Below, piece after piece: positions 1-34,127 of a stretch of 34,127 bases of DNA. Source of the DNA: Gammaproteobacteria bacterium (GTDB taxonomy: Bacteria; Pseudomonadota; Gammaproteobacteria; Ga0077536). The notes beneath the pieces were generated by a model. It saw nothing but the letters and a program-made list of their open reading frames with translations, ran no database searches and was not told where the DNA came from. Positions within the stretch are counted from its first letter, which is position 1. Each line of letters begins with the position of its first letter. The translations under genes and the position numbers were made by a program. The stretch lies in contig JAUIFX010000024.1 in the NCBI GenBank assembly GCA_030429865.1, forward strand, positions 1 through 34,127, read 5' to 3'.

Positions 1-1252
1 CGTTGATGCTCTGGAAGGCGACCACGCGCGCCCCGGCCGGCGTCTCGCCGCCCTTGAACTCGCCGCGATGGTCAGCGTACTCCTCGTCCTCGGTCCAGCT
101 CTTCTGGATCTGCCAGATCTTCCACAGCTCGCCCGACTTGTCGAAGGCGTTGGCGTAGAACGACTCGCCGGACTGGCGATCGACGTAGATGAACTTGGTC
201 GAGTAGGGGTGCGTATCGCGCTGCGGATACATGCGCATCACGTCGACTTCACGCAGCGCCCAGTCGTCCAGCGGCGCCCAGCCGCTCGGGCCGTAGTAGA
301 TGGTGTCGGTGTGACGCGAACGGGCCACGGCGAGGATGCGCGCGGTGCCGATGTATTCCCACTCGTGCTCCATCGGGCGGCCGTTGAAGCCGTAGAAATC
401 CTCCAGCGTGTGGTCGGTGCCGAGCAGCGAGTCGGATTTCACTTCGACCGAGATACGGCGCACGCGGCGCAGGCTGGGGATGTAGGCCCAGGAGTCGTCG
501 GCCTTGCGCGGGTCGTCGTAGCGCAGGATGAGGAAGGCGGTGCCGGCGATGTCGAACGGCGAGTTGAAGCCGGTGTATTCGCGGAAGTTGGTGTTCTTCG
601 CGAAACCTTCGCCATTGTTCATCTTGTAGTTGCTTTCCGGCAGGTCGGCGCGGCCGGACATCAGCACGCGCTGGTAGGGACCGGCGAGCGCACGCTCGAA
701 GCTGCCGCCGCCGGTGTAGTACTTCCGGTAGCGGCCGCCGTTCGAGGACATCACCTCGTGGCCATCGTGGTTACCGCCACGACGCACCCACACCCAGTGC
801 ACTTCCTCGGAACGCAGTCCGTCGTTCTGCCAGCGGTACATCCAGTTCCACACCATCTTCCAGCCGTCTTCCTTGCTGCCGGCGGTGAAGGTGGTGGGGT
901 CGAACGGGCGACCCGCGGTGTAGTTCTCGATGGCGCCGTCGCTGGCCAGCGTTGCCTGGCCGGCGAATTTCTCGGTCGCCGTCAGGTAGGACTGCGGCGG
1001 GCTGAGGTCACCGGCATCCTTGATGGTCATCTCCATGCCTTCGAAAATCAGCTCGGACTGCTGCTCGGCAGGAATGAACGGGCGAATCAGATCGGCCTTG
1101 TCGTAGGTGATGACGTCGCCATCGACGAACTGGGGCTGTGCTTCCTGGTTGGCTTTGAGCCAGGCGAGATGGTCTTCGGGCGAGAACGCGCCCGCGGCGA
1201 GCGGGGCGACTGCCGAGGCCGCGATCAGCAACCGCGATACGGGTTTCAACAT
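1..1252 (-). CDS. DUF1329 domain outer-membrane/periplasmic protein, 3' end cut by window
   Basis: The reverse strand reads from ATG at 1252 (MLKPVSRLLIAASAVAPLAAGAF..., a signal peptide) through 417 codons to the window edge without a stop, so the C-terminus is missing. The mature protein begins with SPEDHLAWLKANQ and has the features of DUF1329 proteins: tryptophan- and tyrosine-rich stretches, RRGGNHDGHE near residue 160, and the late segment DDWALREVDVMRMYPQ. The family is LolA-like in fold. Its genes usually sit beside DUF1302 outer-membrane proteins in clusters for degrading steroids, terpenes and other hydrophobic substrates, where a role in envelope transport of substrate is suspected but not settled. 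GAGG lies about 12 bases before the ATG. Most of the expected length of about 450 residues is present. The family call is by recognition of the sequence; its role here is inference. Confidence 0.85.
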   Translation of the reverse strand, partial: MLKPVSRLLIAASAVAPLAAGAFSPEDHLAWLKANQEAQPQFVDGDVITYDKADLIRPFIPAEQQSELIFEGMEMTIKDAGDLSPPQSYLTATEKFAGQATLASDGAIENYTAGRPFDPTTFTAGSKEDGWKMVWNWMYRWQNDGLRSEEVHWVWVRRGGNHDGHEVMSSNGGRYRKYYTGGGSFERALAGPYQRVLMSGRADLPESNYKMNNGEGFAKNTNFREYTGFNSPFDIAGTAFLILRYDDPRKADDSWAYIPSLRRVRRISVEVKSDSLLGTDHTLEDFYGFNGRPMEHEWEYIGTARILAVARSRHTDTIYYGPSGWAPLDDWALREVDVMRMYPQRDTHPYSTKFIYVDRQSGESFYANAFDKSGELWKIWQIQKSWTEDEEYADHRGEFKGGETPAGARVVAFQSIN

Positions 1253-1433
1253 GGTCGGGAATTCCTCTGCAATGATTGAAAGCACCTGGCCGACATGCCG
1301 CCCGCGCGGGTCCGCCACGTTACGTGTCGATGGCGGTCGCGGGCCGGTCAGCGCCGGTGGAACAGCGGAAAAGAGGCGTTGTCGCCGAAGGCGCCGGTCA
1401 GGGCGGGGCGATGCTAGCAACTGGCCGGAAAAA

Positions 1434-1451
1434 CTAGAAGGATCATTCTAG
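1434..1451. promoter_or_regulatory. 18-bp near-perfect palindrome CTAGAAGGATCATTCTAG
   Basis: Sixteen of 18 bases are symmetric. It lies 182-199 bases before the DUF1329 start codon, at the upstream edge of the presumed leftward promoter, where a dimeric repressor or activator could act. The regulator is not in the window. Confidence 0.45.
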
Positions 1452-1459
1452 ATCCGATT

Positions 1460-1476
1460 CTTATGGGTCCGATAAG
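1460..1476. promoter_or_regulatory. Operator-like inverted repeat CTTAT-N7-ATAAG, copy 1
   Basis: Perfect 5-bp arms around a 7-base spacer. CTAGATC precedes the arm by five bases, exactly as in the second copy at 1770. Two copies of the same spaced palindrome, with shared flanks, 310 bases apart, suggest binding sites for one TetR- or GntR-like dimer. Confidence 0.5.
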
Positions 1477-1769
1477 GATGCCGAATGGGAGGATTCCGTC
1501 CGTCCGCGAGACGCGCGCGGGGGCGCGAGACGGCTGCGGGGTGGTGGGGTGCGGGAGCTCGCAAACGGTTGATTTGGGCAGCGCAGGCGCATTCCGAACC
1601 GCTGCCTGTCCGACCGCGAAAGGTGCTCTACGGTGCGTGTCAGGGCCACCGACACCCCCGCGCGGCGGGGGATCGCTGGCGGTGCGGTCGTCGTACGCAG
1701 GTGCAGGACGTGCAGTCCGCAGGCCATCGGCCCGGCCGGGTAGTGGGAGACATCGCCCTAGATCGCTTG

Positions 1770-1786
1770 CTTATGACCGCGATAAG
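1770..1786. promoter_or_regulatory. Operator-like inverted repeat CTTAT-N7-ATAAG, copy 2
   Basis: Same arms and spacing as copy 1. CTAGATC again starts twelve bases before the left arm. It lies about 65 bases past the end of the broken SnoaL-like gene and about 520 bases before DUF1329. Confidence 0.5.
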
Positions 1787-1851
1787 AAATCGGTCTGCCC
1801 CGGGCGGGCCGGGCGCATCGACGAGGCGCGCCGCGAGGACGCGCGCGTGCC

Positions 1852-2231
1852 CTACAGGTCGGCCATGCGCCGGCGTGCGAAGCCCTCGTCGTACGGCGAC
1901 AGGGCGCGCACATCCAGGGTCAGGGATTCGAACCGCCAGCCTTCGCCGGTGCGCACGTAGACATCGACGTACTTGCCCATGATCCAGCACGCGACCGGTT
2001 CTAGTGATCGACGAAGGAAACGACCTTGCTCACGCCGGTGAAGAATTCATGGATCGCGGCGCGGCCTTCGTGACGGCCGAACGGGCCGCCGTCCCAGACG
2101 CCGTCGGCGACGAACAGGCTGGCGATGCCGTCCGGGTCGTAATCCTGGTCAGCGAAGGCGCAGTAGCGGGCCTTGAGCTGCTTGATGCATTCGATGTCGT
2201 AGAGCCATTGCAGGCGGGCGCTGTCGTTCAT
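1852..2231 (-). pseudogene. SnoaL-like (NTF2 fold) protein, broken by internal deletion
   Basis: The frame starting at 2231 (ATG, with GAGG nine bases upstream) encodes 76 residues that match the N-terminal half of SnoaL-like/NTF2-fold proteins: an IKQLKARYCAFADQDYDPDG segment, then LFVADGVWDGG and FGRHEGRAAIHEFF. It stops at TAG (2001-2003) directly after SFVDH. Past that stop, in another frame, the family's C-terminal part continues as LEPVACWIMGKYVDVYVR, GWRFESLTLDV and SPYDEGFARRRMADL, ending at TAG (1852-1854). The segment normally joining them (a beta strand with a VDGD-like turn and a WYL-like strand, roughly 25-30 residues) is absent. The simplest reading is a deletion with frameshift, leaving a non-functional gene. 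An assembly error at this point is the alternative. Confidence 0.75.
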
Positions 2232-2341
2232 GCCGGTACGCCTCGAACGCGGTCAGACCACGTGTTGATGATGGGCTGTGGCGGGCTGCACCGCGTCGTG
2301 GCGTGCGCGCCCGGAGACGCTCGCGCTCGTCCCGGCGCGGC

Positions 2342-2674
2342 TCAGTCCGCGTCCGGCACGTGGCGCGGCCCCAGCGGGCTGAACACCCAGGCGCCGGCCG
2401 TACCGCGGTTGAAGGCCGGGCTCTGCGCGCGCTCCCCGCGCGTCGCGTTCAGGTGGGGCAGGATGGTGGCGGGGTCGTCGGCCTCGACCTCGTAGAGCGC
2501 CAGGTGACCCAGCGGGCACGGACGGCCCTGCTGGTCGCGCAGCTCGAAGCGCTGGGCGCTGGCCCAGCCGGCGCTGGCCAGCACTTCCTCGAGATGGGTG
2601 TTCTCGTACCAGTCTTCGAACTCGGCTTCGCGGCCGGGCACGGCTTCGCTCAGGACCAGGACCAGGTGTCGCAT
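2342..2674 (-). CDS. Small EthD-like dimeric alpha/beta-barrel protein
   Basis: A 110-residue protein starting MRHLVLVLSEAVPGREAEF, with EDWYENTHLEEVLASAGW and then SAQRFEL. This beta-strand, WYxxxHLxEV helix and SAQRF strand pattern is that of EthD-like ferredoxin-fold proteins that form dimeric alpha/beta barrels. They commonly appear in catabolic clusters for aromatic or steroid-like compounds; their biochemical role is often unknown. GAGGGG lies about six bases before the ATG. It lies 110 bases upstream of the broken SnoaL-like gene on the same strand, so the two were probably co-transcribed. No enzyme activity can be assigned from sequence. Confidence 0.75.
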   Translation of the reverse strand: MRHLVLVLSEAVPGREAEFEDWYENTHLEEVLASAGWASAQRFELRDQQGRPCPLGHLALYEVEADDPATILPHLNATRGERAQSPAFNRGTAGAWVFSPLGPRHVPDAD

Positions 2675-2828
2675 GCGTTTCCCCTCGTGCGGGCGGCGCT
2701 GCCCCGGGGGACGCGCGACGATGCGCGGACGCGGTCCCGCCCGGACCCGCGCCTGCCACGCATCATAACCGCGGCTCGCCCGCAGCGTCCGATAGCGACC
2801 CCGCGCACGCGCCGGGCACGCGCCCTGT

Positions 2829-3302
2829 TCAGATGCTGTGCGTGCCGTGGCCGCCGTCGGCGGACTGCACGTCGAGCAGGCGCTCGATGCGGCGTGCGGC
2901 GCGCTCGCAGTCGTCGAGGCTGGTAAACACGCGGAAGCGCAGACCGAGCGAGGGACGTTCGCCTTCGACCTCCGCGAGCACCGCGCGGGTCAGCGCGCTG
3001 CAGGATTCGGTCATGTGCGCTTCGGCGTCGAGCAGTGCCGGGTCGGCATCGCCGAAGATCGAGAGCAGGGGATAGCGGTCGAGCAAGGCGTCGGCCACGC
3101 GGCTCTGGTAACGGAACACCTGTTCGGCACGCGACGCCTTGGGCTGATCGATGGTGGCGGCGGGTAGGGGCAGCGTCGCGCATCCGCTGCCTGCGGCGGC
3201 AAGGACCAGGCCGACTGCCGCGGCCTTCACCCGGTCAAGCGCCTTGAGGCGGCCGGCAAGCCGCGCGTGGCGCGGAATTTGTCTGCTGCTCTTCTTGAGC
3301 AT
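2829..3302 (-). CDS. Putative lipoprotein of unknown function
   Basis: 157 residues. After a basic N-terminus there is a hydrophobic stretch, AAAVGLVLAAAGSGC, with Cys41 in a loose lipobox. The rest is soluble and helix-rich, with a C-terminal segment FRVFTSLDDCERAARRIERLL. The ATG at 3302 has GAGG six bases upstream. A GTG at 3230 would give a shorter, more typical lipoprotein signal (VKAAAVGLVL...) and is a real alternative. I recognise no family. It is preceded by about 245 bases without a gene and followed by a 154-base gap before the EthD-like gene on the same strand. Confidence 0.6.
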   Translation of the reverse strand: MLKKSSRQIPRHARLAGRLKALDRVKAAAVGLVLAAAGSGCATLPLPAATIDQPKASRAEQVFRYQSRVADALLDRYPLLSIFGDADPALLDAEAHMTESCSALTRAVLAEVEGERPSLGLRFRVFTSLDDCERAARRIERLLDVQSADGGHGTHSI

Positions 3303-3548
3303 GGCGTCCTCGAACCTTCTTCCTTTCGAGCGCTGCCGGGATGCGCGGCGTGCGCCCTGAGTGCAAGACTAGACCGGAAACGCACCGTATCCAGCAGTGC
3401 GTACGCGGTCTGTGAAGCGCGTCGCGCGTTGCCGGGCCGGCCCGGGCCGAGTGTCAACAATCGTCGCACCGACCGGTCCCGCCACGTCCCAGAGTAGCGG
3501 CGCGCACCGGCCCCGCCTTGAGCGACGGCGCGCGGGCTCGCGGCGCGG

Positions 3549-5741
3549 TCACCGCCGCGGGCCGCCGCGGCGCAGCTCGGCGACGAGCGTCTCGTGCGCC
3601 CGCGTGTTGCGCCGCGGCGTCAGCGGTTGCCCCAGGTGCGGCCACAAGCCGTGCCGGATGGGCTCGGGCAGCACGTTCTCGAGGTATTCGAGGGCGGTCC
3701 CCCGGATGCCGCGGTCGGAGCTGAACACGGCGCGGAAGGACAGCCGCAGCGCGTCGCGGTCGAGTACCAGGCTCAACAGCGTGAACACGTGCTCGAGGCT
3801 GTAGTCGACGCGCATGCCGCTGTCCGCGGCGACGGCGTCTTCGCCCTGCATGACGTCGTCGACGCGGATGTCGCGTTCGGCCCATTCGCGTGCCGGCACA
3901 CCGACCTCGCGGGCGCACGCGGCGTACACGCGTTCGCTGTCGATGGCCAGGCCCGGATCGCGTCCGAGCATGCGCGACAGCGCCCGCGCGCTCGAGTAAC
4001 GCACGTTGAACTCGGTGTCGTCGAGACCGTGCAGCAAGGCCTCGACCACGCGTGGTTGCGGCGACACTTCGAGCACGCTCGGCAGTCGCTGGCGCGCGAG
4101 CAGCGGGACGTCCGGATCGAGCAGCGCGTCGGTCAGCGTGCCGACGCACTGCGGCACGATGAAGCGCAGCTCCGTGCGCGCAAGGTCGGCGAGCGCGTCG
4201 ACGGCCAGCATCGGCACGACGAACGGCGCCAGGCGCGCATCCATGAAGGCCCCTTCGAGGCAGGCACGCACGCGCGCGCCGTCACCAGAGCTGAGTGCGG
4301 CTACCGCGCGTGCCAGGTCCGCGCTCGGTCCGCCCGGCGGCGCCACGGTGTCCGGATGCGCCGGCAGCGCGTGGTCGCTGTCGCCGCGCGCTTCGCGCTG
4401 CGCCTCGATGCGCGCCAGCAACAGCTTGCGCTCGGTCGACGCGGAGGCTTCGGCGAGCGTCTGGCGGGTCGTCGCGTCGACGATCTCGTCATCGGCGATC
4501 GAGATCAGGCCGTCGCGCAGGTTGTCGGCGAGCTGGGCGACGTAACCCCGGTAGAGGCGTCCGACCACGACCAGCGTGAGCACGGCGACCCCCAGCGCGA
4601 CGACGATCACAATCAGCGAAGGCAGCTCGGGCAGGAGCGCGAGCAGGCCGAGCACGATACCGCCGCCGATGACGTCGCCGAGGCGGTCGGAGGCGACGTC
4701 GATGAAGGATTTCGTCGGCCGCTTGCGCATCGGTGGCAGCGGCGTGTAGAGCAGCTCGAAGGCCGAACGGAAAAACGAGTTCTGCACGACCATCTGGCCG
4801 CCACGCAGCAACACCACGGTCCACAGCCGCAGCGCGAAGACGTTGAGCAGGCCGGCGGCGATGACGACGATCGGCAGCGTGGCGAGCGTCGCGCCGATGC
4901 CGAAGCGGTTGAGCAGGCGCGGGCCGGCCAGCGACTGCACCGCGAACGTGACGACGCCGGCGATGGCATAGAAGCGGCCGAACAGGCCGACCAAGGCGGC
5001 TTCGTCGCTGAGCATGCGCGCGGCCTCCGCCTTGAACGCGTAGTCGACCAGCGCGGCGAGCACCGCGACCAGCGTCATGAGCAGCCCCATCAGCGTCAGG
5101 TAACGGTGGCGGAACAGCAGGCCGAGCCCCGACTCCACTTCTACCTCGACCGCCTGTCCGGCTGCCGGCGCCGACGCGCGGCCGATGCCGCGCACGGCCA
5201 GTGCACAGGCCAGGTGCAGACCGCCCAGGACCACGATCATCGCGCGCGCATCGAGCATCGCCGCGACGCGGTCGGCGAGCAGCCCGCCAATCACGCCGCC
5301 GAGCGTGGCCGCCGCGGCGACCTGGGCGATGGTGCGCTTGGCGGTGTGCGGGTCGAAGCGCTCGTTGACCACCGACCAGAAGCCCGAGATCAACACCGCG
5401 CCGAATACCGCCATCTGCAGGTACAGCGTGAGCGCGGCCAGCCCCGGCTGCGCCGCGTAAAGCAGCCAGCTACCGACGAACAAGGTGGCGCTGAGGAGAA
5501 ACGCCAGCGGCACCACGCGCGAGGGACCGAAGCGCGCCAGCAGGCGCGACATCACGATCACCGCGAGCATCGAGAGCAGCGCCGCGACGATGACCATCTT
5601 GGGCAGCTGGGTCACGTCGTAGTGTGAGAGGAATACGGCGTCGCGGGTCGCCTTGCCGCCGACCTGGTGCGCGATCATCAGCGTCGCCGAGACCAGCGCG
5701 AAGGCGGTGGCGTAGCGGGTACTGGCGGAGGCTGGGGTCAT
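3549..5741 (-). CDS. ATP/ADP-translocase (NTT/TLC)-type MFS transporter with HEAT-like C-terminal domain
   Basis: About 730 residues from ATG 5741. An in-frame ATG at 5807 would add 22 residues; neither has a good ribosome site, and I prefer 5741 because membrane segment 1 follows at once. The first ~430 residues form about 12 membrane spans. GGKATRDAVFLSHY in the first loop resembles the TRDxxFLS loop of bacterial NTT/TLC-like carriers, which exchange nucleotides or related molecules in characterised members. The last ~290 residues are soluble, with helical repeats such as LLHGLDDTEFNVRYSSARALSRML that look HEAT-like. It is the last gene of a leftward operon, 119 bases after the VWA gene (53 if the longer start is used). 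The transported molecule is unknown, and the soluble tail may be a protein-binding platform. Confidence 0.7.
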   Translation of the reverse strand: MTPASASTRYATAFALVSATLMIAHQVGGKATRDAVFLSHYDVTQLPKMVIVAALLSMLAVIVMSRLLARFGPSRVVPLAFLLSATLFVGSWLLYAAQPGLAALTLYLQMAVFGAVLISGFWSVVNERFDPHTAKRTIAQVAAAATLGGVIGGLLADRVAAMLDARAMIVVLGGLHLACALAVRGIGRASAPAAGQAVEVEVESGLGLLFRHRYLTLMGLLMTLVAVLAALVDYAFKAEAARMLSDEAALVGLFGRFYAIAGVVTFAVQSLAGPRLLNRFGIGATLATLPIVVIAAGLLNVFALRLWTVVLLRGGQMVVQNSFFRSAFELLYTPLPPMRKRPTKSFIDVASDRLGDVIGGGIVLGLLALLPELPSLIVIVVALGVAVLTLVVVGRLYRGYVAQLADNLRDGLISIADDEIVDATTRQTLAEASASTERKLLLARIEAQREARGDSDHALPAHPDTVAPPGGPSADLARAVAALSSGDGARVRACLEGAFMDARLAPFVVPMLAVDALADLARTELRFIVPQCVGTLTDALLDPDVPLLARQRLPSVLEVSPQPRVVEALLHGLDDTEFNVRYSSARALSRMLGRDPGLAIDSERVYAACAREVGVPAREWAERDIRVDDVMQGEDAVAADSGMRVDYSLEHVFTLLSLVLDRDALRLSFRAVFSSDRGIRGTALEYLENVLPEPIRHGLWPHLGQPLTPRRNTRAHETLVAELRRGGPRR

Positions 5742-5860
5742 CGCTGGAATCGCCGCGGTGGACGTCGGCGCTACGGCGCGGCGACGAATGAAAGGCCCGC
5801 CTAGCATACTGCGAATCGACGGCTCGAGGCGGCCGGGCGTGGCCCGGCCGCCCGCGCCGC

Positions 5861-7087
5861 TCAGTGCCGTGCCTCGGCTTCGTAATGCAGGCCGACCTCG
5901 GCGGCCTGGCGGCGCACGGTATCGTAGAGCTTGTCGTCGAGCGAAGCGCCGTGGCTACCGCGTGTCTCCAGTTCGGCGGCGATGTAGGCATCGCGCTTCG
6001 CGGCGAGATCCGCGATCGACGCCTTGAGCTCGGCGCGTCTGCCGGCCTGCTCGGCGACGTGGGCCCGGCGCTCCTCGGCGCTCATCGCGGCGAGCGGCGC
6101 CGGCAACGCCTCGGCCGCGACGGTGTCGAGCGCGACGCGCCCGCTCGTCACCGCCTCGACCAGTTCGTCCTCACCGGCGAAGCTCGCATCGCCCGCGGCG
6201 CTCGTGTTGAACAGGGCGCGCCGGGCCAGCGCCTCCGGTGCGGCGGCCGCGTGCAGCTTGGCCGTGGCACGCTCCTTCGCGGCAGCGCGCTCGCGCGCGG
6301 CGCCGGCGCCGAAGAACACGCGCGTCGCGTCCATCTCGGCGGCGAGGCGGCCGAGTTCGGCATCGAACGGCGTGCTCACGGCAACCGCACCGCCGTTCTG
6401 GCCGACGGCGATGTAGTCGCCCTGGGCGAGCGTGGCGATGTGCTGCCACACGCGTGCCGTGTCGTGCTGGCTGCCGCACTGGATGGCGTTGACGACGATG
6501 CCGCGCGCGCTGGCGAGCGCGACGATCTCGGGATAGCGACGTTCGCCCTGGTAGTCCATGTGCGGCGGGGCGTCGCCGACGAGGAAGACGACCCGGTAGA
6601 CGTTGTCGTCATCGCTCCAGCTCATGCGTTCGACCGCCTCCGCCAGGGCCTGGTTGACGGCTTCCGGACCATCGCCGCCGCCGCTGGCGCGGAAGTCCAT
6701 CAGCGCGGCGTACATCGAATCGAGATCGCTCGACAGGTCGACCACGCGGGTCACGTACTCGTCACCGCGATCGCGATACGCGACCAGGCCCATGCGGATC
6801 TCGGGCGCCGGATCGGCCTGCGCCATGGATGCCGCGATCGACCAGATCTTGTCTTTCGCCGCGTGGATCAGTCCGCCCATCGAACCCGTGGTGTCGAGCG
6901 CGAAGACGACCTCGATGCGCGGCCGCTGTCGTGCCACGGAGGGTGCCGGCCGTGGCGTGACGGTCGCTGCGCCAGGTGTGACGGGCGTGGCCGGTGTGGC
7001 GCCGGCGCGGCTGGCGAGACCAGGATAGAGGACCACGGCCGTCGCGGTGGCGCAGAACAGGGCAAGAGCGGGAAGCGTGTGTTTCAT
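5861..7087 (-). CDS. Secreted von Willebrand factor A (VWA) domain protein
   Basis: 408 residues. A signal peptide or N-terminal anchor (MKHTLPALALFCATATAVVL) is followed by a Pro/Ala/Thr-rich linker to about residue 52 and then a VWA domain. The metal-ion-dependent adhesion motif DTTGSMG starts at Asp65, with further features GLVAYRDRGDEYV, SGGGDGPEAVNQAL and VFLVGDAPPHMDY. After about residue 255 the protein is Ala/Glu/Arg-rich and probably helical. VWA domains bind protein partners through a divalent metal; with a signal sequence this one acts in the periplasm or at the membrane. The gene sits 29 bases after the small membrane-protein gene, in the same operon as a PspA-like protein, which suggests a job in envelope surveillance or complex assembly. 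Confidence 0.8.
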   Translation of the reverse strand: MKHTLPALALFCATATAVVLYPGLASRAGATPATPVTPGAATVTPRPAPSVARQRPRIEVVFALDTTGSMGGLIHAAKDKIWSIAASMAQADPAPEIRMGLVAYRDRGDEYVTRVVDLSSDLDSMYAALMDFRASGGGDGPEAVNQALAEAVERMSWSDDDNVYRVVFLVGDAPPHMDYQGERRYPEIVALASARGIVVNAIQCGSQHDTARVWQHIATLAQGDYIAVGQNGGAVAVSTPFDAELGRLAAEMDATRVFFGAGAARERAAAKERATAKLHAAAAPEALARRALFNTSAAGDASFAGEDELVEAVTSGRVALDTVAAEALPAPLAAMSAEERRAHVAEQAGRRAELKASIADLAAKRDAYIAAELETRGSHGASLDDKLYDTVRRQAAEVGLHYEAEARH

Positions 7088-7116
7088 GATCGATGTCTCC
7101 AGTGTGATGAATGCAA

Positions 7117-7665
7117 TCAGGCGCCGCGTTCGAGCCGCGCGAGGGCAGCCGCGGCCGTGGCGCGGGCGCGCGCGAGGTTGTCGCTAGGCCGGCAGCCAGG
7201 CGCCGCGCGCCCCGGCAGGCCGGCGAACGACGCCTGCACGAGGAAGAAGCACCACGCCGCGAGCAGCACGCTGCCGGTGTGGCGGAAGGCCGCGCACGAG
7301 GCGGCGACGGCGACACCGCTCAGGGCGAGATCGAGGACGCCGGCGAGCACGCCGTGGTGATGGAACAGCACGCGCAGCAACCACAGCAGGAGCGCGTGCG
7401 CGGCGACGAGCAGGGCCGGATGCGGTGCGGCGGCCCACAGTGTGAGCGCGGCAATACTCCAGGCGAGGGCGACGACGACGCGCCCCGTCGAAGTCGCGCT
7501 GCGCGCGATCAGCCAGCAAGCACAGGCTGCCGCGGCGAGCGTGACGGCAAGCGCGAACGCCGTGCCCGCGGGAGCCAGCAGGCGCGACATGAGGTACGTC
7601 GCGGCGCTGCCGGCGGCGAGCAGCGCGGCCATGCCGACGCTCTCGGCAAAGCCGACGCGGCTCAT
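7117..7665 (-). CDS. Small multi-pass membrane protein in the PspA-like/VWA operon
   Basis: 182 residues, mostly hydrophobic: SVGMAALLAAGSAATYLM, TAFALAVTLAAAACACWLI, VVALAWSIAALTLW, ALLLWLLRVLF, LAGVLDLALSGVAVAASCAA and VLLAAWCFFLVQASFAG give five or six spans, followed by a short basic tail. Its ATG overlaps the stop of the PspA-like gene by four bases (ATGA), so translation is probably coupled. I recognise no family. Its place suggests a membrane anchor or partner for the PspA-like and VWA proteins, but that is inference. Confidence 0.7.
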   Translation of the reverse strand: MSRVGFAESVGMAALLAAGSAATYLMSRLLAPAGTAFALAVTLAAAACACWLIARSATSTGRVVVALAWSIAALTLWAAAPHPALLVAAHALLLWLLRVLFHHHGVLAGVLDLALSGVAVAASCAAFRHTGSVLLAAWCFFLVQASFAGLPGRAAPGCRPSDNLARARATAAAALARLERGA

Positions 7666-8195
7666 GTCCGCTGCTCCCGGCGCTGCTGCTTCTCGTGCAG
7701 CAGGGCGATGTCGATCTCGGCGGCGCTCGGTGTCGTCGCCACGATCGTGTCGGCGGCCGGCGCCGCCGCCGGCTCGCTCAACGCCGCGAGGCGCGCGCGC
7801 AGCGCCGTCAGTTCGGCGCGGGTCGCGGCTTCGCTCTCGGCGAGTTCCGCGCGGGCGGCGGCATGCCGCTCGCGCGTGTGAGCGATGTCCTCGCGGCGGC
7901 GCGCGTGCTCGAGTTTTCGCCGTACCAGGTCGCGTGCGAGCGCGTCCTCGTTCACCGCGAGACAGCTATCGAGTTCGCCATCGAGACGGGCGAGGGCGTC
8001 GGCGAGATGCGCGTCCTCGCGGGCGAGGGCATCGTCGGCGGCGCCGAGCGCACGCGCGCGTCCGGCCATCGCCACGAGTTCCTGTTCCATGTCGCGCAGC
8101 GCCTGGCGCGCGAGCAGGGCCGGCTCCTCGATACGGTCGAGCAGGGCGTTGAGATCGGCGCTCAGGAGGCGCGCGAAGCGGTTGAAAAGGGGCAT
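7662..8195 (-). CDS. PspA/IM30-like coiled-coil protein
   Basis: 177 residues from the ATG at 8195, chosen because GAGGAG lies 10 bases upstream; the frame is open further upstream but that part lies in the promoter region. The N-terminus PLFNRFARLLSADLNALLDRIEEP, then ALRDMEQEL, follows the amphipathic helix and first hairpin helix of PspA/IM30 proteins, and the rest is one long Ala/Glu/Arg coiled coil to about residue 140. PspA-type proteins assemble on damaged inner membrane. This one is shorter than the usual ~220 residues, ending in a Pro/Ala-rich tail (SEPAAAPAADTI), and lacks the last helices. It is the first gene of the leftward operon, divergent from a two-component system. Confidence 0.75.
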   Translation of the reverse strand: MPLFNRFARLLSADLNALLDRIEEPALLARQALRDMEQELVAMAGRARALGAADDALAREDAHLADALARLDGELDSCLAVNEDALARDLVRRKLEHARRREDIAHTRERHAAARAELAESEAATRAELTALRARLAALSEPAAAPAADTIVATTPSAAEIDIALLHEKQQRREQRT

Positions 8196-8389
8196 GTCCG
8201 GTTCTCCTCGTGTCGATGACGTGACGACGGGAGACAGCCTGCCGGCGTGTGCCGCGGCGGATAAGACACGACAACGTAAAAACTGCGCGCAGCGATTTAC
8301 GAAACATTTACAAGCGCGAGCGGCACGGCCGTGGATAATGTCGCGACGAGCCTTGCTGCCCCGCACCGCCCCCAACACCCCTGTCTGCC
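8196..8389. promoter_or_regulatory. Divergent promoter region between PspA-like operon and two-component system
   Basis: 194 bases with a lower-GC core. Rightward, GATAAT at 8334-8339 is a plausible -10 for the regulator gene, without a good -35, which fits dependence on an activator bound at the repeats just upstream. Leftward, TTGTCG and TTATCC-like hexamers around 8255-8275 are weak candidates. Confidence 0.45.
8295..8311 (+). promoter_or_regulatory. Direct repeat ATTTAC spaced 11 bp, OmpR-family type binding box
   Basis: ATTTAC occurs at 8295-8300 and again at 8306-8311, exactly one helical turn apart. This is the layout used by OmpR/PhoB-family regulators, and an OmpR-type regulator gene starts 78 bases downstream. 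The box ends 22 bases before the -10, near the -35 region, as expected for an autoregulated promoter. Binding is inferred. Confidence 0.5.
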
Positions 8390-9109
8390 ATGCGAGACGA
8401 CACCCGAGCCGCCAAGCGTCGCCTGCTGATCGTCGAGGACGAGGCCGCCATCCGCGACGGCCTCGTCGACGTGTTCGTCTACCACGGCTACGACGTCACC
8501 GCCGTCGCCGACGGCGAGGCCGGCCTCGCGCAGGCGCGCCGCGGCCGCTTCGATCTCGTGCTGCTCGACGTCATGCTGCCCGGGCTGGACGGCTTCGCGG
8601 TGTGCGAGGCTATCCGCGAGCACGACCGCCGGCAGCCCATCATCATGCTCACCGCGCGCGTCGCCGACGACGACATCGTCAACGGCCTCAGGCTCGGCGC
8701 CGACGACTACGTTGCCAAGCCGTTCGGCGTGCAGGAACTGGTGCTGCGCGTCGAGGCGGTGCTGCGCCGCGTGCACGGACCGGAGGAAGCGGCCGGCACG
8801 CTGCTCGCGATCGACGACACGGCGGTGCTCGACTGCGCCAACCTCGCCGGCACCATCGACGGTGTGACGGTGTCGTTCACGCGCCGCGAGACGGACATCC
8901 TGCGCTACCTGCACGGCCACAGCCGCCGCCCGGTGTCGCGCGAGGAGCTGCTCGCCGAAGTCTGGGGCTATGCGCGCGAACTCGATCTCGAAACGCGCAC
9001 CGTCGACATCCACATCGCCAAGCTGCGGCGCAAGATCGAGCGCGAACCGCGACAACCGGCACGGCTGCTCACCGTGCGCGGCGCTGGTTACCGCCTGGTG
9101 ACCGCGTGA
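8390..9109 (+). CDS. OmpR-family response regulator
   Basis: 239 residues. The receiver domain (about 11-125) has the acidic pair in LLIVEDE, the phosphorylated Asp60 in LLDVMLPGLDG, MLTAR and Lys110 in VAKPFG. The C-terminal winged-helix domain (about 140-238) has FTRRETDILRYL, VSREELLAEVWGY, TRTVDIHIAKLRRKIE and TVRGAGYRLV, the OmpR/PhoB pattern. The sensor kinase gene follows after 55 bases. It probably controls the divergent PspA-like operon and its own gene through the repeats at 8295-8311. Family assignment is firm; targets are inferred. Confidence 0.93.
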   Translation: MRDDTRAAKRRLLIVEDEAAIRDGLVDVFVYHGYDVTAVADGEAGLAQARRGRFDLVLLDVMLPGLDGFAVCEAIREHDRRQPIIMLTARVADDDIVNGLRLGADDYVAKPFGVQELVLRVEAVLRRVHGPEEAAGTLLAIDDTAVLDCANLAGTIDGVTVSFTRRETDILRYLHGHSRRPVSREELLAEVWGYARELDLETRTVDIHIAKLRRKIEREPRQPARLLTVRGAGYRLVTA

Positions 9110-9164
9110 ATAGCGACGTCCGTGGCGGCGCCCCCGTCGCCCGCGGCCGCGGGGCGCCGGGGGC

Positions 9165-11306
9165 ATGAAAGGGCTGCTTGCGATGCGCGCCGCGGGCCCG
9201 CGCGCCGAGCGCCGTCTGCGCCGGGCGCTCGGCCTGTTCTTTCTCGCGTTGGCCCTGCCCGCGGCCCTGCTCGCCTGGCGCGCCTACGGGCAGGTGCAGT
9301 GGCAGGTGTTCCACCAGTACCGCACGCTTGCCGAAGAATTCGCCGCGCGCATCGACGCGGCGCTGGCGCGCGCCGTCGCGCGCGAAGATGCGCGCGGTTT
9401 CGACGATTACGGTTTCCTCGTCGTCGATGCCGCCGCCCGCGGCGGACTCGCCCTGTCGCCGCTCGCGCGCTTGTCCGACGAGGCGCGCCTGCCCGGCCTG
9501 GTCGGTTACTTCCAGGTCGACAGTGCCGGTCGCTACACCTCGCCCCACGTGCCGCCGCCTGGCACGCAGGCGCGCGACTGGGGCATCGATGCGACCGAGC
9601 TGGCCCGTCGGCAGGCGCTGGCCGAGCGCGTGCGCGACCTGCTCGGCGGCCCCGCGGCGCAGCCGGCTGGGCGCGCCGAGGTCACCGCGACGGCGCGCGC
9701 GTCGACCGCGAGCGCGTCCGACGAGATCACCGTGATCGCGCGTGACGACACCCTGGCGGGCACGCATGACGCACTGCCCGCGGGCTCGACGCGCGGCAAT
9801 GCTTTCGAGCGCCTGGTCGATCCACGCCAGGCACGCCAGGCCGCGAGCGGGTCCTACGGCAAGCTCGCCGACCTCGAACTCGATTCGCGTCTCGAGCGCA
9901 AGAGTCGCGCGGTGACGCCACAGGCCGCGGTCGCGAGCGCACCGCGTGGCAGCCGCAAGGAGCAGGTCGCGATGCTCGCGCCGCCACCCCCGCCGGCCGC
10001 TGAGGAGGCGGCTTTCGCCGATGCGGAAGCGGACCGCGCCGGCGTCGCCGGGCCCGCGCCCGCCGCGGGTGCCGCAATGTCGAGCGACGCCGCGGGGCCC
10101 GCCCTCGAGGGCAGTTCGGCGGGCCTGCCGGCGCCGCGCGTCAGCCTGTTCGAGAGCGAGCTCGACCCGCCCGGGTTCCAGGTACTCGACGACGCCCATT
10201 TCGTCCTGTTCCGCAACGTCTGGCGTGACGGCGAGCGCTACGTGCAGGGTGCGGTGGTGGCACGCACACCGTTCCTCGCCGAGGCCATCACCGAACCCTT
10301 CCGCGCTTCCCTGCTGGCCGCGATGTCCGACCTCCTCGTGGCCTGGCAGGGCGAGGTGCTCGCCCTCGAACGCGCCGCGCCCGGTAATCGTCGCGGCTAC
10401 GAGCAGCTCGACGGCGAACTGCTCTACCGCACGCGCCTCTCCGCGCCGCTGTCCGGGCTCGAGCTGGTGTTCAGCGTCGGTGAGCTGCCGCTCGGCGCGA
10501 GCGGCGTGTGGCTCGCCTGGATCACGCTCGCCTTCGTGCTGGTACTCTGCGGTGGCTGTCTCGCCATCTATCATTTCGCCCGCGGTCACCTGCGCCTGCT
10601 GCGCCAGCAACAGGATTTCGTCGCCGCCGTCAGCCACGAGCTGAAGACCCCACTGACCTCGATTCGCATGTACAGCGAGCTGCTCGAGGCCGGCTGGGCC
10701 GACGAGGCGAAGAAGGCCGGCTGGTATCGTTACATCCGCGTCGAGGCCGAGCGGCTCTCGCGGCTCATCGCTAACGTGCTGACGCTGGCCCGCATGACGC
10801 GCGGCCAGGACACGCTGGAACTGCGCACGCAGCCGCTCGGCGCGCTGCTCGAGCGCCTCGGCGCGACGCTTGCCGCGCCGCTCAGCGCGGCCGATTTCAC
10901 GCTCACGCGCCAGGTCGATCCCGCGGCCGCCGCGGCGCTGGTCGCGGTCGACGAGGACGCGCTGACCCAGGTCCTGCTGAACCTCGTCGAGAACGCGATC
11001 AAGTTCACGCCAGCCGACGCGCCGCGCCGCGTCGAACTCGCGGCGCGCCCCGCCGGCGCCGACGCCGTCGCGGTGAGCGTGCGCGACCATGGCCGCGGCG
11101 TGCCGCGCGCGGCGCGACGCCGCATCTTCGATCTCTTCTACCGCCACGGCGACGAGCTGACCCGCGAGACCACCGGCACCGGCATCGGCCTGGCCCTGGT
11201 GCGCGAGCTCGTCGGCGCCATGCACGGCCGCGTCGAGGTCGCCGACGCCGCGCCCGGCGCGGTGTTCACCATCGTCCTGCCGCGTGCGCGAGCCGGTGAC
11301 GATTGA
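9165..11306 (+). CDS. Sensor histidine kinase with very large extracytoplasmic domain
   Basis: 713 residues. Membrane span 1 lies at about 22-38 and span 2 at about 447-472, enclosing roughly 400 periplasmic residues. The middle of that region (about 162-326) is Ala/Pro/Ser/Glu-rich, low in complexity and probably disordered. The kinase core begins with the H-box SHELKTPLTS (phosphorylated His491), then the N-box LLNLVENAIKFT (about 604-615), RDHGRGVP and GTGIGLALV (about 670-678). No HAMP domain is obvious between span 2 and the H-box. It partners with the OmpR-type regulator upstream. The signal sensed is unknown; the size suggests protein-protein sensing in the periplasm. Confidence 0.9.
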   Translation: MKGLLAMRAAGPRAERRLRRALGLFFLALALPAALLAWRAYGQVQWQVFHQYRTLAEEFAARIDAALARAVAREDARGFDDYGFLVVDAAARGGLALSPLARLSDEARLPGLVGYFQVDSAGRYTSPHVPPPGTQARDWGIDATELARRQALAERVRDLLGGPAAQPAGRAEVTATARASTASASDEITVIARDDTLAGTHDALPAGSTRGNAFERLVDPRQARQAASGSYGKLADLELDSRLERKSRAVTPQAAVASAPRGSRKEQVAMLAPPPPPAAEEAAFADAEADRAGVAGPAPAAGAAMSSDAAGPALEGSSAGLPAPRVSLFESELDPPGFQVLDDAHFVLFRNVWRDGERYVQGAVVARTPFLAEAITEPFRASLLAAMSDLLVAWQGEVLALERAAPGNRRGYEQLDGELLYRTRLSAPLSGLELVFSVGELPLGASGVWLAWITLAFVLVLCGGCLAIYHFARGHLRLLRQQQDFVAAVSHELKTPLTSIRMYSELLEAGWADEAKKAGWYRYIRVEAERLSRLIANVLTLARMTRGQDTLELRTQPLGALLERLGATLAAPLSAADFTLTRQVDPAAAAALVAVDEDALTQVLLNLVENAIKFTPADAPRRVELAARPAGADAVAVSVRDHGRGVPRAARRRIFDLFYRHGDELTRETTGTGIGLALVRELVGAMHGRVEVADAAPGAVFTIVLPRARAGDD

Positions 11307-11329
11307 GTCCCGCATCGGCTGCCAGTAAG

Positions 11330-11495
11330 TTAAGGAACCTCTGAACAAGTCATGACTCGGCACCTCGCGCGCGCGCTGTCCGATTTCCGCGTTGCGACGC
11401 TTCGCCATAGCCGGCTATGACGGGCGCGTCGCGCCTTGAACTCGAACAGCGCGAACACGAACTGCTCGGCCCAGACTTATTCAGAGGTTCCTTAA
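11330..11495. mobile_element. 166-bp MITE-like element with 22-bp terminal inverted repeats (IS5-like)
   Basis: The left end (11330-11351, TTAAGGAACCTCTGAA...) and the right end (11474-11495) are inverted copies matching at 21 of 22 bases. At the exact centre is the perfect palindrome CATAGCCGGCTATG (11406-11419), and the two halves pair imperfectly along most of their length, so the whole element can fold into one long hairpin. It has no gene. TTAA at both outer edges could be the target duplication. Size, TIRs and hairpin structure are those of a non-autonomous miniature element; the end sequence is reminiscent of IS5-family elements. It lies between the kinase gene and the nitrile hydratase operon and could also stop transcription. 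Confidence 0.8.
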
Positions 11496-11572
11496 TCGGT
11501 ACGAGCGAGTGGGCATGCCCGCGCGCCAGGCCGGAACTGCTTCCTGCCGGGCGCCGGCGAGCGGAGAGCACG

Positions 11573-12202
11573 ATGAACGGTATTCACGACATGGGCGGGC
11601 TGACCTGCTTCGGGCCCGTGGTGCGCGAAGTCGACGAACCGGTTTTTCACGACGGCTGGGAACGGCGCGTGTTCGCCGTCAGCATGCTGAGCGGCTCGGC
11701 GCTCGGCCCGGTCGATGCGTTTCGCCATGCCATCGAGCGCATGGATCCGCAGCACTACCTCGCTACCACCTACTACGAGCACTGGCTGGCCGGCATCGAG
11801 CGGCTGGCCGCCGAACGCCACCTGGCGGACGCTGCGCCAGCCGCGCGTACCCTGCAGGCCGAGCAACTCGATGCGATCGTCGCGCGCGGCGTGAGCGCCG
11901 CACGCGACAGTGATGACTTCCGCCCGCGCTATGCCGTCGGTGACGCGGTGGTGGCGAAGAACCTCAATCCGCGCGGACATACGCGCCTGCCCCGCTACGT
12001 GCGCGGGCGACGCGGCGAGATCGCTGCCGTGCGCGGCAACCACGTGTTCCCCGACACCGCGGCACACCTGGCCGGTGAGCATCCGCAGCCGCTGTACTCG
12101 GTGCGTTTCTCCGCACGCGAGCTGTGGGGACCGGACGCCCCGGCCAGGGACAGCCTCTACCTAGACCTGTGGGAGAGTTACCTGGAGGATCCCGCGCGAT
12201 GA
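11573..12202 (+). CDS. nthB: Nitrile hydratase beta subunit
   Basis: 209 residues beginning [16 protein letters not shown], the hallmark N-terminus of nitrile hydratase beta chains, followed by [28 protein letters not shown] and [12 protein letters not shown]. The C-terminal barrel contains [32 protein letters not shown], then [17 protein letters not shown] and DLWESYLE. Together with the alpha subunit it hydrates nitriles to amides in the cytoplasm and supplies part of the active-site cleft. GGAGAG lies six bases before the ATG. Gene order beta-alpha-activator with overlapping stops and starts matches the cobalt-type operons of pseudomonads. No amidase gene is in the window. Confidence 0.95.
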
Positions 12203-12855
12203 GCGAACCCCACGACGGACACACGCATGCCCACGACGCGCCGCCGAATCCCTACCTCGAGAAGCGCCGCAACGGCGAGGAAACGGCCGCGCTCGAGGCG
12301 CGGGTGAAGGCGATCGAGGACCTCGTTGTGAGCAAGGGCCTGGTGACCACGGCCGCGCTCGATCGCATCGTCGACATCTACGAGCACGATGTCGGGCCGC
12401 TGAACGGCGCCCGCGTGGTCGCCCGCGCGTGGACCGATGCGGCCTACAAGGCGCGCCTGCTCGCCGATGGTTCGGCCGCGATCGCCGAACTCGGTTACGG
12501 CGGCCTGCAGGGCGAGCACCTGGTAGTGGTGGAGAACACCGACACCGTGCACAACGTCGTCGTCTGCACGCTCTGCTCGTGCTACCCGTGGCCGGTCCTC
12601 GGTCTGCCGCCGTCCTGGTACAAGGACGCGCCTTACCGCTCGCGCGTCGTCATCGAACCGCGCGCCGTGCTGGCCGAGTTCGGAACCGAGCTCGATGACG
12701 ACGTGGAAGTGCGCGTGTGGGATTCGAGTGCCGAGATGCGCTACATGGTGCTGCCGCAACGGCCGCCCGGTACCGAAGGCATGAGCGAAGCCGCGCTCGC
12801 GGGCATCGTCACCCGCGATGCCATGATCGGCGTCACCCGCCTGGCCTCACCGTGA
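12199..12855 (+). CDS. nthA: Nitrile hydratase alpha subunit, cobalt type
   Basis: 218 residues. The metal-binding motif [10 protein letters not shown] gives ligands Cys123, Cys126 and Cys128; Thr in CTLCSC marks the cobalt (III) class, whereas iron enzymes have CSLCSC. A His-rich N-terminus (HDGHTHAHD), [48 protein letters not shown] and [17 protein letters not shown] follow the family closely. In the mature enzyme two of the cysteines are oxidised to sulfinic and sulfenic acids. The ATG overlaps the beta-subunit stop (ATGA), with GGAGG 10 bases upstream. Substrate range cannot be read from sequence. Confidence 0.96.
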
Positions 12856-13169
12856 GCACTCGGACCCGCCCCGAGGTCGCGGTCATGGAGGGCATGGCCG
12901 CGCTGCCGCGGCGCAGCGGCGAGCTCGTCTTCCACGACGAGTGGGAACGCCGCGCATTCGCCATCGCCGTCGCCCTGTGCGAACAGGGGCTGTACGACTG
13001 GGACGTTTTCCGGGCCCAGCTGATCGCGGAAATCGACCAGCTCGGCGCGGGCCGCGAGGCGTCGGACCCCGCGGCGCCCGGCTACTACGAGCACTGGCTC
13101 GCTTCGTTGGAGAAAGTGCTCGCGCGCCGTGGCATCGCGCCCGACGAAGACGCGCCGCCGGACGCATGA
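12852..13169 (+). CDS. Nitrile hydratase activator (beta-like accessory protein)
   Basis: 105 residues from the GTG at 12852, which overlaps the alpha-subunit stop as GTGA; an upstream extension of the frame would run inside the alpha gene. [32 protein letters not shown] and [19 protein letters not shown] resemble the N-terminal half of the beta subunit, as is known for the small cobalt-insertion and activation proteins (P14K/NhlE type). These form a complex with apo-alpha and exchange it into the enzyme. The overlap chain beta-alpha-activator shows one translationally coupled operon. Confidence 0.92.
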
Positions 13170-13213
13170 CGGGTCCGCGCGCTGGTGCAAGCAGACACCC
13201 CGCACGTGGGGGC

Positions 13214-13227
13214 GTGATCCAGATCAA
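13214..13227. promoter_or_regulatory. FNR/Anr-like box GTGATCCAGATCAA
   Basis: It matches the TTGAT-N4-ATCAA consensus at nine of ten defined bases. It stands 85 bases before the first GMC dehydrogenase gene and 45 bases after the activator gene, within the only gap long enough to hold a promoter. It implies control by an oxygen-responsive FNR/CRP-family factor; no such gene is in the window. Confidence 0.5.
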
Positions 13228-13311
13228 GCCGCGTGCTTGGCCGGAACGGAACACTGGGAACTCGTTTTCAGCACGGATGCGGCGTTGCCGGCGCCGCCGA
13301 GAGAGTTCCCC

Positions 13312-13854
13312 ATGCCATCGCCCCCGCTTGCCTTCTCCGCACGTCGCCGCCTGCTGCTGACCGGCGTTGCCGGCGCCCTCGCGGGCAGCCTCGACCTGAC
13401 GTTCAAACTGCCGGCCGCGGCCGCGTCACCGCCCGACCTTGTCGTCTACGATGCGCCTGCCGCGCGCACGCTGCTGGCCGTGTGCCGCACCCTGTTTCCG
13501 CACGACGCGCTCGGTGACGCACCCTACATGGAATGCGTGCGGGCCATCGACACCGCCGCCGCCGATGCCGGCTACCGGGCACGCATCGACGCGGCGCTGG
13601 CCAGGCTGCCGGCCGGCTTCGATGCCGCCGACCAGGCGGCGCGCGAGCGCGCACTGAGCGCGCTGCGCGACACGCCGGCCTTCGGCGCGCTGCGCGGCGC
13701 GGCCGGCAAGCTCTACCGCAACCCGGCGGTGTGGCCGCATTTCGACTATCCCGGCCCGTCGCTGGCTTTCGGCGGCTGGGTCGATCGCAAGATGCTCGAT
13801 CTCGACTGGCTGCCGGCGCAGACGCTGCAGCTCTCGGAGGTGACGTCGTCATGA
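13312..13854 (+). CDS. Gluconate 2-dehydrogenase subunit 3-like, Tat-exported small subunit
   Basis: 180 residues. The N-terminus SARRRLLLTGVAGALAGSLDL is a twin-arginine signal. The mature part, with ARTLLAVCRTLFPHDALGD, YMECVRAIDTAAAD, and the end YPGPSLAFGGWVDRKMLDLDW, fits the gluconate 2-dehydrogenase subunit 3 family. That subunit escorts a FAD-binding GMC partner, here the next gene, whose ATG overlaps this stop (ATGA). The folded pair is presumably exported together by Tat, since the large subunit has no signal of its own. A cytochrome subunit, usual in three-part enzymes, is not encoded here. Confidence 0.85.
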   Translation: MPSPPLAFSARRRLLLTGVAGALAGSLDLTFKLPAAAASPPDLVVYDAPAARTLLAVCRTLFPHDALGDAPYMECVRAIDTAAADAGYRARIDAALARLPAGFDAADQAARERALSALRDTPAFGALRGAAGKLYRNPAVWPHFDYPGPSLAFGGWVDRKMLDLDWLPAQTLQLSEVTSS

Positions 13855-15398
13855 GCGCGCGCTTCGATCTGAACGACGATTCGGTCGTGGTCGTCATTGG
13901 CTCGGGCGCCGGCGGCGGCACGCTGTCGGCAGCGCTGACCGCCGCGGGCGTCGACGTGGTGTGCCTCGAAGCCGGCGGCCAGGTCGCCATCGAGCAGGAC
14001 CTGCCGACCATGTACGGGCGCGTGAAGTGGGCCGACACGCGCTTGTCCGAGGGTGATCTGAACCCGGCGCTGCCGGTGTTCATCGCCAAGGCCGTCGGCG
14101 GGACGTCGATCGTGTGGGGCGGCGTGGCGCTGCGCATCCAGCCGCACGAATTCGCCGCGCGCACGAACTACGGCGAGGTGGCCGGCGCCGCGCTGGCCGA
14201 CTGGCCGATGAGCTATGCCGACATGGAGCCCTGGTACGCGCAGGCCGAACAGCGCCTCGGCGTGACCGGCACGCACGGTAATCCCTTCCTGCCCGATCAC
14301 AACAACGCCACCCTGCTCAAGCTCGGCGCCCGCGAACTCGGCTACGCACAGGTCTCGAACGGTCACATGGCGATCAACGCGGTCGATCACGACGGCCGGC
14401 CTGCCTGCCGCCAGTTCGGTTTCTGTGCCGGCGGCTGCGTGATCGGCGCGAAGTGGTCGTCGCTGCACGCGGAACTGCCCAAGGCGCGTGCGAGCGGGCG
14501 CTTCGAGCTGCGCGAACGCGCCATGGCGGTCACCGTCGAGCACGACGACGCCGGGCGCGCCTCGGGCGTGGTCTATGTCGATGCCGACGGCAAACGCCAA
14601 CGCCAGCGCGCGCGTGTCGTGTGTCTCGCTGCCAACGGCATCGAGACGCCGCGGTTGTTGCTGCTATCGGCCTCGGGACGCTTTCCCGACGGTCTCGCCA
14701 ATGGCTCGGGGCTGGTCGGCCACCATTACATGACCGACCTGCTGGGGCGCGCCATCGCGATCATGCCCGGGCGCGTCGACAACTACCGCGGCACCACCTA
14801 CTCGTCGCTCGTCGCCGACGACATGCGCCACGACCCGGCGCGCGGCTTTGTCGGTGGCTACCTGTTCGTACCGCGCGGCATCCACCTGCCGACCTACGTC
14901 AACGAGCCGCGCAGCGATGGCTGGGGCGCGGAGTACGCCGAAGTCATGGAGGCCTATCCGAACATGGCGTCGGCCGCGCTGATCGGCGAGGACCTGCCGG
15001 TGCACGCCAATCGCATCACGCTCGATGGCGAGACCCTCGACCAGTACGGCAACCCGGTGCCGGTGATCCACAAGCGCTACCACGACAACGATCGCGCCCT
15101 GATGGCCCACGGTCTCGAGCGTGCCGCCGACATCTATCGCGCGCTCGGCGCGACGCAGGTGTTCACGCGCGCGTCGAACACCGCCATCCACAACCTGGGT
15201 ACCTGTCGGCTGAGCAATGATCCGGCCGCGGGCGTGTGCAATGCCTACGGCGCCACGCACGAAGTGCCGAACCTGTTCGTCTCCGACGGCAGCCAGTTCG
15301 TCACTTCGGGCGCGGCACCGCCGACGTTGACGATCGCGGCGCTCGCGCTGCGCCAGGCGGACCACATCGTCGGCCAGCTGCGCGCAGGGACAATCTGA
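13851..15398 (+). CDS. GMC-family FAD-dependent dehydrogenase, large subunit
   Basis: 515 residues. The FAD-binding fold starts with VVVIGSGAGGGTLSAAL; AVGGTSIVWGGVALR is the second flavin motif; FCAGGCVIGAKW and ANGIETPRLLLLS follow; the C-terminal catalytic region contains IHNLGTCRLS with the probable catalytic base His447, and NLFVSDGSQFVTSGAAPPTLT. The enzyme oxidises an alcohol group, in relatives a sugar, sugar acid or other polyol, and passes electrons to the respiratory chain. It is translationally coupled to the Tat-bearing small subunit. Substrate unknown; the adjacent nitrile hydratase operon is a separate unit behind its own promoter gap. Confidence 0.9.
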   Translation: MSARFDLNDDSVVVVIGSGAGGGTLSAALTAAGVDVVCLEAGGQVAIEQDLPTMYGRVKWADTRLSEGDLNPALPVFIAKAVGGTSIVWGGVALRIQPHEFAARTNYGEVAGAALADWPMSYADMEPWYAQAEQRLGVTGTHGNPFLPDHNNATLLKLGARELGYAQVSNGHMAINAVDHDGRPACRQFGFCAGGCVIGAKWSSLHAELPKARASGRFELRERAMAVTVEHDDAGRASGVVYVDADGKRQRQRARVVCLAANGIETPRLLLLSASGRFPDGLANGSGLVGHHYMTDLLGRAIAIMPGRVDNYRGTTYSSLVADDMRHDPARGFVGGYLFVPRGIHLPTYVNEPRSDGWGAEYAEVMEAYPNMASAALIGEDLPVHANRITLDGETLDQYGNPVPVIHKRYHDNDRALMAHGLERAADIYRALGATQVFTRASNTAIHNLGTCRLSNDPAAGVCNAYGATHEVPNLFVSDGSQFVTSGAAPPTLTIAALALRQADHIVGQLRAGTI

Positions 15399-15633
15399 GC
15401 AGCCGGAACCTGCAGTTCGAGCAGGCCGGCAGGTGTTGCGAGGTCATCCGTGGCGGCTCGAGATGACGGGGTCGCCTGGCAGTGCGCCGGTAACGACGCG
15501 ACGCACGCGGCTGACGTACGGCACGCAGCGCGGCCAGGTGAACGAAGAATCCGTGCAGCCGGCAGCCAGCATCGCCGGGTACCAGTACGGGCCCGAGTCC
15601 CGATCGCGCCGTGAGAGGTGAAGTGAGACTCTG
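15399..15633. other. Non-coding gap downstream of the GMC dehydrogenase
   Basis: I see no gene, RNA or terminator with a T-run here. It marks a change from GC-rich coding DNA to the lower-GC stretch to its right. Confidence 0.4.
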
Positions 15634-15861
15634 TCAGCGTGACGTGAACGCCTTTGGCGCCGGATAGCTGCAGAGCGTCATCTTGAACTGCGGATGCGCT
15701 GTCGCGTACTCACTCAGCGCGAGAAGGCGCTTGTTCAGTTCGAAGTCGACGTACGCATGCCGCACGGTGGCGCTATCGGGCACGGGCACGGCGCGCAGCC
15801 CAGCCATGAGTACGCCAATACCCAGTGAAATTGCGACAGTTGGAACGCGGCTATTCGACAT
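15634..15861 (-). CDS. Small exported hypothetical protein
   Basis: 75 residues. MSNSRVPTVAISLGIGVLMAGLRAVPVP could be a signal peptide or single membrane anchor, followed by a short polar part with ELNKRLLALSEYATAHP and MTLCSYPAPKAF. Codon use looks coding (mostly G/C third positions from residue 20 on), but the purine-rich GAAGGAG lies too close to the ATG for an ideal ribosome site. It starts 43 bases after the stop of the hypothetical gene upstream and probably shares its transcript. No family recognised. Confidence 0.4.
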   Translation of the reverse strand: MSNSRVPTVAISLGIGVLMAGLRAVPVPDSATVRHAYVDFELNKRLLALSEYATAHPQFKMTLCSYPAPKAFTSR

Positions 15862-15904
15862 GCTCCTTCAGCCCTCGTCCTGCGGGGTGTGGCGCGGATG
15901 CAAA

Positions 15905-16396
15905 TCATTCGGCCGGCGATCGTTTCGAGACTCTGGCCAGGAGTTCGAACTGCGTGACGATGACTGTATTGAACAGCCTTTCCAGGTCTTCCCTCAAGCG
16001 GCCATCGGCCGGGTCGCTGCCGCGGTCGGTGACGAAGTAGTCGTGTCCCAGGTGGTGATGCCAGCAGAGCAGCTTGTAGGTGTCGGCAACGCGATGGTCG
16101 TGCGGCGGATTCGGCACCGGGCGATCGTCAGTCGTCGATGATGCATGCTCGGCGTCCAGCGCGAGCGCTGCGAGGTACAAGTCCCACAATGCGGCACGTT
16201 TGAGTCTCGACTCGGTGATTGCCAGGCTTTCGTCGTTTAGTGCCGCATACAGGTTGCACCGGGTCAGCTTGTCCGCGGCCATCAGGATGGGGCCGAAGTG
16301 GCCTGAAAGAGACGCGAATACGTCTGATTGCCGTAGTCTTCCGCCCCGCCAGAGTCGGGTGATGTTCGCACAGGTGATATCCAGGGTGACTCGCAC
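15905..16396 (-). CDS. Hypothetical protein, lower-GC gene
   Basis: 163 residues from a GTG at 16396, with CGGAG four bases upstream. It contains LSGHFGPILMAADKLTRCNLYAAL, ALWDLYLAALALDAEHAS, a His-rich LLCWHHHLGHDYF and a C-terminal helix LREDLERLFNTVIVTQFELLARV. It has no signal peptide or membrane span. I do not recognise it. Its base composition is visibly lower in G+C than the flanking genes, so it may have been acquired together with the small gene downstream. Confidence 0.5.
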   Translation of the reverse strand: MRVTLDITCANITRLWRGGRLRQSDVFASLSGHFGPILMAADKLTRCNLYAALNDESLAITESRLKRAALWDLYLAALALDAEHASSTTDDRPVPNPPHDHRVADTYKLLCWHHHLGHDYFVTDRGSDPADGRLREDLERLFNTVIVTQFELLARVSKRSPAE

Positions 16397-16632
16397 TGGC
16401 TCCGGTCCTCACGCTGGGTACGCCGGGTCGTTCGAACAAGAGCAGGTCACGGTGCCGCTCCGGCGCTCAACCGATTGCTCCAACGCTTCTGGCGGCTTCC
16501 GCGTACCGGACACAGCGCCGTGCGATTCGGCTCGCTGTCTTCGATTGCGGCCCGATGCGACCGTCGTCTTCGGAGAACGCCCAGGCGCGGTCGCCGTCAG
16601 CGGAGAGTCAGGGCCGGGCGCCGGCATCCGTT

Positions 16633-18273
16633 CTAGCTCGTCACGCGGCCGTGCGACGGGGTGCGGCTTCTCCCGCAACCGGCGCGGCGCCGCTCGAGCA
16701 GAACGGCGACGGCAGCCAGCAGCAGGGCGAACGCGGGCGGCAGCGGCACCGGCGCCGCGCTGACCGCGAAGCCGGTCCCGGCATCGAAGGTAATGGCCGT
16801 GATGTCGAAGCCGGGGGAGACACCCGTGAACGTGAGCAAGTCGGTGCCGAACAAGCTCGTGCCGAGTCCGCCCGGTGTGGGCGCCGGATCGCCAGCGAAG
16901 TCGACGTTCTGAAAGAACTGGCCGATGTCGAGAAGCGTGAGAATCGTCGGATCGACACCCTCGCCGAAGACGAACTCGATGCTGCCTCCGCCGAGGAAGA
17001 ACAGGCCGGTCGCGTGAAGCTGGTCGAAATCCGTACTACTCGCGATCTCGAGCTGGATGGTACCGCCGGCCGTCAGGTTGACGTTCCCGATCACGGTCAG
17101 CACGCCAGGCGAATTGCCCGGCGCGATCGTGCCGCCACTGGTGGTGAGTCCACCGATGATGGTGCCATCGCCAGCGACCACCCCGTCGGCACCGACGAAC
17201 ACGCCGAAATCGGAGCCGGCCGTGCCGCCGTTGCGCACGATCAGGGTGCCGGCGCCGCCGGCGATGTCATTACCGGGGTCCGCGTCGAAAAGCGAGGCGT
17301 TCGTGCCTACGCCGATGGTGTCGCCGCCGTCGAGCGAGGACCCGGCACCATCGACCACGGTCGTGCCGGCGGTGCCGACGAACGCACCGATGCCGACCGA
17401 TTCGAGCGTGCCGAGGCCAGTGCCGGTCAGTGCGACAGAACCGCCGTCGATGATGTGCATCTCGCCGCTGCCGGGAACATTGCCCTCGGGGCCGCCAAGG
17501 CTGCCGACCACCACGAAGCCGTTATCGGCGTTGATGTTGATGGCCGAAGCGGCGCCCGTCACCGTCAGCGTACCGTGGCCGCCGCCCTGGCCGGTGAAGT
17601 CACCGCCGAGACTGATACCCAACGAGGACGGCTGCGGGTCCTGGCCGGGGAACGGGTCCAGGTTGACGACAGCGCCGTTGGATACGGTCATCGTGCCCTG
17701 CCCGCTGGTGCCGACACCGATGTAGGCCTGGGCGCTGCCGGGTACCTGCCCACCGGCAAGTGCAGGCCTGCCGGAACCGAGAAGACCCGTCATGTTCACC
17801 GTGGTGCCGGGGCCATCGACGAGAACGGTACCGGTCGAACCATTCCGGCTGGCAATCGCGAGCGCGCGCACGTCGTCGAGGATGCTTCCCTCGACGACGG
17901 AAAGCCTGCCGGTGCCCTCGAAACCGACCCAGATGGCGTTCTCTTGTGCTTCGCCCAGGGGACCGTTCTGTTCGAAGATCAGCGGCAGGATCGTCGCCTT
18001 GGAACTCTCTCGGATCGTGAGCGTACCATCGGCACCGGGCTGGCTGCCGAGCACGATGTTCGGCAGGCCGGCCCCCGGATCGCTGCCGAAAACGTCAATG
18101 CTACCGGCGCCGGCATTGCCGACGCGCTGGATGCCGAAGGCATCGAGGACAACATCGCCCGATTCGTTCACCGTAGCCGCGGCGGGAAGCGCCGCAGCCA
18201 TCCCAAAGCCGCTCAGCGTGGCTGCCTTTAGCCGAGACATTACCGCTTGTCGAACTGAATCCATCCTGCTCAT
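16633..18273 (-). CDS. VPLPA-CTERM-type surface protein with beta-helix-like repeats
   Basis: 546 residues. An N-terminal signal (LSGFGMAAALPAAAT) is followed by about 400 residues of Gly/Thr/Val/Asn-rich repeats such as GTLTIRESSKAT, GTMTVSNGAVVNL, GTLTVTGAAS and GTTVVDGAGSSL. These alternate short strands and turns as in autotransporter-type beta-helices, and one segment (TTSGGTIAPGNSPGVLTVIGNV) is typical of autotransporter-associated strand repeats. Near the end, VPLPPAFALLLAAVAVLL followed by ERRR (about residue 509 on) is a VPLPA/PEP-CTERM-like sorting signal, cut by an exosortase in known systems. Unusually, 16 residues follow the basic cluster. GGGAG precedes the ATG by nine bases. 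No autotransporter barrel is present, so it is probably attached to the surface or exopolysaccharide. Confidence 0.8.
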   Translation of the reverse strand: MSRMDSVRQAVMSRLKAATLSGFGMAAALPAAATVNESGDVVLDAFGIQRVGNAGAGSIDVFGSDPGAGLPNIVLGSQPGADGTLTIRESSKATILPLIFEQNGPLGEAQENAIWVGFEGTGRLSVVEGSILDDVRALAIASRNGSTGTVLVDGPGTTVNMTGLLGSGRPALAGGQVPGSAQAYIGVGTSGQGTMTVSNGAVVNLDPFPGQDPQPSSLGISLGGDFTGQGGGHGTLTVTGAASAININADNGFVVVGSLGGPEGNVPGSGEMHIIDGGSVALTGTGLGTLESVGIGAFVGTAGTTVVDGAGSSLDGGDTIGVGTNASLFDADPGNDIAGGAGTLIVRNGGTAGSDFGVFVGADGVVAGDGTIIGGLTTSGGTIAPGNSPGVLTVIGNVNLTAGGTIQLEIASSTDFDQLHATGLFFLGGGSIEFVFGEGVDPTILTLLDIGQFFQNVDFAGDPAPTPGGLGTSLFGTDLLTFTGVSPGFDITAITFDAGTGFAVSAAPVPLPPAFALLLAAVAVLLERRRAGCGRSRTPSHGRVTS

Positions 18274-18425
18274 GGTTTGGTACTCCCTGGTCGTAGGTCG
18301 TTCAGTTGTCGTCGCATCTCCTCGACATAGATCGTTTAGCGCAGGCGAAATAGCGCTTCGCGCAGCGAACTCGAGGTCGAAGTAACCACGTCGACGAACA
18401 TCAGCTTCGTCTGCGTCATGGGATC

Positions 18426-18456
18426 GTTATGCCTCGAGTCTAGGAACACCGGTCAA
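18426..18456 (-). promoter_or_regulatory. Candidate promoter of the beta-helix VPLPA-CTERM gene
   Basis: Read leftward: -35 TTGACC (18456-18451), a 19-base spacer and -10 CATAAC (18431-18426), giving a start near 18419 and a leader of about 145 bases. The over-long spacer and poor -10 suggest that an activator is needed; a perfect palindrome lies seven bases upstream. Confidence 0.35.
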
Positions 18457-18462
18457 GCGCTC

Positions 18463-18484
18463 GCATCCCCCTAATGGGGGATGC
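18463..18484. promoter_or_regulatory. Perfect inverted repeat, GCATCCCCC / GGGGGATGC around TAAT
   Basis: Two perfect 9-base arms flank TAAT. No T-run follows on either strand, so it is more likely an operator than a terminator. Its centre is about 54 bases before the predicted transcription start of the gene to its left, a position typical of activators. The regulator is unknown. Confidence 0.45.
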
Positions 18485-18539
18485 TTCATGACAGTTGTGG
18501 CGTGGCGACATCGCAATGTGCCAGCGACCCGATGGTCGC

Positions 18540-18840
18540 TCTCAAGCCGGTCATTACCGATTTGAGCAATGGGTGCGCGACGGCACTATCGAACGGACGC
18601 TACGGGGGCAAGCTCGGGATCTTTGGAAACGCCGCGGCACCGATTTCCTGGAAGCCTCTATCGGCGCGACATTGCGGACCAGAGAAAGGTGGTCCGTGGG
18701 TGGGTGAGGCGGAGCGTGGCGACGTGACACTGACCGTAGCGATTGCCGGCGTTCAAGGTCTTCCGAGCGCGGTTTGCATCGAGAACGCTGCGATAAGCGA
18801 AGTGATGCCGGCGATGCATCCATGGATACATCGTTGGTAG
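18540..18840 (+). pseudogene. IS5-type transposase fragment, frameshifted
   Basis: One frame reads YRFEQWVRDGTIERTLRGQA, DLWKRRGTDFLEASIGATL up to about 18670. The homology continues in the next frame as EKGGPWVGEAERGD, LTVAIAGVQGLPSAVCIENA and AISEVMP. In intact IS5-family transposases these blocks are contiguous (a W-RDGT helix, D-EA-ID-, KKGG--VG-TKRGKG, and A-AD--GLP--V---SASPHEV). Here they are separated by a frameshift, the conserved TKRGKG is decayed to EAERGD, and both ends are missing. It is a fossil, not an active element. No terminal repeats are visible. Confidence 0.7.
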
Positions 18841-19076
18841 GGTGTGCCTCGGATCGGCGAATCGGTCAACGCGCTTCCAGCAGAGTCCCGCTCGTCGAGC
18901 CACGATTACACGGACACCGCAGCGGCCTCATCGAGCTCTGAGCTAGCGGTCGCTCGAAGGCACCGAACAGGATTCGTATGGCCCGACTGCCGCACCGTTC
19001 TGACGCGGCAGATCCGACCCCTGCTCCGGCGGGCGCCGACACACCGCACCGGCGCGCGGGCACCGGTGTCAGCGCA
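18841..19076. other. Non-coding gap
   Basis: Between the transposase fossil and the end of the next leftward gene I see no convincing gene, RNA or terminator. Confidence 0.4.
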
Positions 19077-19775
19077 TCAGCCGCGACGGCGTTTCGCCAG
19101 GAGCGCGCCGAAGGCGCCGCCGAGCAGCCAGGCCGCGCCGGGCAGTGGTACCGTGCTGACGCCGTATTCGAGGTTGTCTATCGCCCAGGCACCGTCGCCG
19201 CCGGCGTCCATCTCGATGCGCGTGATGCGCGGCATGTCGTTGCGGAACAGGCCGAAGAACTCGGCGCTGTCGCCACTCACGGCGGTACCGTCGAACGAGG
19301 TCGTGGTGGTGCCGCCGCCGACGAAGGTCACGACGACCTGCGTGCCAGTGTGGTCGATGTCGCGAAACGCCAGGTAGTCGATCGGCGCCGCAGAGAAATC
19401 GAGTGCGAGGTAAGCACGTTCGTTGTGCTCCAGGGCGAAGCCGCCGACCGGGTTCGAGCCGCCGATACCGCCGGCCGTGCCCTCGATGCGCGCGCTGCCG
19501 GCCGAGGATGTATCCGTGATCACCAGGCCGCCCGGGAACAGGCCGGTGAGCCCCGAGACGTCCTGCCCGTCGCTGAAGCCGGCCTCGAAATCGACCTCGT
19601 GCTGGACGCTGGCGATGCCGCTGGCGAGCAGCCAGGCCTCGCGCGTCGCGTCGATGTCGGTGCCGGGACTGTTGAAAGTCTGCAAGGCGGCGAAAGCCGC
19701 CGGCGTCGTCCCGAGCAATAGCAGGAGCGCGAGGCAGTGCGCGCAGCGGACACGGGTGACGGGGCGATAAGGCAT
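19077..19775 (-). CDS. VPLPA-CTERM surface protein
   Basis: 232 residues. The signal peptide (CLALLLLLGTTPAAFAA) is followed by a beta-rich body with DFEAGFSDGQDV, GLTGLFPGGLVIT, YLALDFSAAPIDYLAFRDID and GDGAWAIDNLEYG. The AIDNLxY ending is common in PEP-CTERM proteins with a carbohydrate-binding-like jelly-roll. The C-terminus VPLPGAAWLLGGAFGALLAKRRRG (from residue 209, shown here in full as the sorting signal's parts: VPLPGAA, one membrane helix, KRRR) is a clean VPLPA-CTERM tail. GAGGAG stands seven bases before the ATG. It is presumably exported by Sec and processed by an exosortase encoded elsewhere. Confidence 0.85.
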   Translation of the reverse strand: MPYRPVTRVRCAHCLALLLLLGTTPAAFAALQTFNSPGTDIDATREAWLLASGIASVQHEVDFEAGFSDGQDVSGLTGLFPGGLVITDTSSAGSARIEGTAGGIGGSNPVGGFALEHNERAYLALDFSAAPIDYLAFRDIDHTGTQVVVTFVGGGTTTTSFDGTAVSGDSAEFFGLFRNDMPRITRIEMDAGGDGAWAIDNLEYGVSTVPLPGAAWLLGGAFGALLAKRRRG

Positions 19776-19866
19776 AAGACGGCTCCTCGGATCTGGGCGG
19801 ACCCCCGAGTCTAACCATCACCCCCGTGCACGACCGGTAATCGTTCGCGTCGCGCGCCGGCCAGCC

Positions 19867-19894
19867 AAAAAAAGAGCCCCGGGGAGAGGGGCTC
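19867..19894 (-). terminator. Strong intrinsic terminator, leftward, with no gene in front of it
   Basis: On the minus strand GAGCCCC (19894-19888) and GGGGCTC (19880-19874) form a perfect 7-bp stem with a 7-base loop, directly followed by seven T residues (19873-19867). It ends leftward transcription, yet the nearest leftward gene upstream is more than 3 kb away, so it probably ends a small RNA or guards the VPLPA-CTERM gene from antisense read-through. Confidence 0.8.
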
Positions 19895-20100
19895 GATGAG
19901 CGAGCGCGTGCGTACGGCAGGGGAGTGATGTGGAAGCCGCCGCACGATCACTGCTGCTATCAACGTAGTTGCTCGCGCCGCGGTAATCACCCTACGTCCA
20001 CGTATGTCACCGGTTCGCGGTAGGTCCCGCCGGGTGGCGCGGTGCACTTTGTGCGCCGGTTCAAAAAACGCGCAATCGTCAAAGAATGTTACGGATTCCC
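19895..20100 (-). ncRNA. Possible small RNA ending at the 19867-19894 terminator
   Basis: The 300-base gap before the caspase-like gene contains no leftward reading frame with a ribosome site, but ends in a textbook terminator for leftward transcripts. A transcript of up to about 200 bases could begin near 20085, where TTGACG occurs on the minus strand, though no good -10 follows. I match it to no known RNA family. The start is unknown. Confidence 0.25.
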
Positions 20101-20200
20101 TTCTAAGCTCGGAATTGAGGACGGCGCGCGGTTAACGGGCGGAGCACATGCCCGGGCCATGCGCCGATCCGCGGCCACGAGACCGACGGAGGGACCAATC

Positions 20201-21052
20201 ATGAACTCACGCAAGAGAACTGCGCACGCGTCTGCCGTGTGCCTGCTCGGTGCCTGCCTTGCCCTGTGCAGCGGGCCACTCGCCGCACGCGAGGTCAAGA
20301 AACTCGTCATCACCGACTTCACGAATTCGTGTGGCGGTGACGACGTCGGCGCATGGAACAACATGGTCGACGGCTGGTACGACGAGATGGACGACGAGAG
20401 CTATACCAAGGACGGCGCGTACGTGAACGGCAACATGACGCTCGAACGTTTCTGCGATCCGGACTGGAACGGCGACTGCGACGACGATCACTACATCGAC
20501 GACGCGGACGCCTTCATCCTCGGCACGCACGGCGCCGACTCGGGCGATCACTGGCAGGGCGTGATGCGCTGGAGCTGGAACGGGCATTGCCGCGTCGACG
20601 GCGGTGGCAGTTCCGACGAGATGTGGGTCGGCGACTGGGATGCCGAGTTCATCACGCTCGCATCGTGCAACAGTGCGGACGACGACAACCTGCCGGGGAT
20701 CCGCAATGCGATGTTCGATCCCTTCGACACTCCCGGCCACGGCCGCCGGGCGCACCAGTGGGACGCCTTCCACGGCGTGATGTGGATCTCCAACGGCCGC
20801 CGCGGCGATTACGACGACGTTGCCGACGACGGCCACGACGGCTCGATCTCCGACGCCTGGGTCTACAACCAGAAGGACAGCAAGCAGTGCCCGGTGGCCT
20901 ACGCCATCAGCAGCTCGCGCAACGGCTGCCTCGTGCGCCTTAACTACGAGCGCTACAACTACATCTACGGCGATCCTCCCGGGCACAACTGGTACTGCTG
21001 GAAAGCCTACGCCAACTGTGATCCGACCGGCGAAACGGCCTGGAATCCGTGA
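20201..21052 (+). CDS. Secreted clan CD-like (caspase-fold) cysteine protein, DUF6345-like
   Basis: 283 residues from ATG 20201, with GGAGG about eight bases upstream. The signal peptide ends near GPLAA/REVKK. Two strand-plus-residue motifs stand out: ADAFILGTHGADSGDHW (His110-Gly) and AEFITLASCNSADDD (Cys156). A hydrophobic strand ending in HG and a second ending in xxC is the catalytic dyad layout of clan CD peptidases (caspases, gingipains, and DUF6345-type proteins). The mature chain has nine cysteines, compatible with four disulfides and one free, possibly catalytic, Cys. It is very rich in Asp, Trp and Gly. The gene leads a two-gene operon with another secreted protein. Fold and peptidase activity are inferences from motifs. 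Confidence 0.65.
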   Translation: MNSRKRTAHASAVCLLGACLALCSGPLAAREVKKLVITDFTNSCGGDDVGAWNNMVDGWYDEMDDESYTKDGAYVNGNMTLERFCDPDWNGDCDDDHYIDDADAFILGTHGADSGDHWQGVMRWSWNGHCRVDGGGSSDEMWVGDWDAEFITLASCNSADDDNLPGIRNAMFDPFDTPGHGRRAHQWDAFHGVMWISNGRRGDYDDVADDGHDGSISDAWVYNQKDSKQCPVAYAISSSRNGCLVRLNYERYNYIYGDPPGHNWYCWKAYANCDPTGETAWNP

Positions 21053-21109
21053 CGACGGACGCGTCCGATCGCGCCGATCGTCATGCCATCGAACCCGGGA
21101 GACAGCACC

Positions 21110-22255
21110 ATGTATCACTCATTCATCCGCACGCTGCCGGTCCTGCTGGCGGCAGCTTCGTTCAGCACCGTCCTGCTCGCCGTGCCCGACGGCGGTGATC
21201 GTCCGGTCACGCCACCGCTCGACCCGCCGGGCATGGATCGGCTCCGCCAGATCATCGATGCGGCGATGCCCGAGGACGTGCAGGAAGACAACGGCAAGCT
21301 GCTCGTCAGCCTGCTCAAACCGCGCGTGGCGCCGAGCGATCCGTCCGGCGCGTTCAACGTCATGACCGCGCCGCGCGCGCTCGGCATGCGACGGCCGCGC
21401 CCGAGCAAGGACTGCTTCGCGCCGCCGCCGCGCTTCGCCTGCGAACTGGTCGAAGGCACGCGCGAGGGCGGTGGCGCGTTCAAGAAGGTCGAGGCCGACA
21501 GCCTCGGTAACCTGAGTTTCGTCAGTCGCCTGCCGGACCCTTCCAACGGCGCGCCGGAGCAGGTCGGCGCGGCGCCGCTACCGAGCTTCAGCATGAGTGA
21601 CAAGGAGGCCGTGGCGGCCTTCTTCGATGTCTTCACCAAGGTTTTCGGCGTACCGCCCGAAGAGGCGCCGGACAGCAGCGAGTGGCAGGTCGAGAAACTG
21701 CTGCTCGGCCTGCAGGACGGTAACGAACCCGGCAAGCCGCCCGAGATCCATACCATCGCCGGCACCGTGCAGGTGCCGCGCATGCTCGAGGTGGCGGGGC
21801 TGAGCATGCCGCGCGTGCCGGTGCTCGGCGCACACGCGCAGGGGTCGATGGACGATCTCGGCCGCGGCATGCCGTTCCGCGTCGAAGTCCAGGAGTGGAC
21901 GCGGTTCACGTTCCCGCCGGCGTTGCAGAGGGCCCGCGCGCGCGGCCGCAGCGAGCTGGTCGGCGAAATCGCCGAGGCGCTCGTCAACGCGTTGCGCAAC
22001 GCGCCCAAGGACGTCGCGATCGAAATCGCCTACGCCAAAGTCGGCCAGTTCGACGAGCTCGGTTCTTACGGTGGTCCCGATACCGACGATGCGGGAACGC
22101 CCGCCGACGGCATTCCCGATGCCCACCGTTACGTGCCGGTGCTGCTCACCTCGGTGAGCCCGATGGCGCCGGATGCCTCGGAGGAAGAGCAGGCTGGTGC
22201 GTTCAGCACCGCCGGCCAGGAACTGGTCACGCCGTTGTTCGAGCTCAACGAATAG
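21110..22255 (+). CDS. Secreted protein of unknown function, partner of the caspase-like protein
   Basis: 381 residues from ATG 21110, with GGGAG nine bases upstream; an in-frame ATG at 21083 is less likely, lacking a ribosome site. Signal peptide HSFIRTLPVLLAAASFSTVLLA is followed by a Pro/Asp-rich segment. Further on are two nearby cysteines (KDCFAPPPRFACELVEG), a helical part AVAAFFDVFTKVFGVPPEE, and a C-terminal part with SELVGEIAEALVNALRNAP. No family recognised. It follows the caspase-like gene after 57 bases on the same strand, so it may be that protein's substrate, inhibitor or co-secreted partner; this is inference from position. Confidence 0.6.
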   Translation: MYHSFIRTLPVLLAAASFSTVLLAVPDGGDRPVTPPLDPPGMDRLRQIIDAAMPEDVQEDNGKLLVSLLKPRVAPSDPSGAFNVMTAPRALGMRRPRPSKDCFAPPPRFACELVEGTREGGGAFKKVEADSLGNLSFVSRLPDPSNGAPEQVGAAPLPSFSMSDKEAVAAFFDVFTKVFGVPPEEAPDSSEWQVEKLLLGLQDGNEPGKPPEIHTIAGTVQVPRMLEVAGLSMPRVPVLGAHAQGSMDDLGRGMPFRVEVQEWTRFTFPPALQRARARGRSELVGEIAEALVNALRNAPKDVAIEIAYAKVGQFDELGSYGGPDTDDAGTPADGIPDAHRYVPVLLTSVSPMAPDASEEEQAGAFSTAGQELVTPLFELNE

Positions 22256-22270
22256 GCACCGCTTGGGGTT

Positions 22271-22323
22271 CCGTGGGTGCGGGCGTCGCGCTGCGCGCGG
22301 GCAGCGCGGCGTCTGGCCCACGG
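22271..22323. terminator. Nested hairpin between unknown secreted protein and VPLPA-CTERM gene
   Basis: Outer arms CCGTGGG (22271-22277) and CCCACGG (22317-22323) enclose a second stem, CGCGCTGC (22287-22294) with GCAGCGCG (22301-22308). No T-run follows, so termination would be factor-aided; the hairpin lies 35 bases before the next start codon. Confidence 0.4.
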
Positions 22324-22358
22324 AGCCGCATTCGATTTGAAAGGAAGGAGAACCCATC

Positions 22359-23219
22359 ATGACCAAGCCATTCATCACAGGCGCCTGCGCGGTGCTGCTC
22401 GCATGCGTGGCGGGCGCTGCCCATGCCGCCGTTACGCTGCCGTCCGGCGATTTCTTCCAGGACGGTACGCTCGAACTCCTCTACGGCGACAACGGCTCGG
22501 CGCGCATCGATCCGGCTCTGTACGTCGATAGCAACGAGCTGTTCGGCCCGGGTGCGCTCGGCGAGGTCTACGCGCCTCCGACCGGCGCCGAGTTCGCCAC
22601 CGGGCTGGCTTTCGATTACAGCTTCTCTGGTATCGGCACGGACACCATGACGGTGGTCTACGGCATCACCAACCAGACCGGTCTCACCTGGACCGGCCTG
22701 CGTTTCCTCGCCGACGTCTCCGGCAATCCCTTCGACGGCCTGCTCGAACTCGCCAGCGTGCACGGCGCACCGTTAACGGCCGCCGACCCTGCCGCGTGGG
22801 GTATCGACGACTTCGACACCGGCAACCTCTACATCACCGACATCCTCGGCGCCGGTCAGCTCGACAACAGCGACGGCTGCGGCGGCGTCGCCTGCGCGGC
22901 CGAGGGCGCCTTGCAATGGAACCTCGACCAACTCGCCGACGGGCAGCGCTGGGTGGTCACCGTACAGCTCTCCGAAGCCGGCCTCGTCGGTTCGCAGCGC
23001 TGGCTCGAGTTCGCGCTCGACGACGGCGGACCGACCGGCGACGTCCTGAGCTTTTCGGGCCAGGCGGTGGTCGTGCCGCTGCCGGCCGCGGCGTGGCTGC
23101 TGCTCGGCGGAGTACCGCTGCTGGCGGCGCGGCGTCGTGCCGCCGGCGCCGAACGCGCGGTTCAGCCGCGCGGACAGAGCGCGACGCCGAGCAGGCACAG
23201 CACGCCCAGGGCGAGGTAG
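22359..23219 (+). CDS. VPLPA-CTERM surface protein with C-terminal extension
   Basis: 286 residues. The signal peptide is followed by GACAVLLACVAGAAHAA processing, then VTLPSGDFFQDGTLELLYG, MTVVYGITNQTGLTWTGLRF, and QLADGQRWVVTVQLSEAG. VPLPAAAWLLLGGVPLLAARRR (around residue 239) is a full VPLPA-CTERM signal, but 26 more residues follow the basic cluster, whereas the tail normally ends there. Those extra codons overlap the 3' end of the convergent membrane-protein gene (23162-23219). GGAAGGAG lies eight bases before the ATG. Export by Sec and anchoring by exosortase are inferred from the tail. Confidence 0.8.
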   Translation: MTKPFITGACAVLLACVAGAAHAAVTLPSGDFFQDGTLELLYGDNGSARIDPALYVDSNELFGPGALGEVYAPPTGAEFATGLAFDYSFSGIGTDTMTVVYGITNQTGLTWTGLRFLADVSGNPFDGLLELASVHGAPLTAADPAAWGIDDFDTGNLYITDILGAGQLDNSDGCGGVACAAEGALQWNLDQLADGQRWVVTVQLSEAGLVGSQRWLEFALDDGGPTGDVLSFSGQAVVVPLPAAAWLLLGGVPLLAARRRAAGAERAVQPRGQSATPSRHSTPRAR

Positions 23220-23377
23220 CCGACCGCCGCGCTCCAGAAACCGAACGGATCCTCGTCGCGCGCGACGGGGCCACGGAAATAGGTCTGCCCGGTCAGCATG
23301 GAAGCACCGCCCGCGGCCAGCATCACCCAGCCGAACGTGGTCAGCAGGGTGACGTTGTCGGGAGATACCTGGCACAT
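23162..23377 (-). CDS. Small two-span membrane protein
   Basis: 71 residues with two hydrophobic segments, TLLTTFGWVMLAAGGASMLTG and AAVGYLALGVLCLLGVAL, joined by a polar loop (TYFRGPVARDEDPFG). A GGGG tract lies upstream of the ATG. The last 58 bases overlap, on the opposite strand, the tail of the VPLPA-CTERM gene. No family recognised. The clear two-span layout argues that the frame is real. Confidence 0.5.
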   Translation of the reverse strand: MCQVSPDNVTLLTTFGWVMLAAGGASMLTGQTYFRGPVARDEDPFGFWSAAVGYLALGVLCLLGVALCPRG

Positions 23378-23547
23378 GTTGCGGACCCCGCGCTGTCAAT
23401 GAAGATGCTGATGCTACTGCCCGCCCCGGTTTAGCGGCAGGCAGCCGCGCTGGCACAGGTGCGCGATCGGGTGCGCATGTAGACTGGTCGCGCTGATGCG
23501 TCGCACCCACCGGCATCCCCCGTCCATCCACGGAGCGTTCCAGCCTC

Positions 23548-24432
23548 ATGCACAGCCGCGCCGGCGCGCCGTCGTCGATATCCGTTCGCCTGGCCGCGCG
23601 CGTGCTGATGGCGCTCGCGCTCGCCGGCGCTGCCGGTTGCCAGCCCGCGTCGCTGGTCAACGCGCTGCTCGACGATGCGCACTTTCGCGTCGAACGCGAT
23701 CTGGCCTATGGCAAGGATGCGCGTCAGCGCCTGGATTTCTACCGGCCCGCAGGCCAGGCCCAGCGCCAGCCCGTGGTGCTGTTCGTCTACGGCGGTAACT
23801 GGCGCAAGGGTGACAAGGCGACTTATCTCTTCGTCGCCCACGCCCTCACCGCGCTGGGCTACCGCGTCGCGATCCCCGATTACCGTCTCTATCCATCCGT
23901 GACCTGGCCTGTGTTCGTCGACGACGTGGCGCGCGCGCTGGACTGGCTGACCGGCCCGGAGGGGCCCGCCGCCGGCGCGCCGGTGATTCTCATGGGGCAC
24001 TCGGCCGGCGCGCATACCGCGGCACTGCTCGCGACCGATCCCGGCTATTTCGAGCGGGCCGGGGTCGATGCTCCGCTCGCCGCGTTCGTCGGTCTTGCCG
24101 GACCCTACGAACTGCCGTTCACCGACAACGTGCGGCCGGTTTTCGCGTCGCTCGACGAGCCGGCCGCCGTGCAACCGGTTGCGCTCGATGTCGCGCACAT
24201 GCCGCCGACGCTGTTGCTGCACGGCAGTGACGACACCCGCGTCGTGCCGCGTCACTCGCGCCGCTTCCGTGATGCGCTCGCGTCCGCCGGCATACCGGTT
24301 CGGCTCGAGGTATACGAGGGTATCGGCCATGTCGAACTCGTCGCCGCGCTGGCGGCGAACCTGCGCTGGCTGGCGCCGACTTACGACGACGTGGCGCGGT
24401 TTCTGCGCGACGGTGATTCGCCGCCGCAGTGA
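23548..24432 (+). CDS. Alpha/beta-hydrolase lipoprotein (esterase/carboxylesterase-like)
   Basis: 294 residues. The N-terminus has a lipoprotein signal with Cys31 in LALAGAAGC. The hydrolase body contains PVVLFVYGGNWRKGD (oxyanion loop, YGG in place of HGG), the nucleophile Ser152 in GHSAGAH, an acid (Asp229 or Asp230) in LLLHGSDDTRVVP, and the catalytic His262 in EGIGHVEL. IPDYRLYPSVTWPVFVDDVARAL resembles BD-FAE/esterase-type hydrolases acting on acylated sugars or small esters. It would sit on the periplasmic side of a membrane. A surface role in trimming acylated glycans, next to the PEP-CTERM proteins, is possible but not shown. Confidence 0.82.
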   Translation: MHSRAGAPSSISVRLAARVLMALALAGAAGCQPASLVNALLDDAHFRVERDLAYGKDARQRLDFYRPAGQAQRQPVVLFVYGGNWRKGDKATYLFVAHALTALGYRVAIPDYRLYPSVTWPVFVDDVARALDWLTGPEGPAAGAPVILMGHSAGAHTAALLATDPGYFERAGVDAPLAAFVGLAGPYELPFTDNVRPVFASLDEPAAVQPVALDVAHMPPTLLLHGSDDTRVVPRHSRRFRDALASAGIPVRLEVYEGIGHVELVAALAANLRWLAPTYDDVARFLRDGDSPPQ

Positions 24433-24698
24433 TTGGCGCATGCCTCAGCGGCCCGTGGGGCGAAACGCGGCCGCGCCACGGTGTCAGCATTCTTGACAAC
24501 GGCGGCCAGGGCGGCGGACGTCATTCAAACATGTGAAGCGATTCGCATGGGCTGCTCGTAACCGATTGATTCGCTGCCGGCGCGATGGCGGCCGTGTGCG
24601 CCTCGGGCATCGAAGTACGCAGCCGTTGGCGGGATCTTTCCCGACGGTTGTCAGGATATTTTACAGGAGGAGGGTTTGTTCGGGACCGCGGCGGATTG

Positions 24699-24711
24699 TA
24701 ACTAATTGATT
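24699..24711 (-). promoter_or_regulatory. IHF binding site, full consensus match
   Basis: On the minus strand AATCAATTAGTTA fits the IHF consensus WATCAA-N4-TTR at every defined position. It lies 20 bases before the -24 element, where IHF bends DNA to bring an upstream activator to sigma-54 polymerase. Confidence 0.7.
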
Positions 24712-24730
24712 TTTATAAACTGTCAGTGGC

Positions 24731-24745
24731 TGGCCCGCATCTTGC
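24731..24745 (+). promoter_or_regulatory. Sigma-54 (RpoN) promoter TGGCCCG-CATC-TTGC
   Basis: It differs from the consensus TGGCACG-N4-TTGC at one base, with exact spacing between the GG and GC elements. Transcription would start near 24757, giving an 80-base leader before the VPEP-CTERM gene. In exosortase systems the PrsK/PrsR pair is known to work through sigma-54, so a PrsR-type activator is the likely driver. Confidence 0.8.
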
Positions 24746-24835
24746 GCAGATCTTCCTGCCCGACGTCCTTTTCGCCGCGCAGGACGGGATGGCTCCGCGC
24801 CACTTACCTGATTCCCCGCAAGGAGAACTTTCGAC

Positions 24836-25507
24836 ATGAAGAAGATCCTGATTTCGGCGACCCTGCCGGCCCTCCTGCTCGCCCTCGACGTCAACGCGAC
24901 GGTTATCCTGAGCCCCACGGCAATCAGCCAGAACACGCTCGGTAATCGCGATGGCGGTGTCGACATCGGCAACGTCATCGACCAGTCCGGCCTGTCGAGC
25001 GCCTTCACCAGCGGCGTGACCGATTTCGACACCTACCTCGGTAGTAACCCGACGCATTCGTTCCTCGCGAGCGACAACGAATGGTTCGCGCCCGACGGTG
25101 AGTTTCTCGGCAACATCGACTTCGACCTCGGCGCCGTCTACGACGTCGACCGCGTTGCCATCTGGAACGAGGACGCAACCGGCGTGTCGCGCTTCGAACT
25201 CATCACCTCGCTCGACTCCACCTTCGCCGCCAGCACGAGCTTCGGCTTCTTCTCGCTGACGAACAATCCGCGCGATGTGGACTACCTGGCCGACGTCATC
25301 TCGCTCGGCGCGATCAGCAGCGCGCGCTACGTGCGCATGAGCCTGGTCGGTTTCTACCCCGACGAACAGAACGTCGCCGACCAGGCCTCGCTCGGTGAGG
25401 TCGCGTTCTCCGTTGCCGCTGCCGGCGACGTACCCGAGCCGGCCAGCCTCGCTCTCGGCGCGCTGGGCCTGCTTGCCGCGGGTTCGCTGGGTCGCCGGCG
25501 CCGCTGA
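24836..25507 (+). CDS. PEP-CTERM surface protein under sigma-54 control
   Basis: 223 residues. Signal peptide MKKILISATLPALLLALDVNA; body with VILSPTAISQNTLGNRDGG, VDIGNVIDQSGLSS, YLGSNPTHSFLASDNEWFA and NIDFDLGAVYDVDRVAIWNED, which resembles discoidin/F5-8C-like beta-sandwich (carbohydrate-binding) folds. It ends in the classic VPEPASLALGALGLLAAGS followed by LGRRRR (from residue 199), cut by exosortase. AAGGAG precedes the ATG by 10 bases. Among five such proteins here it is the only one with the PEP version of the motif and the only one with a recognisable sigma-54/IHF promoter. It probably joins the exopolysaccharide matrix or cell surface. Confidence 0.92.
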   Translation: MKKILISATLPALLLALDVNATVILSPTAISQNTLGNRDGGVDIGNVIDQSGLSSAFTSGVTDFDTYLGSNPTHSFLASDNEWFAPDGEFLGNIDFDLGAVYDVDRVAIWNEDATGVSRFELITSLDSTFAASTSFGFFSLTNNPRDVDYLADVISLGAISSARYVRMSLVGFYPDEQNVADQASLGEVAFSVAAAGDVPEPASLALGALGLLAAGSLGRRRR

Positions 25508-25516
25508 CGGAGCGAC

Positions 25517-25542
25517 GCGCCGCGGCCTCGTTGCCGCGGCGC
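25517..25542. terminator. Perfect 10-bp hairpin between convergent genes
   Basis: GCGCCGCGGC (25517-25526) pairs with GCCGCGGCGC (25533-25542) over a 6-base loop, 10 bases after the VPEP-CTERM stop and just before the convergent peptidase gene ends. No T-run, so strength is uncertain; usable in both directions. Confidence 0.55.
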
Positions 25543-25549
25543 AGGGCAT

Positions 25550-26599
25550 TCAGGGCCCGGATGCTGCCGCATCACGCTCGCCATCGACGAGCGTGATGTC
25601 GCGGCGGATTCGCGCTGCGGGTCCATCGCCCCGAACGCAGCCGGTCTCGCCGCCCTCGGTGTGCACGCCGACACGTGCGAGGAGCGCCGCGTAGTCGGGC
25701 ATCGTCTCCAGTGCGCGGAAGCGGTCATACAGGGGCACGAACAGTGCCGTGCCCGCGACGTGGTCGAAGGCCGCCACGAGAGCGGCACCGTCCGTGATAT
25801 CGCCATCGTCCAGGCAACATTGGCCGAAGCGCTGCATGACCCGATCCAGGCTGAGGGCCGGCGTGCCGGTGCGCAGGGCGAGGTCGGCCTCCAGAAAGTA
25901 CGCCACGCCGCTCCAGTAGACGCGCATGTAGCTCCCCAGCGCGTGCATGTCGCGGCTTGCCGCGGCCAGCGGGCGCCGCGTGGTCTCGCCGCTCATCGCC
26001 GCACTGCCGCGCGCGAAGCCGGCCGCGATCCGGCGCCATGCCATGCATTCGGTGATGAGGCCGTCGCGCGCCTGCAACAGGTGCTGGTAGTAGGTCGCGA
26101 GACCTTCGGACAGCCACACGTCGGTCTTCCCCGGGTAGGGGATGAACAGGTGGCTCAACTCGTGCGGCGCCGTCCAGTCGGTCAGAAAGCGCTCGAGCGG
26201 AAACGCCGGGTCGACCCAGAAATGCACGCCCTCGCGGCCGCGGCGCAGGACGCGCGCGAACGGCACCGGTTCGCCGGCACCCCGGCGCGTTTCGACGACG
26301 ATGCGGATGTCGTCGCGCGGCAGTTCGCCGTGCAGCATCCGCACCGTGCGCGCGGCGCGCCCGAGCCAGCGCGCCAGCTTGTCGCGCTCGGCGGCGCCGA
26401 GCCTGGCATCCCAGGTGACGTCGAACGCGCTGGCGGTCCCGGGCAGGCGCTCGGCGCTGGCCGGTATGGCAAGCGCGCAGAGCAACGCGCACAGCACGCG
26501 GCCGACTCGCGCCGGCCAGCCGGGCCGCAAGGGCGTTGCAGGTGAGGCGCGCCTGGTGATCACGAACGTCGAGTATAGCCGTCGCCGCGACCGGACCAT
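25550..26599 (-). CDS. Gluzincin-type metallopeptidase-like protein (HEXXH...E)
   Basis: 349 residues as drawn from ATG 26599. The signal peptide is GRVLCALLCALAIPASA. The zinc motif HELSH (His146, Glu147, His150) is followed 15 residues later by Glu165 in SEGLATYY, the arrangement of M1/M61-type gluzincins, with the peptidase otherwise small. YMRVYWSGVAYFLEADLALR and LDRVMQRFGQCC follow. All zinc ligands and the catalytic Glu are present. The start is uncertain: a -10-like TATACT lies inside the first codons (26577-26572), and GTG at 26563 would leave a tidier signal peptide. It is divergent from the PQQ dehydrogenase. Substrate unknown. Confidence 0.75.
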   Translation of the reverse strand: MVRSRRRLYSTFVITRRASPATPLRPGWPARVGRVLCALLCALAIPASAERLPGTASAFDVTWDARLGAAERDKLARWLGRAARTVRMLHGELPRDDIRIVVETRRGAGEPVPFARVLRRGREGVHFWVDPAFPLERFLTDWTAPHELSHLFIPYPGKTDVWLSEGLATYYQHLLQARDGLITECMAWRRIAAGFARGSAAMSGETTRRPLAAASRDMHALGSYMRVYWSGVAYFLEADLALRTGTPALSLDRVMQRFGQCCLDDGDITDGAALVAAFDHVAGTALFVPLYDRFRALETMPDYAALLARVGVHTEGGETGCVRGDGPAARIRRDITLVDGERDAAASGP

Positions 26600-26708
26600 G
26601 CGCGGGTGTCGCCGCTGCGCGCCGGTGTCGGGGCCGGCTGACCGTGGCCACGAGCCGGCGCGTTTTCTGGTATACCAGTCGCCTTTGTCCCGGGGAGTCT
26701 CCGTTTCG
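26600..26708. promoter_or_regulatory. Divergent promoter gap with palindrome CTGGTATACCAG
   Basis: A perfect 12-bp palindrome at 26667-26678 contains TGGTATACC, which reads as an extended -10 for the rightward PQQ dehydrogenase gene 31 bases further on. The symmetry may alternatively be an operator. No matching -35 is evident. Confidence 0.4.
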
Positions 26709-28550
26709 ATGATTGCATTCCGTTCGATCGCGCCGGCGCTCGCGCTCGTCGCGACCTTTGCCGCCCACGCCGAGAGCAGCGCGCCGGCCGATACCGACTG
26801 GCCGAGCTACAACCACAACGTGAACGGTCAGCGCTGGACCGCGCTGGACCAGGTTACCGTCGACAATGCCGCGCGCCTCGGCGAAGTGTGCCGGCTGCCG
26901 GTCGAGCAGGCCGGCGCGTTCCATACCGGCATCCTGCACATCGACGGCACGCTGTACTTCACCACCGCGACGGACACGCTCGCGGTCGACTCCGCGGATT
27001 GCACGCTGCGTTGGCGCCATCACTACGAGATCGCCGATCCGAGCGGCACGGCGCTGATGGTCAATCGCGGCCTGGCCTACGCCAACGGCCGCCTCTACCG
27101 CGGCACCACCGATGCGCGCCTGCTGGCCATCGACGCCCGCAGCGGCGAGACCGTGTGGCAGTTCCAGGCCGGCGATCCTCAGCAGGGCGAGTTCTTCAGC
27201 AGCGCGCCGCAGGTCTACCAGGGCCTCGTGATCATTGGCACGGCCGGTGGTGACTGGGGGATCCGGGGGCGCGTGATGGCCTACGACGCGGCGACCGGCC
27301 GCGAGGTGTGGCGCTTCTACACCATCCCGCGCGGCGACGAACCCGGTGCCGATTCATGGAAGAACGCCGACAGCGCACGCTACGGCGGTGGCGGGACCTG
27401 GTCGACGTTCACGATCGATCACGCGAGCGGCGAAGTGTTCGTGCCGGTCGGCAATCCCGCACCGGACCTGTTGCCCAGCCTGCGGCCCGGAGACAACCTC
27501 TACACGAACGCCATGGTCGTACTCGATGCCGCCAGCGGCGCGCTCAAGTGGTATCACCAACTGCTCGCGAACGACGGCCAGGATCTCGATCTCGGCGCCG
27601 CGCCGATGCTCTATTGGAACAGCGCCGGCGAGCCGATGGTCGCGATCGGCGGCAAGGACGGCTACGTCTACGGCGTCAACCGCGAAACCCGCGAGCGCGT
27701 GTTCAAGACCGCCATCACGACGATCAGCAACGCCGGTCTCGACCCGACCACGTCCGGCATCGAGGTCTGCCCCGGCGTCCTCGGTGGCGTCGAGTGGAAC
27801 GGTCCCGCGCTCGACAAGACCAACAAGGCCATCGTCGTCGGCAGCGTCGACTGGTGCAACGTGCTCAAGGCCGACGAGGGCTTCACCTTCAAGCCGGGCC
27901 AGCCCAACATGGGCGGGGTGTTCGAACTGGCCGAGGAGAGCCGCGGCTGGGTCGTCTCGCTCGATGCCGACATCGGCGCGGTGCGCTGGAAGCACGAGAC
28001 GGCTGCACCGATGGTCTCCGGCATCACGCCGACCGCGGGCGGCGTCATCTTTGCCGGCGACATGGGCGGCCGCTTCTTCGTGCTCGATGCGCGTGACGGC
28101 AGGCGCCTGTTCGAAGCCGACACCGGGGGCGCTATCGCCGGCGGCGTGATCACCTACATGCGTGACGGGCGCCAGTATGTCGCGGTGACTTCGGGCAACG
28201 TGTCGCGGCTGACCTTCGGCACCACCGGCAGCCCGACGCTGCTGCTCTATGCGCTCGATGCCGCGGGCGGCAGCGTGCCGGCGGCCGCGACCGCTGCGCC
28301 CGATGCGCCATTGCGCGAGCCCGACGCCGCGGCCGGCCGCACGCTGTTCGCGAAGGTCTGTGCGGCCTGCCATGGCGGCCGCGGCGAAGGCCTGTCCGGT
28401 CCGGCGTTGCAGGGTCTCGCCGGGCGCATGGACTTCGAGCGCACCGTCGAGTGGATCCGGAATCCCTCGGCGAAGATGCCGAAGCTCTACCCGGCGCCGC
28501 TCGACGCGCAAGCCGTGGCCGACGTCGCCGCCTACGTCCAGGGCCTGTGA
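26709..28550 (+). CDS. Secreted PQQ-dependent dehydrogenase with C-terminal cytochrome c domain
   Basis: 613 residues. Signal peptide (IAPALALVATFAAHAES), then a beta-propeller of PQQ repeats: DWPSYNHNVNGQRWTAL, GRLYRGTTDARLLAIDARSGETVW, GRVMAYDAATGREVWRF, MVVLDAASGALKWYHQL, GWVVSLDADIGAVRWKHE and FFVLDARDGRRLFEADTGG, each with the Gly-Trp-docking pattern. A DGQDLDLGAAPML segment may hold the catalytic Asp. The tail is a cytochrome c domain with haem-binding CAACH (Cys551, Cys554, His555) and probable axial Met590 in SAKMPKLY. It should oxidise an alcohol or aldehyde in the periplasm and pass electrons to haem. It is shorter than typical quinohaemoprotein alcohol dehydrogenases, and I see no adjacent-cysteine pair. 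Confidence 0.88.
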   Translation: MIAFRSIAPALALVATFAAHAESSAPADTDWPSYNHNVNGQRWTALDQVTVDNAARLGEVCRLPVEQAGAFHTGILHIDGTLYFTTATDTLAVDSADCTLRWRHHYEIADPSGTALMVNRGLAYANGRLYRGTTDARLLAIDARSGETVWQFQAGDPQQGEFFSSAPQVYQGLVIIGTAGGDWGIRGRVMAYDAATGREVWRFYTIPRGDEPGADSWKNADSARYGGGGTWSTFTIDHASGEVFVPVGNPAPDLLPSLRPGDNLYTNAMVVLDAASGALKWYHQLLANDGQDLDLGAAPMLYWNSAGEPMVAIGGKDGYVYGVNRETRERVFKTAITTISNAGLDPTTSGIEVCPGVLGGVEWNGPALDKTNKAIVVGSVDWCNVLKADEGFTFKPGQPNMGGVFELAEESRGWVVSLDADIGAVRWKHETAAPMVSGITPTAGGVIFAGDMGGRFFVLDARDGRRLFEADTGGAIAGGVITYMRDGRQYVAVTSGNVSRLTFGTTGSPTLLLYALDAAGGSVPAAATAAPDAPLREPDAAAGRTLFAKVCAACHGGRGEGLSGPALQGLAGRMDFERTVEWIRNPSAKMPKLYPAPLDAQAVADVAAYVQGL

Positions 28551-28566
28551 GCCGGTACCTTGGCAG

Positions 28567-28586
28567 CGCTGGCAGCACTGCCAGCG
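28567..28586 (+). terminator. Hairpin after the PQQ dehydrogenase gene
   Basis: CGCTGGCA (28567-28574) pairs with TGCCAGCG (28579-28586) over a GCAC loop, 16 bases after the stop codon. There is no T-run; it is the only stem of note in the 148-base gap before the next gene. Confidence 0.5.
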
Positions 28587-28698
28587 AGGCCGTGCAGGCG
28601 GCCGTGCGCCGCTGCCGGCACCGGGCGGTCATCGTCCCGCAGCTGCCGTCGTCCTTGCCGTTACGTGTCCGCCAACCAACCGCATCGGAGAAACAACC

Positions 28699-29862
28699 GT
28701 GAACGCAACACTCGACCAGCATCTCTCTGCAGCCGTCGCCGACGGCGCCGCGCCCGGCATCGTCGCGCTCGCCGCGACCGATGCGGGCGAGATCTACCGT
28801 GCCGCTTTCGGTCGCAGGGGGCCCGGCGAGGCACCGGCAATGACGCCCGACAGCGTTTTTCGCATCGCCTCGATGACCAAGGCGATCACCGCCGCCGCGG
28901 CGATGAAGCTGGTCGAGGAGGGACGCATCGCGCTCGAGCAGCCGATGCGCGAGATCGCGCCCGAGATCGGCGAGGCGCAGGTACTGACCGGCTTCGCTGC
29001 CGACGGGACGCCACAGACGCGGGCGCCGAAGCGCGACATCACCTTGAGGCACCTGCTGACGCACACCTCCGGCTACTCCTACGACCTGTTCAACCAGCGC
29101 GTCAACAGCTACATGGCCTACCACCAGCTGCCCTCGATCGCGAGCTGCCTGTACGACTCGCTGCGTGCGCCGCTGGTGTTCGATCCGGGCGAGCGCTGGG
29201 AGTACGGCATCGGTATCGACTGGGCCGGACGCATCGTCGAAATCGTCAGCGGCATGACGCTCGCGGACTACCTCGAGCGCCATGTCTTCGCGCCGCTCGG
29301 CATGCGTGACACGGCCTTCGAGCTGCGTCCCGACATGGCCGAACGTCTCGTCGACGCGGCCGCCCGCGGCGCGGACGGCAGCGTTGCGCGCATCGATTTC
29401 GAGTTCCCGAGCGACGCCGATTTCCACATGGGCGGCGGCGGGCTCTACTCGACCGCGCCCGACTACCTGCGCTTCACGCGCATGATCCTCGGCGGCGGTG
29501 AACTCGACGGCGTGCGCGTGCTCGCGCCGGAGACGGTCGCGTTGATGGGGCAGAATCACATCGGCGACATCGTCGTGCCGCCGTTCGAGAGCGACAACCC
29601 GGCGATGGCTCTCTCGGCCGACCTCTTTCCGGGGCAGGTCGCGCGCTGGGGACTCTCCTTCGTGCTCAACACCGAGGACCTGCCGGGCGGACGCGCGGCG
29701 ATGAGCATGGCGTGGGCCGGCGTGCACAACACGTTCTTCTGGATCGACCCCACGCGCCGCTTGACCGCCGTGCTGATGATGCAGCTGCTACCGGCCAACG
29801 ATCCCCGGGTGCTCGGTACGCTGGTCGGCTACGAGCAGGCGCTCTACGCCGGCCTTTCCTGA
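28699..29862 (+). CDS. Serine beta-lactamase-like hydrolase (class C/esterase fold)
   Basis: 387 residues from GTG 28699, preceded by CGGAG eight bases upstream. The SxxK motif is Ser58-Met-Thr-Lys61 in FRIASMTKAITAAA; the second motif is Tyr169 in EYGIGIDWAG; LRHLLTHTSGYSYD, LERHVFAPLGMRDTAFEL and GGGGLYSTAPDYLRFTRMIL are typical of the beta-lactamase/esterase family (EstB-like). No signal peptide is seen, so it acts in the cytoplasm, probably as an esterase on a catabolic ester, not as a resistance enzyme. It follows the PQQ dehydrogenase on the same strand but past a hairpin. Confidence 0.88.
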   Translation: MNATLDQHLSAAVADGAAPGIVALAATDAGEIYRAAFGRRGPGEAPAMTPDSVFRIASMTKAITAAAAMKLVEEGRIALEQPMREIAPEIGEAQVLTGFAADGTPQTRAPKRDITLRHLLTHTSGYSYDLFNQRVNSYMAYHQLPSIASCLYDSLRAPLVFDPGERWEYGIGIDWAGRIVEIVSGMTLADYLERHVFAPLGMRDTAFELRPDMAERLVDAAARGADGSVARIDFEFPSDADFHMGGGGLYSTAPDYLRFTRMILGGGELDGVRVLAPETVALMGQNHIGDIVVPPFESDNPAMALSADLFPGQVARWGLSFVLNTEDLPGGRAAMSMAWAGVHNTFFWIDPTRRLTAVLMMQLLPANDPRVLGTLVGYEQALYAGLS

Positions 29863-29878
29863 GCGGCGTTGATGCGCT

Positions 29879-29894
29879 GCGCGGCTATCCGCGC
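29879..29894. terminator. Hairpin in the convergent gap, overlapping the MscS stop codon
   Basis: GCGCGG and CCGCGC pair around CTAT between the serine hydrolase (ends 29862) and the channel gene (ends 29885). The channel's TAG lies in the loop. No T-run; possibly a bidirectional pause. Confidence 0.35.
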
Positions 29895-31282
29895 GGTGCC
29901 GTATCCTCCGCCGCGCCGGCCGACAGCAGGTCGGCCGGTTCGGTCTGTGCGAGTTCTTTCTCCACTTGTTCCGCGACGTCGTCGGCGGCACTGATGTCGA
30001 TCTCTTCCGGATCGGGGCCGGCCGGCACCGGCGTCGCGGGCCGCGGCGTCGGCGCCGTCACTTCCGCGGGCGGTGCGGACAGGGTGACTGCGTAGGCCGG
30101 CGCCGGCATGTCGATGCCGGCCTCGTCGAAGGCCGTCTTGACCAGCCGCCGCGCCTCCGACGCCACCCTGGCGAAGTTCGCGGCGCCCTGGTCGACCCAG
30201 CCGTAGATCTCGAGCAGTACGCTGGAGTCGCCGAGTCCGACCACGGCAGACGATGGTGCCGGCTTGTCGACCACGCCGTTCATGCGCGCGAGCGTGGCGA
30301 TGGCGAGATCCTGCGCGCCGTCGAGTTCCACGTTCGTACCGACGCCGACCGCCACGGTGAACCGGCGCAGCGGGTTGCGCGTGTAGTTCCGCACCTTGCC
30401 GTTGAACACGAGCGCGTTCGGCAGGCGCAGGTGGTTGCCGTCAGCATCCAGCAGGGTCGTCTCACTCGTGGTCATGCGCAGCACGGTGCCGGTCGAGCCG
30501 TCGATGTCGACCACGTCGCGGGCGCGGAACGGCTGGCGGATCGCGAGGAGTATGCCCGCAAGGTAGTTTTCGACGATGTTGCGGAACGCGAAACCGAGTG
30601 CGATACCGACCACGCCAGCGGCGCCGAGCGCGGTACTGATCACGGCGCCGGCGTCCATCAGCAGCAGGGCGGCGACCAGGCCCGCGAGCAGCACCAGGAC
30701 GAACACCGTCTGGCGCAGCAGGTTCTGCAACAGGGTACGCGCGCTGAGCAGCTGGTAGAGAAAATCGGCATCGCGCAGCAGGCGCGCGGCGAGCCAGAAG
30801 CCGGCGAACACGAGCAACGCGGAGAGCAGCAGGGGCAGGCTGCCGAGGGCGCCCTGCAGGCGCGCCCGCACCGCGGCCCAGGCGTTGTCGAGACGGCGCG
30901 CGAGGTCCCGCTCGACGGCTATCTCGTTGACCACGAGCAGCACGCCGTCCAGCTTCTCCGCCATGCGCACCGCATCGTCGGCGGCCGCGACGCTGGGCGC
31001 GACTCCGCGCAGAACGACGACGCCGGCCGTGACCTCGGCGCGGATGTCGCGGAACGCCGTGACGGCGGCGAGGATCGCGCGCAGACGCTCGCCGAGCGCG
31101 GCGCCTTCGCTGGCAATCTCGCCAGCCTCGGCCTGGCTCGCCTGCGTGGCGAGGCGGTCGGCCTCGTCCGCCGACAGGGCCGCCGGCGGCACCTCGAGCG
31201 GCACAGCCGGCGGTTCGGGATCCGGCGTCGCGGACGCGGCTGGCGCGAGGAGCAGGAGCAGGGCAAGAGCGAGAACCGGCAT
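29885..31282 (-). CDS. MscS-family mechanosensitive channel with BON-like periplasmic domain
   Basis: 465 residues. Signal peptide (ALALLLLLAPAASA), then a periplasmic helical part and a BON-like segment (about 65-120: IRAEVTAGVVVLRGVAPSVAAADDAV, VNEIAVERDLARRL). Membrane spans follow near residues 148-165, 185-210 and 213-240. The third, with TALGAAGVVGIALGFAFRNIVENYL and AGILLAIRQPFRARDVV, is the Gly/Ala-packed pore helix of MscS channels, and VVDIDGSTGTVLRMTTSETTLLDADGN is the beta domain. A Pro/Glu-rich C-terminal tail ends the protein. It opens under membrane tension to relieve osmotic stress. It lies 61 bases after the VPLPA-CTERM gene on the same strand. Confidence 0.9.
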   Translation of the reverse strand: MPVLALALLLLLAPAASATPDPEPPAVPLEVPPAALSADEADRLATQASQAEAGEIASEGAALGERLRAILAAVTAFRDIRAEVTAGVVVLRGVAPSVAAADDAVRMAEKLDGVLLVVNEIAVERDLARRLDNAWAAVRARLQGALGSLPLLLSALLVFAGFWLAARLLRDADFLYQLLSARTLLQNLLRQTVFVLVLLAGLVAALLLMDAGAVISTALGAAGVVGIALGFAFRNIVENYLAGILLAIRQPFRARDVVDIDGSTGTVLRMTTSETTLLDADGNHLRLPNALVFNGKVRNYTRNPLRRFTVAVGVGTNVELDGAQDLAIATLARMNGVVDKPAPSSAVVGLGDSSVLLEIYGWVDQGAANFARVASEARRLVKTAFDEAGIDMPAPAYAVTLSAPPAEVTAPTPRPATPVPAGPDPEEIDISAADDVAEQVEKELAQTEPADLLSAGAAEDTAPRG

Positions 31283-31343
31283 ACCGCCAGCTTAGCCCGA
31301 GCGACGATGCGGCGTCTCGTCCGTCGCCGCGTACCTTGCGCCC

Positions 31344-31982
31344 TCAGCGACGCCTCAGGCCGGCGTGACCGAGCACCAGTGCCGACAGCAGCAGGACAGC
31401 CGGAGCTGGCAGCGGCACGGCGGTGATGATCCGTATGGCATCGTAGTTCGTCGAGTCCGTACGAAACTGTTCGAGGCGCAGCGTGTTGCCGTCGATCAGC
31501 CAGCGATCGCCGCCCGGAAAGCCGCCGGCGCCGTGATAGAAGACGTTGGGATCGGTCGTCGTCTCGTAGGTCACGCTATCGAGACCGAGCACGGCGTCCG
31601 TGGCATCGAGCCCTTCGGCGCGGAAGATCACCCCGAGGATCGGCGTCGAGAACGTCACCGTGCCTGGCGCAGTATCGACGAATTCCGCGGGGCCGAGCGG
31701 GTCGGTGTAGAGGTAGTAGCTGTTGACGACCGTTCCGGCCGCGATGACGCCATCGCTATTCGTCCCGGCCGTGTTGAGCGCGAGCAGGTCGGCGCCCAGG
31801 GTAACGGCGGTACGTTCGGCGAACAGGTTCGCGACACCGTTCGCTTCGTGGATGCTGCCCCGCGTGACGTCGGCCCCGGGCACGATTTCGAGGATGCTGC
31901 CGGTGGTCGAGACGATGGCGGCGGCTGCGGCATGCGACAGTACGAACGACGCGCAGAAGATCGCTCCGATAATACGTTTCAT
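31344..31982 (-). CDS. VPLPA-CTERM surface protein
   Basis: 212 residues from ATG 31982, chosen because AAGGA lies about nine bases upstream and a signal peptide (MKRIIGAIFCASFVLSHAAAA) follows; the frame is open further upstream but without such features. The beta-rich body contains SILEIVPGADVTRGSIHEANG and VFYHGAGGFPGGDRWLIDGNTLRL, and the C-terminus VPLPAPAVLLLSALVLGHAG then LRRR (from residue 189) is a VPLPA-CTERM signal. Like the others it should be exported and processed by an exosortase encoded outside the window. It may share a transcript with the MscS gene downstream. Confidence 0.85.
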   Translation of the reverse strand: MKRIIGAIFCASFVLSHAAAAAIVSTTGSILEIVPGADVTRGSIHEANGVANLFAERTAVTLGADLLALNTAGTNSDGVIAAGTVVNSYYLYTDPLGPAEFVDTAPGTVTFSTPILGVIFRAEGLDATDAVLGLDSVTYETTTDPNVFYHGAGGFPGGDRWLIDGNTLRLEQFRTDSTNYDAIRIITAVPLPAPAVLLLSALVLGHAGLRRR

Positions 31983-32218
31983 ATCACGTGTTCCTTGTGA
32001 TGGTGTTCGCTCGCACCGGCCATGGGCGGTCAGCAGGCCGCATCGCCGGGTGGTGCGCGGCGCAAGGGCAACCACGCCGTGCGGCGGCACGATCTCACCA
32101 TAAAGCAGCGACGGTGTCGCCTAACCGGTCACAGCTTTGAGAATCGGGCGGTTCCATCGATTGCGCGTTCCGCAGCGCCCCGGGACAGCGCGCAGCGGGC
32201 TCTCGGTGGCGCGTCGCT

Positions 32219-33877
32219 TCAAGCGATGGTGAAGCCTTCGAAGCCACGGTCCGCCGCGGCGTTGCATTCGTCGCGGTAGGCGCCGGCGCCGCCGAAGTAG
32301 AACAGCACCACGCGCGGTTTGCCGGGGATGTTGCCACCCATGAACCAGGAGCCGGCAGCACGCGGCAGTACCGTCTGGTTGACGAGGTCGTCCATGTGGT
32401 CGCGCCATGCCGCGACTGCCTGCGGCGTGGGTTCGATGGTGCGATGCCGGCCGTCGCGGAGATGGCCCAGCGCACGGCCGATCCATTCCACGCAGCCATC
32501 GATGACGACCGGGATGTTGGCGAACGGACTCTGCGGGCCGCCGACCATGAACAGGTTCGGGAAGCCGTCGGAGCAGATGCCGAGGTAGGTCTGGGGCCCG
32601 GCAGCCCAGTGCGCGTTCAGGGTCACACCGTCGCGGCCACGGATGTCCATCTGCTTGAGCGTCCCGGTGACGGCATCGAAACCCGTCGCGAAGACGATGA
32701 TGTCGGCGGGATACTCCGTCTCGCCAACCATGACGCCATCACGCGAGATCGCGGTGATCGGGTTGTCGCGCACGCTGACCAGGTGCACGTTCTCGCGGTT
32801 GTAGGTCTCGTAGTAGAAATGCCCGAGTGGCGGGCGCTTGGCGCCGAGTGGATGATCCTTCGGGCACAGCAGTTCGGCCGTTGCCGGGTCTTCGACGATG
32901 GCACGAATCTTCTCGCGCACGAACTCGGCCACGGCTTCGTTGGCCTGTTCGTCGGTGAAGATGTCGTCGAAGGTCTCGAACAGGAAGCGGAAGGTGCCCG
33001 TTTCCCAGTAGCGTTCGAGGATGCGCCGGCGCTCCGCTTCACCGACGTCGGCGACGTTGCGCCCGGCCGCCTCGAAGTCGAAAGCGAAGAAATGCCGGCG
33101 CGTCTTCTCCCAGATCGTGTCGTAGTTCGCGCGGTACGCTTCGCGCTCGTAATCGGTCAGCGGTGCATTGCGCGCCGGCAGCACGTAGTTCGGCGTGCGC
33201 TGGAACACGGTGACCTCGGCGGCCGTCTGCGCAATCAGCGGAATGGCCTGCACGGCGGTTGCGCCGGTGCCGATCACGGCGACGCGCTTGCCGGTGAAGC
33301 TGACCGGTTCCTTGGGCCAGTTGCCGGTCAGGTACCACTCGCCGGCGAAATCGTCGATGCCCGGGAAGTCGGGCTTGTAGGGCGTCGACAGCGGACCGGT
33401 CGCGGTCACGAGGTAGCTGCAGGTGTGGGTGCGGCCATCGCTGGTGTCGACGTGCCAGGTGTTGGTCGGCTCGTCGTAACGCGCCGAGCGGACGCGCGTG
33501 TCGAACTGGATGTCGCGGCGCATGTCGCAGAAATCGGCCACGTACTGCAGGTAGGCGCGCGCCTCGGCCTGACCCGGGTAGCGTTCCGACCAGTCCCAGG
33601 TGTCCTGGATTTCTTTCGAGAACGAGAAGGCGTAGACCCAGGCCTCGCTGTCCGTGCGTGCTCCGGGGTAACGGTTGTAGTACCACGTGCCGCCGACGTC
33701 CGAGGCCGCTTCGATGACCCGCGCGCTCATGCCGAGTTCGCGCAGCTCGTGCAGCATCCGCAGCCCGCCGAAACCGGCGCCGATGACGATGGCATCGAAG
33801 TCGACTGCGGATTCTCCTTGCGCCTGCCTGCGCGGGTTGTCACGCGTGCTCGATACCGCGCTCGCCACTGTGCTCAT
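32219..33877 (-). CDS. Baeyer-Villiger-type FAD/NADPH monooxygenase with altered fingerprint
   Basis: 552 residues from ATG 33877, with GAGGAG nine bases upstream. FAD-binding GAGFGG (33-38) in DAIVIGAGFGGLRML; VGGTWYYNRYPGARTDSEAW; NADPH-binding GTGATA in VAVIGTGATAVQAI; IVFATGFDAVTGTL. The Baeyer-Villiger fingerprint FxGxxxHxxxW[P/D] reads F177-AGEWY-L183-TGN-W187-P: the family's His is replaced by Leu. The rest fits cyclohexanone/steroid-monooxygenase relatives well. Such enzymes insert an oxygen next to a ketone, using FAD and NADPH in the cytoplasm. Whether the altered enzyme still does this is open. It goes with the DUF1329-type genes at the left end in lifestyle, not in operon. Confidence 0.85.
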   Translation of the reverse strand: MSTVASAVSSTRDNPRRQAQGESAVDFDAIVIGAGFGGLRMLHELRELGMSARVIEAASDVGGTWYYNRYPGARTDSEAWVYAFSFSKEIQDTWDWSERYPGQAEARAYLQYVADFCDMRRDIQFDTRVRSARYDEPTNTWHVDTSDGRTHTCSYLVTATGPLSTPYKPDFPGIDDFAGEWYLTGNWPKEPVSFTGKRVAVIGTGATAVQAIPLIAQTAAEVTVFQRTPNYVLPARNAPLTDYEREAYRANYDTIWEKTRRHFFAFDFEAAGRNVADVGEAERRRILERYWETGTFRFLFETFDDIFTDEQANEAVAEFVREKIRAIVEDPATAELLCPKDHPLGAKRPPLGHFYYETYNRENVHLVSVRDNPITAISRDGVMVGETEYPADIIVFATGFDAVTGTLKQMDIRGRDGVTLNAHWAAGPQTYLGICSDGFPNLFMVGGPQSPFANIPVVIDGCVEWIGRALGHLRDGRHRTIEPTPQAVAAWRDHMDDLVNQTVLPRAAGSWFMGGNIPGKPRVVLFYFGGAGAYRDECNAAADRGFEGFTIA

Positions 33878-34020
33878 GGATGGTCTCTCCTCGTTAGCGT
33901 GTTCCGCCCGCGTGCGGCCGGCGCGACGCATGCGCCAGCGGGGCCTGCCCGCGGGTCAGCATAGGACATGCCGCGGAGCGGTTCGAGTGCGCCGCGGCGG
34001 CCGCCACGGTCGCGGGCCGT
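33878..34020. other. Gap before the monooxygenase gene
   Basis: 140 bases holding the monooxygenase leader and the end of the neighbouring gene's transcript; I see no clear promoter or terminator. Confidence 0.4.
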
Positions 34021-34127
34021 TCACGGCTCGCGCAGGTAGGTGAACGCGTTGCCGCGCATGATCAGCCGGTGTCGCGGCCCGGGCAGCTCGAGATCGAGCG
34101 ATTCGGAGGCGATGTCTTCCTCGTAGA
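34021..34127 (-). CDS. C-terminal end of an unidentified protein, cut by window
   Basis: The minus strand encodes the last 34 residues before a TGA at 34021-34023: YEEDIASESLDLELPG, then PRHRLIMRGNAFTYLREP. The rest lies beyond the window. The RLIMRGNA segment faintly recalls the ILRGNA end of amidohydrolase-2 proteins, but 34 residues are not enough to name a family. It lies 143 bases upstream of the monooxygenase gene on the same strand and may belong to its operon. Confidence 0.5.
   Translation of the reverse strand, partial: YEEDIASESLDLELPGPRHRLIMRGNAFTYLREP

Follow-up and report, generated by a model that had tools for sequence, protein, structure and literature searches.

A conserved five-gene locus suggests an overlooked PspA-type envelope module in gammaproteobacteria

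Introduction

The partners of PspA are, to our knowledge, poorly known beyond a few model bacteria. A contig of a gammaproteobacterium (JAUIFX010000024.1 of assembly GCA_030429865.1, of which we analysed positions 1 to 34,127, a stretch of 34,127 nucleotides referred to here as the window) brings such partners into view: beside a PspA-like gene lie genes for a small membrane protein, a VWA protein and an NTT-type transporter with a HEAT-like tail and, on the opposite strand, a response regulator and a histidine kinase. The original prediction, made from the sequence, grouped these six genes as a possible undescribed envelope-stress module. Do they form one system, and what might it do? Here we report a conserved core of five genes, the kinase (HK) and response-regulator (RR) genes being divergent from pspA-MEM-vwa, so that the proposed module stands in 34 loci as a core with its own two-component system and the NTT-HEAT gene falls away as a member. 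The conserved architecture suggests a putative overlooked system for coping with envelope stress, and we favour, with a probability of roughly 0.6, a PSP-type envelope module that is self-contained, is controlled by its two-component system and has a VWA protein as periplasmic partner.

The genes of the locus

Gene calls and Pfam searches recovered all six predicted genes, which together with a small neighbouring gene and an intergenic site are arranged as follows:

8195-7662 (-), PspA, a short PspA/IM30-family protein of 177 aa (PspA_IM30 match)
7665-7117 (-), MEM, a membrane protein of 182 aa without a Pfam family
7087-5861 (-), VWA protein of 408 aa with an N-terminal signal or anchor and a MIDAS-like DTTGS motif (VWA_4)
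5807-3549 (-), NTT-type transporter of 752 aa with a HEAT-like tail (TLC); accessory at this locus
2829-3302 (-), small protein that by eye resembles a lipoprotein, encoded behind the NTT gene (tblastn matches in relatives); accessory
8276-8311 (+), operator-like site in the pspA/RR gap, with a conserved direct repeat
8390-9109 (+), RR, an OmpR/PhoB-type response regulator (Response_reg, Trans_reg_C)
9165-11306 (+), HK, a sensor histidine kinase (HisKA, HATPase_c)

Domain assignments are clear for the regulator (Response_reg 103 bits, Trans_reg_C 80 bits), for the HisKA and HATPase domains of the kinase and for the VWA protein (VWA_4 48.2 bits, cut-off 27), which has a single N-terminal hydrophobic stretch at residues 7-25; PspA lies barely above its threshold (PspA_IM30 34.3 bits, cut-off 33.9). 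The start of pspA was placed at the ATG at 8195, behind GAGGAG, in preference to a longer GTG reading frame. As predicted, the first two genes share an ATGA (7662-7665), with the MEM start inside the pspA stop, and the regulator and kinase genes form a divergent pair on the (+) strand, opposite the pspA operon.

Elsewhere in the window, genes for the beta and alpha subunits of nitrile hydratase and for a further, short NHase_beta_N protein lie directly behind the kinase gene (11417-13166, (+)), with no match by tblastn in the other loci compared. The window further holds a GMC oxidoreductase (13533-15398, (+)), a PQQ-type dehydrogenase with a cytochrome c domain (26142-28550, (+)) and a DUF1329/LolA-like protein (5-1420, (-)).

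Five genes share one order across families

Searching 96 relatives with the VWA protein gave matches in 33, many of which were weak; besides the window's own genome, 13 were followed, comprising 12 places of at least 53% identity (some partial) and one genome, G078, at 28%. A class-wide search returned 24 of 369 genomes at E ≤ 1e-25 and a search of the named collection eight loci, all of them MAG records. By best HMM matches, HK, RR, PspA, MEM and VWA stand in one order in 34 fetched loci, the window included, and 14 loci are arranged otherwise (L031, apparently the same contig as L018, is excluded from these counts). In 30 of 34 loci the PspA and MEM genes share 4 bases, in three they share 1 base and in one they lie 17 bases apart, with HMM-estimated starts and with L020 in place of L114 in this set.

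Since the VWA gene led to all 33 loci besides the window, the order count is biased towards VWA, and MEM provides an independent check. A MEM profile matched 24 of the same 369 class genomes at E ≤ 1e-5, of which 22 are VWA genomes (Fisher p 5e-31, kinship ignored); VWA occurs without MEM in G193 and G199, and MEM without a VWA match in G069 and G208. In a phylum-wide sample of 398 genomes the window's own genome alone matched. The MEM genomes span 18 family codes, and those genomes, among them and the relatives, that have the full five-gene order span 15, besides the named relatives, which are MAGs labelled Woeseiaceae, Chromatiales, Gammaproteobacteria or Proteobacteria/Pseudomonadota together with one 'Flavobacteriales' contig bearing VWA only. 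The five-gene block is thus far above chance, and from its distribution we infer a module scattered among gammaproteobacteria. Full-text literature searches found no text naming the combination, in keeping with its description as an unnamed system.

The 14 loci without the full order fall into several kinds. Nine carry VWA alone (L016, L017, L038, L076, L077, L080, L081, L115 and L117), L117 being a contig end and L038 a 3.4-kb contig; two are cut by contig ends, L020 showing PspA-MEM-VWA and L072 MEM-VWA; the remaining three are L029, L116 (from G208) and L118 (from G069). L029 has a VWA fragment facing a C-terminal kinase fragment (7452-9134), with the three middle genes absent, and may be a module remnant or an assembly join. 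In L118 (3368-7609), from the one-contig genome G069, the operator and PspA are kept, HK, RR and MEM are frame-broken and VWA is lacking; this broken module could be the product of decay or of an assembly error, and the VWA protein appears dispensable there.

The NTT gene is an accessory neighbour

The sixth gene behaves differently. Its product matches Pfam TLC (36 bits, cut-off 21) and falls far below TIGR00769 (29.5 bits, cut-off 387); the predicted HEAT-like tail is weak, since HEAT_2 scores 19.4 bits against a cut-off of 27.7, so of the predicted fusion the transporter part stands over its threshold and the tail does not. NTT-HEAT fusions are known and widespread, with function unknown, in the parts of Major et al. 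2017 (PMC5381601) that we consulted; the protein here resembles them in apparently joining an NTT domain to a C-terminal HEAT-like part and differs in that this part lies under Pfam cut-offs and in that the gene neighbours the module in one small group only.

The NTT gene adjoins the module in 3 of 34 loci (the window, L018 and L019), or 3 of 30 where its position is visible, because the contig ends at or just behind VWA in L027, L028, L071 and L075, making absence there uninformative. NTT matches occur in 13 of 96 relatives, 12 of them strong, and 9 of the 12 lie away from the module. The gene is beside the module in the window's own genome, G001 and G007.

These data bear on the grouping of the original prediction, a six-gene nucleotide-transport stress system with NTT-HEAT at its core. 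In its favour, NTT follows vwa in the window's own genus and in G007, with the same small gene (2829-3302) behind it, which tblastn recovers at 83% identity in L018 and 58% in L019 and to which family-model searches assign no family. Against it stand the scarcity of the adjacency, the five genomes in which NTT and module occupy different contigs (G008, G009, G010, G016 and G026) and the four in which NTT is present with weak VWA matches only (G025, G028, G032 and G033). We therefore rejected NTT-HEAT as a core member and regard the six-gene system as very improbable; the common order holds for five of the six genes.

A conserved direct repeat in the divergent promoter

Between pspA and the RR gene lie GTAAA (8276-8280), 15 bases and then a TTTAC-N6-TTTAC direct repeat (8296-8311). 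The repeat is exact in 31 of 33 pspA/RR gaps, the other two (L068 and L074) carrying TTTAC-N6-GTTAC with one mismatch, and in 30 of 32 once the near-duplicate L018 is removed. Its orientation is constant and, among the 30 nonredundant loci with an exact copy, its distance to the pspA start ranges from 88 to 123 bases (median 97). The inverted half-site GTAAA stands about 14-15 bases ahead of it in aligned loci. Dinucleotide shuffles (both strands, 500 rounds) gave a mean of 0.012 loci of 32 and a maximum of one. The shared promoter region of the original prediction thus gains a conserved candidate operator.

Copies were also counted genome-wide. The 4.6-Mb genome of the window contains one exact repeat, and the reversed control occurs there twice. 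A 17-base form searched in 22 chosen module genomes gave 27 copies, 17 at the module, one before a solo VWA gene (G201) and nine elsewhere, with 12 for the reversed control. These genomes are 21 of the 28 with full order plus G026, with G078, G160, G218, G298, G323, G334 and G393 left out as presumed to be richer in A+T; in five of the 22 (G006, G122, G154, G201 and G245) the 17-base form does not pick up the site at the module itself. A wider regulon read from copies outside the module was rejected on these numbers (nine elsewhere, control 12, in the 22 genomes). A long operator pattern is found in 38 of 369 class genomes, namely in 22 of 24 MEM genomes and 16 of 345 others (Fisher 4e-23, kinship ignored). 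Class-wide its 40 sites compare with about 35 for the reversed control (hand count), so its frequency is not raised, and it is placement alone that is telling. The long-pattern match of G201 sits at the solo VWA gene. For operator matches in G084 and G388, which have no VWA match, no module gene was present in the fetched neighbourhoods (L119 and L120). In G193, where a kinase orthologue was not found, a solo VWA gene (L077) has an operator-like copy upstream in the opposite orientation.

Read on the opposite strand, the repeat is GTAAA-N6-GTAAA, which fits the box GTAAA-N4-8-GTAAA given for the envelope-stress regulator CpxR in the consulted part of PMC5063474. Another regulator, for example a CpxR, could read it. 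The site might be an ordinary CpxR box and the genes part of a general Cpx regulon, whose regulator would be either the RR, as a diverged form of CpxR, or a CpxR encoded elsewhere. The fit of the repeat and the OmpR/PhoB class of the RR speak for such an arrangement; CpxA/CpxR also share with the module a kinase with a periplasmic part. However, the RR scores 129 bits against the CpxR equivalog cut-off of 341 and the HK 95.8 against 486 for CpxA, and outside the module in the 22 genomes the repeat, counted with N6 spacing only, does not exceed its control. We consider a Cpx origin quite unlikely. The best NCBIfam match of the RR is RpaB, at 193.6 bits against a cut-off of 330; the cyanobacterial RpaB motif is HLR1, as described in the portion of PMC6331805 that we saw.

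PspA and its membrane partner

Built from 15 module PspA proteins, among them that of the window, a profile matched solved Vipp1/PspA structures over residues 1-151 (E 2.3e-13), which together with the Pfam match bears out the predicted PspA-like coiled coil. Structural matches to the module proteins stop at residues 151-155 of 177, and the C terminus is conserved but different. Given this end point and a PspA_IM30 score barely over the cut-off, membrane remodelling by the short form is not assured. We searched 24 genomes (22 of the 28 with full order, G069 and G208) for PspA_IM30 and PspC. The module copy is the only PspA_IM30 match in 15 and further matches occur in nine; in G007, G049, G160, G201 and G208 a full-length and much better match (E < 1e-38) coexists with the module. 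PspC is present in 3 of the 24 genomes and absent from the window's own.

MEM, encoded immediately downstream, matches no Pfam family in the window's protein, and 16 MEM proteins searched together gave four single matches at E 0.24-0.62. Neither LiaI/LiaF-TM nor Toastrack partners were among the Pfam matches of these proteins. Its model has six helices and a C-terminal helix (mean pLDDT 65), and a fold search returned no structural match (best E 0.53).

A kinase with a large periplasmic sensor

Hydrophobic stretches at residues 20-38 and 450-468 of the kinase leave about 410 residues between them (39-449), close to the periplasmic part of some 400 residues that had been predicted. The outer halves of this part are conserved; between them, at about 163-332, lies a variable insertion of low confidence. 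All 18 kinases compared keep the catalytic His491 and the N- and G-box residues that were checked, and the phospho-acceptor Asp of the RR is present in 33 of 34 aligned rows, the remaining row having a gap.

The sensor was modelled with a mean pLDDT of 57.7 and a pTM of 0.50. Foldseek gave no match at E 0.001 or better, the best being McpU and CqsR (E 0.014 and 0.022); in a second look at these matches the best Z was 10.3 over 182 residues (7k5n), and LuxQ chains were included. The 50 structural rows are mostly what we take to be dCACHE or tandem-PAS domains, and the periplasmic sensor models as dCACHE-like. Folds of the dCACHE type read small ligands and, in LuxQ, a periplasmic protein.

Module, solo and unrelated VWA proteins

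The metal-ion-dependent motif of the VWA protein is well kept, with Asp65 and Ser69 invariant in 14 of 14 proteins, in line with the MIDAS pattern DxTxS/DxSxS; the third-loop Asp172 occurs in 10 of 14, with Asn in four proteins of a second type (type 2). Against solved structures, the VWA profile gave one weak match (3rag, E 0.00083).

The gene also occurs on its own. Solo paralogues in G201 and G393, genomes that hold full modules as well (L074 and L073), have the operator directly upstream and oriented as for pspA, and the solo of G160 (L076) lacks it. In L080 the operator and the solo VWA gene of G201 closely follow the end of a gene for a short second histidine kinase (346 aa, 6006-7046). 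Solo relatives of about 40% identity with the module absent lie on Paracoccus and Ochrobactrum plasmids (L016 and L017).

Quick trees (SH-aLRT as the sole support; L018, L081, L117, L029 and L020 dropped) group the G201 and G393 solos with type-2 VWA proteins, those of the modules L030, L078, L079 and L114 (SH-aLRT 100, branch 2.25). The nearest kin of type-2 module VWA proteins in these trees are thus solo copies that carry the operator. In the kinase tree the same four modules also cluster, with a branch length of 0.25 and in the midst of ordinary module kinases, and the VWA in this slot therefore diverges far more than its kinase. A single origin of module VWA proteins against all six solos was rejected (p-AU 2e-38) because the solos L080 and L115 group with type 2; against L016, L017, L076 and L077 alone it was not rejected (p 0.62), which gives no support for type 2 having been recruited from beyond this VWA family. 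L038 was omitted from the topology test for its long branch.

A different VWA protein occupies the slot in G208 (L116): behind the operator comes a gene for a VWA protein of 491 aa, which goes undetected by the module VWA profile, and then PspA and MEM. On the RR side the contig breaks off, and a search of this genome, 90% complete, turned up no kinase orthologue at E ≤ 1e-60.

Could the five genes be historical neighbours that share a promoter and have no joint function? Solo VWA genes exist and the G069 copy has lost VWA, as such a history would allow, but order, overlap and operator are kept across 15 family codes and an unrelated VWA protein fills the role in G208, leaving this explanation barely credible.

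A closer competitor keeps the joint function and shifts its centre: the VWA protein would bind a periplasmic ligand and present its state to the dCACHE-like domain of the kinase, as LuxP does to LuxQ, with PspA-MEM as membrane-side output or feedback. It would account for the operator before VWA genes that stand alone in G201 and G393, for a VWA gene beside MEM in all fetched MEM loci but L118 (an unrelated one in G208) and for the LuxQ chains among the structural matches of the sensor. On the other hand, the VWA relatives L016, L017, L038, L076, L077 and L081 have no module genes in the fetched stretch, and L076 has a different two-component pair 3 kb away; VWA proteins of types 1 and 2 differ greatly while the kinases of the type-2 loci are ordinary module kinases, which is odd if both must fit; and the structural matches of the sensor are mostly small-ligand receptors by title. 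On balance we think this arrangement unlikely.

Comparison with known systems

PSP systems under two-component control, namely Bacillus liaIHGFSR and actinobacterial PspA-PspAA, are described in Ravi et al. 2024 (PMC11237479, consulted in part). Like them, the module joins a PspA-family protein and a membrane partner to an adjoining two-component system; unlike them, its MEM has no Pfam family, a VWA protein is present instead and the two-component system is divergent from the pspA operon. The terms 'vWA' and 'von Willebrand' are absent from the main text of that broad survey, as far as we consulted it, and a full-text search for PspA or phage shock with VWA, which mostly leaves out subscription papers, returned nothing relevant. 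Escherichia coli pspF-pspABCDE likewise sets a PspA-family gene beside a membrane partner and a divergent regulator gene, but the module's regulator is a two-component system rather than PspF, and PspC is as rare as noted above. In Pseudomonas aeruginosa bacABCDEF, a PspA-family protein is likewise encoded in an operon that does not resemble E. coli psp; this system differs in a DUF2170-type BacA and a proposed sigma-54 site, with VWA and a two-component system not mentioned in the part of PMC10948618 that we consulted. Anti-phage defence was rejected as a role, no PADLOC match being found for six proteins.

A proposed mechanism and its meaning

For the PSP-type module that we favour, we propose the following course. 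The kinase would detect a periplasmic signal through its dCACHE-like domain and phosphorylate the RR, which would bind TTTAC-N6-TTTAC in the divergent promoter and control pspA-MEM-vwa and probably its own operon too. The short PspA may assemble at the membrane's inner face, where contact with the six-helix MEM would hold or license it, and the anchored VWA protein would stand on the outer face, its metal-ion site binding a protein or wall ligand. That envelope stress would induce the operon is suggested by analogy, from the PspA family and the Cpx-like box.

We tentatively extend this proposal, as a possibility rather than an expectation: the VWA protein may be the usual outer-face partner of PspA, with MEM coupling the two, a slot filled by type 1, type 2 or the G208 VWA protein, and a dCACHE-like kinase reading the assembly. 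If true, this would amount to a trans-envelope arm of the ESCRT-III-like PspA machinery. In the module, PspA comes with a two-component switch of its own, a precise candidate operator, a new membrane-protein family and a VWA partner, and so a tie of PspA-type repair to the outer face of the membrane may be tested in one locus of about 6 kb.

Follow-up and report, generated by a model that had tools for sequence, protein, structure and literature searches.

Cysteine protease genes standing beside dedicated, co-transcribed inhibitor genes have been described for SpeB and Spi, for the staphopains and staphostatins, and for the C10 proteases of Bacteroides (Bfp/Btp) with their inhibitors Bfi/Bti (PMC3462683). 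In clan CD peptidases a glycine adjoins the catalytic histidine, and the catalytic pair is formed by His144 and Cys186 in caspase-7 (42 residues apart) and by His91 and Cys140 in MARTX-CPD (49 residues apart) (PMC4357240). In other peptidase systems FTP and PepSY modules are parts of propeptides, where they are inhibitory and prevent premature activity; the FTP motif has been given as HVRYxQTYNGIPVYG (PMC7851659).

The locus considered here lies in a stretch of 34,127 nucleotides (contig JAUIFX010000024.1, assembly GCA_030429865.1, Gammaproteobacteria bacterium), which is called the window below. It consists of two open reading frames on the forward strand with 57 bases between them, as had been proposed in an initial annotation made from the sequence alone, and its features together with the gene that follows are as follows.

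20201-21052, forward strand: gene of protein 1 (283 aa), a secreted DUF6345 (PF19872) protein and putative clan-CD-like cysteine peptidase, assigned by its Pfam match and 13 aligned non-redundant homologues
20201-20287, forward strand: signal peptide of protein 1 (residues 1-29, cleavage inferred after A29), with a hydrophobic N-terminus (KD10 2.76); the conserved mature part aligns from residue 30
20528-20533, forward strand: His110-Gly111, putative catalytic histidine motif (in the family, His 13/13 and Gly 12/13)
20666-20668, forward strand: Cys156, putative nucleophile (Cys 12/13, one Ser with codon TCT in G176, locus L009; sole cysteine in L019-L021)
21053-21109, forward strand: intergenic gap of 57 bases (3-181 bases in other loci)
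21110-22255, forward strand: gene of protein 2 (381 aa), the secreted partner without a family match, proposed to be an FTP/PepSY-like, propeptide-like chaperone or inhibitor
22359-23219, forward strand: third gene, a VPLPA-CTERM-like surface protein with a weak VPLPA-CTERM match, also found 3' of the pair in G001 and G006

Family membership and distribution

Protein 1 matches the Pfam family DUF6345 (E 8.7e-10, 38.9 bits, above the gathering cut-off of 26.9), a family without an assigned function, and no literature naming DUF6345 or PF19872 was found in the papers searched. The earlier statement that protein 2 matches nothing holds, no family having been found for it in Pfam or NCBIfam, but the DUF6345 membership of protein 1 had been overlooked. 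A whole-genome search recovered the pair from 14 genomes in five GTDB families and two classes: the window's own family (G000, G001, G006, G014, G026), a second (G176, G1448, G1451, G1520), a third (G820, G857, G875), a fourth (G1184) and a fifth, which lies outside the window's class (G389). DUF6345 is sparse, being present in 3 of 398 genomes sampled across the phylum and in 2 of 369 across the class, and among the control genomes a match was also obtained in Methanosarcina acetivorans. The viral contigs, phages and plasmids searched held no relatives, which gives no support to a mobile-element or phage origin, and an empty PADLOC scan likewise gives none to a known defence system.

A conserved unit of two genes

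Each of the 14 loci has the second gene immediately 3' of the DUF6345 gene and in the same orientation, with a gap of 3-181 bases, and the pair is kept as a unit in all of them. Among the 58 relatives checked protein 2 is restricted to genomes which also have protein 1. Secretion of both proteins, as first proposed, agrees with their hydrophobic, signal-peptide-like N-termini. The signal peptides moreover co-vary, being absent from both proteins in G1184 and present on both in all other loci, as one would expect if the two proteins have to come together. The G1184 pair (L022, 535-2241, reverse strand), whose genes stand 3 bases apart, is apparently a cytoplasmic version.

Proteins of the PEP-CTERM/VPLPA type flank the pair in the window, and to this extent the earlier description of a row of surface proteins was right; the setting is however absent in G026, where the genes 5' of the pair encode EpmA, EF-P and an EpmB-like protein (names given by eye from the translations), and the PEP-CTERM setting was for this reason rejected as part of the system. 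A homologue of the third gene is located 3' of the pair in G001 (L010, 3794-4591) and in G006 (L015). The cluster may comprise three genes in the window's lineage, the third being probably accessory or unrelated. The conserved unit is taken to be two genes, because EF-P and its modification genes stand upstream of it in G026 and a VPLPA-CTERM-like third gene accompanies it in G001 and G006.

Other genes of the window

The product of 25550-26599 (reverse strand) scores 21.6 bits against Peptidase_M61, just short of the cut-off of 22, and L010 encodes a similar, HELTH-containing protein at 7064-8077 (reverse strand). The gene at 3549-5807 (reverse strand) joins a TLC ATP/ADP-transporter/MFS-like membrane domain to C-terminal HEAT repeats, which is an unusual combination. 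A nitrile hydratase beta-subunit-like gene (N and C domains) is placed at 11417-12202 (forward strand), just 3' of a histidine kinase gene.

The putative active site

For the conservation counts 13 non-redundant DUF6345 proteins were aligned, which represent two classes and five GTDB families. Seven positions are invariant (D100, D103, H110, G144, S155, W220 and P259) and four more are kept in 12 of 13 proteins (G111, C156, H185 and H191). The window protein has ten histidines, and H110 is the sole invariant one among them; C156 is the sole conserved cysteine, every other cysteine being found in at most 9 of the 13. The two residues first picked from one sequence, His110 and Cys156, are those retained by the family (13/13 and 12/13 respectively). 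His110-Gly111 stands behind the hydrophobic stretch DDADAFILGT-HG and Cys156 behind a second one, AEFITLAS-C, as had been noticed at the outset; throughout the family the pattern reads D..D-hydrophobic-HG, then hydrophobic-SC, the strands being judged from hydrophobicity alone, with 39-47 residues between H110 and C156.

Activity is probably not retained everywhere, since one member has serine for Cys156 and one has serine for the glycine after the histidine: in G176 the C156 codon is replaced by TCT (the close relatives G1451 and G1520 retain cysteine), and G389 has HS in place of HG. The G176 protein (L009, 1363-2277), in which 8 instead of 9 mature cysteines are present and the partner gene is still in place, is a possible pseudo-enzyme. 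Pseudo-enzymes with tyrosine or serine replacing the dyad are known among orthocaspases (PMC6426788).

Cysteine parity provides a second line of evidence. Mature protein 1 has nine cysteines (44, 85, 93, 130, 156, 230, 243, 266 and 273), the number originally counted. In all 12 secreted members that retain C156 the mature chain holds an odd number of them (9, 9, 9, 9, 9, 7, 9, 9, 7, 1, 1, 1), C156 being the only cysteine of the homologues in L019-L021. The C156S member has 8 mature cysteines; the L022 protein, alone in lacking a signal peptide and therefore not expected to form disulfides, has 6; and the counts of the partner proteins are all even. Odd parity is what would be expected if every cysteine except C156 were paired and C156 stayed a free thiol. 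As a sign that Cys156 is a free thiol the parity is supportive rather than decisive, because the independent lineages are few, about six. The same count may serve as a cheap detector of free nucleophilic cysteines in other secreted families.

AlphaFold models of the mature proteins, each built on an alignment of just three near-identical sequences, reached a pLDDT of 27.2 for protein 1 and 31 for protein 2, too low for either model to be usable. Profile searches of Pfam, PADLOC and PDB sequences gave no clan CD family match for protein 1. The PDB profile searches returned chance matches only, and the influenza hemagglutinins that the partner profile picked up (E 0.026 or higher) were dismissed as chance helix matches. 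Since protein 1 showed no detectable homology with known clan CD families, it is not filed as a member of the clan; to judge from its motifs, it most likely works like a clan CD cysteine peptidase. The catalytic role suggested earlier for His110 and Cys156 is supported by their (near-)invariant positions, by the clan-CD-like motifs and spacing, and by the parity that would mark Cys156 as the unpaired thiol.

The partner protein

The partners are 309-382 aa long and retain a common core region. Window-type and G176-type partners are clearly homologous to each other, with E values from 1e-7 to 1e-17 (decoys 0.1 at best), and the G1448 partner (L027) bridges to other partner types. A profile of the window type together with L027 scored 43.4 against the L019-L021 type, where the best of 200 column shuffles reached 21.1 and reversing the profile gave 19.5; with a wider partner set including L007 and L022 the profile score was 36.2 against a maximum of 21.5. 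Taken alone, the L007 and L022 partners do not score significantly with the window type, and they join less firmly. By these profile comparisons most partners belong to one superfamily, and the downstream partner of DUF6345 appears to be undescribed so far.

Among the 13 partners no FTP, PepSY or DUF4901 match rose above threshold, and the window's own protein 2 gave not even a sub-threshold one. Sub-threshold Pfam matches were obtained to FTP for L020 (E 0.17) and to DUF4901/YcdB for L027 (E 0.18) and L007 (E 0.3); these three share one aligned region with an 'NG[IL]PV.G'-like core (for example RSLNGLPV and REIDGIPVVG), which resembles the FTP motif of PMC7851659. In an ungapped FTP-motif test weak significance was reached by some partners only, window protein 2 not being significant. 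Because FTP/PepSY modules are inhibitory parts of propeptides, we infer that protein 2 is better regarded as a propeptide-like chaperone or inhibitor acting in trans. Of the two roles initially offered for it, substrate or inhibitor, these weak signals favour the latter, with a chaperone function added to it.

Proposed mechanism and alternatives

The conserved positions of the dyad, the cysteine parity and the constant adjacency of the genes are the observations from which the explanation starts. It is proposed, with a probability of roughly 50%, that the locus encodes a clan-CD-like cysteine peptidase and a trans-encoded, propeptide-like chaperone or inhibitor. Protein 1 would be a secreted cysteine hydrolase, most likely a peptidase, with a fold of the clan CD (caspase-hemoglobinase) type and a His110/Cys156 dyad, in which the remaining eight cysteines of the mature chain would form four disulfides. 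Protein 2, probably carried on the same transcription unit and exported to the same compartment, would bind protein 1 and serve in trans as its propeptide, either aiding the folding of the enzyme or keeping it inactive until protein 2 is removed or degraded.

Strict adjacency of the two genes would equally be expected if protein 2 were the dedicated substrate of the peptidase, from which cleavage frees an active or surface-bound form without any inhibition, and the faster divergence of protein 2 points the same way (window and G176-group sequences share, for example, 24-30% identity in protein 2, compared with 52-55% in protein 1). Such a role is nevertheless unlikely, as the partner lengths are steady and the common core is kept, a few partners resemble the propeptide-type FTP/YcdB modules, and no conserved cleavage-like linker was seen. 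It is just as improbable that protein 1, clan-CD-like in architecture, serves chiefly in binding or structure and forms a stable extracellular complex with its partner without proteolysis. The serine at the nucleophile position of the G176 member and the other surface proteins flanking the window pair would suit such a complex, but a structural role does not require that a free thiol be retained beside an invariant histidine motif, and C156 is the only family-wide cysteine and the only one at all in L019-L021; the cysteine-less C10 protease BtpZ, too, sits with an inhibitor among active relatives (PMC3462683). A third alternative of similar standing, that protein 1 is not of clan CD but some other His/Cys enzyme (for example acyl- or amide-transferring) with an accessory secreted subunit, draws on sequence searches that found nothing similar among the solved clan CD structures and on the near-invariant His185 and His191 and the invariant Trp220 outside the clan CD motif, and is improbable in view of the D..D-hydrophobic strand-HG and hydrophobic strand-SC order and the 39-47 spacing, which fit clan CD well.

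With the peptidase and its trans-encoded propeptide-like partner as the preferred reading, DUF6345 would gain a constant partner and, in the His110/Cys156 dyad, a concrete mechanism open to test. If it is true, there is a lineage of cysteine peptidases that depend on a second gene for their propeptide or inhibitor, and current libraries have missed a partner superfamily. A broader and more tentative generalisation, rather doubtful at present, would make all of DUF6345 a hitherto overlooked and widely scattered family of clan-CD-type cysteine peptidases. In every case the propeptide would be encoded next door by a gene of its own, from a new FTP/PepSY-like superfamily, and the two genes would form an obligate zymogen system of bacteria.

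Comparison with known systems

With clan CD (caspases C14, legumain C13, clostripain C11, gingipain C25 and MARTX-CPD C80) protein 1 shares the order of motifs and a similar spacing, whereas it has no profile match to the clan and carries the additional conserved His185, His191 and Trp220. In known clan CD members the inhibitory regions lie within the enzyme's own chain (PMC4357240), while here the candidate is encoded by the neighbouring gene. The FTP/PepSY propeptides of M4 metalloproteases and the YcdB (DUF4901) repeats are weakly resembled by the L007, L020 and L027 partners in one shared region; in contrast to the N-terminal M4 propeptides, the partner is a separate gene, and it is paired with a putative cysteine enzyme and not with a metalloprotease.

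In gene arrangement the closest systems are SpeB-Spi, staphopain-staphostatin and the Bacteroides C10 proteases, in which a cysteine protease gene adjoins the gene of its dedicated inhibitor; among the last, BtpZ lacks its cysteine as the C156S member does. SpeB, the staphopains and the C10 proteases are however papain-fold enzymes, whereas protein 1 is a clan-CD-like candidate; their inhibitors are small (Bti 116-138 aa) next to the DUF6345 partners of 309-382 aa; and the best-studied of these inhibitors act in the cytoplasm, as described for Spi and the staphostatins (PMC3462683), in contrast to protein 2 with its signal peptide. If a clan-CD-like enzyme indeed has a large partner that is exported and encoded separately, this would be a new variation on the known protease-inhibitor arrangement.
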